This document shows positions 1 through 64,000 of a stretch of 64,000 bases of DNA, piece after piece. Location of the stretch: NCBI GenBank assembly GCA_027531565.1, contig JAPZSB010000005.1, positions 482,906-546,905 on the forward strand, given 5' to 3'. This DNA is from Beijerinckiaceae bacterium (lineage in GTDB: Bacteria; Pseudomonadota; Alphaproteobacteria; Rhizobiales; Beijerinckiaceae). Below the pieces are notes generated by a model. That model was given only the letters and a program-made list of their open reading frames with translations. It had not been told where the DNA came from and did not search any database. A program made the translations under genes and the position numbers. Positions within the stretch are counted from its first letter, which is position 1. Every line of letters starts with the position of its first letter.

Positions 1-1
1 C

Positions 2-622
2 GGCTCCGGCTCGGGCAAGTCGACCCTGCTCAGCCTGATCCTGAAATTCTGGGAACCGCAATCCGGGAGCCTGGCCCTCGATGGCCAGCCGCTCGCGGAG
101 CTTGACGCGGCCAGCCTGCGCAACGCGATGGCCTATGTCGGGCAGGATACGTTCCTGTTCGACGGCTCGATCCGCGACAATATCGCCATCGGCAAGGCCG
201 GCGCGACCGAAGACGAGATCCGCGAGGCCGCCCGCGCTGCGCAGGCCGATTCCTTCATCGAGGGCCTGCCTCTCGGCTATGATACGCCCGTGGGCGAACT
301 GGCCGGCCGCCTTTCCGGTGGCCAGAAACAGCGCATCGCCATTGCCCGCGCCTTCCTGCGGGATGCCCCGATCCTGCTACTGGACGAGCCGACCGCCGCG
401 CTCGACGCCCAGTCCGAAGATGCGCTGCGCCAGACCCTCGCCGATCTCTCGAAAGACCGCACCACCCTCATGGTGGCCCACCGGCTCGCCAGCATCATGC
501 ATGCCGACCGGATCGTCGTGATCGAGCAGGGCCGTGTCATCGAGCAGGGCAGCCACGAGGCGCTGATGGCGCAGCCGGGAACCTATGCCAGCCTGTTCAG
601 GCTCCAGATGGGAGGTCGCTGA
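2..622 (+). CDS. ABC transporter ATP-binding protein, exporter type (5' truncated by window edge)
   Basis: Open frame from the window edge; Walker A GSGSGKST at nt 2-25, signature LSGGQKQRIAIARA, Walker B ILLLDEPTAALD, H-loop VAHRL. Confidence 0.9.
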   Translation, partial: GSGSGKSTLLSLILKFWEPQSGSLALDGQPLAELDAASLRNAMAYVGQDTFLFDGSIRDNIAIGKAGATEDEIREAARAAQADSFIEGLPLGYDTPVGELAGRLSGGQKQRIAIARAFLRDAPILLLDEPTAALDAQSEDALRQTLADLSKDRTTLMVAHRLASIMHADRIVVIEQGRVIEQGSHEALMAQPGTYASLFRLQMGGR

Positions 623-624
623 CC

Positions 625-1350
625 ATGCAACCCAAGCAGATCATCAGGGCGATCCTGAGCCCGTCCTACCTGCGTGATCTCTTCCGTTTCCGCCGGACCT
701 CGCGCGAACAGGGGCGTCCCGTGCCGAAATTCTCGAAGATCCGTCCGATCAACGAGGCCACCGGCACGACCGGGTTCGACACCCACTACGTCTATCACAC
801 GGGCTGGGCCGCCCGTGTGCTTGCCCGGCTGAAGCCGGCGCACCATGTCGATATCGGCTCGTCGCTGTTTTTCGTCTCGAACGTCTCGGCCTTCATCCCG
901 ATGACGCATTACGATTACCGGCCGCCGGCCTTCGCCATTCCCGGCGCCGATGTCGGCGCGGCGGACCTGCTGGCCCTGTCCTTTGCCGATGGCAGCATCC
1001 CGTCCCTGTCCTGCATGCATGTCATCGAGCATGTCGGCCTCGGCCGCTACGGCGATACGCTGGACCCTGCCGGCGATGCCCGGGCCTGCGCCGAGCTGAA
1101 GCGCGTGCTGGCGCCGGGTGGGCATCTGCTGTTCGTGACGCCGGTCGGGCGGCCGGAAATCCATTTCAACGCCCACCGGATCTACAGTTTCGAGGCGGTC
1201 ATGGCCCTGTTCGAAGGGCTCGAACTGGCGGAATTCGCTCTGATCACCGACAAGCGCGACGGCGCGATGCTCGTCATGGATGCCGATCCCGCGCGTGTGG
1301 CCAGGCAGCGCTACGGTTGCGGCTGCTTCCTGTTCCGCAAGCCGGGCTGA
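625..1350 (+). CDS. DUF268-like / SAM-dependent methyltransferase-type protein
   Basis: 241 aa; VDIGSS and SCMHVIEHVGLGRYGD...ELKRVLAPGGHLLFVTPVG resemble a class I methyltransferase/DUF268 fold. Confidence 0.75.
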   Translation: MQPKQIIRAILSPSYLRDLFRFRRTSREQGRPVPKFSKIRPINEATGTTGFDTHYVYHTGWAARVLARLKPAHHVDIGSSLFFVSNVSAFIPMTHYDYRPPAFAIPGADVGAADLLALSFADGSIPSLSCMHVIEHVGLGRYGDTLDPAGDARACAELKRVLAPGGHLLFVTPVGRPEIHFNAHRIYSFEAVMALFEGLELAEFALITDKRDGAMLVMDADPARVARQRYGCGCFLFRKPG

Positions 1351-1362
1351 ACGGCCGGCGCT

Positions 1363-2124
1363 TCAGTCCCGCGTGAAGAGATAGGTCGTCTTGGCCTCGA
1401 AGGCCGGGAAGGGCAGGGCGCTCAGCCATTCCAGCCACGGCGCCGGCGTCACGCTCTTCTTGTGGACCCGATGTATCCGGAAGCCGCGGAACACATCGAA
1501 GACCCGCTTCGTCATCGGGAAGGTCCTGTGCCAGCGCGGGTGCCCGCCGGCGGCAAAACGGGGATGGAACGAAACGAGCGCCGTCAGGTTGTCGCGGGCC
1601 AGCAGCGGCGCCAGGGTCGGCACGATGGCATATTCGGCGCCCTCGACATCGATCTTCACGAAAACCGGCCCTTCCGCCGGAAGCAGGGCGGCAATCTCGG
1701 CCGGCGTGATCGTCGGCACCTCCCAGCTCACCGCCGAGCCGGTGTGGTGCACGCTCGACATGGAGTCGCCCTGCGCGGTCTTCGCCCCCATCCGGACGGT
1801 GCCTGCCTCGGGCCAGACGGCCTTCTCGATTACCGTGATCCGCCCGGCGAGATCGGGATTGAGCGCGATATTCGCCTTGAACTCCTCAGCCGCGACGGGG
1901 TCCGGCTCGAACGAGAAGACCTGTCGCGCCCGTGTGGCAGCAAAAAGCGAGACGGGCCCGATCCAGGCCCCGAAATCCAGCACGGTGGTCTCTGGCGTCA
2001 GGTTCCGGGCAATGGCCTCGAAGGTCGAGGCTTCCCAGATTCCCGCATTGACGCGGCCCCAGAACGCATCCTGGGGACCGGAGGACACCTCGAAGGTGGA
2101 ATCATGCAGGTGGATCGTCGGCAC
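1363..2124 (-). CDS. FkbM family methyltransferase
   Basis: 253 aa; TTVLDFGAWIGPVSLFAA, FSFEPDP, VFVKIDVEGAEYAIV typical of FkbM methyltransferases. Confidence 0.85.
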   Translation of the reverse strand: MPTIHLHDSTFEVSSGPQDAFWGRVNAGIWEASTFEAIARNLTPETTVLDFGAWIGPVSLFAATRARQVFSFEPDPVAAEEFKANIALNPDLAGRITVIEKAVWPEAGTVRMGAKTAQGDSMSSVHHTGSAVSWEVPTITPAEIAALLPAEGPVFVKIDVEGAEYAIVPTLAPLLARDNLTALVSFHPRFAAGGHPRWHRTFPMTKRVFDVFRGFRIHRVHKKSVTPAPWLEWLSALPFPAFEAKTTYLFTRD

Positions 2125-2207
2125 GGCGTCATCCTTCGCAGCCAGTCGGGCTCGGGGCGTTCAAAGCAGAAAATGCCCGGCCCTGCCACAGGAAATCCGG
2201 GATCGGG

Positions 2208-3173
2208 CTAGACCAGGGTGAGGCGCCGTCCGGCGGCTTCAGCCCGTCGTGCCGTTTCATGATCGGCATTGCCAAGGAGAACAACCTCCTGCCCGGGATG
2301 TGCCGCGAGCAAGGCAGCCGCACTCTCGCTCGGACCGCCGACGACCAGCACCGGCGCCTGCGCCACCGCGCGGACGAGATCGCGCAGGGAATCGCGCCGG
2401 GGGTCCAGCACGCGGACGCCTGAAAGGTCGGGGCGGGCGGATGCAAGACGCGCCAGCAGTTCCGGCGCATGGCGCGCCGCATCCTCGCAGATCAGCACTG
2501 GCCCGGTCCCGGCCGGGGGCTCGCGGAGATAGAGCTGGGCGAGCCGCTCCTGCATCCGCGCCAATGCAGCCGGGGCGAGCGGCGGAACCGCCACCTCATC
2601 CAGCTGCATCACCCGGATCATTGAGGCCGGGCGGAACAGCTCGACCGGCCGATGCCGGAACACGCCATCCGAAATCGCATGCTGGAACACGAGTGTCCGG
2701 CCCATATTGAGCGTGACCATCAGCAGCGTGTCCGCCGGAACGCCCAGCACATCAAGCGCGAAGAAGCGCGGCAGCAAGCGCGTGACAAAGGCCCCGAAGG
2801 AACAATCGGCATCGGCGAAAAGCACAATCGCAGGTTCGCGCTCGATAATCCGCCCGCCGAGATAGGCGGTCACATCCGGCAGGCCGCGCGGCGCTTCATA
2901 GGGCAAGGCTGTGGGCAGGATCAGCCGCTTGCCGCGATGGTGCAGCTGGCCGCTGCCGGGGTCGATGTCGATCTCGCCGGCATGCCGCCGCCAGAGCCAT
3001 CCGTCGGCGGCCGCGTCGGCCCGCCCGGTGATGTCCTGGCTGGTGATCCCGGAAGCCTCGGTCCGCGGCCAGAAGGGATGGACCACCCGGCTGAAATGCG
3101 AGCGCCATTCACGCACCGGCTGGCTCGAATAGAGCCGCAGGGCCGCTTGAAACAGCGCTTGACTACCGGACAT
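2208..3173 (-). CDS. Hypothetical protein, possibly GT61/DUF563-like glycosyltransferase
   Basis: 321 aa ORF in a polysaccharide neighbourhood; C-terminal VLVVGGPSESAAALLAAHPGQEVVLLG loosely resembles GT-B/GT61 proteins; family not certain. Confidence 0.55.
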   Translation of the reverse strand: MSGSQALFQAALRLYSSQPVREWRSHFSRVVHPFWPRTEASGITSQDITGRADAAADGWLWRRHAGEIDIDPGSGQLHHRGKRLILPTALPYEAPRGLPDVTAYLGGRIIEREPAIVLFADADCSFGAFVTRLLPRFFALDVLGVPADTLLMVTLNMGRTLVFQHAISDGVFRHRPVELFRPASMIRVMQLDEVAVPPLAPAALARMQERLAQLYLREPPAGTGPVLICEDAARHAPELLARLASARPDLSGVRVLDPRRDSLRDLVRAVAQAPVLVVGGPSESAAALLAAHPGQEVVLLGNADHETARRAEAAGRRLTLV

Positions 3174-3287
3174 GGGCCTCTCATGACGAATTCAGCCGCT
3201 GTTTAGGCCATGCCAAGCAAGTTGAAAACATCAGAATTTATGCACCCTGCATATATTGGCTGAAAAGTCGGAAACCGGGAAACCTCG

Positions 3288-4025
3288 ATGGCGCTTGAAG
3301 CCATAACCCTGAATGTGTTCTCCAACGTGGCCTCGGCGGATGCACGGGATTGCCTCGTCGCGGAAGCCGTCCGCTCCTATTTCACCTGCTTCGACGGCGG
3401 GCGCGGTGCGCAGGAGACCACCATTCGTGTTTTCCTCGATCCGAAGCCGTTCCGCGCGAACCATGCCGCCTGGATCGACGCGATCCGGCAGGGCACGCCC
3501 GGCCTCGAGATCGAGATCATCGAGACGCGCGGGCTGATCGACAGCTTCGTGAAATCGGTCGAGATGACCACCACGCCCTACGCGGTCCAACTGGAACACG
3601 ACTTCGTCTTCCTGCGCGACCGGATCCCGCACGGCCTTCCGGAAATGGTCGAGGAGATGCGCGCGCATCGCTTCAACTACATCCGCTTCAACAAGCGCCG
3701 GAACATCCGGCAGGGCTATGACCTGTTCCTCGAACCGGTCGAGGGCACGAAGGTGCCGCTCTGCCGCATCAACGGCCGGTCGAACAACCCGCAGATCATC
3801 GATATCGGCTATTACCTCTCCGAGGTCGTGCCGTTGCTGAAGCGGCCGGACGGGGACCGGATCGGGCTTGAAGGCGGGCTTTGCCGCTACATGGGTGGCG
3901 GCCAGCTCTACGGCCCGCTTGGCTGGCCGAAGACGGTCCAGCACCTCGACGGGCGCGATGTCCGCTTCCGCGACCGCGTCGCCCGCAAGCTCTATTTCTG
4001 GCGCAACCGGAAGAAGAGCGCCTGA
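3288..4025 (+). CDS. Hypothetical protein, putative GT-A-like glycosyltransferase
   Basis: 245 aa; YAVQLEHDFVFLRDRIP resembles a DxD-like acidic motif after a beta-strand; gene context. Confidence 0.6.
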   Translation: MALEAITLNVFSNVASADARDCLVAEAVRSYFTCFDGGRGAQETTIRVFLDPKPFRANHAAWIDAIRQGTPGLEIEIIETRGLIDSFVKSVEMTTTPYAVQLEHDFVFLRDRIPHGLPEMVEEMRAHRFNYIRFNKRRNIRQGYDLFLEPVEGTKVPLCRINGRSNNPQIIDIGYYLSEVVPLLKRPDGDRIGLEGGLCRYMGGGQLYGPLGWPKTVQHLDGRDVRFRDRVARKLYFWRNRKKSA

Positions 4026-4041
4026 CGCAGCAGCGCGGCGC

Positions 4042-4917
4042 TCAGAGCATCACCCATCCTTCCGGGTAGAGATCGCCGATATAGGTCTTGCGCAGCGCAT
4101 CCGGTGCGAGCCAGGCGCGCGGCGCGATCACCAGCTTGTCCGGCCGCGGATCAAACCACGCGCTCCACCAGCTGAAGGTGCTGTTGGCCATGATATGCGC
4201 CCGCGCCCGGCTCATCAGGTAGAGATCCTCCGGCGCGGAATGGCCGGTCACGGCACGATAGGGCGTGCCGGGCGGGATCAGCGCCGGAATGGCCTCCGGC
4301 GTGTCGGTGAAGACGTAGATCTCGTCGATTGGCCGTGCTGCCCGCGCCAGGGCGATCGCATTGCGGTAATAGGCCATGCCGAGCGTGCCATGGACGGCAT
4401 TGAAATGCTGCGCAGCCTTGAAATCCCCGACCCGGAGATGCACGGCGAGACTCTCCGGCGCCATCGAGGCTGCGAAAGCGCGGGCCGCATCGCCGAGCTG
4501 CGGTTCAAGCGAGAAGGCGCGGCGGACATCGTCGGCGACCGGTGCGAAGTATTTCTCCGAATGGAAATAGCCGGAGAGATAGCAGGGGGCGGAAAGCGTC
4601 TCGAAACGCGGATCATAGGCATAATCGCGCTCGCGGAAGGCGCTGCCCTGCCAGCCGACCGGCGCCTTGGCCCGGCCGAAACTCAGCGCACGCCCGACGC
4701 GGTTGATCAGGCGCCCCGCACCCTCGCGCGGGCCTCCGACAACGCGGGCGCCATGGCCGAGCCCGTCCAGCGCATAGGCACGGCTGCCGGCGGCCCGGAA
4801 ACGGGAAATGTCGAATTCCAGCGCGGCGCCTGTCCGCTGCGCAAGCGCGAAGCCGGCCGCAGCCTGAAACAGCTGGTTGCCGAGCCCCCCGAGAAGTTCA
4901 ACGCGGATGACGGCCAT
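4042..4917 (-). CDS. Alpha-1,2-fucosyltransferase family (GT11) protein
   Basis: N-term VELLGGLGNQLFQAAAGFALA; LAVHLRVGDF; ANSTFSWWSAWF: GT11 motifs. Confidence 0.9.
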   Translation of the reverse strand: MAVIRVELLGGLGNQLFQAAAGFALAQRTGAALEFDISRFRAAGSRAYALDGLGHGARVVGGPREGAGRLINRVGRALSFGRAKAPVGWQGSAFRERDYAYDPRFETLSAPCYLSGYFHSEKYFAPVADDVRRAFSLEPQLGDAARAFAASMAPESLAVHLRVGDFKAAQHFNAVHGTLGMAYYRNAIALARAARPIDEIYVFTDTPEAIPALIPPGTPYRAVTGHSAPEDLYLMSRARAHIMANSTFSWWSAWFDPRPDKLVIAPRAWLAPDALRKTYIGDLYPEGWVML

Positions 4918-4921
4918 CGGC

Positions 4922-5650
4922 TTACCCCTGCCGGAGGAAGGGCAGGAAGCGCTTCCAGCGGTTGCGGCGCCGTTCTCGCTTGATCACCCGGATATGATAG
5001 AGCCGGGGATGGACGGCATCGATCATCGCATCCGCCGCCTCGGCCGGGAACAGTCCGGCATGGCTTTCGGCGACATACAGGATCATGTTCTGCTGATACC
5101 AGAACTCGACCCGGTCATCGGCCCAGACCGCCGAGCGCAGGGCTGTGCGCGGCGCATAGCCTTCACGGGCGAAGCGCTCCGCCCAGTAGGATTGCCACTG
5201 CTCGTTGCGATGCCCTTCACCGCCCTGGTTGGGAATGGCCGCCGAGAACAGAACGACCGGGGCCGACCGGCAGAGATAGCGGACGAGCCGGTCGCCGGCC
5301 TCGGGCGAGAGATGCTCAGCCACTTCGAGGGAGATCGCCAGATCGACCGGGCGGATCTCCGGCCAGTCGGCCGCCTCGAAATCGATCCGCTCGAAGGCTT
5401 CGGCCGGAATACGGAGCTGTTCGGAGCTGACCCACGGCCCGTCGAGTCCGCGCAATCCGGAAATCCCCAGATCCAAAGCCTCCCGAAGCCACGTGCCGAC
5501 GCCGCAACCGACATCGAGCATCGAGGCCGGACGATACTGTTCGAGCAGGCGGCCGAGGACGATGCCAGCCGATCGCTGCGAATCCTCGGCAAAGCCCTCG
5601 AAAAAAGCCTTGTCATAGTGCTGGGCGCGTTCTTCGCTGCTGGTCGTCAT
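4922..5650 (-). CDS. Class I SAM-dependent methyltransferase
   Basis: 242 aa; ASMLDVGCGVGTWLREA, DLAISLEVAEHL. Confidence 0.8.
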   Translation of the reverse strand: MTTSSEERAQHYDKAFFEGFAEDSQRSAGIVLGRLLEQYRPASMLDVGCGVGTWLREALDLGISGLRGLDGPWVSSEQLRIPAEAFERIDFEAADWPEIRPVDLAISLEVAEHLSPEAGDRLVRYLCRSAPVVLFSAAIPNQGGEGHRNEQWQSYWAERFAREGYAPRTALRSAVWADDRVEFWYQQNMILYVAESHAGLFPAEAADAMIDAVHPRLYHIRVIKRERRRNRWKRFLPFLRQG

Positions 5651-5799
5651 CGGCTCTTCCTGCCCGGAACGACGCGGCGGGAAGGCCCGCCGGGCTCCGT
5701 CGCGGCTTTACTTTACGCCGGACTAGGTACAAGGACGCGGGGACAAGTCAACTCGCCGGCCCGGGCCTTCCGCGGGCCGAACAGGCGTGGAGAAACGGA

Positions 5800-7755
5800 A
5801 TGTGCGGCATTTCCGGACTGTTCCGGCAAGGTGGCCTGACGCCCCCGGACGTGCCGGCCCTCGAGCGCATGAACGAGGCGATCCGCCATCGTGGCCCCGA
5901 TGACGAGGGCATCTGGTCGAGCGAGCCGCGCGGCATCGCCCTCGGCCAGCGCCGGCTTGCCATCCAGGATCTTTCGCCCGCCGGGGCCCAGCCCATGCTC
6001 TCGGCTTCCGGACGCTACGCGATCACGCTCAATGGCGAGATCTACAATTTCCACGACCTCCGGGCCGAACTCGATGGCGCCGGCAAGGCCCCGGCCTGGC
6101 GCGGCCATTCCGACACCGAGGTGCTCCTCGCCGCCATCGAGGCCTTCGGGCTGGATGGCGCGCTGCCGCGCCTGCGCGGCATGTTCGCCTTCGCCCTCTA
6201 TGACCACGAGGCCGGCACGCTGGCCCTCGCGCGTGACCCGATGGGCGAGAAGCCGCTCTTCTGGAGCGAGATCGACGGGGCACTGACCTTTGCTTCCGAA
6301 CTCAAGGCGCTGAAGGCCCATCCGGCCTGGCGCGGCGATCTCGACCGGACCGCGCTGACCCAGTTTCTCCGCCATGGCTATATCGTCGCCCCTGCCACGC
6401 TGTACCGGTCCGCGCACAAGATCCGGCCCGGAAGCTACCGGCTGTTCGGCCCGGGCGAGGGCGGGGCGGGCCGCGAAGTGGTCTACTGGGACAGCCTCGC
6501 GGTCGCGGCGGAATGCAAGGCCAACCGCTTCCAGGGCTCGTTCGACGCGGCGACCGACGAACTGGATCGCCTGCTCCATGCCTCGATCCGGCGGCAGGTG
6601 ATTGCCGATGTCCCGGTCGGCGCCTTTCTCTCTGGCGGGATCGATTCCTCCACCATCGCCGCGATCATGCAGGCGCAACGCTCACAACCGATCGAAACCT
6701 TCTCGCTGGGCTTCAAGGAGGCGGAATTCGATGAATCCCGCTTCGCGCGCGACATTGCCCGGCATCTCGGCACGTCCCATCACGAGATCCAGCTCTCGGG
6801 CCAGGATGCCTGCGATCTCGTCACCCGGATGCCGGCCACCTATGACGAGCCCTTCGCCGATCCGAGCCAGCTGCCGACCTGGCTGGTGACACGTTTCGCC
6901 CGCACCAAGGTGACGGTGGCGCTGTCGGGTGATGCCGGCGACGAGTTATTTGCCGGCTATGGTCGCTATCACTCGCTGCGGCGCAAATGGGACAGCGGGC
7001 TGAAAGGGCAGGGCCATCGCCTCGCGGCCGGCCTCTATTACCGCATGATCCGGCTCGGGCTGGTCCGGCCGGCCCTGATGCTCGGACGGACACATCTCGG
7101 CAAGCGTTCCCTCCATGCCCTTGACCTGCGCCTGGCCGATCTCGAGGCGCCGATGCGGGCCGCGAATGCCGTCGAGGCCTATGAGCGGACATTTACCGTG
7201 CTCGACCCTGCGCACCGCCTTGTGCGCGGCGCCATGCCGGCCTTCGAGCCGCTGGTCGGCATGCTGGCTGGACGGGCCGACTGGTCGGCCATGGATCAGG
7301 CGACCGTGCTCGACGCCATGCGCTACCTGCCGGACGATATCCTCGTGAAGGTCGACCGGGCCGCGATGGCCCATAGCCTCGAGACGCGGATCCCGCTGCT
7401 CGACCCGGACATCATCCGCTTCGCCTGGTCACTGCCGGATGACCTGAAAATGCGCGGCCGGGAGCGCAAGGCGCTGCTGCGGGCCGTGCTCGGCCGCTAT
7501 GTGCCGCGGACTCTCTGGGACCGGCCGAAACAGGGTTTCGGCATTCCCGCAGCGGACTGGCTCCGTGGGCCGTTCCGGACGCTGGCTTCGGATCTCTTCT
7601 CGAAGGAGCGGCTGAACCGGCAGGGTCTGCTCGACACGCCGCTGGTTCAGGCAGTCTGGGACGATTTCCTCGCCGGCGGACAGCGCCGGGTCAACCTCAT
7701 CTGGACGCTGTTCGTCGCGCAGCTCTATCTCGATGCCGAAGAACGGAACACCTGA
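5800..7755 (+). CDS. asnB: Asparagine synthase (glutamine-hydrolyzing)
   Basis: 651 aa; N-terminal MCGISGLF (Ntn glutaminase Cys2), RGPDDEG, FLSGGIDSS PP-loop, VALSGDAGDELFAGY. Confidence 0.93.
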   Translation: MCGISGLFRQGGLTPPDVPALERMNEAIRHRGPDDEGIWSSEPRGIALGQRRLAIQDLSPAGAQPMLSASGRYAITLNGEIYNFHDLRAELDGAGKAPAWRGHSDTEVLLAAIEAFGLDGALPRLRGMFAFALYDHEAGTLALARDPMGEKPLFWSEIDGALTFASELKALKAHPAWRGDLDRTALTQFLRHGYIVAPATLYRSAHKIRPGSYRLFGPGEGGAGREVVYWDSLAVAAECKANRFQGSFDAATDELDRLLHASIRRQVIADVPVGAFLSGGIDSSTIAAIMQAQRSQPIETFSLGFKEAEFDESRFARDIARHLGTSHHEIQLSGQDACDLVTRMPATYDEPFADPSQLPTWLVTRFARTKVTVALSGDAGDELFAGYGRYHSLRRKWDSGLKGQGHRLAAGLYYRMIRLGLVRPALMLGRTHLGKRSLHALDLRLADLEAPMRAANAVEAYERTFTVLDPAHRLVRGAMPAFEPLVGMLAGRADWSAMDQATVLDAMRYLPDDILVKVDRAAMAHSLETRIPLLDPDIIRFAWSLPDDLKMRGRERKALLRAVLGRYVPRTLWDRPKQGFGIPAADWLRGPFRTLASDLFSKERLNRQGLLDTPLVQAVWDDFLAGGQRRVNLIWTLFVAQLYLDAEERNT

Positions 7756-7780
7756 ACGGAAAGCCTGATCCTTTGCGCCC

Positions 7781-8722
7781 TCAGCCGCCATCGACCTTGC
7801 GATAGGGTTCCGGGCGGATGCCGAGGAGATAGGCGTAGGAGCCAAGGCCGGAAGCCACCTGCTTGGCCGCCTTGAAGGCGAACATCCGGCCTTTGAGCGG
7901 GGCAACCAGCGACAGGCAAAGACCGACCGGCAATTGCACGATGCCGCCGAGCACGCGGCCGGTACCCTTGGCGAGGCTCCGCCACGACGAGGCCGCCTTG
8001 CCGCGCTGCTTCTCATGCAGGACGGAAATGTTGATCGCGACCCGGAACGTGCGGTTGAGCTGCCAGCGCAGATTCATCCGGCTGGCCGGGATCGTCTCCT
8101 CGACCACCGCTTCGCCCACCCAGATGATGCGCGCGCCGGCCTTGTGGACACGGCTGAAGAAATCGGTATCGCTGCCGCCGGTGAAACGCAGGGCCGTATC
8201 GAACCGCAGGTTGAGCCCATCCGCAGCGAAAACCCGGCGATGGACCATCGTGTTATGGCCCTCGGCCTTGGTCAGCACCGTACCGGTCGGCCGCTTGTTG
8301 ACCTCGGGCAGCGCCATCCATTCCGGCGTGCCCTCGGGGAAGACCGAGACGACGCGGGCGTAATAGACATCCGCCGGGTCGCGCCTGGCCGCCGCGACCA
8401 GCGTGGCCAGCCAGCCGGGCGTGGCGACTTCGTCATCGTCGATGTAGAGCGCCCAGTCATAACCCTGCTCGACGGCGAACGTGCCGCACCGGTTGCGGGC
8501 GAAAGGCAGGCCAAGTTCCGGTTCGAGCACGGCATGGATCGTCCGGCCGGTCTCCGCGGCCACCTTGTCGACAATCGGCGTGCAATGGAGCGCGGCATCG
8601 TTCTCGATCACCGCGATGTCGCAGGTCACGCCCTCCGGCACGTCCTGCGCCGTCACGGAGCGCAGGCAGGCTTCAAGCATTTTCGGCCGCGCGCGCGTGC
8701 AGATGGTGACGAGGATGCGCAT
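7781..8722 (-). CDS. Glycosyltransferase family 2 protein
   Basis: 313 aa; MRILVTICTRARPKMLEACLRSV; WALYIDDDEVATPGWL. Confidence 0.88.
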   Translation of the reverse strand: MRILVTICTRARPKMLEACLRSVTAQDVPEGVTCDIAVIENDAALHCTPIVDKVAAETGRTIHAVLEPELGLPFARNRCGTFAVEQGYDWALYIDDDEVATPGWLATLVAAARRDPADVYYARVVSVFPEGTPEWMALPEVNKRPTGTVLTKAEGHNTMVHRRVFAADGLNLRFDTALRFTGGSDTDFFSRVHKAGARIIWVGEAVVEETIPASRMNLRWQLNRTFRVAINISVLHEKQRGKAASSWRSLAKGTGRVLGGIVQLPVGLCLSLVAPLKGRMFAFKAAKQVASGLGSYAYLLGIRPEPYRKVDGG

Positions 8723-8782
8723 CGATGTTTCCTTGCAGGCTGCCCGCCGGTTTAGTCGAGCCCCGGGATGGACTCAACTGGC

Positions 8783-9505
8783 TTACTCGTGCCGCAGGAT
8801 CACCCGGTCGATGAAGTCGGCGATGCCCTGGGCCTGATAGTTCCGGTCGATCGTTTCGGGATCATATTCGTCACGGACCCAATCGAGGAACGGCTTGATC
8901 TCGTCCGGATGGGCCTTGAGATAGGTCTCGAACACCGTATCGAGCACGCCCGTGCGCGAGGCCCGGATATGCAGGTGACGGAGGCTGAGCTGGCCCTTGG
9001 CCTCGCGCACGGAGCGCCCCTCGACCACGACGAGGTAGAGCGCCGAGAGGAATCCGGCCCGGTCCGCCCCGGACTTGCAATGGATCAGCAGCGGATATTC
9101 CGCCTGCCGGAGCGCGGCGCCCGCCTCGAGAATGGCATCCCGGAAGGGCGCCGAACGGGAGAAGAGCGGCAGCGTGAGATAGGTCAGGCCGAGCCGCGCG
9201 GCGGCCTCGGCGACAAGCGCATTGCCGCCATGACGGGGGTCGTGCCGGGCCGTCACGATCGTGCGGATGCCGGCCCGCGCCGCACGGGCAATATCGCCCG
9301 GATAGGGCTGGTTCATCCGGAGAACACGCGGCGTCACCCAGGCCCGGTTCTTCCAGAACAGCCGGAGGATGCCGAAATCGACGAAGAGGAAGTCGAACCA
9401 CGCCGCCCGCCGCGCCGCATCATCCGCGGGCGGATGCCGGAAGGCCTCGCGGTCCGGAAAGATCCGCCGCGCAAGCCAGGTCCGGAAGGGCTTGAAGGCC
9501 GCCAA
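8783..9505 (-). CDS. Tyrosine/dual-specificity phosphatase family protein
   Basis: 240 aa; active-site HCKSGADRAG (HCX5R). Confidence 0.8.
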   Translation of the reverse strand: MAAFKPFRTWLARRIFPDREAFRHPPADDAARRAAWFDFLFVDFGILRLFWKNRAWVTPRVLRMNQPYPGDIARAARAGIRTIVTARHDPRHGGNALVAEAAARLGLTYLTLPLFSRSAPFRDAILEAGAALRQAEYPLLIHCKSGADRAGFLSALYLVVVEGRSVREAKGQLSLRHLHIRASRTGVLDTVFETYLKAHPDEIKPFLDWVRDEYDPETIDRNYQAQGIADFIDRVILRHE

Positions 9506-9508
9506 GGG

Positions 9509-9721
9509 TCAGGCCTTCTTGAGGAACTCGGTCCGAAGGACGAGGCCCTTGATCTTCTCGACCCGGCATTCGATCAGATCCGGATCATCCGTCAGGTGGA
9601 TGCCCTTGATCAGCGTACCGCGCTTCAGGGTGGAGGACGTGCCCTTGACCTTGAGGTCCTTGATGACCTGCACGGAGTCGCCTTCCTTGAGCAGGGTGCC
9701 ATTGCAGTCGCGCACATCCAT
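9509..9721 (-). CDS. PhnA/YjdM-like domain protein
   Basis: 70 aa MDVRDCNGTLLKEGDSVQVIKDLKVKGTSSTLKRGTLIKGIHL...; matches the C-terminal PhnA domain. The longer 901 aa ORF in the track is antisense read-through. Confidence 0.82.
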   Translation of the reverse strand: MDVRDCNGTLLKEGDSVQVIKDLKVKGTSSTLKRGTLIKGIHLTDDPDLIECRVEKIKGLVLRTEFLKKA

Positions 9722-9904
9722 GAGCCGATTCCTTTTCTGCCAGCGGCCAGCCTGCGCGATTAGGCCGAAACGCGCCGGAAGGGAAGCGGCCCGCCGCCAT
9801 GCCGCGGGGGAAGGGCGCTCCTGCCGCTGGCGCATCGCTTCCCCCTCGCGCCGGATGCACCTTTCGTATAACCAGACAGGCAAAGACGGTCGGGGGGAGG
9901 AATC

Positions 9905-12190
<2,286 letters not shown>

Positions 12191-12214
12191 AGCCGGCTGG
12201 AGCCGGAAAGGCAA

Positions 12215-12240
12215 AAGCCGGGCGAGAGCCCGGCTTTTTT
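12215..12240 (+). terminator. Rho-independent terminator after maeB
   Basis: AAGCCGGGC GAGA GCCCGGCTT followed by a T run. Confidence 0.85.
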
Positions 12241-12267
12241 CGTGGAAGCGGCGAGGAGAAGCGACGA

Positions 12268-14154
12268 TTACTTCGCCTCGGCGTCGATCTTGACCTTCTG
12301 GAGCAGGGCGCCCGGATTTTCACCCGCGGCCATCAGTTCCATCGCCGTCAGCCCGCCGGGAGACTTGGCCCGCAGCGTGATATTCAGCGTGCCGGGAGTG
12401 CGGACGAACTTCGTCAGCGCATCGGCCAGAGCCGGGCCATCCGGATGGCCGGCCAGGTACATGCCGATCATCGCCGGCGCGATGGCCGAAAGCTCCATCT
12501 TGAACTGGTCGGCGGTCTTCTTCTGGTCCTTGGCGGCCTTGGCGATCAGCTTGTCGATGCCGCCGCGGTTCTCGACCGCGAAGGACAGGCTCTGGGCATT
12601 CGCGCCGAGGAGCGTGTAGGTCCAGGCGGTCATCGGGTTCTCGAAGAGCGGGCGGGGAATGTTGCCGACTTCCGCCTTCAGGCCGACCTTGGCCATCTTG
12701 CCCATATCGGCATTGACATCATCCACCACGAAGCGGGTCTTGGCCTCGTCCCAGGTGCCCTTGATCTTCATCGACAGGTCGATAACATCGATGCCGAGCT
12801 CGCGCAGGGTCATCAGTCCCTGGTCCTTGGAATTGGCGGGAACCGGCATGCGGAAACCGTTGAGCGAGTAATCGACCTTGGTCGGGATCATGCCGACGAA
12901 CCCGCCCATGCGCGCATCGAAGGCGCCCAGCGCCACCTTCACGCGATCCTTCGACTTCGCATCCTTGCCCGGGGGCAGATCGGCGTCGAGACCTTCGAAC
13001 ACCATGCGCACGTCGCGGTTCTGCAGCGACTTGCTCAGCTCGGCGAGCAGGCCGCGGAATTCTTCGGCCTCCGGCGACGGCTTGTCGCCAGGCTTGCCAC
13101 CCAGTTCGCTCATGATCGTCTGCATGGCGCCGCCGATCATCCACGCGTAGAAATCGCCCTCGAAGCCGAGCTTCCGGAACTTCATGAATCCGTCAGCCGC
13201 AGAGATCGAGAAGTCATTCATCGTGAAGCCGGGCGCAGCCCCGCCGGTGAAGATCATCTTGCCGCCGGAACCCTTGACGTCGGCGCCGGTCTTCTTGTCC
13301 TTGCCGGTCAGGGTGAAGCCGTCGATTTCGCCACTGCCGAAAGAGAAGGCCGAATACATGTCAGTCACGGCCGCGAGCAGTGGCAGCGCAGCTGCCGTAT
13401 CCCCGGGCTTGGCATTCGACTTCTCGGCCAGCGCGAGGAATTCGAGCGGCGGCTTGCGGGCGAGGCGGGCCTGGAACCCGGTGCCGGTCATCTTGCCGAT
13501 GGAAATCTTCACATCCTCGATCACCATGTCCATGGAGGCCAGTTCGTAGCGCCCATGCAGGGTCTTCATCGGCGCCTTGCCGGTCGGATCGGCATCCAGC
13601 ATCCAGCGGACCATGCCGGCCATGTCGAACGTGTCCATCGTCAGGCGGCCGAACTGCGTCTCGAGCTTCTGGCTCGCCTTCTCGGCCTTCACCGTTCCGG
13701 ATTGACGGCCACCTTTCACCACCAGCTTCTCGATCGCGCCGCCCTTGATGCGCGTGGCTTCAAGGCCTTCATAGACGGTCAGGACATCCTGCGTGTCGGA
13801 TTTGATGCGGACCTCGACCGTGGCGATGGCCAGCTTGTCTGCATTGAACCGCTGCAGCAGGTCCGAGGCCGCGTTCAGGGTCTTGACCTTGAACAGGCTC
13901 TCGATCTCGGCCTTGCCGAGGCTGGACCCGGTCACGGTGATCCCGTTGAGGACCAGCGTGCTGCCGGACATCGGGAGTTCGAGCTTGTCGATCGTCACGT
14001 TCTGCTGTGCCTGCGCAGCAACAATGCCGATCGAGCCCTGGTCGGGAATCAGCGGCAGGGCGAGCGGCGAGAGCGCGGTGGCGACCATCAGGGCGCGAAG
14101 ATGGCCTGCGGCAAGCAGGCGCGAGGGATGGGCGGATCGGGACGGGCGGATCAA
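12268..14154 (-). CDS. Large secreted/periplasmic protein of unknown function
   Basis: 628 aa; N-terminal signal-peptide-like segment ending AQAQQ; coding-like composition; no family recognised. Confidence 0.75.
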   Translation of the reverse strand: MIRPSRSAHPSRLLAAGHLRALMVATALSPLALPLIPDQGSIGIVAAQAQQNVTIDKLELPMSGSTLVLNGITVTGSSLGKAEIESLFKVKTLNAASDLLQRFNADKLAIATVEVRIKSDTQDVLTVYEGLEATRIKGGAIEKLVVKGGRQSGTVKAEKASQKLETQFGRLTMDTFDMAGMVRWMLDADPTGKAPMKTLHGRYELASMDMVIEDVKISIGKMTGTGFQARLARKPPLEFLALAEKSNAKPGDTAAALPLLAAVTDMYSAFSFGSGEIDGFTLTGKDKKTGADVKGSGGKMIFTGGAAPGFTMNDFSISAADGFMKFRKLGFEGDFYAWMIGGAMQTIMSELGGKPGDKPSPEAEEFRGLLAELSKSLQNRDVRMVFEGLDADLPPGKDAKSKDRVKVALGAFDARMGGFVGMIPTKVDYSLNGFRMPVPANSKDQGLMTLRELGIDVIDLSMKIKGTWDEAKTRFVVDDVNADMGKMAKVGLKAEVGNIPRPLFENPMTAWTYTLLGANAQSLSFAVENRGGIDKLIAKAAKDQKKTADQFKMELSAIAPAMIGMYLAGHPDGPALADALTKFVRTPGTLNITLRAKSPGGLTAMELMAAGENPGALLQKVKIDAEAK

Positions 14155-14240
14155 GGGTCTCTCCTGCGCTGACAGTTTTCCACGCGTGCCGATTGCACCG
14201 GCGCGGGCAAGACATACGCTACTAGGCAGAAACGCAACTC

Positions 14241-14260
14241 AAAATGTGCGGCAACGCACA
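14241..14260 (-). terminator. Putative terminator downstream of erpA
   Basis: TGTGCG GCAA CGCACA stem-loop (+ strand 14245-14260); on the minus strand followed by TTTT; lies past the erpA stop. Confidence 0.45.
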
Positions 14261-14336
14261 AGTCGGTTAAGCAACGGTGACGGCAAGGAATGCCATGCCC
14301 CGCCGGGAGCAGCAGAAACCCGGGTTCCGGCCAAGT

Positions 14337-14729
14337 CTACAGCGCGAAGCTGGTTCCGCAACCGCAGCTGGCCGTAGCCTTCGGATTCCGGATCTGGAAG
14401 CTCTGCCCCATCAGTTCCGTCACGAAATCGAGTTCCGACCCCGCAAGAAGCGGCGCCGAGACCGAATCGACCAGCACCGTGACGCCGTCCCGCTCGATGA
14501 CAAGATCATCGGGCTCCGGTGCTCCGGCGATCGAGAACTTGTACTGGAAGCCCGAGCATCCGCCGCCCTCGACGGACACGCGGAGGGTCGAGCCCGGCGC
14601 TTCGCCCTCGAGGATCTTGAGAATGCGGCTGGCTGCCCGGGTGGTCACGGCCAGCGGAGCCTCCGCCTCGGCATGGCCCGGGGGCGGTGCCACGCCCGGC
14701 ACGTTCTGGACTGCGAATTTCAGCGCCAT
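14337..14729 (-). CDS. erpA: Iron-sulfur cluster insertion protein ErpA/IscA-type
   Basis: 130 aa from MALKFAVQ...; LRVSVEGGGCSGFQYKF and C-terminal SCGCGTSF. Confidence 0.9.
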   Translation of the reverse strand: MALKFAVQNVPGVAPPPGHAEAEAPLAVTTRAASRILKILEGEAPGSTLRVSVEGGGCSGFQYKFSIAGAPEPDDLVIERDGVTVLVDSVSAPLLAGSELDFVTELMGQSFQIRNPKATASCGCGTSFAL

Positions 14730-14895
14730 CGTTCCTCGACCGGGGTTCAAGGCCCTGGCCGCCTTCCGTTTGGTTTCACCCCAATGTAAGGACGATTGCA
14801 TCGCCGGGCAATGCCCGGCCAGGCGGCACCACCGCCGCATTCTGGCCCGTTTCGGCGGGTCTCTGGCGAGGCCTGCCCCGGGAAAGGAATCGGCG

Positions 14896-16095
14896 ATGCT
14901 CTTCCACCGCGACCGCCCGCTCTCGCCCTTCGCCGTCGACTACAAGCGCGGCCGCGGGCGCCTGCTGCCCGAACCGGCCTCGCCGACCCGGAGCGACTTC
15001 CAGCGCGACCGCGACCGGATCATCCATTCCAATGCGTTCCGCCGGCTCAAGCACAAGACGCAGGTCTTCGTGGAGCATGAGGGCGACCATTACCGCACCC
15101 GGCTGACCCATTCGATCGAGGTCGGGCAGATTGCCCGCTCGATCAGCCGGATCCTCGGGCTGGACGAGGACCTCGCCGAGGCGCTCGCCCTGGCGCATGA
15201 TCTCGGCCACACGCCGTTCGGCCATGCCGGCGAGGATGCGCTCGATACATTGATGGCCGGGCATGGCGGCTTCGACCACAATGCCCAGACCTTGCGGATC
15301 GTGACGCGGCTTGAGCGCCGGTACGCGGCTTTCGACGGCCTCAACCTGACCTGGGAAATGCTGGAGGGCCTCGTCAAGCATAACGGGCCGCTGCTGGGGC
15401 CGGACGGGCACCCCACCGAACGCTACACCCGCCATGGCATCCCCGGGGCCATCGTCGATTTCGACCAGATTTTCCCGCTGGACCTCGCCAGCTACGCCTC
15501 GGCCGAGGCGCAGGTCGCGGCCATCGCCGACGATATTGCCTACAACGCCCATGATATCGACGACGGTCTTCGGGCCGGCCTGTTCCATTCGTCGGAATTG
15601 CGGCAGGTGCCGTTTCTTGCGGCGCTGCTCTGGGAGATCGACCGCCTCTGGCCGGATCTCGACGAGGGGCGCAGGGCGCATGAGATCATGCGCCGCGTGA
15701 TCACCCGGCTTGTCGAGGACGTCGCTGCCGAGAGCGAGCGGCGCCTTGTGGCGCTCAACCCGCGACAGGCTGACGATATCCGCCATGCCAAAGGCCCGGT
15801 TATCGCCTTCTCGGATGCGATCGCACCGGCCGAGCAGGATCTGAAGCGCTTCCTGTTCGAACGCATGTACCGCCACAAGCACCTGCTTCAGCTTCGGGAA
15901 TCCGCCTCCACCATCATCCGTGACCTGTTCGGCCGCTATCTCGCCGAGCCGGATCTCGTGCCGGAACTGGCCAGCCGGCGGAGCAACGAGGCGCAGCTGG
16001 CCCGCGCTGTCGCCGACCATATTGCCGGAATGACCGACCGCTTCGCGATTCTCCAGCATCAGGCCTTGTTTGACGTCACGCCCGACCTCCGCTAG
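14896..16095 (+). CDS. dgt: Deoxyguanosinetriphosphate triphosphohydrolase-like (HD domain)
   Basis: 399 aa from MLFHRDRPLSPFAV; FRRLKHKTQVF, HYRTRLTHSIEV, LAHDLGHTPFGHAGE. Confidence 0.93.
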   Translation: MLFHRDRPLSPFAVDYKRGRGRLLPEPASPTRSDFQRDRDRIIHSNAFRRLKHKTQVFVEHEGDHYRTRLTHSIEVGQIARSISRILGLDEDLAEALALAHDLGHTPFGHAGEDALDTLMAGHGGFDHNAQTLRIVTRLERRYAAFDGLNLTWEMLEGLVKHNGPLLGPDGHPTERYTRHGIPGAIVDFDQIFPLDLASYASAEAQVAAIADDIAYNAHDIDDGLRAGLFHSSELRQVPFLAALLWEIDRLWPDLDEGRRAHEIMRRVITRLVEDVAAESERRLVALNPRQADDIRHAKGPVIAFSDAIAPAEQDLKRFLFERMYRHKHLLQLRESASTIIRDLFGRYLAEPDLVPELASRRSNEAQLARAVADHIAGMTDRFAILQHQALFDVTPDLR

Positions 16096-16131
16096 GGCCA
16101 GCATCTCTGCTGTTTTCGCGATGCGGGTTCC

Positions 16132-17889
16132 ATGAACATTTTCCATGCCTTCTCGGCCGATCTTCAGGCCGTGCTCGCCGATCTGCCGGCCACGGCCGCC
16201 CTCGCACCGGAGCTTCGCGCCCGGGCGACGGTCGAACCCCCGCGCGATCCGAGCCATGGCGACCTGTCGACCAATGCCGCGATGGTCCTCGCCAAGGAGG
16301 CCGGGAGCAATCCGCGTGCTCTGGCCGAGGGCATTGCCGGCAAGCTGCGCGAAACCGGCCGCTATCCGCGCGTCGAGGTGGCCGGCCCCGGCTTCATCAA
16401 TGTCGGGCTGAGCCCGGTGGCCTTCGAGAACGTACTCCGGGCCGCGATCCAGGCCGGGCCGGATTTCGGCCGCTCGGCGCTCGGACAGGGCAGGGCGGTC
16501 AATGTCGAATATGTCTCCGCGAACCCGACCGGCCCGATGCATGTGGGCCATGGCCGTGGCGCGGTTTATGGCGATGCGCTTGCCAACCTGCTGGACTTCG
16601 CCGGCTGGAAGGTGACGCGGGAATACTACATCAACGATGCCGGCGCGCAGGTCGATGTGCTCGCCCGTTCGGCCTACCATCGCTACCGCGAGGCGCTCGG
16701 TCGGGATGTCGGCCCGGTAGGCGAGGGGCTCTATCCCGGCGATTACCTGGTCCCCGCCGGCAAGGCTCTCGCCGAAGCCCATGGCGCGGCGCTGGAATCG
16801 ATGCCGGAAGCGCAATGGCTGCCGATTGTCCGCAAGGCGGCGATCGACGCGATGATGACCATGATCCGCGATGACCTCGCCGCGATCGATATCCGGCATG
16901 ACGTGTTCTTCTCGGAAGCCTCGCTTCAGGCGCCGGTAGACCAGGTTGCGGCAACGATCGCCGATTTCCGCGCGCGCGATCTGATCTATGAAGGCCGCCT
17001 TCCGCCCCCCAAGGGCCAGAAGGACGAGGATTGGGAGGATCGCGAACAGACGCTGTTCCGCGCGACCGCTTTCGGCGACGATGTCGACCGCCCGCTGCTG
17101 AAGTCGGATGGCGGATACACCTACTTCGCCTCCGACATCGCATACCACGCCAACAAGTTCGCCCGTGGCTTCGCCGAGATGATCGACGTCTGGGGCGCGG
17201 ACCATGGTGGCTATGTGAAGCGCATGCAGGCCGCGGTGAAGGCCGCGACCGCCGGCAAGGGCGCGCTGGAAGTGCGCCTCTGCCAGCTCGTGAAGCTGAT
17301 GCGGAACGGCGAACCGGTGAAGATGTCGAAACGCGCGGGCGATTTTGTCACGCTGCGCGACGTGATCGACGAGGTCGGCCGCGATGCGATCCGCTTCATG
17401 ATGCTCGACCGCAAGAACGATGCGGAACTGGAATTCGACCTCGCCAAGGTGATCGAGCAGTCAAAGGACAACCCGGTCTTCTATGTCCAGTATGCCCATG
17501 CGCGCTGCGCATCCGTGCTGGATCGCCAGGCCAGAACTGCCTTTGATTCCAATCCGATCAGCCTCGACGAGATCAACAGCGCCGATCTTTCCGTCCTGCG
17601 GGACGAGGGCGAGCGCGGCTTGATGCGGATGATCGCGCAATATCCCCGCCTGATCGAGCAGGCCGCCGCCACGCGCGAGCCGCATCGCGTCGTTTTCTAC
17701 CTCTATGATCTCGCAAGTGCCTTCCACGGCTTGTGGAACCGCGGCAAGGATTTGCCTGATTTGAGGTTTATTAATAACGATGACCGAAAAGGAACAATGG
17801 CGAGGCTGGCTCTCGTCACGGCTGTCCGGATCGTGATTGCCAACGGGCTTCGGCTCCTCGGCGTCTCCGCTCCCGACGAGATGCGCTAG
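16132..17889 (+). CDS. argS: Arginyl-tRNA synthetase
   Basis: 585 aa; [20 protein letters not shown] (HIGH-type motif); [11 protein letters not shown] (KMSK). Confidence 0.97.
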
Positions 17890-17947
17890 CATCGCGGCCC
17901 TGACCTCCTGCCAGCACCGCGCGTTGCGTGAGAGGAGGACCGCGGCA

Positions 17948-19936
17948 ATGGATCGCAATGATCAGGGTCGCAAGGAACCGACACTGGCAGATCTCGAGGC
18001 TTTCGAGAAACTGTTGCGGGAAAGCCTTCAGGCCGACTCACCGGCCAGACCAGCGGCTCCGGAAACCTCCTTTGCATCGCAGCCGGCCACAACCGGGGAA
18101 AACGCGGCTCCACCGACAGGTGCTCCCCGGGTGGAGCCGTCCTTCGGGCCGGACCAGGCCGCGATGGCCGAACTGGCCCGGTTGATTGACCGACCGGTCG
18201 ACTTTGCGCTGCCGCCTGTCCCGCCCGCCGCCGTTGCACCGCCAGCGGAGCCGCAACCGACACCGGACAGGGCAGAACCTGCCCCTCCGCAGTTTGCCCC
18301 TGTCGAACCTTCCTATGCGCCCCCCGCCCATGTCGAAGGGCATGCGGAAGCCAGCCTCTCGACCGGCTGGGACCAGGCCCCGCCGGTCTCGGTGCACTAT
18401 GCGTCGGCTGAACCCGCACCTGCGCCTCCGCCTTTGCCGGAACCGCTCGATCCACTTGCGGCCTTCGAGCAGGAATTGCGGCGCTTCGATGCGATCCGCA
18501 TGGCAGAGCAGAAGTCGGTTCAGGCCGATCTGCGCACGGATTATCCGGCGCAGGAGCCGATCCCGCAGGCAACCGGCTATGATCAGGCCGCCTATGCCGG
18601 GCATGACTACCGCCAGCAGGCCTATGCCGAGCCCGCCGCCGAGGTGAACTGGGGCACACAGCAGCCCGTCAACCCGGCCGAGAGCCAGGCCGAAGCCTCG
18701 CTGCATGCGGCGGAGGAACGCCTTGCCGCCCAGGCGGCCGCCGCGGCGGCTGCCGCGCAGGCGCAATCCGGGCCGGGGCGTTCCCGGACGATCTTCCTCG
18801 CTCTTGGCGGGCTGGCCGTGGCCGGCGGAGCGGTGCTGGCCGGCTCGATGCTGTTCGGCGGCGGATCGGATCGCAGGACCGCGTCCGGTACCGTTCCGGT
18901 CATCGCGGCGAAACCGGAGCCGACCAAGGAGCGGCCCGCCAATCCCGGCGGGATCGAAATCCCCAACCAGAACAAGCAGGTCCTGTCGCCGCGCAACGCG
19001 AACGACACGCAGCCGGCGCAGGTGGTCAACAATACCGAGCAGCCACTGGACCTGAACCAGGTCACCCGGCGTGATGGCGTCCGTGTCGTCGCGCCGAGCC
19101 CGTACCAGAATTCCGGGGCGCCGGCCGGGGATACCGCGAATCCGAATCTCGAGCCCCGCCGCGTGACCTCGGTCCGTATCCCGGTCGGTGGTGAACCGGC
19201 AATCCCGGCCACGACGACAACCACGACCCCGCCCGGCGTGAGCGCTCCGTCGTTCCCGGCGGCGCCGCCCGTGCAGAATCCGGCGGCTCCGCCGCCGCGG
19301 CCGACGGGCCCTGTCGTGACGGTGCCGCAGACGCCCGTCAATGCGCCGATCCCGCCCATCGCGCCGCCGGGCCGGACTGATCCGCCGCCTTCTGCGCCGG
19401 TATCGCCTCCGTCGGCTGCGCAGGCCACACCGCCCAAGATCGAGACACGCCCGACCACGGCCCAGCCGCCGCGGCCACCGGCCAGTGCCACCGCACCGGC
19501 GGGTGTACCGGCGGCTCCGCGAGTGGCGACAGCCCCGGCCGGGACGCCCACGACAACGCCGGCAAACCGTCCGGCCAACGCACCGATGGTCCTCTCGCCC
19601 AATACGCGCCCGGCGGCGCCCGCCACCGCAGCCCGTCCGGCCCCTGCCGCGAACACGGATGGCGATACGCCTCCGGCCACACAGCCGACATCGGGGGCCT
19701 TCGCGGTGCAGCTCGCCTCGCGCCCGACCGAGGAAGATGCCCGCAATGCCAGCACGCAGCTGCGCAGCCGCTTCAGCTCTGCGCTTGGCGGCAAGGCTCC
19801 GAGCGTTGTCTCGGGCACGGCCAATGGCCAGACGGTGTATCGCGTCCGGGTGGGGGGCTACAGTCAGGCTGCGGCCGTGGAAGCCTGCAACAAGGTCAAG
19901 GCCGCCGGCGGCAACTGCTTCGTGACGCGTCAATGA
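17948..19936 (+). CDS. SPOR domain-containing protein with proline/alanine-rich linker
   Basis: 662 aa; TM segment FLALGGLAVAGGAVLAGSMLF; C-terminal SPOR-like FAVQLASRPTEEDARNAS...VYRVRVGGYSQAAA. Confidence 0.88.
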   Translation: MDRNDQGRKEPTLADLEAFEKLLRESLQADSPARPAAPETSFASQPATTGENAAPPTGAPRVEPSFGPDQAAMAELARLIDRPVDFALPPVPPAAVAPPAEPQPTPDRAEPAPPQFAPVEPSYAPPAHVEGHAEASLSTGWDQAPPVSVHYASAEPAPAPPPLPEPLDPLAAFEQELRRFDAIRMAEQKSVQADLRTDYPAQEPIPQATGYDQAAYAGHDYRQQAYAEPAAEVNWGTQQPVNPAESQAEASLHAAEERLAAQAAAAAAAAQAQSGPGRSRTIFLALGGLAVAGGAVLAGSMLFGGGSDRRTASGTVPVIAAKPEPTKERPANPGGIEIPNQNKQVLSPRNANDTQPAQVVNNTEQPLDLNQVTRRDGVRVVAPSPYQNSGAPAGDTANPNLEPRRVTSVRIPVGGEPAIPATTTTTTPPGVSAPSFPAAPPVQNPAAPPPRPTGPVVTVPQTPVNAPIPPIAPPGRTDPPPSAPVSPPSAAQATPPKIETRPTTAQPPRPPASATAPAGVPAAPRVATAPAGTPTTTPANRPANAPMVLSPNTRPAAPATAARPAPAANTDGDTPPATQPTSGAFAVQLASRPTEEDARNASTQLRSRFSSALGGKAPSVVSGTANGQTVYRVRVGGYSQAAAVEACNKVKAAGGNCFVTRQ

Positions 19937-20946
19937 AGCCTTTGATTTTCGGGGCGAAGGGCCACCGCCTCTCGAACCAGGAGGCGTCGTTCTTCGCCGA
20001 GCATCGACCGGCAGGGTTCATCCTGTTCCGTCGGAATGTCGATACGCCGGATCAGGTCCGGGCGCTGGTCGAAGAGATGAAGCGTGCGGCGGACAATCCC
20101 GATGCGCTCGTGCTGATCGATCAGGAAGGCGGCCGCGTGGCCCGGCTTCGCTCGCCGCATTGGCGGGAATATCCCCGCGCGGCCGCCTATGGGGCGCTCT
20201 GGCCGATCGACCCGGATCTGGCCGGCGAGGCCGCCTATCTCGGCGCGCGCCTCATCGCCGATGACCTGATCCAGCTCGGGATCAATGTCGATTGCCTGCC
20301 GGTTCTCGATGTGCCGGTTCCGGGCGCGGACAACATCATCGGCGACCGGGCCTATGGCACCTCGCCGGAGATCGTCATGGCGTTGGGCCGCGCCGCTGCC
20401 GACGGGTTGATGGATGGCGGCGTGATGCCGATCATCAAGCACATTCCCGGCCATGGCCGCGCCATGGCGGATTCCCATCTCGCGCTCCCTGTCGTCGAGG
20501 CCTCCCGCACGGCCCTGCGCGGGCACGATTTTCCGCCCTTCCGCGCGCTGGGCGACATGCCGCTCGCCATGACGGCGCATGTCATCTTCACCGCCTATGA
20601 CCGCGACAACCCCGCGACGACATCGGAAACGGTCATCCGGGATGTGATCCGCGGGGAAATGGGGTTCGACGGGGTGCTGATGTGCGACGACCTGTCGATG
20701 AAGGCGCTGTCGGGCAGCTTCTCCGGCCGCCGCGACGCGGCGCTCGCGCAGGGCTGCGACCTCGTCCTTCATTGCAACGGCGAGATGGAGGAAATGGAGC
20801 CGATCGCGCAGGGCTGCCCCGGCATCGCGGCCTCCGCAGCCCTCCGTCTCGAACGCGTCGTCACGGCCCTCGGCAAGGCCCGCAGGCCATTTGACCGGGG
20901 ACAAGCCGAGGCAAGGCTGGGCGCCCTCCTTGCCATGCGGGGGTGA
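19933..20946 (+). CDS. nagZ: Beta-N-acetylhexosaminidase
   Basis: 337 aa; LVLIDQEGGRVARL, IIKHIPGHGRAMADSHLALP, GVLMCDDLSMKAL; ATGA overlap with upstream gene. Confidence 0.95.
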   Translation: MKPLIFGAKGHRLSNQEASFFAEHRPAGFILFRRNVDTPDQVRALVEEMKRAADNPDALVLIDQEGGRVARLRSPHWREYPRAAAYGALWPIDPDLAGEAAYLGARLIADDLIQLGINVDCLPVLDVPVPGADNIIGDRAYGTSPEIVMALGRAAADGLMDGGVMPIIKHIPGHGRAMADSHLALPVVEASRTALRGHDFPPFRALGDMPLAMTAHVIFTAYDRDNPATTSETVIRDVIRGEMGFDGVLMCDDLSMKALSGSFSGRRDAALAQGCDLVLHCNGEMEEMEPIAQGCPGIAASAALRLERVVTALGKARRPFDRGQAEARLGALLAMRG

Positions 20947-21776
20947 AAGCCCGATCTCTAGGATCGATGGCCAGTCCTGCCGAGCCCTTCGACCCGTTCG
21001 AAATCGATCCCGACACCTTGCCGGGCGAGGGCGAGCCGCGCCTGATCCTCGATCTGGACGGCTTCGAGGGGCCGCTTGACCTGATGCTCGATCTCGCCCG
21101 ACGCGAGAAGCTGGATCTGCGCTCGATCTCCATCCTGACGATCGCCGACCAGTATCTCGCCTTCATCCGCGAGGCGCAGCGCCTGCGGCTGGAACTGGCG
21201 GGGGACTATCTGGTGATGGCCGCCTGGCTGACCTACCTGAAGTCGCGCCTGCTGCTGCCGAAGAAATCCGTCACGGGAGAGCCGGAAGCGGATGAACTGG
21301 TCGAGGATCTGGCCCTGCGCCTGCAACGGCTGGAAACCCTGCGCAAGGCCGGGGAATGGCTGGCCGGGCGCCTTGCCACAACGCGGGAGACGATGCCGCG
21401 TGGCGCGATCGAGCCGATCGTGATCGAGCAACGCCCTGCCTGGGACCTGAGCCTTGTCGAGCTGGTCTCGGCCTATGCCGAGCGGCGCATTGCCTCCATC
21501 AAGGCGCGCTATACCGTGGCCACGCGGAAGACCCTCTCGATCCCCGAGGCGCGGAGCCTCCTGATGCGGCTGGTGGGCGAGGCGGCGGACTGGTGCCCGA
21601 TGGATATCCTGCTTGCTGCGATCCGTCCGGCCGATGCCGAGCCGCGCAGCGCCCGCGCCTCGTCTTTCGTCGCGGCCCTGGAACTGGCGCGCGAGGGTGC
21701 GCTTGAACTCCGGCAGGAAGCCGCTTTCGCTCCGCTCTACCTGCGCACGGGCCGGAAGGCCCCGGACGCGGGATGA
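20943..21776 (+). CDS. scpA: Segregation and condensation protein A
   Basis: FEGPLDLMLDLARREKLDLRSISILTIADQYL; upstream of scpB. Start GTG 20943 or ATG 20967. Confidence 0.93.
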   Translation: MKARSLGSMASPAEPFDPFEIDPDTLPGEGEPRLILDLDGFEGPLDLMLDLARREKLDLRSISILTIADQYLAFIREAQRLRLELAGDYLVMAAWLTYLKSRLLLPKKSVTGEPEADELVEDLALRLQRLETLRKAGEWLAGRLATTRETMPRGAIEPIVIEQRPAWDLSLVELVSAYAERRIASIKARYTVATRKTLSIPEARSLLMRLVGEAADWCPMDILLAAIRPADAEPRSARASSFVAALELAREGALELRQEAAFAPLYLRTGRKAPDAG

Positions 21777-22546
21777 CGGGGAGGGGCACCGGGATGATGC
21801 GGATCGTCACCGAGGAAAACCACGAGACCGAGCGCCGTTTCGCGCATGGCGTCCGCGTGGCCGAAGCGCTGCTCTTCGCGACCGACCAGCCTTTGGCCGC
21901 CGAGGACATCGCCCGGATGATGCCGACCGGCGTCGAGGTCGAGGCCGTACTCGGTGAACTGGAACGGCTCTACCGCCCGCGCGGCGTCAACCTCATCCGC
22001 GCCGGCGGCAAATGGATGTTCCGCACCGCGCCGGATCTCGGTTACCTGCTCCGGCGCGAGAGCGAGGAACCCCGCAAGCTCGGGCGCGCGGCACTGGAAA
22101 CGCTGGCGATCATCGCCTATCACCAGCCGGTCACCCGGGCGGAGATCGAGGCCTTGCGCGGCGTATCGACCCATAAAGGCACGCTGGATACCCTGCTTCA
22201 GGCGGGGTTCGTCCGCCTGCGCGGCCGCCGGCGCACGCCGGGACGGCCCGTGACCTTCGGCACGACCGAAACCTTCCTGATCCAGTTCGGCCTGAACCGG
22301 ATCGGCGACCTGCCCGGCCTCGAGGATCTGGCCGGCGCGGGCCTTGTCGAGGGGCAGGTGCCGGCAGGGCTGCATTTCCCGCTGCCGAGCGACGATCCCG
22401 CCCTGCGGGGCGACGAGGATCCGCTGGAACCCGACCTCTTCGACCTGATGACCGAGGAACGGCTGGACGCCCTCGCCGGGGAGCCACCGCTCGACCCGGA
22501 GGACGGGGCACCTCCGAGAACGGATGAACCGAATGGTCAGTCCTGA
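21773..22546 (+). CDS. scpB: Segregation and condensation protein B
   Basis: AEALLFATDQPLAAEDIA; LGRAALETLAIIAYHQPVTRAEIEALRGVS. Confidence 0.94.
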   Translation: MTGRGTGMMRIVTEENHETERRFAHGVRVAEALLFATDQPLAAEDIARMMPTGVEVEAVLGELERLYRPRGVNLIRAGGKWMFRTAPDLGYLLRRESEEPRKLGRAALETLAIIAYHQPVTRAEIEALRGVSTHKGTLDTLLQAGFVRLRGRRRTPGRPVTFGTTETFLIQFGLNRIGDLPGLEDLAGAGLVEGQVPAGLHFPLPSDDPALRGDEDPLEPDLFDLMTEERLDALAGEPPLDPEDGAPPRTDEPNGQS

Positions 22547-23612
22547 TGGTGCGGGCCGCCGGTTGCGGGCCTCGGCCGTCATTCCCGCATCGCTGTCTTT
22601 CGAGAACCTGACCCGCCGTTTCGGCGACAAGGAGGCGGTGCTCGACGTGTCGTTCACCGCCGCGAATGGCGAGGTCATCTGCCTGCTCGGCGCCTCGGGC
22701 TGCGGTAAATCCACCCTTTTGCGGCTGGCCGCCGGCATCGAGGTGCCGAGTTCCGGCCGCATCCTGCTCGACGGCAAGGAGGTGGCGGGCCCGGAGCGCT
22801 TCGTCGAGCCGGAACAGCGCGGTATCGGCCTTGTCTTTCAGGATTACGCCCTGTTCCCGCATCTTGACGCGCTCGAGAACGTGATGTTCGGCCTTGGCAA
22901 CCTGCCACGCCGCGAGGCGCTCGTGATCGCCGATGCCGCCCTGCGCCGTGTCGGGCTGGGCGACCGGATGCGTGCCATGCCGCATGAACTCAGCGGCGGC
23001 GAGCAGCAGCGCGTCGCGCTGGCCCGGGCGGTGGTGCCGCGCCCCCGCGTCCTGCTGATGGACGAGCCCTTCTCGAATCTCGACCGACGCATGCGTGACC
23101 AGGTGCGCGAGGACACCGTGGCGATTCTCCGGGAAACCGGGGCGACAGCCCTCATTGTCACCCATGACCCGGAAGAGGCGATGCGCATCGCGGACAGGAT
23201 CGCGCTGATGCGACAGGGCAGGCTGGTGCAGATCGGCCGCAGCCAGGATATCTACCGGCACCCCGTCGATCTCGAGGCCGCACGCTTCTTCTGCGATCTC
23301 AACGAGATCGAGGGCATGGTCCGTAACGGTGCGGTCGACACCCCGGTCGGGCGGTTCCCGGCCGCCGGCAAGGAGGACGGCAGCCGCGCGACGGTGGCCA
23401 TCCGGCCGCAGAGCCTTCGCCTCAAGCCTGTGGGATTCTGCCTGCCCGGCCGCGTGATCGATCATCGCTTCATTGGCGAGGTCGAACTGGTCGATCTGGC
23501 CGTGCAGGGGCTCGAAAAGCCGCTTCGCGCCCGAGCGCCGGAAACACCCGGCCTGAGGCCCGGCCTCGATGTCGGCGTGGAAATCAGCGCGGATGATGTG
23601 CTGGTCTTCTGA
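22524..23612 (+). CDS. ABC transporter ATP-binding protein (Fe3+/polyamine-type import ATPase, PotA/FbpC-like)
   Basis: 362 aa; CLLGASGCGKSTLLRLAAG, ELSGGEQQRVALARAV, RVLLMDEPFSNLD, VTHDPEEAMRIADRIALM plus TOBE-like C-terminus; overlaps scpB 3' end; no permease gene adjacent. Confidence 0.9.
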   Translation: MNRMVSPDGAGRRLRASAVIPASLSFENLTRRFGDKEAVLDVSFTAANGEVICLLGASGCGKSTLLRLAAGIEVPSSGRILLDGKEVAGPERFVEPEQRGIGLVFQDYALFPHLDALENVMFGLGNLPRREALVIADAALRRVGLGDRMRAMPHELSGGEQQRVALARAVVPRPRVLLMDEPFSNLDRRMRDQVREDTVAILRETGATALIVTHDPEEAMRIADRIALMRQGRLVQIGRSQDIYRHPVDLEAARFFCDLNEIEGMVRNGAVDTPVGRFPAAGKEDGSRATVAIRPQSLRLKPVGFCLPGRVIDHRFIGEVELVDLAVQGLEKPLRARAPETPGLRPGLDVGVEISADDVLVF

Positions 23613-23706
23613 GGTCCTTGTTTTTGCCGGCAAGACCCCCTAGTTTCCGCTCGAACTTTGAACCGCGCCGCAAGCGCGGTCCTGCAGGAAGCGTGTGGAG
23701 GCGTCG

Positions 23707-23946
23707 ATGGGCAGCATGAGCATCTGGCATTGGCTGGTGGTAGCGGTGATTGTTCTGCTGCTGTTCGGCCGCGGCAAGATTCCGGAATTGATGGGCGATG
23801 TCGCCAAGGGCATCAAGTCCTTCAAGGCCGGCATGAAGGACGAGGAAGCCGCCAAGGCGGACGAGCCTGCCAAGGAAATCGAGGCCAAGGCCGGCGAGGT
23901 CATCAAGCCGGCCGAAGCCGCGAAGACCGAGCCGAAGGCCGGTTGA
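23707..23946 (+). CDS. tatA: Sec-independent protein translocase TatA
   Basis: 79 aa; [43 protein letters not shown]. Confidence 0.95.
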
Positions 23947-24009
23947 CGGCCCTGAACCGGCAGAGCCCGCCTGTTCTGACAGGCCGGGCAGGAAAGCGCG
24001 TGGTATCCG

Positions 24010-24456
24010 ATGTTTGATATCGGCTGGAGCGAGTTGGTCGTCGTCGGCGTCGTCGCCCTCGTGGTGATCGGCCCGAAGGAACTGCCCGGCGTGATCCGGT
24101 CGGTCGGCCGCGCCGTGGCCAAGCTGCGGACCATGGCCGGCGAGTTCCGGACACAGTTTGACGATGCCATGCGCGAGGCCGAGCTGCACGAGGTGAAGAA
24201 GACCTTCACCGATATGGGCGAGGCCGCGACATCCGCCGCCAGCGCCGTCGCGAACCCGGTCGGAGCCGTGCTGAACGAAGTCAAGGCCAGTGCGGAAGGC
24301 GCATCCGGGGTGACCGAAGCCAATCAGGCATTGCAGTCCATCGAGGCCGATGCCCGAGCCCTTGAGGCTGAGATCGCCAAGACAGAGATCGCGCAGCCGG
24401 AACCGCCGGCCATTGCCGCGCCGGCCACGCCTGCGCCCGAGGCTGCAAAATCATGA
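24010..24456 (+). CDS. tatB: Sec-independent protein translocase TatB
   Basis: 148 aa; [40 protein letters not shown]. Confidence 0.95.
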
Positions 24457-25304
24457 ACGCGCAGGTTCCTGCCCCGCTTACGCCCGATCCCAAGCCTGTC
24501 GAGGCATCTTCCGGCGCCCGGGATGGGCATGACGAGATCGAGGCCTCGCGCGCGCCGCTGATCGAGCACCTCGTCGAGTTGCGCTCGCGCATCATCAAGG
24601 CGGTCATCGCCTTCGTGGTCATGACCTTCGTCTGTTTCGGCTTCGCCAAGCATATCTACGCCATCCTCGTTTACCCCTATATCTGGGCGGCGGGCGGGCC
24701 ACAGAACGCACCGCTGATCTACACCCATCCGCTCGAATATTTCTTCGTGCAGCTGAAACTCGCGGTGTTCGGCGGGGCCTTCCTGGCCTTCCCGGTCATC
24801 GCGACGCAGATCTACAAGTTCGTGGCGCCCGGCCTCTACAAGGACGAGAAGGATGCCTTCCGTCCCTATCTCATCGCCACGCCGGTCTTCTTCGTGCTCG
24901 GCGCCGCCGTGGTCATGCTCATTGCCATGCCGATGCTGATGAAATTCTCGCTGGCGATGCAGCAATCCGCCACGGAAGGGCAGGCGCCGATCACCTTCCT
25001 CGGCAAGGTCGATGATTATCTCAGCCTGATCATGACGCTGGTCTTCGCCTTCGGCATCACCTTCCAGCTGCCGGTGATCCTGACCCTGCTGGCGCGGATC
25101 GGGATCATCGACTCCCAATTCCTGCGCGACAAGCGCCGCTATGCCATCGTGCTGGTCTTCGTCGTGGCCGCGATCTTCACGCCGCCGGATATCCTGAGCC
25201 AGTTCACGCTCGCGATCCCGACCCTGCTGCTCTACGAATTGTCGATCCTCTCGGTCGCGATGGTCGAGAAGAAGCGCGCGGCAACCGAGGAAACGGCAAA
25301 CTGA
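24453..25304 (+). CDS. tatC: Sec-independent protein translocase TatC
   Basis: 283 aa; [16 protein letters not shown], multi-[11 protein letters not shown]. Confidence 0.96.
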
Positions 25305-25424
25305 CCGCGGCAGGGCTTGACCTGCCGGTCCGGACTTTCCAAACAGCGTTGATCCATGCGATGGCCGGGCCGGCGAGGCTTCGTGCCCGTCGCCGATTCG
25401 CTGCCCCGAAGTCCGAGCCCTCCG

Positions 25425-26858
25425 ATGCATGACATCCGCGCCATCCGAGCCAATCCCGAGCCGCTGAAGCAGGCGCTCCTGCGCCGGCAGCAACCGCCGG
25501 CCGAGGTGGATTCCCTGCTCGCCTCGCTGCTCGCGCTCGACGAGCAGTTTCGCGCGGCACTGACGGAGAAGGAAACGCTCCTGGCGCGCCGCAACGCCGC
25601 CTCGAAAGAAATCGGTCAGGCCATGGCCCAGAAGGACATGGCCCGCGCCGAGGCGCTGAAGGCGGAAGTCGCGGCCGGCAAGGACCGCTTGGCCCAGCTC
25701 GAAGGCGAGGCCGGAACCCTGGAGGGCCAGTTGCGCGATAGGCTCTCGGCTTTGCCGAACATCCCGCTCGACGAGGTGCCACAGGGTGCCGACGAGCATG
25801 GCAATGTCGAGCATCGCCGCCATCTCGCCGTACCGAACCTCGCTTTCGCGCCGAAGGAGCATTTCGACCTCGGTGAAGCCCTGGGCATGATGGATTTCGA
25901 GACGGCGGCGAAGCTGTCCGGCAGCCGATTCGTGGTGCTGCAGAAGGGCCTTGCCCGGCTGGAACGGGCCCTCGGCCAGTTCATGCTCGACCTCCATACC
26001 GGCGAGCACGGCTATACCGAAGTCAACCCGCCGATCCTCGTTCGGGACGAGGCCATGTATGGCACGGCGCAATTGCCGAAGTTCCGCGAGGACCAGTTCA
26101 TGGTCATGAGCGAGGGTACGCGGACCGAATTGCTGTCGGGCGCGCTGGAACATGTCTCGCCCGGCGATGCGCAGGTCTTCCGGGAAGGGCTGATGCCGCT
26201 CACCAAGCTGGTGGAGCGCACGCTCAACCGGGCCCCCTCGCGCGAGGATCGCTGGCTCGTCCCCACGGCCGAAGTGCCGCTGACCAACCTCGTCCGGGAG
26301 AAAATCCTGTCGGAGGAGGAGCTTCCACTCCGTTTCACCGCGCTGACGCCGTGCTTCCGCGCCGAGGCCGGCTCGGCCGGGCGGGATACGCGCGGCATGC
26401 TGCGCCAGCACCAGTTCAACAAGGTCGAGTTGGTCTCGATCACCACGCCGGAAACCTCGCGCCACGAACATGACCGCATGCTCGATTGCGCCGAGACCGT
26501 GCTGAAGAAGCTCGGCCTGCATTTCCGCACCATGGTGCTCTGCACCGGCGACATGGGTTTTGCCAGCCAGAAGACCTACGATATCGAGGTCTGGCTTCCG
26601 GGCCAGAACACCTATCGCGAGATTTCCTCCTGCTCGGTCTGCGGCGATTTCCAGGCCCGCCGGATGGATGCACGGTTCCGCAGCCCCGGCGACAAGGCGA
26701 CGCGCTTTGTCCATACGCTCAACGGTTCGGGCGTGGCGGTCGGGCGCTGCCTCATCGCCGTCATGGAAAACTACCAGAATGCCGATGGCTCCATCACGGT
26801 TCCGGACGTGCTGCGGCCCTATATGGGCGGGCTCGCCCGGATCGAACGCGCGGCCTGA
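25425..26858 (+). CDS. serS: Seryl-tRNA synthetase
   Basis: 477 aa from [18 protein letters not shown]; class II motifs [39 protein letters not shown]. Confidence 0.97.
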
Positions 26859-26876
26859 GCCGGGCAGGGAACAGAC

Positions 26877-27641
26877 ATGCGGATCCTGATCACCAATGAT
26901 GACGGCATCCATGCCCCCGGGCTGGAGGTTCTCGAGACCATCGCGCGCGGCCTGTCCGACGATGTGGTCGTCGTCGCGCCGGAGACGGATCAAAGCGGCG
27001 TTTCGCATTCGCTGTCGCTGAATGACCCGCTGCGCCTGCGCGAGATCGCGCCGAACCGCTTCGCGGTGAAGGGCACGCCGACCGACTGCGTCATCATGGG
27101 CATCAAGCACATCCTGCGCGAAACCCGGCCCGATCTTGTGCTGTCGGGCGTCAATCGCGGCCAGAATGTCGCCGAGGATGTCACCTATTCCGGAACGATC
27201 GCGGCAGCGATGGAGGGCACCCTTCTGGGCGTGCCCTCGATCGCGCTCAGCCAGGCCTATTCGCGCGGCGATCACGAGAGCATCCGCTGGGCCTGCGCGG
27301 AAACCCACGGTGCCCGCACCATCCGTCGGCTGATCGACGCCGGAATTCCGCCGGGCATCGTGATGAATGTCAATTTCCCGGCCGTCGCACCGGAGGAGGT
27401 CGCCGGCCTCGCCGTCTGCGTGCAGGGCCAGCGCAACCAGGCCATGCTCGATGTCGAGCGGCGGATCGACGGCCGCGGCAATCCCTATTACTGGCTGGCC
27501 TTCGCTCGCGGACGCGTGGTTCCTGCCGAGGGAACGGACCTGCATGCGCTCGCCGAGGGCAAGATCGCCGTCACGCCGCTCCGGCTGGACCTGACGGATC
27601 TGCCCAACCTCACGCGCCTGGCCGAGGCGCTCGACGGATGA
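26877..27641 (+). CDS. surE: 5'/3'-nucleotidase SurE
   Basis: 254 aa; [46 protein letters not shown]. Confidence 0.97.
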
Positions 27642-28336
27642 GGCCCGGCGCATCGGACTGGCCGGACGACGAGGCCGCGGAGCCCGGCGGCCCGCTTTCC
27701 GCCGATACGGCGCTGGCGCGGTTCATTCTCGACCTGCGCTCGCGTAGTCAGACCGATGCAGCCCTGCTGACCGCCTTCGAACGCCTGCCGCGGCAGCTCT
27801 TCATTGCCGGCTTTCCGCCCGAGCGGCTCTACAGCGCCGTTTCCCTGCCGATCGCCTGTGGCGAGGAGGCGACGGATCCGTTCTCGATCGCCCGGCATCT
27901 CGCGCTGCTCGATCTGCGGCCCGGGCATCGTGTGCTCGAAATCGGCCTCGGCTCCGGGTTCCAGGCGGCGATCATGGCCCGGCTGGGCGCCTCCGTCACC
28001 AGCTATGAACGGTATCGCAGCCTGATCCGACAGGCCGAACAGGCCTTCCGGCAGGCGGGCATCACCAGCGTGACGCCGATGCTGGGAGATGGTCTGGCCC
28101 GGCTCGACCGGCCGGACAGCTTCGACCGCATCATCCTGAACGGCGCGCTGGATCTGCCACCGCAGCCCTTCCTCGACCGGCTCAACCCCCACGGAATCCT
28201 GGTCGGCCATCGGTTGCGCGGGCTCGAAACGCGCCTCACAATCTGGCGCAAGGATCTGACAGGGCAGGCCGCCGAACAGGATGCCGGCCCCTCGCGCCTT
28301 GGCCCGCTGCGGGGCGGGTTGACCTTCGTCCTCTGA
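27638..28336 (+). CDS. pcm: Protein-L-isoaspartate O-methyltransferase
   Basis: 232 aa; [29 protein letters not shown]; downstream of surE with ATGA overlap. Confidence 0.88.
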
Positions 28337-28450
28337 CGCGCCGGCAGGCACGATTCACATTCGGGTAACCTTGCTGCTCAACCGGACCTTAAGCTGAATC
28401 CGTCTTTACTCCGGAACATCGCCTTTGATGGTTACCGGGTGAGACGAGTA

Positions 28451-29878
28451 ATGCGTGAGTTTCAATGGATTAGCGGGAAGCGAAAGCTTCTGGCGACCGT
28501 GATGGCAGCCGGCCTCGTCGGGGCTTGCTCCTCGGACGTCACCCGGTTTGACAACGACCCTTTCAAGAATCCGTTCCGTTCCCGGGCCGCTTTCGATCCA
28601 GTCCAGACCAATTCGATCAACCGGCAGGCCCCCGGGCCGCGCAGCCTCGAGCCCGTTCGTCCGTCCGCCGCGACGACGCAGCCCCTGCCGCCGCCCAACC
28701 AGCCGATCATGGCCACGAATCCGTCACGCGCGACCACCGCGCCCCTGACAACGGGCTCGGTCAGCGCGCCGAACTATGCCCCCTTGGCCCCGGTCGCCGA
28801 GCGCCCGGCAACGGCACTGAGCTCCGCTCAGGGCACCGCCGGCTGGTCTGCGGTCGGCGGCACGCCGGTTGTCCTGCGCGAGGGCGAGAGCCTGAACACG
28901 CTGTCCTCGCGCTATAACGTGCCGGTGAACGCCATCATGGCGGTCAACGGCATCTCGAATGTCAACCAGGCCCGTCCGGGCCAGCAGATCATGATTCCGG
29001 CCTACAGCCCGGTTTCCGCCGCGCGGGCGCCCGCCGCCAATGCCGTGATCCAGCGCCCGGCCGCCACGGCGCAGCCCATGCCGGCGGCCAGTGCCCGCTC
29101 TGCGCCGGCCATTCCCGCCCGGGTTGCCGAAGCGCCGAAGCCGGCTGAACCGGCGCGCCTCGCCCCGGCGGCGCGCCAGGTCCAGCCCGCCGGCCAGAGC
29201 GAGGCTGAAAAGCGCGCCGCGGCCAAGCTGGAGGCCATGCGCCGCCAGAACGAGGAAGCCCGCCTGAAGCAGCAGGCGGAAGCGGCAAATGCGAAGAAAC
29301 TTGCCGAGGCCAAGGCGGCGGAGCGCAAGGCCAAGGCTGAAGCCGAGAAGGCCAAGGCGCAGGCCCTCGTGGCCAGCCGGAAAGCCAAGGCTGACGAGGA
29401 ACCCGCGACCACGGCATCGATCCCCGAGGCCAAGCCGGTCCCGGCCCGTACGCAGCCCATGCCCGACAAGGAAACCGCGGCGGCTGCAGAAGCCAGCGAG
29501 GCTCCCAGCTTCCGCTGGCCGGCCCGCGGCCGTGTGATCTCCGGTTTCGGAGCCCGCGGCACCGGCGGAGCGAATGACGGCATCAACATCGCGCTGCCCG
29601 AAGGCACGCCGGTACGCGCCGCCGAAGGGGGCACGGTTGTTCATGCCGACGATGCGCTGAAAGGCTATGGAAAGCTGGTGCTGATCCGGCATCCGAGCGG
29701 CTATGTCTCGGTCTATGCCCATAACAGCGAGCTGAAAGTGAAGCGTGGCGAAAGCGTCCGGCGCGGGCAGGTCATTGCCAGTTCCGGCCAGTCCGGCAAC
29801 GTCACGGCGCCGCAGCTCCATTTCGAGATCCGCAAGGGCGCGACACCGGTCGATCCGAACAAGTATCTGACCGAATGA
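28451..29878 (+). CDS. LysM/M23 peptidoglycan DD-metallopeptidase family lipoprotein
   Basis: Lipobox-like VGACSS; LysM TLSSRYNVPVNAIMAVNGISN; M23 C-terminus GTPVRAAEGGTVVHADD...YAHNSELKVKRG...PQLHFEIRKG. Confidence 0.92.
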   Translation: MREFQWISGKRKLLATVMAAGLVGACSSDVTRFDNDPFKNPFRSRAAFDPVQTNSINRQAPGPRSLEPVRPSAATTQPLPPPNQPIMATNPSRATTAPLTTGSVSAPNYAPLAPVAERPATALSSAQGTAGWSAVGGTPVVLREGESLNTLSSRYNVPVNAIMAVNGISNVNQARPGQQIMIPAYSPVSAARAPAANAVIQRPAATAQPMPAASARSAPAIPARVAEAPKPAEPARLAPAARQVQPAGQSEAEKRAAAKLEAMRRQNEEARLKQQAEAANAKKLAEAKAAERKAKAEAEKAKAQALVASRKAKADEEPATTASIPEAKPVPARTQPMPDKETAAAAEASEAPSFRWPARGRVISGFGARGTGGANDGINIALPEGTPVRAAEGGTVVHADDALKGYGKLVLIRHPSGYVSVYAHNSELKVKRGESVRRGQVIASSGQSGNVTAPQLHFEIRKGATPVDPNKYLTE

Positions 29879-29931
29879 GTGTTCCGATATCCGGTGGGGT
29901 TCTCGCGAGACCTTGACCTCCGCCGGGACAA

Positions 29932-29974
29932 CCCCGCTGCCTCCAAGGAAAGGGGCAGCGGGGTTTCTTTTTCC
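29932..29974 (+). terminator. Rho-independent terminator after M23 peptidase gene
   Basis: AACCCCGCTGCC ... GGCAGCGGGGTT followed by TCTTTTT. Confidence 0.85.
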
Positions 29975-29979
29975 GGAAC

Positions 29980-30843
29980 TCAGCCTTCGATGCGCTTGCC
30001 CTGCCGGCCAGCCAGATCGGAAATGTATTGCCAGGCCACGCGGCCCGCCCGACTGCCCCGGGTCGTCGACCATTCCAGCGCTTCGTGATGCAGCTGCTCC
30101 TTCGGCAGGGTGAGGCCGAAATGCGCGGCATAGGCGTCGATCATCGCCAGATACTCGTCCTGGCTGCATTTATGGACCCCGAGCCAGAGGCCGAACCGAT
30201 CGGAGAGCGAGACCTTCTCCTCGACGGCCTCATTCGGATTGATCGCAGTCGAGCGCTCGTTCTCCATCATGTCGCGCGGCAGGAGGTGCCGTCGGTTCGA
30301 CGTGGCGTAGAAGAGCACATTGTCCGGCCGTCCCTCGATCCCGCCATCGAGGATCGCCTTGAGCGACTTGTAGGCATTCTCGCCGGCATCGAAGGAGAGG
30401 TCGTCGCAGAACAGGATGAACCGGAACGGCGCGGCGCGCAGCCGGTTCATCAGGCCGGGGAGGGATTCGATGTCCTCCCGGTGCAGTTCGATCAGCTTCA
30501 GCGGATGGCCAAGCCGCACCATCTCGGCATGGGCGGCCTTGACGAGCGAGGACTTGCCCATGCCGCGCGCACCCCAGATCAGGACATTGTTCGCGCTGTG
30601 CCCCTCCGCGAAGCGCCGCGTATTCTCGACAAGGATGTCGCGGATATGGTCGATCCCGACGAGCAGCGAGAGCGGCACGCGCTGGATCTTCGGCACGGGC
30701 TGCAGGCGGTCCTCGGCGGCGTGCCAGAGGAACCCTTCTGCCGCCGAGAAATCCGGCGCGGGCGGGGGCGGTGGTGCCATGCGCTCCAGCGCTTCGGCAA
30801 TGCGGTTCAGGAGGGGCACGAGGGCAGGGTTGTCGAGCGACAT
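29980..30843 (-). CDS. DUF815 family ATP-binding protein
   Basis: 287 aa; NVLIWGARGMGKSSLVKAA (Walker A), RFILFCDDLSFD (Walker B), VLFYATSNRRHLLPRDMMEN. Confidence 0.9.
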   Translation of the reverse strand: MSLDNPALVPLLNRIAEALERMAPPPPPAPDFSAAEGFLWHAAEDRLQPVPKIQRVPLSLLVGIDHIRDILVENTRRFAEGHSANNVLIWGARGMGKSSLVKAAHAEMVRLGHPLKLIELHREDIESLPGLMNRLRAAPFRFILFCDDLSFDAGENAYKSLKAILDGGIEGRPDNVLFYATSNRRHLLPRDMMENERSTAINPNEAVEEKVSLSDRFGLWLGVHKCSQDEYLAMIDAYAAHFGLTLPKEQLHHEALEWSTTRGSRAGRVAWQYISDLAGRQGKRIEG

Positions 30844-31047
30844 GCGGGCTGGACCTTCAGGAGTGTTGGCTCCCGCTTAGCGGATCGCGCAGGCCGGCGC
30901 CATATTCCTGCGTCGTTTCCGCACCAGCTTCCGCCCGGATGGAGGAAAAGCCGCAACGAGCATTTGCGTTTCATGGGCCCATCACTATATTCCGCCCCGA
31001 AATGACGCGGGCGCCGGCGGTTCGGGCCTGATATCTTGGAGTGGGCC

Positions 31048-31377
31048 TTGTTCATTACCCCTGCTTATGCTCAGGCGGCTGCCGCCCCCGGCGCGAACGA
31101 CATGTTCATGCAGCTGCTTCCCTTCGTCTTCGTGCTGATCATCATGTATTTCCTGCTGATCCGCCCGCAGCAGAAGCGCGCGAAGGCCCACCAGGAAATG
31201 GTCAAGAACCTGCGGCGGGGCGACACCGTCGTGATGACCTCCGGCATGATCGGCAAGATCACCAAGGTCATCGACGATGCCGAGGTCGAGGTCGAGATCG
31301 CCGATAATGTCCGTGTCCGCCTCGTGCGCGGCATGGTTGCGGAAGTGCGGAACAAGAGCGAGCCGGTCCAGTCCTGA
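31048..31377 (+). CDS. yajC: Preprotein translocase subunit YajC (likely TTG start)
   Basis: FITPAYAQ...FVFVLIIMYFLLIRPQQKRAKAHQEMVKNLRRGDTVVMTSGMIGKI; TTG 31048 preceded by GGAG with 6-nt spacing; upstream of secDF. Confidence 0.92.
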   Translation: MFITPAYAQAAAAPGANDMFMQLLPFVFVLIIMYFLLIRPQQKRAKAHQEMVKNLRRGDTVVMTSGMIGKITKVIDDAEVEVEIADNVRVRLVRGMVAEVRNKSEPVQS

Positions 31378-31437
31378 CCGGACGAAACTTCCGCCCCTGA
31401 TGAAGCTGGAACCGCCGGACACCCGGCGGGAGGGTCA

Positions 31438-33036
31438 ATGTTCAGACAATCAACCCTGAAAACCGTCCTGATCGCGTTCACGCTGTTCTTCGCGGCCTAT
31501 GTGTCGCTGCCGACCATTCTCGGCCAGGACCGCATGAAGGCGATCACCGGCATGCTGCCGTCCTTCCTGGTTCCGAAGGGCGCCATCAAGCTCGGGCTCG
31601 ACCTGCGGGGCGGCGTCCATGTGATGCTCGAAACCGACAAGGCCGGCCTGTCCAGGGATCTCGTCCGCCAGCTCCAGGAAGATGTTCGCCGCGTCCTGCG
31701 GAACGAGCGCGTCGCGCCCACCGGCGGCATCGTCGCCCAGAATCGCGGGGTCAGCTTCCGCGTGGCCGATGCCGCCGCGCGCGCACGCATCCTGCCGAAA
31801 ATCCAGGAACTTTCGGTCCCTGTCAGCAATGCCGTGCTTGGCAATACCGGCCAGCGCAGCCTCGAGGTGGTCGATCTCGGCGACGGTCTGATCCAGCTTG
31901 TCATCACCGATGCCGAACTCAACGAGCGCATCCGCCGCGCGGTTGACCAGTCGATCGAGATCTTCCGCCGCCGTATCGACCCGGAGGGCGTGAAGGAACC
32001 GACGATCCAGCGTCAGGGCCTCGACCGGATCGTGGTGCAGGTGCCGGGCGCCCAGAATTCCAAGGAAATCACCGACGTTCTCCAGCCGGGCAAGCTCGAG
32101 TTCCGGATGGTCGCCGAGCCGGGAGCCAATCCGGCGGAAATCGAGACGCTGCCCTATACCGACGAAGGCGGCGGCACCATCCAGATCGAGCGGCGCGTCC
32201 TGGTCCGCGGCGAGGACCTGACCTCGGCCGAACCGACCTTCGACCAGCGGACGGGCGAGCCGGTTGTCAGCTTCCGCTTCAATGTGAAGGGCGCGCAGGC
32301 TTTCGCCAAGGTCACGACCGAGAATGTCGGCAAGCCTTTCGCCATCATTCTCGACAACAAGGTGATCTCGGCACCCCGCATCATCTCGCCGATCACGCAG
32401 GGGCAGGGCCAGATTTCCGGCCGCTTCACCGTGGAGCGCGCCAATCAGCTCGCGATCCTGCTGCGCTCGGGCGCGCTGCCCGCCAGCTTCACGCTGGTCG
32501 AGGAACGCACGGTCGGGGCAGGCCTCGGCGCCGATTCGATCGATGCCGCCGTTCTCGCCTCCATTGTCTCGCTGGTGGCGATCTCGATTTTCACCCTCGC
32601 GACCTATGGCGTGTTCGGAGCGATCGCGCTGGTGGCCCTGGCGGTGAACTTCCTGCTTCTCATTGCCCTCATGGCGCTGATCGGCTCGACGCTGACCCTG
32701 CCGGGCATTGCGGGCATCGTTCTGACACTCGCCATCGCAGTCGACTCCAACGTGCTGATCTACGAGCGTATCCGCGAGGAGCAGGCGGCCGGCCGTTCGG
32801 CCATTTCCTCGCTGGATTCGGGCTTCACCCGCGCGCTGGCGACCATTCTCGATGCCAACATCACCGGGTTCCTTGCCCATGCGATCCTGTATTTCGTGGG
32901 GACAGGCGCGGTGAAGGGCTTCGCGGTCACGACCTGCCTTGGCCTCGGCACGACCATTTTCACCGCCTTCACGCTGACCCGGATGATGGTGGCGGCGTGG
33001 TATCGCTGGTTCAAGCCCAAATCGGTGCCGATCTGA
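31438..33036 (+). CDS. secD: Protein translocase subunit SecD
   Basis: 532 aa; LGLDLRGGVHVMLE; AVDSNVLIYERIREE. Confidence 0.97.
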   Translation: MFRQSTLKTVLIAFTLFFAAYVSLPTILGQDRMKAITGMLPSFLVPKGAIKLGLDLRGGVHVMLETDKAGLSRDLVRQLQEDVRRVLRNERVAPTGGIVAQNRGVSFRVADAAARARILPKIQELSVPVSNAVLGNTGQRSLEVVDLGDGLIQLVITDAELNERIRRAVDQSIEIFRRRIDPEGVKEPTIQRQGLDRIVVQVPGAQNSKEITDVLQPGKLEFRMVAEPGANPAEIETLPYTDEGGGTIQIERRVLVRGEDLTSAEPTFDQRTGEPVVSFRFNVKGAQAFAKVTTENVGKPFAIILDNKVISAPRIISPITQGQGQISGRFTVERANQLAILLRSGALPASFTLVEERTVGAGLGADSIDAAVLASIVSLVAISIFTLATYGVFGAIALVALAVNFLLLIALMALIGSTLTLPGIAGIVLTLAIAVDSNVLIYERIREEQAAGRSAISSLDSGFTRALATILDANITGFLAHAILYFVGTGAVKGFAVTTCLGLGTTIFTAFTLTRMMVAAWYRWFKPKSVPI

Positions 33037-33079
33037 TGCCGTCGAAGCGCCCCGTTTCCCGCCCTGACCGGAAATTCCG

Positions 33080-34036
33080 ATGAAGCTCCTTCGCCTCGTT
33101 CCCGACAATACCCGCTTCGGCTTCATGCGCTTCCGGCGCGTGTCGTTCCCGCTTTCGGCCCTGCTGTCGATCGTCTCGGTCGTGACCTTCATCTGGCTCG
33201 GCATGAATGTCGGCATCGACTTCAAGGGCGGCACCGTTGTCGAGCTGCAGGCGCGGGGCGACCGCGCCAACATCGCCCAGATCCGGGAAACGGCCTCTGG
33301 CCTCAACCTCGGGGATGTCGAAGTGCAGGAATTCGGCTCCCCGCGGGATGTGATCCTGCGGGTCGGCCTGCAGGAAGGCGGCGATGCGGCGCAGGCCCAG
33401 GTTGTCGCCAAGCTGCGCACCGCCTTCGAGGCAGCCTATGAGTTCCGCCGCGTCGAAGTTGTCGGCCCGCGCGTCTCGCAGGAACTGGTGCAGAACGGCA
33501 CGATCGGCGTCCTGCTCGCGATCATGGTCATCCTGATCTACCTGTGGTTCCGCTACGAGTGGCAGTTTGCCGTCGGCGCGGTCATCGCCACCATGCATGA
33601 CCTGGTGCTGACCATCGGCTTCTACGCCGTCACCCAGATCCAGTTCGACCAGACCTCGATCGCGGCGATCCTGACCATCATCGGCTATTCGCTGAACGAT
33701 ACCGTCGTCGTCTATGACCGCGTGAGGGAATTGCTGCGGAAATACAAGAAGATCGGCCTGCACGAGCTGCTCGATCTCTCGATGAATTCCACGCTCTCGC
33801 GGACCATCATCACCTCGATCACGGCCATTCTCGCCCTGATCGCGCTGGCCGTCTTCGGGGGCGATACGATCCAGGGCTTCTGCCTTGCGTTGCTGTTCGG
33901 CATCGTGGTCGGCACCTATTCGTCGATCTTTGTGGCCGCGCCGATTCTGATCTATCTTGGTGTCCGCGTCGGCGAGGGCGTCGGCGCCACCTCGGGCAAT
34001 GCCGACAAGGCAGTCAATTCCGGAGCAACGAAATGA
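33080..34036 (+). CDS. secF: Protein translocase subunit SecF
   Basis: 318 aa; GIDFKGGTVVEL; GYSLNDTVVVYDRVRE. Confidence 0.97.
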   Translation: MKLLRLVPDNTRFGFMRFRRVSFPLSALLSIVSVVTFIWLGMNVGIDFKGGTVVELQARGDRANIAQIRETASGLNLGDVEVQEFGSPRDVILRVGLQEGGDAAQAQVVAKLRTAFEAAYEFRRVEVVGPRVSQELVQNGTIGVLLAIMVILIYLWFRYEWQFAVGAVIATMHDLVLTIGFYAVTQIQFDQTSIAAILTIIGYSLNDTVVVYDRVRELLRKYKKIGLHELLDLSMNSTLSRTIITSITAILALIALAVFGGDTIQGFCLALLFGIVVGTYSSIFVAAPILIYLGVRVGEGVGATSGNADKAVNSGATK

Positions 34037-34398
34037 GCGGCTACGTCCCCGGCGGACATCAGATCGAGTCCTACGGCAATGGCGGCTTCCGTTTCGCCGG
34101 CATGTCCCATCAGGGCTCCATCATCGCGCTGCCAACCGGGATCCAGTCCTGGGCGGTCACCTCGCCGAACCGGATCGATGTCTCCTCGCTCACGCCGGTG
34201 ATCGTCGAGATGAACCAGCTCGACATGCTGCTTATCGGCACCGGCGAGAAAGCCCTGCCGCAGGATTCGCCCTTTGCCCAGGCCCTGCGCCAGCTTGGAT
34301 TCAACGTCGAGGTGATGGATACGGCGGCTGCCGCCCGCACCTACAACGTGCTGTTCGAGGAGGGGCGCCGCGTCGGCGCCGCGCTTCTGGCCGTTTGA
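34033..34398 (+). CDS. Mth938-like domain-containing protein
   Basis: 121 aa; GNGGFRFAGMSHQGSIIALPTGIQSW...LLIGTGEKALP; position after secF. Confidence 0.85.
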   Translation: MSGYVPGGHQIESYGNGGFRFAGMSHQGSIIALPTGIQSWAVTSPNRIDVSSLTPVIVEMNQLDMLLIGTGEKALPQDSPFAQALRQLGFNVEVMDTAAAARTYNVLFEEGRRVGAALLAV

Positions 34399-34492
34399 GC
34401 CGACTATCCACAGCCAAGGACAAGGGAATGGGCGAAGACCGCTTTCCTTGGCCCGGTCCCGCTCCATATCCGGGGCTGGGAGGAACGGCTGG

Positions 34493-35395
34493 ATGAACTC
34501 GCCACTCGCCATGCCCGGGCTTGCGGATCGAACGGGTCCGGATCTGGACGCGGCTTTCGCGATCTGCATGGCACAGGTGCGGGCCCTTGATCCGGACCGG
34601 TATCTGGCGTGCCTGTTCGCGCCGCGCGAGGCGCAGCCCGGCCTGTTCGCGCTCTATGCCTTCAGCAGCGAGATTGCCCGCATCCGGGACGTGGTTTCGG
34701 AACCGATGCCGGGCGAGCTGCGCCATCAATGGTGGCGCGAGGCCCTGTCCTGCAAGGGCGAGGAAGCCGGCCGGCAGAACCCCGTGGCCCTCGCGATCCT
34801 CGACACGCTCCGGCGCTACGCCCTGCCGCCCGAACCGCTTCTCGCCCTGATCGAGGCGCGCAGCTTCGACCTCTACGATGATCCGATGCCGACCTGGCAG
34901 GACCTCGAGGGCTATTGCGGCGAAACGTCATCCGCGCTGGTCCGGCTGGCCACGCTGATCCTGGCGGGCGGAGAGGAGCCGGGCAGTGCCGATCTCTGCG
35001 GCTATGCTGGCGTCTCCTATGCGATGACCGGGCTGCTCCGGGCCTTTCCGATCCATGCCCGTCGCCGGCAATGCTTCCTGCCGCACGAAATGCTGATCTC
35101 CTGCGGCGTCTCGCTGGAGGAGATCGCCGAAGGCAAGGACAGCGACAACCTGCGAGCGGCACTTCATGAGGTCCGCCAGCGGGCGCGGGGCCATTTCGAG
35201 ACCCTGCGCAGCCGGATCGGCGAGATCGATGCCCGCATCCGGCCGGCGTTCCTCGCCTGCTGCCTCGTGCCGGCCTATCTCGGCAAGATGGAACGGGCGG
35301 ATTATCGCCCGTTTGAGACGTTGGTCGATCTGAACCCGCTCCGGAAATGGTGGATTGTCGGCCGCTCGGCCTGGAAGGCCAAGCGCTACCGCTGA
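34493..35395 (+). CDS. Squalene/phytoene synthase family protein
   Basis: 300 aa; DPDRYLACLFAPREAQPGLFALYAFSSEIARIRDVVSEPMPGELRHQWWREAL. Confidence 0.87.
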   Translation: MNSPLAMPGLADRTGPDLDAAFAICMAQVRALDPDRYLACLFAPREAQPGLFALYAFSSEIARIRDVVSEPMPGELRHQWWREALSCKGEEAGRQNPVALAILDTLRRYALPPEPLLALIEARSFDLYDDPMPTWQDLEGYCGETSSALVRLATLILAGGEEPGSADLCGYAGVSYAMTGLLRAFPIHARRRQCFLPHEMLISCGVSLEEIAEGKDSDNLRAALHEVRQRARGHFETLRSRIGEIDARIRPAFLACCLVPAYLGKMERADYRPFETLVDLNPLRKWWIVGRSAWKAKRYR

Positions 35396-35402
35396 GCCGA
35401 CG

Positions 35403-36836
35403 CTACTCGGCCGCCTCGGAAAGGGCCGGAGCAAGCGCGTTTTCCACCATCCAGGCGGAAAGGGCGGCCTTGGCCCGCGCGGTGATCATCCGCTTCTTGG
35501 CCACCGCCTTGTCCTTGCCGCGCAGCCTTTTGCCGTTCTCGTCCCGCGGGGCCGCCTCGATCGGCGGAAACAGGCCGAAATTGACATTCATCGGCTGGTA
35601 GGATTTCGGCCCGGTATCGATGGTCTCGATATGCCCGCCGGTGATGTGGTTGAGCAGCGCTCCGAGCGCCGTTTCGGGCGGGGGGACGGCCAGCGCGCGG
35701 CCGAGCCGCTCCGAACTGGCCAGCAACCCGGCCACGAGCCCGATCGCTGCGCTCTCGACATAGCCCTCGCAACCTGTGACCTGCCCCGCAAAGCGCAGGC
35801 GCGGCTGGGCCTTCAGGCGCAGCACGGAATCGAGATGGCGCGGCGAATTCAGATAGGTGTTGCGGTGGATGCCGCCGAGCCGGGCGAACTCGGCCTGTTC
35901 CAGCCCGGGAATCATCCGGAAGATCGTGGATTGCGGCCCGTATTTCAGCTTCGTCTGAAAGCCGACCATGTTGTAGAGCGTGCCGAGCTTGTTGTCCTGA
36001 CGCAGCTGGACGACCGCATACGGCTTTACCGTCGGGTTATGCGGGTTCGTCAGCCCGACGGGCTTCATCGGCCCGTGCCGGAGGGTCTCGACCCCGCGTT
36101 CCGCCATCACCTCGATGGGCAGGCAGCCGTCGAAATAGGGCGTATCCTTCTCCCATTCGCGGAACTCGGCCTTCTCCCCCGCGATGAGCGCAGCCACGAA
36201 AGCCTCGTACTGCGCCTTGTCCAGCGGGCAATTGATGTAATCCGCCCCGGTTCCGCCAGGCCCCGCCTTGTCATAGCGGGACTGGAACCAGGCCACATCC
36301 ATATTGATCGAGTCGCGATGGACGATCGGCGCGATCGCGTCGAAAAAGGCCAGCGAATCCTCGCCGGTCAGGGACCGGATGCCTTCCGCCAGTGCCGGCG
36401 AGGTCAGGGGGCCGGTCGCGAGGATGACGCTGTCCCAGTCCGCCGGCGGAAGGCCGGCGACCTCGCTGCGGTCGATCGTGACGAGCGGATGCGCCTCGAG
36501 CCGCGCCGTGACGTCGGCCGAGAAGGCATCCCGGTCCACCGCCAGTGCCGATCCCGCCGGAACCTGGTGTCGGTCGGCCGCATGCATGATCAGCGAACCC
36601 AGCCGGCGCATCTCGTGATGGATCAGCCCGACGGCATTGAGATCCGAATCATCGGAACGGAAGGAATTGGAGCAGACCAGCTCGGCCAGCCCCTGCGATT
36701 TATGGGCTTCGGTCATGCGGCGCGGCCGCATCTCGTGAAGCACGACGGGAACGCCGGCCTGCGCGATCTGCCAGGCGGCTTCGCTGCCGGCAAGGCCACC
36801 GCCGACGACATGGATCGGGGAAAGGGTCTTGGTCAT
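35403..36836 (-). CDS. trmFO: Methylenetetrahydrofolate-tRNA-(uracil-5-)-methyltransferase TrmFO
   Basis: 477 aa from [65 protein letters not shown]. Confidence 0.96.
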
Positions 36837-36881
36837 GCCCGGTAAATACTCGCTTGCGCGACCGGAGGCGAGGGGGCGCAT

Positions 36882-36906
36882 AAAAAAAGGCCCGCCGAAG
36901 CGGGCC
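36882..36906 (-). terminator. Rho-independent terminator of the DUF1127 transcript/putative sRNA
   Basis: Minus strand GGCCCGC TTCG GCGGGCC followed by TTTTTTT. Confidence 0.88.
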
Positions 36907-37055
36907 ATTCGCACGTAAGGGCCGGGAGTTAGCCGATACGCGTAGAGGGAACACGCGAGGTCAGGCGCCAGGTGGGAGAGTTCTGCCGCCTGACCCGCGT
37001 GAAGCAGGGAGAACAGCAGGCCCGGACGGGGAGAACATCCGGGCCTGCCGGTTCC
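36907..37055 (-). ncRNA. Putative CcsR/cuckoo-like 3'-UTR sRNA region (three pyrimidine-loop hairpins)
   Basis: Hairpins at 37017-37047 (10-bp stem, loop TGTTCTCCCCG), 36960-36994 (8-bp stem, loop GCAGAACTCTCCCACCTGG), 36939-36957 (5-bp stem, loop GTTCCCTCT), read on the minus strand, then terminator; downstream of a DUF1127 ORF. Confidence 0.5.
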
Positions 37056-37211
37056 TCAGGCGCCGACAGCCTGCCGGGCGGCCTGTTCGATGCTGCCGCG
37101 ATTCAGGCCGATATCGGCGAGTTCCCGATCGGAAAGCTGCGAGAGGATCTCGACGTTCCGGCGGAAACGCAGCCACGACTGGATGCGGGCGATAATGTGG
37201 GTCAGGATCAT
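37056..37211 (-). CDS. DUF1127 domain-containing small protein
   Basis: 51 aa MILTHIIARIQSWLRFRRNVEILSQLSDRELADIGLNRGSIEQAARQAVGA; SD-like GGAGAAG upstream. Confidence 0.92.
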   Translation of the reverse strand: MILTHIIARIQSWLRFRRNVEILSQLSDRELADIGLNRGSIEQAARQAVGA

Positions 37212-37610
37212 GGGTCTTCTCCAGAATTGAATTTCGTGACCCGCCGACTGCCGCTGCATCACCGCGAGGGACGCTGCCGTCGTCTTGGGCATGGGTGCTT
37301 ATGTGCAGTGCAAAAAAGGCAAAGTCTAGGCAGAGCTGGCGCCTCAGCGGCCATCAGATATGCGCATATTGCATGCCTGTTTGATAAAACTTTAAGGGTT
37401 GCGCGCGGTCCCATCCGCCCGCAAAAGGCCAGCAGCAGGCACGGCCGCGGAATTTTTCAATGAATTTCAGAAGCTTGGGGAAAAGCTATCCCCGCCCGAC
37501 CACACGCAAATCACGCGCAGGCCGGCTCGACATGCCCGAAGGGCGCGAAACGGCCGCGCCACGCTCCACGCCACGGAGGGAGGGCGGGCCGGAGGAGGGA
37601 CCGGCGCGGT

Positions 37611-40562
<2,952 letters not shown>

Positions 40563-40691
40563 GACAAACTGCTCGGGAGAGGGCGTTCCTGCTCAAGTAA
40601 GGCGCGGGGCAGGGGGCTTCAACCGGGAATCGTCATTCCCGGCCACGCTTTCCTGTAAGACAACCCTTGCACAGGCCGAGACATCCGTCTA

Positions 40692-40706
40692 GAACAAAAG
40701 AAGAAC
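40692..40706. promoter_or_regulatory. Putative LexA/SOS box of alphaproteobacterial type
   Basis: GAAC-AAAAGAA-GAAC (GAAC N7 GAAC direct repeat), 130 bp upstream of uvrA. Confidence 0.75.
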
Positions 40707-40715
40707 AACATCACG

Positions 40716-40742
40716 GATTGCTGACATACCCTGTCAGCAATC
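40716..40742. repeat. Inverted repeat, 11-bp arms
   Basis: GATTGCTGACA-TACCC-TGTCAGCAATC, perfect arms; between SOS box and the downstream gene's stop codon. Confidence 0.7.
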
Positions 40743-40753
40743 GCCGCGGAATG

Positions 40754-41047
40754 TCAGGAGGCGCCGATGGGAGCCCAGAAACAGGCCGGTTTTCCGGGGA
40801 TCGAGATCATCTTCCCCTTGCCGTCCTCATGGCGGCAGATGTGGAACCGGCCATCCGGGGAGGGCCGGGCTTCGCGGTGGCCGATGAAGGTTCCGTCGAG
40901 GAGCATCCAGCCCCCGGTGGTGGACTTCACCTGTTCAACCGCCACGGGATAGCAGTCGCGGTCCGAACAGCATTCATAAGGATACCAGCTATGCGCAAGG
41001 GCGGCAGTCGGAACAAGCAACACGAGAAGAACAGAACCAAGCTTCAT
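40754..41047 (-). CDS. Small secreted cysteine-containing protein of unknown function
   Basis: 97 aa; signal peptide [34 protein letters not shown], four further conserved-looking aromatic/Cys positions. Confidence 0.78.
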
Positions 41048-41339
41048 CAGAACCTCCAGGGCGCTTGACGTTCAGGACAACGGCAGGACGTGCGGCGCGC
41101 GGGGTGCGCGCCGTGGAGACAGCTTCACTTCGTCTTCTGATTGTTGGGGGAGCCTGCCGGGAAAAGGCAAAGCAACGGCAGCCCACCATAGGGACAGACT
41201 ATGGGACAGATGGTTAATTTTTTATTTCCGGGCCCGTCAGGGGCGCTGTGGACAAGGACAACGACCTTCTGTCCCCGGAGGCAGCACCTCACTAAGGTGC
41301 GGCGGAGTTGGATGGAACGGCAGCATTCGGGAGCAGGCC

Positions 41340-41837
41340 ATGGCCGGTAGCGTGAACAAGGTAATCCTGGTGGGCAATCTCGGACGGGATCCGGAAACCC
41401 GCCGTCTGGCCAATGGCGATCCGGTGGTCAATCTCCGGATCGCCACGTCGGAAAGCTGGCGCGACAAGCAATCGGGCGAGCGCCGCGAGAAGACGGAATG
41501 GCATTCCGTCGTGATCTTCAACGAGAACCTCGCCAAGGTCGCGGAGCAATATCTGCGCAAGGGCTCGAAGGTCTATGTCGAGGGCCAGCTCCAGACCCGC
41601 GAGTGGCAGGACAAGGATGGCCAGAAGCGCTACTCGACCGAAATCGTCCTGCAGCGCTATCGCGGCGAGCTCACCCTGCTCGACGGACGCGAGGGCGGCG
41701 GCAGCGCCCCGCGCGAGGTCGATGACATGGGCGGCGGATATTCCGCGCCGCGGATGGGCAGCGGCGGCGGCGGTGGTTCGCGTCCCTCCGGCGGCGGCGG
41801 CTCCCGTCCGGACATGGATGACGATATCCCGTTCTGA
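41340..41837 (+). CDS. ssb: Single-stranded DNA-binding protein
   Basis: 165 aa; [22 protein letters not shown]; Gly-rich tail ending DMDDDIPF. Confidence 0.97.
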
Positions 41838-41865
41838 GGACTCGCCGGCCTGCCTTGCACAGGAC

Positions 41866-41897
41866 GAAACCCGCCCTGCAGGGACAGGACGGGTTTC
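41866..41897. terminator. Putative bidirectional terminator between ssb and rhodanese gene
   Basis: GAAACCCG ... CGGGTTTC stem between convergent genes; short T tract. Confidence 0.5.
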
Positions 41898-41954
41898 TGG
41901 GGCTGATCCGGCTCAACAGCAGCCGGACCGAAACGTTGGTTGTCGTATAATCTC

Positions 41955-42938
41955 TCAGGAACCCGAGCCGGCCGGTTTCTCGACCGGGCCCTTCTTCTCG
42001 AGCGAATATTCAAGCATCGAGCCATCATAGAGCTTCACGCCGGGCAGGCCGAGCACTTCGCTCATCACGAACCAGTCGGTCGCGGCCCAATGGCCGGTAT
42101 TGCAATAGGCGATCGCGCCATTGGCATTGGCCGCCGCGCTGAACTCGCGGGCCAGCGAAACCTTGTCCTTCAGGCGATTGTCGGCGGTGAAGGCCCGGGC
42201 ATGCGGGATGTTGACGGCACCGGGAATATGACCGGCCGCGGGGATGGCCTTGTGCTTTTCCTTGCCGCTGAAGAAGCTTTCCGGCCGGCTGTCGACCAGC
42301 AGCGTACCGGATTCACGCGCCTTCAGCACGTCGCCGAGCCGGGCGCGCAGGGCCGCATCCGGGCGGGCTTCGTAAATCGCGGGGACGGGATTGGCATCGC
42401 CCGTGGCGATCGCGCGGGCCTTGTCATCCGTCCAGCCCTTGTAGCCGCCGTCGAGAATGGCAATCGAGGCATGTCCCATCGCCTTGAACGACCAGTAGAC
42501 GCGCGCCGCCGCACCGAAGCTGCTGCTGTCGGTGCCTTCATGCACGATCACCACATCCGATTCAGGCGCGATGCCGAGATCGCCCGCCAGAGCCTCGAAC
42601 TGTGCCGGTTCCGGCAGGTAGAGCGAGGTATTCTCGCGCGGCAGGCGCCAGCTGGCATGGGCATAGTCGGCATGGACCGAACCGGGGATATGCCCGGCCT
42701 GGAACAGCGCACGGCCCTTTTCCCGCGTCTCGCCGGAGCGGATATCGACAACGACGAGGTTCCTGTCGCCAAGACGCCCGGCAAGGCTCCCGGGATCGAT
42801 CAGGCCGCGCAGGGGCGTCCCGGCAAGGGCGGCCGAAAGCGGCGCCAGCAGGGCGCCGGCGACAAGGGAACCGAGGAGAAGGCGACGGTGAAGGAGCATC
42901 AGGCGGTCCTTTCGAGGCTGGCTTTGGCAGCTCGACAT
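41955..42938 (-). CDS. Exported sulfurtransferase (tandem rhodanese domains)
   Basis: 327 aa; hydrophobic leader; VVVDIRSGETREKGR..., HIPGSVHADY, HIPGAVNIPHA, AIAYCNTGHWAATDWF (active-site Cys). Confidence 0.88.
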   Translation of the reverse strand: MSSCQSQPRKDRLMLLHRRLLLGSLVAGALLAPLSAALAGTPLRGLIDPGSLAGRLGDRNLVVVDIRSGETREKGRALFQAGHIPGSVHADYAHASWRLPRENTSLYLPEPAQFEALAGDLGIAPESDVVIVHEGTDSSSFGAAARVYWSFKAMGHASIAILDGGYKGWTDDKARAIATGDANPVPAIYEARPDAALRARLGDVLKARESGTLLVDSRPESFFSGKEKHKAIPAAGHIPGAVNIPHARAFTADNRLKDKVSLAREFSAAANANGAIAYCNTGHWAATDWFVMSEVLGLPGVKLYDGSMLEYSLEKKGPVEKPAGSGS

Positions 42939-43076
42939 GGGCCTGATTTAGAAAAATCTTCTTCCATTGACAATCACAGCAATTGATATAGGGAAATCCT
43001 TCCAAATTCGGATCGGCCCAAGGAAGGCATGACCGTTTCGGGGCAGAAGAAGCAAAAGGGTTTCTGGAGACGTGGA

Positions 43077-43571
43077 ATGGATTCTTTCGATCGGGCGATC
43101 CTCTCGCTGATCCAGGCGGACGGCTCGCTTCCCCTGAACGAGATCGCGTCGCGGGTCGGGCTTTCGCCGACCCCGTGCTGGAACCGTATCCGCAAGATGG
43201 AGGAGACGGGCATCATTGCCCGCCGCGTCGCGGTGCTGGATGCGGCCAAGCTCGGGCTCGGCGTCACCATCTTCGTCTCGATCGAGACATCGGATCACTC
43301 CGAGGGCTGGCTCGCGCGGTTCGCCGAGGCCGTGAAGGAGATGCCGGAGGTGGTCGATGTCTACCGGATGTCCGGCGATGTCGATTACATGATGCGCGTC
43401 GTCGTCCCCGGGATCGACGCCTATGACGATTTCTACCGCCGGCTGATCAAGGCGGTTCCGCTCAAGAACGTGACGTCGCGCTTCGCGATGGAGAAGATCA
43501 AGGCGACGACGGCGCTGCCGCTCGAGCAGTCGCCCGTCTTCAAGGCCCGGAAGAAGACGCTCGCAAAATAG
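43077..43571 (+). CDS. Lrp/AsnC family transcriptional regulator
   Basis: MDSFDRAILSLIQADGSLPLNEIASRVGLSPTPCWNRIRKMEETGII; SD GGAG 7 nt upstream of ATG 43077. Confidence 0.92.
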   Translation: MDSFDRAILSLIQADGSLPLNEIASRVGLSPTPCWNRIRKMEETGIIARRVAVLDAAKLGLGVTIFVSIETSDHSEGWLARFAEAVKEMPEVVDVYRMSGDVDYMMRVVVPGIDAYDDFYRRLIKAVPLKNVTSRFAMEKIKATTALPLEQSPVFKARKKTLAK

Positions 43572-43580
43572 GCTGCCCGC

Positions 43581-44219
43581 TCAGCGGACGGCCTTGATCC
43601 CGTCGATCACGAACTGCACAGCGAGAGCCGCGAGGATCACCCCGAGCAGGCGCGTCAGCACGAGATTGCCGGTCACGCCGAGGAGCTTCGACAGCCGGTC
43701 GGCGATCAGGAAGACCAGCAGGCAGGAAATCGAGACCAGCGCGATCACCGCCACGAGCGCCCCGAGTTTCATGCCATCGCCGCCCGCCGACCCGGCGATC
43801 AGCATCGTCGCGGTGATCGTGCCCGGCCCGGCCATCAGCGGAATCGCCAGCGGGAAGGCGGCGATGTTGCGGATGTGATCCTCGTCGATGGCGGTCCGCG
43901 CCACATTGTTCTTCCGGCGCCCGCGCAGCTCGAAGATCATCTCGAACGCGATCCAGAACAGCAGCAACCCGCCTGCAATCCGGAAGGCGGGGAAGCCGAT
44001 CCCCAGCGCGCCGAGCACCGGCTGGCCGAAAAACGCGAAACCGAGCATGATCGCCCCGGCGATCAGCGTCGCGCGGACAGCGACGTTCCGCCGTTCGGCC
44101 GGCGTCAGCCCGACGGTCAGGCTCAGGAAGATCGGCGCCAGGCCGGGCGGATCGACCGTGACCATCAGCGTGGTCAGGGCGGCGAGGAAATACTCGGTGA
44201 CCGCTGCACTCATTGCCAT
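43581..44219 (-). CDS. MarC family membrane protein
   Basis: LTTLMVTVDPPGLAPIFLSLTVGLTPAERRNVAVRATLIAGAIML; FPLAIPLMAGPGTI. Confidence 0.9.
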   Translation of the reverse strand: MAMSAAVTEYFLAALTTLMVTVDPPGLAPIFLSLTVGLTPAERRNVAVRATLIAGAIMLGFAFFGQPVLGALGIGFPAFRIAGGLLLFWIAFEMIFELRGRRKNNVARTAIDEDHIRNIAAFPLAIPLMAGPGTITATMLIAGSAGGDGMKLGALVAVIALVSISCLLVFLIADRLSKLLGVTGNLVLTRLLGVILAALAVQFVIDGIKAVR

Positions 44220-44292
44220 CTCCCGCCTTGCCGGCGCTGAAAATCGATGTAAACAGGCCTTACATTTATGCAAGGGCGAGAGGAACTCCCCC

Positions 44293-44694
44293 GTGACCCT
44301 AGCGCCTTTTTATGCTGCCCCGCTCTTTGTCAAGCTCCACATCCTCGCGGCGATGGTTGTCGTGGCGCTCACACCGGTGCAGTTCCTCGGATTTCCGAAG
44401 GGAAGCCCGGGGCATCGGGCGGCAGGGGCGCTCTGGCTGCTCGCCATGGTCACCGTGGCCCTGACCTCGATGACGATCACCTCGCGCTTCCGGCTGTCAC
44501 TCGGCGGGTTCGGACCGATCCATCTCCTGTCGCTGCTCACGCTGGCCTCCTGCCTCGCCGCCTGGCAGGCCGCGCGTCGCCACGAGATCACGCGGCACCG
44601 GCTGACGCTCGTCCTGCTGACGCTGAGCTTTTTCGTGGCCGGCGCGTTTACCTTCCTTCCGGGGCGGATCATGCACCGGATCGTGGCCGGGTGA
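44293..44694 (+). CDS. DUF2306-like membrane protein (GTG start)
   Basis: 133 aa; LFVKLHILAAMVVVALTPVQFLGFPKGSPGHRAAGALWLLAMVTVALTSM; four TM segments. Confidence 0.75.
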   Translation: MTLAPFYAAPLFVKLHILAAMVVVALTPVQFLGFPKGSPGHRAAGALWLLAMVTVALTSMTITSRFRLSLGGFGPIHLLSLLTLASCLAAWQAARRHEITRHRLTLVLLTLSFFVAGAFTFLPGRIMHRIVAG

Positions 44695-44825
44695 GGGGAC
44701 TTATCCCCATGCCGAATTCGCATCTCGCCGCGGAATCGCCTAGAAGACAGCAGACTGGCATGCGTCATGACCTTGCCCGGTCCGACCATGCCGAAGACCC
44801 GCTTCTCTGAACTTGGGAATCATCC

Positions 44826-47564
<2,739 letters not shown>

Positions 47565-47594
47565 TTTGATTTTCGCAAGGGTTTCGAGGGCTAG

Positions 47595-47945
47595 ATGAAG
47601 GCACTGCATACGATCTGCCATCAAACTAACGGGCGATTCAACAATGTTCGGAACGTGAATCCTGCAACGGGAGAATATCTGTCAGGTTGGTGGCAGCTTC
47701 CTGCTGAAGAGGCACCCGAACTTGTCGGCGGCTGGCTATACCTGCACGAAACAAGCGGAACCAAGTCTGGTCTAATTGGCAGAATTCTTGGCGTGAGTTT
47801 TGATGAACAACGGAAGGCCTATGATATCCAGTTCCGCGTTGTGCGGGAGGTAGCGCCTGTTGCGTGGCGTGGAGCGAAAGCTGGCCAAAGCCCGCAGCAC
47901 TACTTCCGTATTGTAGACGCCTCGCTTCCCCATGAGACCGCCTGA
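47595..47945 (+). CDS. Hypothetical protein, atypical composition
   Basis: 116 aa ORF; GWWQLPAEEAPELVGGWLYLHETSGTKSGLIGRILGVSFDEQRKAYDIQFRVV; lower GC than neighbours. Confidence 0.6.
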   Translation: MKALHTICHQTNGRFNNVRNVNPATGEYLSGWWQLPAEEAPELVGGWLYLHETSGTKSGLIGRILGVSFDEQRKAYDIQFRVVREVAPVAWRGAKAGQSPQHYFRIVDASLPHETA

Positions 47946-47988
47946 TTGTCCCCCTTGCTCCCGCCCCAGAATCCGATAAGCTTTTCAT

Positions 47989-50132
<2,144 letters not shown>

Positions 50133-50203
50133 CGCTGCCGGAGGGGCTGGCCTTTTGCCGTGAAATGCGGCAAGGCCATGCCCCACCAGCCGGGGAGACA
50201 GGA

Positions 50204-51058
50204 ATGGGACAGCCTTTGGTCTTGCGGAGCGTCGCAGCCTTGCGGGCCTGGCGGCAGCAATGCCGCCGCGCCGGCGAGACCGTGGGTCTCGTACCCACGA
50301 TGGGCGCGCTGCATGTCGGCCATCTGAGCCTCGTCAACCGCATCCGTCAGGAAGCGGACCGGGCAATCGTCTCGATCTTCGTCAACCCGACGCAATTCGC
50401 ACCGAACGAGGATTTCTCGAAATATCCCAGAACATTCGAACGCGATCTTCAACAGCTATCTGAAATCGGAGCGGATGCCGTCTTCGCGCCGACCGTGCCG
50501 GAAATGTATCCGGATGGCTTTGCCACAACCGTCACCGTAGCCGGGCCGGCCAAGGTCGGGCTGGAGGATGCGTTCCGCCCGACGCATTTCGCCGGCGTGG
50601 CGACGGTGGTGAGCAAGCTGCTGCTGCAGGCCCTGCCGGATTGCGCGATTTTCGGCGAGAAGGATTACCAGCAGCTCGCCGTCATCCGGCACATGGTGCG
50701 CGATCTCGACATCCCGGTCGAGATTCTGGCCGGCCCGACCGTGCGCGAAGCGGACGGCCTCGCCATGTCGTCGCGCAATGTCTACCTCTCGCCCGAAGAG
50801 CGGGCACTTGCGCCGCGGATCCATGAGATTCTCGAAGGCTGTGCGGCGAAAATCCGCTCCGGCGCGGCCATCCTCTCGGCCGAGACCTGGGGCCGCACCG
50901 AACTGGCAATCGCCGGTTTCGAGGTGGATTACATCGCCATCCGCGATGCCGCGAGCCTCGCACCGGTTGACGAGCCCCGGCCCGGACAGTCGCTGCGGAT
51001 CCTCGTTGCGGCGAAACTGGGCCGGACGCGGCTCATCGACAATATCGCCGCGGGCTGA
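50204..51058 (+). CDS. panC: Pantoate-beta-alanine ligase
   Basis: 284 aa; VGLVPTMGALHVGHLSLV; FVNPTQFAPNEDFSKYPRT; FGEKDYQQL; AMSSRNVYL. Confidence 0.97.
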   Translation: MGQPLVLRSVAALRAWRQQCRRAGETVGLVPTMGALHVGHLSLVNRIRQEADRAIVSIFVNPTQFAPNEDFSKYPRTFERDLQQLSEIGADAVFAPTVPEMYPDGFATTVTVAGPAKVGLEDAFRPTHFAGVATVVSKLLLQALPDCAIFGEKDYQQLAVIRHMVRDLDIPVEILAGPTVREADGLAMSSRNVYLSPEERALAPRIHEILEGCAAKIRSGAAILSAETWGRTELAIAGFEVDYIAIRDAASLAPVDEPRPGQSLRILVAAKLGRTRLIDNIAAG

Positions 51059-51961
51059 TCAACTGGCGAGCAGGGCTTTCCGGGCCTCGCCGAGCTTCTT
51101 CGTCGCCTCGGCGGAAAGCGTCGGGAAAGCAAGGTCGAGGCTCTCCATCTCGGCGATGATCGCCTGCATCACCGCCAGCCGCATGAACCATTTCCGGTCG
51201 GCCGGAATGACATACCACGGTGCATGCGGGGCGGCTGTGGCCCGGATCGCCGCCTCGTAGGCCGCCATGTACTCATCCCAATGCGCGCGCTCGGCGACAT
51301 CGCGGGCGTTGAATTTCCAGTTCTTGGCCGGGTCATCGATGCGGGCGAGCTGGCGCTCCTTCTGCTCGTCCTTCGAGACATGGAGGAAGAACTTCATGAT
51401 CCGCGTGCCGGCGCGGGCGAGATGGCGCTCATGGTCGGCAATCGCCTCCAGCCTTTCCTCCCAGAATTTCTCGCTGCCCGCCTTCTTGGCGAAACCGTTT
51501 TCCGGCAGGCGCTGCGCCCCGAGGAATTCCGGATGCACCCGCACCACCAGCACCTCCTCGTAATACGAGCGGTTATGGATGCCGATCCGCCCACGCTCCG
51601 GCAGGGCCTTGGCCGTGCGCCAGAGGAAATCATGGTCAAGCTCCTCGGGCGAGGGCGCCTTGAAGGAATGCACCTGGCAGCCCTGCGGGTTGACCCCGCT
51701 CATCACGTGCTCGATCGTCGAATCCTTGCCGGCCGCATCCATCGCCTGGAGGATCATCAGCACCGACCATTGGTCGGCGGCATAGAGCAGTTCCTGCAGT
51801 TTCTTGAGCTTGACCTTGCCTTCCTCGAGCAGCGCCTTGCTCTCGTCCTTGTCGATGGCGTGCCCGCCGAGACTGTCACAGGCATGGTCAGCGAGGGAGA
51901 ATTTCCGGCCATTCGTCACCCGGAACGGCGCTACGAAACGGGCTGCATCGTCGATCGGCAT
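51059..51961 (-). CDS. Polyphosphate kinase 2 family protein
   Basis: 300 aa; MILQAMDAAGKDSTIEHVMSGVNPQGCQVHSFKAPSPEELDHDFLWR; GRIGIHNRSYYEEVLVVRVHPE. Confidence 0.93.
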   Translation of the reverse strand: MPIDDAARFVAPFRVTNGRKFSLADHACDSLGGHAIDKDESKALLEEGKVKLKKLQELLYAADQWSVLMILQAMDAAGKDSTIEHVMSGVNPQGCQVHSFKAPSPEELDHDFLWRTAKALPERGRIGIHNRSYYEEVLVVRVHPEFLGAQRLPENGFAKKAGSEKFWEERLEAIADHERHLARAGTRIMKFFLHVSKDEQKERQLARIDDPAKNWKFNARDVAERAHWDEYMAAYEAAIRATAAPHAPWYVIPADRKWFMRLAVMQAIIAEMESLDLAFPTLSAEATKKLGEARKALLAS

Positions 51962-52071
51962 CGGAACCTCCCCTGTTTCCCCCAGTTCACGGGGCTTCGC
52001 GGCAAAAGGCAAGCCCGTGCCCCATGGTCTTTTGGCTTTGAAACGGGAGGGGAGTCGACTATGGCACCCGC

Positions 52072-52743
52072 ATGGAACATGCGATCATCTATGATTGTGA
52101 CGGCACGCTGATCGACAGCGAGCATATTGCCGGCTCGGTCTGTGCCGAGGCGCTGACCTCGATCGGCTACCCGATCACGATGGAAGCGTTCAACACGCGG
52201 TTCAACGGCATCCCCGTCGCGAAGACCTGGGAAATGCTCCGCGCCGAGATCGACCGCCCGCTGCCCGAAGGATTCAACGAGGCGATCAATGCCGAGATCT
52301 ACCGCCGCATGGCGCTGGAACTGAAGCCCGTCGAGGGCGTGGCCGAGGCCATCGCAACGATCGGCGGCAACCGGGCCGTTGCCTCGTCGACCAGCCTCGA
52401 ACCGCTCTGGCGCAATCTCCGCAAGACCGGCCTCGCCGATCTCTTCGAGCCGCATATCTATTCCGCCACTCAGGTGGCGCGCGGCAAGCCGGCGCCGGAT
52501 GTCTTCCTTTACGCCGCCAGCCAGATCGGCGTCGATCCGCACGAGGCCATCGTGATCGAGGATTCGGTCGCCGGAATCCTGGCAGCCCGGCGGGCCGGCA
52601 TGCGGGTGATCGGCTTTTCCGGCGCCAGCAATGGCATCGCAGACCTGCAGCACCGGCTCGAACGGGCAGGGGCCATCATCGTCATCCACCACATGTCCGG
52701 CCTGCCGGATGCGGTGGAAGCCGTTCTGCGCATGCCACGCTGA
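52072..52743 (+). CDS. HAD family hydrolase (beta-phosphoglucomutase-like)
   Basis: 223 aa; IIYDCDGTLIDSEHIAG; VASSTS; KPAPDVFLYAA; IVIEDSVAGILAARRAGM. Confidence 0.93.
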   Translation: MEHAIIYDCDGTLIDSEHIAGSVCAEALTSIGYPITMEAFNTRFNGIPVAKTWEMLRAEIDRPLPEGFNEAINAEIYRRMALELKPVEGVAEAIATIGGNRAVASSTSLEPLWRNLRKTGLADLFEPHIYSATQVARGKPAPDVFLYAASQIGVDPHEAIVIEDSVAGILAARRAGMRVIGFSGASNGIADLQHRLERAGAIIVIHHMSGLPDAVEAVLRMPR

Positions 52744-52823
52744 GCCTCGCTCCCGCCGCGGTTTGGCTTGAGTTTCCCCGGATTTCCCGATAGCTGGCTT
52801 CATCGCCCTGCGGATCGCTGCCC

Positions 52824-53318
52824 ATGCCCCATATCGCCTTCTATGCCGGCTCCTTCGACCCGCCCACCAACGGGCATCTCGATGTCATCCGCCGGTCCTA
52901 TGCGATCGCGGACGAACTGGTCATCGCCATCGGCACGCATCCCGGGAAGGCGCCGATCTTCACCGCCGAGGAACGCACCTCGATGCTCCAGGCTGTGGCC
53001 GCACCGCTGGCCATGGGCAAGCCGCTGACCATCACCACCTTCAACGATCTCACGGTCGATGCCGCGCGCCGCCATGGCGCGACCATGCTGATCCGCGGGC
53101 TGCGGGACGGAACCGATCTCGATTACGAGATGCAGCTCGCCGGCATGAACGGCCAGATGGCGCCGGATATCCAGACAATCTTCCTGCCCGCCTCGCCGAA
53201 TGTCCGCCCGATTACCGCCACGCTTGTCCGTCAGATCGCAGGCATGGGCGGCGATGTCAGCAGCTTCGTGCCCGGACAGGTCCGCGATGCGCTGGCGGCC
53301 AAATTCAGCCGGACATGA
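52824..53318 (+). CDS. coaD: Pantetheine-phosphate adenylyltransferase
   Basis: 164 aa; [41 protein letters not shown]. Confidence 0.96.
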
Positions 53319-53353
53319 TCCGGCCCCCATCCCACGGAACCCGAGGAGATTCC

Positions 53354-53902
53354 ATGCTTCGCCGTACGCTTCTCGCCGGTCTTGCCGGCCTTGTCCCGGG
53401 CCTTGCTTTGGCGCAGGCCGGGCTCGACCCGAACAACACGCTCGCCATTGACCTGAAGGATGGCCGCGTGCTGATCCAGCTCCGGCCCGACCTCGCGCCG
53501 AAACATGTCGAGCGCATCAAGACCCTCGCCAAGCGCGGCTTCTATGACAACATCGTCTTCCACCGCGTCATCGAGGGCTTCATGGCCCAGACCGGCGATC
53601 CGCGCGGCAACGGCACCGGCGGCTCCGACCTTCCGGACCTGCCGGCGGAATTCTCGCGCGAGCCCTTCGTGCGCGGCACGCTGGGCATGGCGCGCTCGCA
53701 GAACCCCAATTCGGCCAACTCGCAGTTCTTCATCTGCTTTGCCGATGCCCAGTTCCTGAACAACCAGTACACCGTCTTCGGCAAGGTCGTTCAGGGCATG
53801 GAATTCGTCGACCGCATCAAGCGCGGCGATCGCAACAACAACGGCGCGGTGACCAATCCGGACAAGATGATCCGCGTCCGCCTGCTCGCCGACATCAAGT
53901 AA
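53354..53902 (+). CDS. Peptidylprolyl isomerase, cyclophilin type, exported
   Basis: 182 aa with signal peptide [64 protein letters not shown]. Confidence 0.94.
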   Translation: MLRRTLLAGLAGLVPGLALAQAGLDPNNTLAIDLKDGRVLIQLRPDLAPKHVERIKTLAKRGFYDNIVFHRVIEGFMAQTGDPRGNGTGGSDLPDLPAEFSREPFVRGTLGMARSQNPNSANSQFFICFADAQFLNNQYTVFGKVVQGMEFVDRIKRGDRNNNGAVTNPDKMIRVRLLADIK

Positions 53903-54176
53903 GGAAAACCCGACAGCTCCGGCATCGCCGGAGCTTAGGAGCGAATGCGACGCCGAGCAGGGCTGCCCCGCAGCCGGTTGCGAGGGACAACAAAGGAAAA
54001 CCCGACAGCTCCGGCACCGCCGGAGCTTAGGAGCAAATGCGACGCCGAGCAGGGCTGCAAAGCAGCCCGTTGCGAGGGACAACAAAGGAAAACCCGACAG
54101 CTCCGGCACCGCCGGAGCCTAGGAGCGAATGCGACGCCGAGCAGGGCTGCCCCGCAGCCCGTTGCGAGGAACAACA
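53901..54176. repeat. Three tandem copies of a 92-bp structured repeat
   Basis: Units begin AAGGAAAACCCGACAGCTCCGGC at 53901, 53993, 54085 (a partial 4th, AAGGAAA, at 54177); each carries two inverted repeats. Confidence 0.93.
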
Positions 54177-54188
54177 AAGGAAAAAGCC

Positions 54189-54656
54189 ATGTCTACCCCC
54201 GAGAACACCCTCATCCTCGACACCACCAAGGGTGTCGTCACCATCGAGCTCCGTCCGGATCTCGCCCCGAAGCATGTCGAGCGCATCAAGCTGCTGGTCC
54301 GCGAGGGCTTCTATGATGGCGTCACCTTCCACCGGGTGATCGATGGCTTCATGGCCCAGGGCGGCTGCCCGCATGGCACCGGCACCGGCGGCTCGGACCA
54401 TCCGGACCTGCCGGCCGAGTTCAACGACGAGCCGCATGTCCGCGGAATCTGCTCGATGGCCCGCGCCCGCAACCCGAATTCGGCGAATTCGCAGTTCTTC
54501 ATCTGCTTCGACGATGCCACCTTCCTCGACGGCCAGTACACGGTCTGGGGCAAGGTCACCTCCGGCATGGAAGCCGTGGACCAGTTCGCCCGCGGCGAGC
54601 CGGTTCGCAATCCGGACCGCATCAACAAGGCGACGATCGCCGCCGATCAGGCCTGA
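54189..54656 (+). CDS. Peptidylprolyl isomerase, cyclophilin type, cytoplasmic
   Basis: 155 aa; [55 protein letters not shown]; no signal peptide. Confidence 0.95.
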
Positions 54657-54670
54657 GCCGGGCAGGGCGC

Positions 54671-55765
54671 GTGAAGCTCTCGGATTTCGATTTCGAGCTT
54701 CCGGAAGACCGGATCGCGCTCCACCCCGTTTCCCCGCGGGATTCCGCCCGCATGCTGGTTGTCCGCCCCGGCGGGCAGCCGCTTCTGGCCGACAGCCACT
54801 TCCATGACCTGCCGGAAGCGCTGGAGCCCGGCGACCTGCTGGTCTTCAACAATACCCGCGTCCTGCCGACCCGGCTTCTCGGCCGTCGCATCCGCGGCGA
54901 GAACAGCGTTGCCATCGAGGCCCTGCTCATCCGCCGCCTCGACGAGGCAAGCTGGGAAGGCTTCGCCAAACCGGGCAAGCGCCTCGCGCCCGGCGACCGC
55001 GTGGCCTTCGGCAATACCAACCCGGCCTGCCAGCAGGGCAGCCTCGAAGGCGAGGTCATCGCCAAGGGCGAGGAGGGGCTTGTCACCTTCCGGTTCGACC
55101 TCTCGGGCCCGGCTCTGGATGAAGCGCTCGCCCTTGTCGGCGCCATGCCGCTGCCCCCCTATATCCTTGAGGCCCGTCGCCGGTTGGGTGACACGGAAGA
55201 GGCGGATGACCGCGCCGATTACCAGACGATCTTCGCCGAGCGCGACGGCGCCGTGGCGGCGCCGACCGCCTCGCTGCATTTCACGCCGTCGCTGATGGCG
55301 GGCCTCGCCGCACGCGGCATCGAGCATTGCTTCGTCACCCTCCATGTCGGCGCCGGTACCTTCCTGCCGGTCAAGACGGAGAATCTCGACGAACACCGCA
55401 TGCATGCCGAATGGGGCGAGATCACCCCCGCCGCACGGGACCGGATCCGCGCCGCCAAGGCCGCCGGAAAGCGCGTCATTGCGGTCGGGACCACGGCCTG
55501 CCGCCTGCTCGAAAGCGCCGGCCGTTCCGGCATGATCGAGACGTGGATCGGCGAGACGGATATCTTCATCCGGCCGGGTTTCCGCTTCCGGGTGATCGAC
55601 GGGCTGATCACCAATTTCCACCTGCCGAAATCGACGCTGCTGATGCTCGTCTCGGCCTTTGCCGGGTTCGACACGATGCGCGCGGCCTATGCCCATGCCA
55701 TCGCCTCGGGCTATCGCTTCTACTCCTACGGCGACGGCTCGCTGCTGTTTCCGGCGAAAGAATAG
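54671..55765 (+). CDS. queA: S-adenosylmethionine:tRNA ribosyltransferase-isomerase
   Basis: 364 aa; [57 protein letters not shown]. Confidence 0.97.
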
Positions 55766-55781
55766 CGCGCCGGCCTCCCTC

Positions 55782-55869
55782 CGTCATGGCCGGGCCTGGC
55801 CCGGCCTTCCACGACTTCGTTTCCTGGGCCGTCAGATCGTGGATACCCGCCCCAAGGGCGGGCATGACG
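55782..55869. repeat. Palindromic dispersed repeat, copy 2
   Basis: CGTCATGGCCGGGCCTGGCCCGGCCTTCCACGACTTCG...AGATCGTGGATACCCGCCCCAAGGGCGGGCATGACG; same architecture as 48144-48230. Confidence 0.9.
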
Positions 55870-55965
55870 GCAGAGGGCGCCGATTTGGGTTTGCGACAGT
55901 AACGGCTGAGGGGCGCTTCCCACTTCCCGTTGGCCTTGCCGCCGGCTTGGGCTAGGAAGCCCGGC

Positions 55966-57108
55966 ATGAGCAACGACACCCCCGATTTCCGCTTCGAGAT
56001 CCATGCCCGCGACGGCAAGGCCCGGCAGGGCACGATCACCATGCCGCGCGGCGAGATCCGCACCCCCGCCTTCATGCCCGTCGGCACGGCCGGCACCGTG
56101 AAGGGCCTTTACATGGATCAGGTCAGGGCCACAGGCGCGGATATCATCCTCGGCAACACCTATCACCTGATGCTCCGCCCGGGGGCCGAGCGCGTCGCGC
56201 GGCTGGGTGGCCTCCATGCCATGACCACCTGGGCCGGGCCGATCCTCACCGATTCCGGCGGCTTCCAGGTGATGTCGCTTGCGGCCCTGCGCAAGCTGAC
56301 AGAGCAGGGCGTGACCTTCCAGTCGCATATCGACGGCTCGAAACACGAACTGACGCCCGAACGCTCGGTCGAGATCCAGGTCCTGCTGGATTCGAACATC
56401 ATCATGCAGCTGGACGAATGCATCCGCCTGCCAGCCAGCCACGAGGAAACGCAGCGCGCGATGGAACTCTCGCTCCGTTGGGCCGAACGGTCGCGCAACG
56501 CCTTCCACGCCATGGTGAAGCCGGGCGAAGGCCGGGCGCTGTTCGGCATCGTGCAGGGCGGAACCGAGCCCGACCTGCGCCGCCGCAGCGCCGAGGCTCT
56601 CGCCGCGCTCGACCTGCCGGGCTACGCCGTCGGCGGGCTGGCCGTCGGTGAGCCGCAGGCCGACATGCTCCGCACGATCGAGGCGACCGAGCCCTTCCTG
56701 CCGGGGGGAAAGCCGCGTTACCTCATGGGCGTCGGCACGCCGGATGACCTGATCGAGAGCATTGCCCGCGGTATCGACATGTTCGACTGCGTCATGCCCA
56801 CCCGCGCCGGGCGGCATGGCACGGCCTATACGCGATTCGGCAAGTTCAACCTGCGCAACGCGAAATTCGCCGAGGATACGCGCCCGCTGGATGCGGAATC
56901 GCCATGCCCCGCCACGCGCGACTATTCCCGCGCCTATCTGCACCATCTCACCAAGGCCGACGAGATGCTCGGCCAGATGCTGCTGACCTGGAACAATATC
57001 GGCTATTACCAATGGCTGATGAATGAGGCCCGTGCCGCCATCCGCGCCGGCCGCTATGCCGATTTCCTTAGCCAGACCAAGGAAGGCTGGCGCCGCGGCG
57101 AGGGGTGA
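55966..57108 (+). CDS. tgt: Queuine tRNA-ribosyltransferase
   Basis: 380 aa from [51 protein letters not shown]. Confidence 0.97.
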
Positions 57109-57131
57109 GGGGCATTGCCGGGTGAAGGGCC

Positions 57132-59945
57132 CTACACCGCCCGCACCCTTGCTGCCGCGAACTTGAATTCCGGGATCTTGCCGTAGGGGTCCAGTGCCGG
57201 GTTGGTGAGCCGGTTGGCCGCCGCTTCCTCGAAGGCGAAGGGCACGAAGACCATGCCCACGGCCACATCGCGGTCGGCGCGCAGCCGCGCGCGGATCGTG
57301 CCGCGCCGCGTCTCCACCTCGACAAGCCCGCCCGGTTTCAGCCCCAGCCGCGTGATCTCCTCGGGATGCAGGGCGGCAAGGCCTTCGGGCTCGATCCGGT
57401 CCAGCACCGTGGAGCGGCGCGTCATCGCGCCGGTATGCCAATGCTCGAGCAGGCGACCCGTCGTCAGCACAAGCGGAAACTCCGGATCAGGCAGCTCGTC
57501 CGGCGGAACCAGCCCGGCCGGAACGATCCGGCCCTTGCCGCCGGCGCGCGGGAAACCGGTGCGGAACAGGATATCCTCGCCCGGCGCCTCCGGCGACGGC
57601 GCAGGATAGGTGGCAGTGCCGTCGCGCTCGATCCGGCGAAAGGGCAGGCCCGAGAGCGAGGCCATGTGCCGGCGCATCTCCTCGTAGATCCGCCCGATCT
57701 CCGCGCCGGTCTCCACCCCGTCCGGCTGGAGGCTCTGGCCATACTCCCAGCCGAGGCCGAGGCGGTTGGCGAGCGAAACCAGCAGGTCCACATCCTGCCG
57801 CGCATCACCGGGCAGAGGCAGGACCGGCCGGCCAAGCTGCACCTGCCGGTTGGTGTTCGTGTAGGTGCCGAGCTTCTCGGCATGGGCCGAGGCCGGCAGC
57901 ACCACATCGGCATGGAAGGCCGTTTCGGTGAGGAAAATGTCCTGCACCACGAGGTGCTCCAGCTTTGCCAGCGCCTCCCGGGCATGGTGCTGGTCCGGAT
58001 CGGACATAGCCGGGTTTTCGCCCATGATGAACATGCTGCGGATCGTGCCGGCATGGATCGCGTCCATCACCTCGACCACGGTCAATCCGCGTTTCGCATC
58101 GAGCGCGCGGCCCCATTCATCCTCGAACCCGGCCCGGATCGAGGCATCCTCGACCGAGCGGTAATCCGGGAACACCATGGGAATCAGCCCGGCATCGGAG
58201 GCACCCTGCACATTGTTCTGGCCGCGCAGCGGGTGGAGGCCCGTGCCCGGCCGGCCGACCTGCCCGGTGACAAGGGCCAGTGCGATCAGGCAGCGCGCAT
58301 TGTCAGTACCATGGACATGCTGGGACACGCCCATGCCCCAGAAGATGATCGAGGCCTTCGACGTGGCATAGCGCCGGGCAACTTCGCGCACGACCTCCGG
58401 CGCGATGCCGGAAACCGGTGCCATGGCTTCGGGCGAAAACGCGGCCACGCGGGCCTTCAAGGCCTCGAAACCTTCCACGTTCCGGGAAATGTATGAACGA
58501 TCATACAAACCTTCCGAAACAATGACATGCAGCATGGAATTGAGCAGCGCAACGTCTGTGCCCGGCTTGAAGCGCAAGGCATGCGTCGCATGCCGCATCA
58601 GGCCCGAGCCGCGCGGATCCATGACGATCAGAGTCTTGCCTGCCTTGGCCGCCTGCTTGAAATAGGTGGCGGCGACGGGGTGGTTTTCGGTCGGCCGAGC
58701 GCCGATCACGAGGATGCATTCCGAATCCGCCACGGCCGTGAAGGGCGCCGAGACCGCGCCGGAACCGACGCCCTCCATCAGGGCCGCCACGGAGGAGGCA
58801 TGGCAGAGCCGGGTGCAATGATCGACATTGTTGGTGCCAAAACCCTGCCGCACCAGCTTCTGGAAAAGATAGGCCTCCTCGTTCGAGCATTTCGCGCTGC
58901 CAAACCCGGCAAAGGCCTGCCCGCCATGGCTTTCCAGCACCGCGCGGAAGCCCTCGGCAGCCCGCTCGAGCGCTTCCTCCCAGCTCGCCTCGCGGAAATG
59001 CGTGAACGGATTGGCCGGGTCGACCCGGTCCTCGCCGCGTTTCGGTGCATCGGCGCGCCGGACCAGCGGCACGGTGAGCCGGTGCGGATGGCGGACATAG
59101 TCCTGCCCGAACCGCCCCTTCACACAGAGCCGGTTCTCGTTGGCCGGCCCGTCGCGACCATCGACCCGCACGATGCGGTCATCCTTCACCGCCACGCGGG
59201 TGAGGCAGCCGACCCCGCAATAGGGGCAGACCGTATCGACCTCGCGATCCGGAACGACGACCCCGCGCGTCGCGGTCTGGTCCATCAGCGATTTCTCATA
59301 AAGCGCGCCGGTCGGGCAGGCCTGCACGCATTCCCCGCAGGCCACACAGGTGGAATCGCCCATCGGATCGGCGAGGTCAAAGACCGGCCGCGCAGCATGG
59401 CCGCGATAGCCCATGCCGATCACATCATTGACCTGGACCTCCCGGCAGGCCCGCTCGCAGAGGCCGCAGGCAATGCAGGCATCGAGATTGACGGCAATGG
59501 CGGCATGGGAGGCATCATGCAGCGCCAGCCTGGCCTCCTGCGGGCTGCCATGGCCCTCCCTGCGCGGCAGGCGGCCCTCCCGGGGCTGCACGGCCTCGTG
59601 CCAATGCCAGAACGGCGCGTCAGGATCCGGCGCGGCCTCGCGCGCCGGCATGTCGGCGGCCAGCAGCTCGAACACCATCCGGCGGGCCGCCTCGACCCGC
59701 TCGCCGCCGGTCTCGACCACCATGCCCGGCTGCGGCGTGCGGATGCAGGAAGCCGCCAGTGTCCGTTCGCCCTCGATCGCGCAGAGGCAGGCCCGGCAAT
59801 TGCCGTCCGGCCAGTAGCCCGGCTGGTCGAGATGGCAGAGATGCGGGATCGTTGTTCCTTCGCGCTTCGCGACCTGCCAGATCGTCTCGCCCGGCTGGGC
59901 CTCGACCATGCGGCCATCAAGCTGGAACCGGACAGGCCCGCTCAT
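57132..59945 (-). CDS. NAD-linked formate dehydrogenase, molybdopterin catalytic (alpha) subunit with N-terminal Fe-S domains
   Basis: 937 aa from MSGPVRFQLDGRMVEAQPGETIWQVA; 2Fe-2S GNCRACLCAIEGER, 4Fe-4S CIACGLCERACREVQ, CVACGECVQACPTGAL, VCPYCGVGC; catalytic-type FGSAKCSNEEAYLFQK (Cys, not Sec). Confidence 0.94.
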   Translation of the reverse strand: MSGPVRFQLDGRMVEAQPGETIWQVAKREGTTIPHLCHLDQPGYWPDGNCRACLCAIEGERTLAASCIRTPQPGMVVETGGERVEAARRMVFELLAADMPAREAAPDPDAPFWHWHEAVQPREGRLPRREGHGSPQEARLALHDASHAAIAVNLDACIACGLCERACREVQVNDVIGMGYRGHAARPVFDLADPMGDSTCVACGECVQACPTGALYEKSLMDQTATRGVVVPDREVDTVCPYCGVGCLTRVAVKDDRIVRVDGRDGPANENRLCVKGRFGQDYVRHPHRLTVPLVRRADAPKRGEDRVDPANPFTHFREASWEEALERAAEGFRAVLESHGGQAFAGFGSAKCSNEEAYLFQKLVRQGFGTNNVDHCTRLCHASSVAALMEGVGSGAVSAPFTAVADSECILVIGARPTENHPVAATYFKQAAKAGKTLIVMDPRGSGLMRHATHALRFKPGTDVALLNSMLHVIVSEGLYDRSYISRNVEGFEALKARVAAFSPEAMAPVSGIAPEVVREVARRYATSKASIIFWGMGVSQHVHGTDNARCLIALALVTGQVGRPGTGLHPLRGQNNVQGASDAGLIPMVFPDYRSVEDASIRAGFEDEWGRALDAKRGLTVVEVMDAIHAGTIRSMFIMGENPAMSDPDQHHAREALAKLEHLVVQDIFLTETAFHADVVLPASAHAEKLGTYTNTNRQVQLGRPVLPLPGDARQDVDLLVSLANRLGLGWEYGQSLQPDGVETGAEIGRIYEEMRRHMASLSGLPFRRIERDGTATYPAPSPEAPGEDILFRTGFPRAGGKGRIVPAGLVPPDELPDPEFPLVLTTGRLLEHWHTGAMTRRSTVLDRIEPEGLAALHPEEITRLGLKPGGLVEVETRRGTIRARLRADRDVAVGMVFVPFAFEEAAANRLTNPALDPYGKIPEFKFAAARVRAV

Positions 59946-61624
59946 GACAGCGCCTCCGGGAAGAAGCGGAGCAACGAGCGCACCGGGTTCGGCGCAGCCT
60001 GACCGAGCCCGCAGATGGAGCCGTCCCGCATCACCTGGTCGAGATCGGCCATCAAGGCGCGGTCGGGTGCGGGCTGGTCGAGCAGGGCCGTCATCTTTTC
60101 CGTGCCGAGCCGGCAGGGCGTGCATTGGCCGCAGCTCTCATGCGTGAAGAAGGCCAGCAGGTTGCGGGCAATGGCGCGGGGGTCATCCCGATCGGAGAAG
60201 ATGATCACCGCATGCGAGCCGACAAAGCAGCCGACCTCGTCGAGCCGGCCGAAATCGAGCGGCAGGTCGCCGAGGCTGGCGGGCAACATCCCGCCCGAGG
60301 CCCCGCCGGGCAGATAGCCCCGGAAGACATGCCCCTCCGCCATGCCGCCGCAGGCCTCGATCAGCTCGGCCGCCGTGCTGCCCGCCGGCATCAGGCGGAC
60401 GCCCGGCTCGCGCACGCGGCCGGACACCGAGAACCGGCGCAGCCCCTTCGCCCCGCGAACGCCTTGCGCGGCAAACCAGGCCGCCCCGCGCGCCAGGATC
60501 TCCGGCACCCAGGCGAGGGTCTCGACATTGTGGTTGAGCGTCGGCCGGCCGAAAAGCCCGCGTTCGGCGATGAAAGGCGGGCGATGCCGGGGCAGGCCAC
60601 GCTTGCCCTCGAGGCTCTCGATCATCGCGCTTTCCTCGCCGCAGATATAGGCGCCCGCGCCCCGGCGGAGATGGATCGGCACAAGCCCCGGCAACCCGGA
60701 CGCACCCAGCGCCGCGATTTCCGTCGCGAGGATCGCGAGGACAGCGGGATATTCGTCGCGCATGTAGAGATAGATCGCCTCGGCCTCGACAGCCCAGGCG
60801 GCGATCAGCGCTCCCTCAAGCAGGGCATGCGGCGTCGCCTCGAGCAGAAGCCGGTCCTTGAAGGTTCCGGGCTCGCCCTCGTCGCCATTGATCGTCATCA
60901 GCCGGGGACCGGGCTGGCTCCTCACCACGGCCCATTTCCGCCCGGCCGGAAAGCCGGCACCGCCGAGGCCACGCAGCCCGGCATCCGACAGCATGGCGAT
61001 GGCCTGTTCGCGGCTGATGCGGCCGGCAAGGCAGGCGTCCAGCATGGCATAGCGGCCCTTCTTCCGGGCCTCGGCAAGATCCTCGCAGGCGGGCATGGCT
61101 GGCGGAAGCGCCGGCCCGGCCGCCATCGCAGCAAGTGTTTCCGCATCCGCCCGTCTGACAAGGCGCCGCCCGACCAGCGCCGCCGGCGCCTCGGCACAGG
61201 CACCGATGCAGGGTGCTGCAACGACGCGCACCCGCGCAGGATCGACCAGCCCGGCCAGCCGCGCGCGCAGCGCCTCGCCGCCGGCCATCATGCAGGACAG
61301 GCTGTCGCAGACGCGGATCGTCAACGGGGCAGGGGCGGCCTCGCCCTCCTTCACGATGTCGAAATGGTGGTAGAAGCTCGCCACCTCGAAAATCTCGGCC
61401 TCGGAGAGGCGCAGCCATTCCGCGAGCGCCTTGAGATGGCGGGCATGCAGTGCGCCGAACCGGTCCTGAACCGCATGCAGCATCTCGATCAGCAGGTCGC
61501 GGCGCTTCGGCATCCCGGCCAGCAGGGCCTCGATCTCCGCAAGCGCCCCGTCATCCAGCGGGCGGCCTTTGGCCTGCAGGGCCCGGCCCTGTTTCGCGAA
61601 CGCCTTCACCATCGAATCCGCCAT
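59942..61624 (-). CDS. NAD-linked formate dehydrogenase beta subunit, fused NuoE-like plus NuoF-like
   Basis: 560 aa; NuoE-type CDSLSCMMAG...CIGACAEAP; NuoF-type GLGGAGFPAGRKW, INGDEGEPGTFKDR, GAGAYICGEESAMIESLEG, ESCGQCTPCRLGTEKM. Confidence 0.93.
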   Translation of the reverse strand: MADSMVKAFAKQGRALQAKGRPLDDGALAEIEALLAGMPKRRDLLIEMLHAVQDRFGALHARHLKALAEWLRLSEAEIFEVASFYHHFDIVKEGEAAPAPLTIRVCDSLSCMMAGGEALRARLAGLVDPARVRVVAAPCIGACAEAPAALVGRRLVRRADAETLAAMAAGPALPPAMPACEDLAEARKKGRYAMLDACLAGRISREQAIAMLSDAGLRGLGGAGFPAGRKWAVVRSQPGPRLMTINGDEGEPGTFKDRLLLEATPHALLEGALIAAWAVEAEAIYLYMRDEYPAVLAILATEIAALGASGLPGLVPIHLRRGAGAYICGEESAMIESLEGKRGLPRHRPPFIAERGLFGRPTLNHNVETLAWVPEILARGAAWFAAQGVRGAKGLRRFSVSGRVREPGVRLMPAGSTAAELIEACGGMAEGHVFRGYLPGGASGGMLPASLGDLPLDFGRLDEVGCFVGSHAVIIFSDRDDPRAIARNLLAFFTHESCGQCTPCRLGTEKMTALLDQPAPDRALMADLDQVMRDGSICGLGQAAPNPVRSLLRFFPEALS

Positions 61625-61742
61625 TCCCTCGTTGCCCTCCGTTCTAAAGAAGCCATGGCGGCGCGCAAGGCGAGCTGCGGCGGCGGACACGCTGGTTTTT
61701 TCGGAACGAGCCGGCTAGGCATAGGCGCAGGAGACTCAAGCC

Positions 61743-62993
61743 GTGAAGTTTTCGCTCTTTTCCCTTCTGCATCAGGGCCTGACGGGCAACCAGGGCTGGC
61801 AGCCGCAATGGCGCGACCCCGCCCCGAAGCCGGCCTATGACGTGATCATCGTCGGCGCGGGCGGGCATGGCCTCGCCACGGCCTATTATCTCGCGAAGGA
61901 GCACGGCATCCGCAACGTTGCGGTGCTCGAGAAGGGCTGGCTCGGCGGCGGCAATACCGGCCGCAACACCACGATCATCCGCTCGAACTATCTCTGGGAG
62001 GAGAGCGAGGCCCTTTACGAGCACAGCGTGAAGCTCTGGGAGACGCTCTCGCATGAGTTGAACTACAACGTCATGCACTCGCCGCGCGGCGTGATGATGC
62101 TCGCCCATTCCGTGCATGACGTGCAGGTCACGAAGCGGCACATCCACGCAAACCGGCTGGCCGGCATCGACAATGAATGGCTGACGCCGGAACAGGCGAA
62201 GGAATTCTGTCCGATCCTCAACATCTCGCGCGACATCCGCTATCCGATCCTCGGCGCGGCCCTGCAACGGCGCGGCGGCGTGGCCCGCCACGATGCGGTT
62301 GCCTGGGGCTATGCGCGGGGCGCGGACCGGCTGGGCGTCGACATTCTCCAGAACTGCGAGGTCACCGCCATCCGTCGCGATGCCTCCGGCCGCGTGACCG
62401 GCGTGGAAACGACGCGCGGCCCGATCGCCGCGCGCAAGGTCGGTGTCGTGGCCGCCGGGCATACCTCGGTCGTCATGGGCATGGCCGGCATCCGCATGCC
62501 GCTGGAAAGCTTCCCGCTCCAGGCGCTTGTTTCCGAACCGGTCAAGCCCGTCATGCCCTGCGTGGTCATGTCGAACACGATCCATGCCTATATGTCGCAA
62601 TCGGACAAGGGCGAGCTGGTGATCGGCGCCGGAACGGACCAGTACACCTCCTATTCGCAGACCGGCGGGCTGCATATCAGCCAGCACACGCTGGATGCGA
62701 TCTGCGAATTGTTCCCGATGACGCGCCGCCTGCGCATGCTGCGCAACTGGGGCGGCATTGTCGATGTCACGCCGGATCGCTCCCCGATCATCGGCCGGAC
62801 GCCGGTTCCCGGGCTCTATGTCAATTGCGGCTGGGGTACCGGCGGGTTCAAGGCGACGCCCGGCTCCGGGCATGTCTTCGCCGCGACGATCGCGCGGGAC
62901 GAACCGCACCCGATCGCTGCGCCCTTCACGCTGGAACGCTTCACGACCGGCCGCCTGATCGACGAGGCGGCGGCCGCCGCCGTCGCGCATTGA
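61743..62993 (+). CDS. soxB: Sarcosine oxidase subunit beta
   Basis: 416 aa; [53 protein letters not shown]. Confidence 0.95.
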
Positions 62994-63003
62994 GGAGGGG
63001 CCC

Positions 63004-63321
63004 ATGCTGCTGATCCGCTGCCCGTATTGCGGAATGGACCGCCCCGAGATCGAGTTCCGCCATGCCGGCGCGGCCCATATCATCCGTCCCGGGCCACCCG
63101 ACCGGGTGACCGACGAGGAATGGGCCGCCTTCCTCTACCTGCGGGACAATCCGAAAGGCCGCGTCGCCGAACGCTGGCGCCATGTCCATGGCTGCGGCCG
63201 GTTCTTCAATGCGGTGCGCGATACGGTAACCGACGTTTTCGTCGCCACCTACAAGGCGGGCGAGCCGAGGCCGCCGGAATCCGCGCCCGGGGCGAGCGAG
63301 CCGACGGAGGCCCGGCCATGA
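63004..63321 (+). CDS. soxD: Sarcosine oxidase subunit delta
   Basis: 105 aa; MLLIRCPYCGMDRPEIEFRHAGAAHIIRP; GCGRFFNAVRDTVTD. Confidence 0.95.
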   Translation: MLLIRCPYCGMDRPEIEFRHAGAAHIIRPGPPDRVTDEEWAAFLYLRDNPKGRVAERWRHVHGCGRFFNAVRDTVTDVFVATYKAGEPRPPESAPGASEPTEARP

Positions 63322-63860
63322 CCGCGTTCCGCACCGCTGCCGGCGGCCGGATCGACCGGTCGAAACCCGTCCGCTTCACCTTTGACGGCCGGCAGATGCA
63401 CGGGCATGCCGGCGATACGCTGGCCTCGGCGCTGCTGGCCAACGGCGTCCATCTCGTGGGCCGTTCCTTCAAGTATCACCGCCCGCGCGGCATCCTTTCG
63501 GCCGGTTCGGAGGAACCGAACGCGCTGGTGACGGTCGATCGCGGCAGCGGGCGCGAGACGCCGAACCTGCGCGCGACGCAGGTGGAGCTGTATGAAGGCC
63601 TCGTCGCACGCAGCCAGAACCGCTTCCCGGGTTTGCGCTTCGATATCGGCGGCATCAACAACGCCTTCTCGCGGTTCCTCGGTGCCGGTTTCTACTACAA
63701 GACCTTCATGGGCCCGCGCATCGCGGGCGGCGCGAAGCTCTGGGCGCGGCTGTTCGAGCCGGCGATCCGCCGCGCGGCGGGCCTCGGGAAGGCGCCCGCA
63801 GGGCCGGATCCGGATCACTACGCCAACCGCTTCGCCCATTGCGAGGTGCTGGTCATCGGC
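63318..63860 (+). CDS. soxA: Sarcosine oxidase subunit alpha (N-terminal fragment; 3' side lost in unreliable sequence)
   Basis: RIDRSKPVRFTFDGRQMHGHAGDTLASALLANGVHLVGRSFKYHRPRGI; breaks at VLVIGG, where the FAD-binding GGGPAG motif should follow. Confidence 0.9.
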
Positions 63861-64000
63861 GGGGGGGGGGGGGGGGGCGGCCGCGCCCGGCGCCGGGCGG
63901 CCGATGCGGCCCCGCCCGGGGGCCGGGGCCTGTCACACTCCGCACTCCGCGCGCGGGTGCGTGTGGGGGGGGCGGGGCGCGCCCCCCCGCGCGGGGGGCG

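Follow-up and report, generated by a model that had tools for sequence, protein, structure and literature searches.

A conserved CU-loop hairpin trailer behind a DUF1127 gene of Rhabdaerophilum, a putative diverged variant of the CcsR/cuckoo type

Introduction

In Rhodobacter, the transcript of the DUF1127 gene ccaF1 gives rise to the RNAs CcsR1-4 through RNase E, assisted by CcaF1, a protein reported to bind RNA and to aid maturation of its own trailer (PMC8625941, PMC10253847). The association of a DUF1127 gene with CcsR-like RNAs is named CIN1 (PMC10253847). NfeR1 carries three CU loops that base-pair with translation initiation regions of mRNAs, and its gene is activated by LsrB at a TGCA-N6-GCAT site (PMC10746234). 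DUF1127 genes of Brucella are under the control of VtlR, a LysR regulator (PMC12595884).

Here, we describe a related locus in a 64-kb stretch of DNA (the window, 64,000 nucleotides) from the genus Rhabdaerophilum (GTDB family Beijerinckiaceae). With the ccaF1-CcsR1-4 operon of Rhodobacter sphaeroides and CIN1 it has in common a small DUF1127 gene, CU-loop hairpins in the trailer and a final terminator. It differs from them in its loops (UUCUCCC, CUCUCCC and AACUCCC in place of CCUCCUCCC), in its terminator loop, which is plain UUCG, and in a conserved LysR-type box where an RpoHI/RpoHII promoter is reported for ccaF1-CcsR1-4 (PMC10253847, PMC8625941). Cuckoo/alpha-r14 RNAs, such as NfeR1 of Sinorhizobium, likewise consist of consecutive hairpins whose CU loops are conserved on variable stems (PMC10746234, PMC7143759), and the LsrB-type box TGCA-N6-GCAT is found upstream of both NfeR1 and the window locus (PMC10746234). 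The ultraconserved CCUCCUCCC of these RNAs is, however, missing here, and whereas NfeR1 stands as an sRNA gene on its own, reported in Rhizobiaceae, Brucellaceae and Phyllobacteriaceae, our array trails a DUF1127 gene in Beijerinckiaceae (PMC10746234, PMC7143759). AbcR1/AbcR2 (alpha-r15) of the Rhizobiales also hold CU-rich anti-Shine-Dalgarno motifs in unpaired regions, and LsrB/VtlR control, seen in relatives, may be a further shared trait; they differ from our locus in architecture and genomic setting, and the window gave no Rfam match to them. In the literature surveyed, we found no report of DUF1127-linked anti-Shine-Dalgarno hairpins in Beijerinckiaceae.

Results

The DUF1127 gene and its upstream region

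The 51-aa reading frame that a preliminary description had assigned to DUF1127 on the minus strand is borne out by a profile search, its score against PF06568 lying well above the curated cut-off of 23.3 bits (Table 1). It is flanked by uvrA upstream and trmFO (GIDA family) downstream, and orthologues occur in 15 of 17 Rhabdaerophilum genomes, the two lacking one being the least complete of the genus set. The start is supported by the ribosome-binding site GGAGAA, which is kept in most of the 15 congeners. A longer gene of 78 aa (37056-37292) was rejected because this conserved site stands before the 51-aa start. Upstream of that start, the frame does stay open (37212-37292, minus strand; the 78-aa reading has its ATG at 37292), and divergence over the preceding 150 nt is about as low as in the coding sequence when the five closest species are compared.

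Table 1. Features of the DUF1127 locus in the window
Feature	Coordinates	Strand	Evidence
LysR-type (LsrB/VtlR-like) box TGCAATATGCGCAT	37360..37373	-	sole TGCAN6GCAT in window
Conserved putative core promoter block TTTGCCTTTTTTGCACTGCACATAAG	37298..37323	-	upstream alignment
RBS GGAGAA of DUF1127 gene	37217..37222	-	upstream alignment, 15 congeners
DUF1127 protein gene, 51 aa	37056..37211	-	PF06568, 50.5 bits
Hairpin 1, loop UUCUCCC (37029-37035)	37014..37050	-	-31.3 kcal/mol, z -6.7; compensated changes in related species
Linker TTCTCCC	37007..37013	-	read from sequence; not retained in related species
Hairpin 2, loop AACUCUCCCAC (36972-36982)	36955..36998	-	-29.6 kcal/mol, z -4.8
Hairpin 3 of the preliminary description, weak alternative stem around CU-rich linker TTCCCTC	36939..36957	-	-5.7 kcal/mol alone
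Hairpin 4, loop AACUCCC (36924-36930)	36913..36941	-	-10.6 kcal/mol, z -1.5 (weak on energy alone); invariant in five species
Rho-independent terminator	36882..36906	-	-16.6 kcal/mol, then run of T

Further upstream, the palindrome TGCAATATGCGCAT has the form TGCA-N6-GCAT and is thus a candidate for the LsrB-type box that characterizes alpha-r14/NfeR1. Since one exact match in 64 kb, with 2.6 expected, is by itself no more than chance, the evidence for this box lies in its position and conservation: a TGC-N7-GCA palindrome (the T-N11-A LysR-type box) stands at this place in 14 of 15 congeners and in none of 185 control stretches. It recurs at other Beijerinckiaceae DUF1127 genes (45/68 and 25/32), and in the Bradyrhizobium group at 1/71. 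Downstream of the box, the alignment of the 15 congeners contains the conserved block TTTGCCTTT(T/A)TTGCACTGCACA. A short palindrome in the core promoter block (37298-37323, minus strand), TGCACTGCA, is conserved in most congeners and might be bound by a second regulator.

The trailer and its hairpins

The 181-nt trailer behind the DUF1127 gene folds with -99.3 kcal/mol, compared with -66.5 in shuffles (z -7.19). Three stem-loops had been proposed there, and when each element was folded singly the first two proved strong. The third is weak, and its arms, CGCGT and ACGCG, are shared with hairpin 4 and with the outer stem of hairpin 2; though able to form alone, it is open in both the minimum-energy and the consensus folds, so that TTCCCTC is better viewed as an exposed linker. 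Hairpin 4 had been overlooked; its counterpart in one relative (L011) is CGGCTCTCTCCCGGCC. The additional TTCTCCC placed between hairpins 1 and 2 is present, among the five closest species only in this one, and the strong Rho-independent terminator was recovered as described.

Conservation in Rhabdaerophilum

The whole array is retained in four close species. Across these five, the mean pairwise distance from hairpin 2 to the terminator is 0.026, compared with 0.042 in the DUF1127 coding sequence, 0.047 in the 150 nt upstream, 0.170 directly beyond the terminator and 0.351 at trmFO four-fold sites, a 13-fold reduction relative to the last. Judging from these distances, the trailer is under strong purifying selection. 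The stem of hairpin 2 has a single change and is otherwise invariant across the five species. Hairpin 1 diverges faster (0.267) but keeps its stem, three pairs of which are altered on both sides in one species or more, and its loop retains TCTCCC in four of the five; in G012 it reads GTTGTTC, a loss of the motif that counts against our reading of the trailer.

More distant congeners have one hairpin before the terminator, with unrelated stems and with loops that include CTCTCCCT, CTTCTCCCT, GTCCTCCCT, TTCTCCCT and TTCTCCTCCCT. Thus, across the 15 congeneric orthologues, stems differ while loops (UCUCCC, UCCUCCC) stay. The preliminary description had named a lack of conserved hairpins or loop motifs downstream of orthologous DUF1127 genes as speaking against its reading, and had suggested aligning the 3' region to look for compensatory stem changes around CU-rich loops. 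Three pairs of hairpin 1 do covary, and a local hairpin search found a motif-loop hairpin before the terminator in 15/15 congeners, two of them having stems of 4 pairs only. In the global fold, 12 of 15 congeneric trailers show a TCCTCCC/TYTCCC loop, where dinucleotide shuffling leads to an expectation of 0.6 and a maximum of 2, and the CU loops are therefore not due to chance. In one congener (L013, genome G008), several tandem copies of the terminator segment GGCCCGCCGGAAACGGCGGGCCTTTTTTCTTGCCCGGAAGGCTT follow the DUF1127 stop.

Stable stems at 3' ends commonly protect mRNA, and the hairpins here lie directly between stop codon and terminator and are conserved together with the coding sequence. 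Their role could thus be confined to shielding the 3' end or adjusting the stability of a short, highly expressed DUF1127 mRNA, with incidental loop sequences. We consider this unlikely, as the loops are kept while the stems change, loops seldom or never carry purine or reversed forms of the motif, and the second DUF1127 gene described below has similar loops within its coding frame. Read on the plus strand, the loops would give GGGAGA, and CsrA is known to recognize GGA in hairpin loops, which raises the thought of a functional opposite strand encoding a GGA-loop RNA for a CsrA-type protein. Since in congeners the minus strand is indicated by the terminator, by the direction of the gene and by the box upstream, and no CsrA-sponge-type Rfam match reaches threshold, this is highly improbable.

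Comparison with described families and wider distribution

Cuckoo RNAs are defined by CCUCCUCCC in every hairpin loop, whereas the loops here are UUCUCCC, AACUCUCCCAC and AACUCCC; the nearest congeneric loop is CTCCTCCC (8/9 bases), and a pattern search of the window's own genome found no exact cuckoo motif pair, which counts against our reading. Other cuckoo characters are present, namely several adjacent hairpins (1, 2 and 4, though one only in more distant congeners) and conserved loops on variable stems (15 congeners, with covariation in hairpin 1). As in CIN1, the hairpins directly follow a small DUF1127 gene and precede a terminator, an order also found at control loci with the exact motif. 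Rfam models, at gathering and at permissive thresholds, gave only unrelated sub-threshold matches here, a silence without meaning because the exact-motif control loci were missed too. Elsewhere in the window, a TPP riboswitch was recognized at 47984-48093 on the plus strand (75.2 bits).

These control loci come from a pattern search for exact CCTCCTCCC pairs across 289 Alphaproteobacteria, which served as positive control and found such pairs in 14 genomes. The CCTCCTCCC arrays of three genomes belonging to one family (G205, G336, G433) are situated behind DUF1127 genes, which for G336 and G433 were identified by eye from the printed sequence. Degenerate loops (CACCTCTTCCC, TTCCTCCC) are intermixed in these arrays, and exact and degenerate loops thus coexist in accepted examples.

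Within the sampled Beijerinckiaceae, DUF1127 genes before trmFO are often followed by 1 to 3 hairpins with UCCUCCC-type loops (27/68 loci with such loops vs 1.7 expected), and other DUF1127 genes of the family carry them at 8/32 vs 1.3 expected. Many of the genes outside the genus have (C)UCCUCCC loops, and at several loci the terminator hairpin itself bears the UCCUCCC-type loop. Such a loop is missing from roughly half of the sampled loci, which counts against our reading. So does the finding that, within the family, presence of the LysR box is not significantly associated with that of the CU loop (P 0.14); DUF1127 genes may thus possess the two independently of each other. In Bradyrhizobium/Afipia-type DUF1127 orthologues at the same genomic place, CU loops were found in 0/72.

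A second DUF1127 locus

We found one other DUF1127 gene in the genome, unlinked to the first (G000, contig C13, about 386.2 kb). Behind it stand two hairpins whose CU loops include GTTCTCCCCC and GTTTCTCCCCTCC, retained, with one variant, in four close species. Its terminator loop contains TTCTCCC or TTTCTCCC in four other congeners and is ordinary in the remaining ones. A LysR box is absent from this locus except in one species, again counting against our reading. Clusters of at least two such hairpins within 130 nt were found only at the two DUF1127 genes in 464 kb scanned on both strands, about 12.6% of the genome, of which one stretch was chosen for holding the second locus.

A further hairpin, CCGGCTCGGC-AATCTCCCCTCC-GCCGAGCCGG, lies within the end of the second reading frame. 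Changes in its stem are compensated: in the 8 sequences alignable without gaps in the loop, 93.4% of cells are paired, and the covariation score is 0.196 vs 0.082 in shuffles, with 1 of 500 reaching that height, a signal destroyed by sliding the alignment 1 to 3 columns. Four further species (L189-L192) have CCCCTC at the loop position and altered or weaker stems. Across the genus (L178-L193), Leu-Pro-Ser in this loop is mostly coded CTC CCC TCC, a joint choice expected at about 0.028 from window codon usage. No counterpart of the in-frame hairpin was seen outside the genus.

Like-looped hairpins at both DUF1127 genes could also mean that the CU loops are bound by a protein, DUF1127 itself or another RNA-binding protein, as an assembly or autoregulation site and do not act as antisense seeds; CcaF1, itself a DUF1127 protein, is reported to bind RNA and to help mature its own trailer. 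Yet the CU loops of NfeR1, the closest studied RNA, act by base-pairing with mRNA, and Bradyrhizobium DUF1127 genes are without such loops. We regard protein binding as a rather improbable role for them.

Discussion

On the comparative sequence evidence, the trailer behind the DUF1127 gene is a real, selected RNA feature and, by its loops and setting, a putative diverged variant of the DUF1127-linked CcsR/cuckoo type. The preliminary description, which had proposed a divergent relative or analogue, thereby gains support: loops are conserved on changing stems in 15/15 congeners, UCCUCCC loops recur in related genera and at a second DUF1127 locus, purifying selection appears strong, and the control CCTCCTCCC arrays likewise sit behind DUF1127 genes, degenerate loops included. 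Because the strict motif CCUCCUCCC is not found, we do not file the trailer as a cuckoo RNA but as a variant, which by analogy most likely works like one.

We think it probable that the locus encodes a DUF1127 mRNA whose 3' end yields sRNAs pairing with ribosome-binding sites, like the ccaF1-CcsR operon (CIN1) of Rhodobacter. Transcription would start about 80 nt upstream of the gene, from a promoter controlled by a LysR-type protein akin to LsrB/VtlR, and a single transcript would comprise the DUF1127 mRNA and its CU-loop hairpin trailer, ending at the terminator at 36882. Cleavage in the linkers, for which RNase E is the probable enzyme, would then release the trailer from the mRNA, and the DUF1127 protein may assist as CcaF1 does. 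The resulting sRNAs would present UUCUCCC, CUCUCCC and AACUCCC loops for pairing with ribosome-binding sites of the GGGAG/GGAGA type, lowering translation of the target mRNAs. Complementarity of the loops to ribosome-binding regions of window genes, assessed with crude start calls, is only weakly above background, which counts against this proposal. The ribosome-binding site of the DUF1127 gene itself, GGAGAA, is complementary to UUCUCC in the loop of hairpin 1, and autoregulation is therefore possible. The second, unlinked locus would make RNA of the same loop type.

A bolder extension, which we put forward as possible though doubtful, is a two-locus CU-loop RNA system tied to the DUF1127 genes of Rhabdaerophilum, with one regulatory hairpin embedded in the frame of the second gene. 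There, the RNA loop would hold the codons CTC CCC TCC, so that the C-terminal tail of the protein would be shaped by RNA function, and the loop would have drifted from CCUCCUCCC to UUCUCCC. If true, this drift suggests a changed target set.

The putative variant extends DUF1127-linked anti-Shine-Dalgarno hairpins to the Beijerinckiaceae. In this family, a loop motif described as ultraconserved appears to drift in a traceable manner, so that one can test how loop sequence relates to target set. Further, one conserved locus would unite two facts reported separately before, the linkage of CcsR RNAs to DUF1127 and the control that LsrB/VtlR exert on DUF1127 genes and NfeR1.
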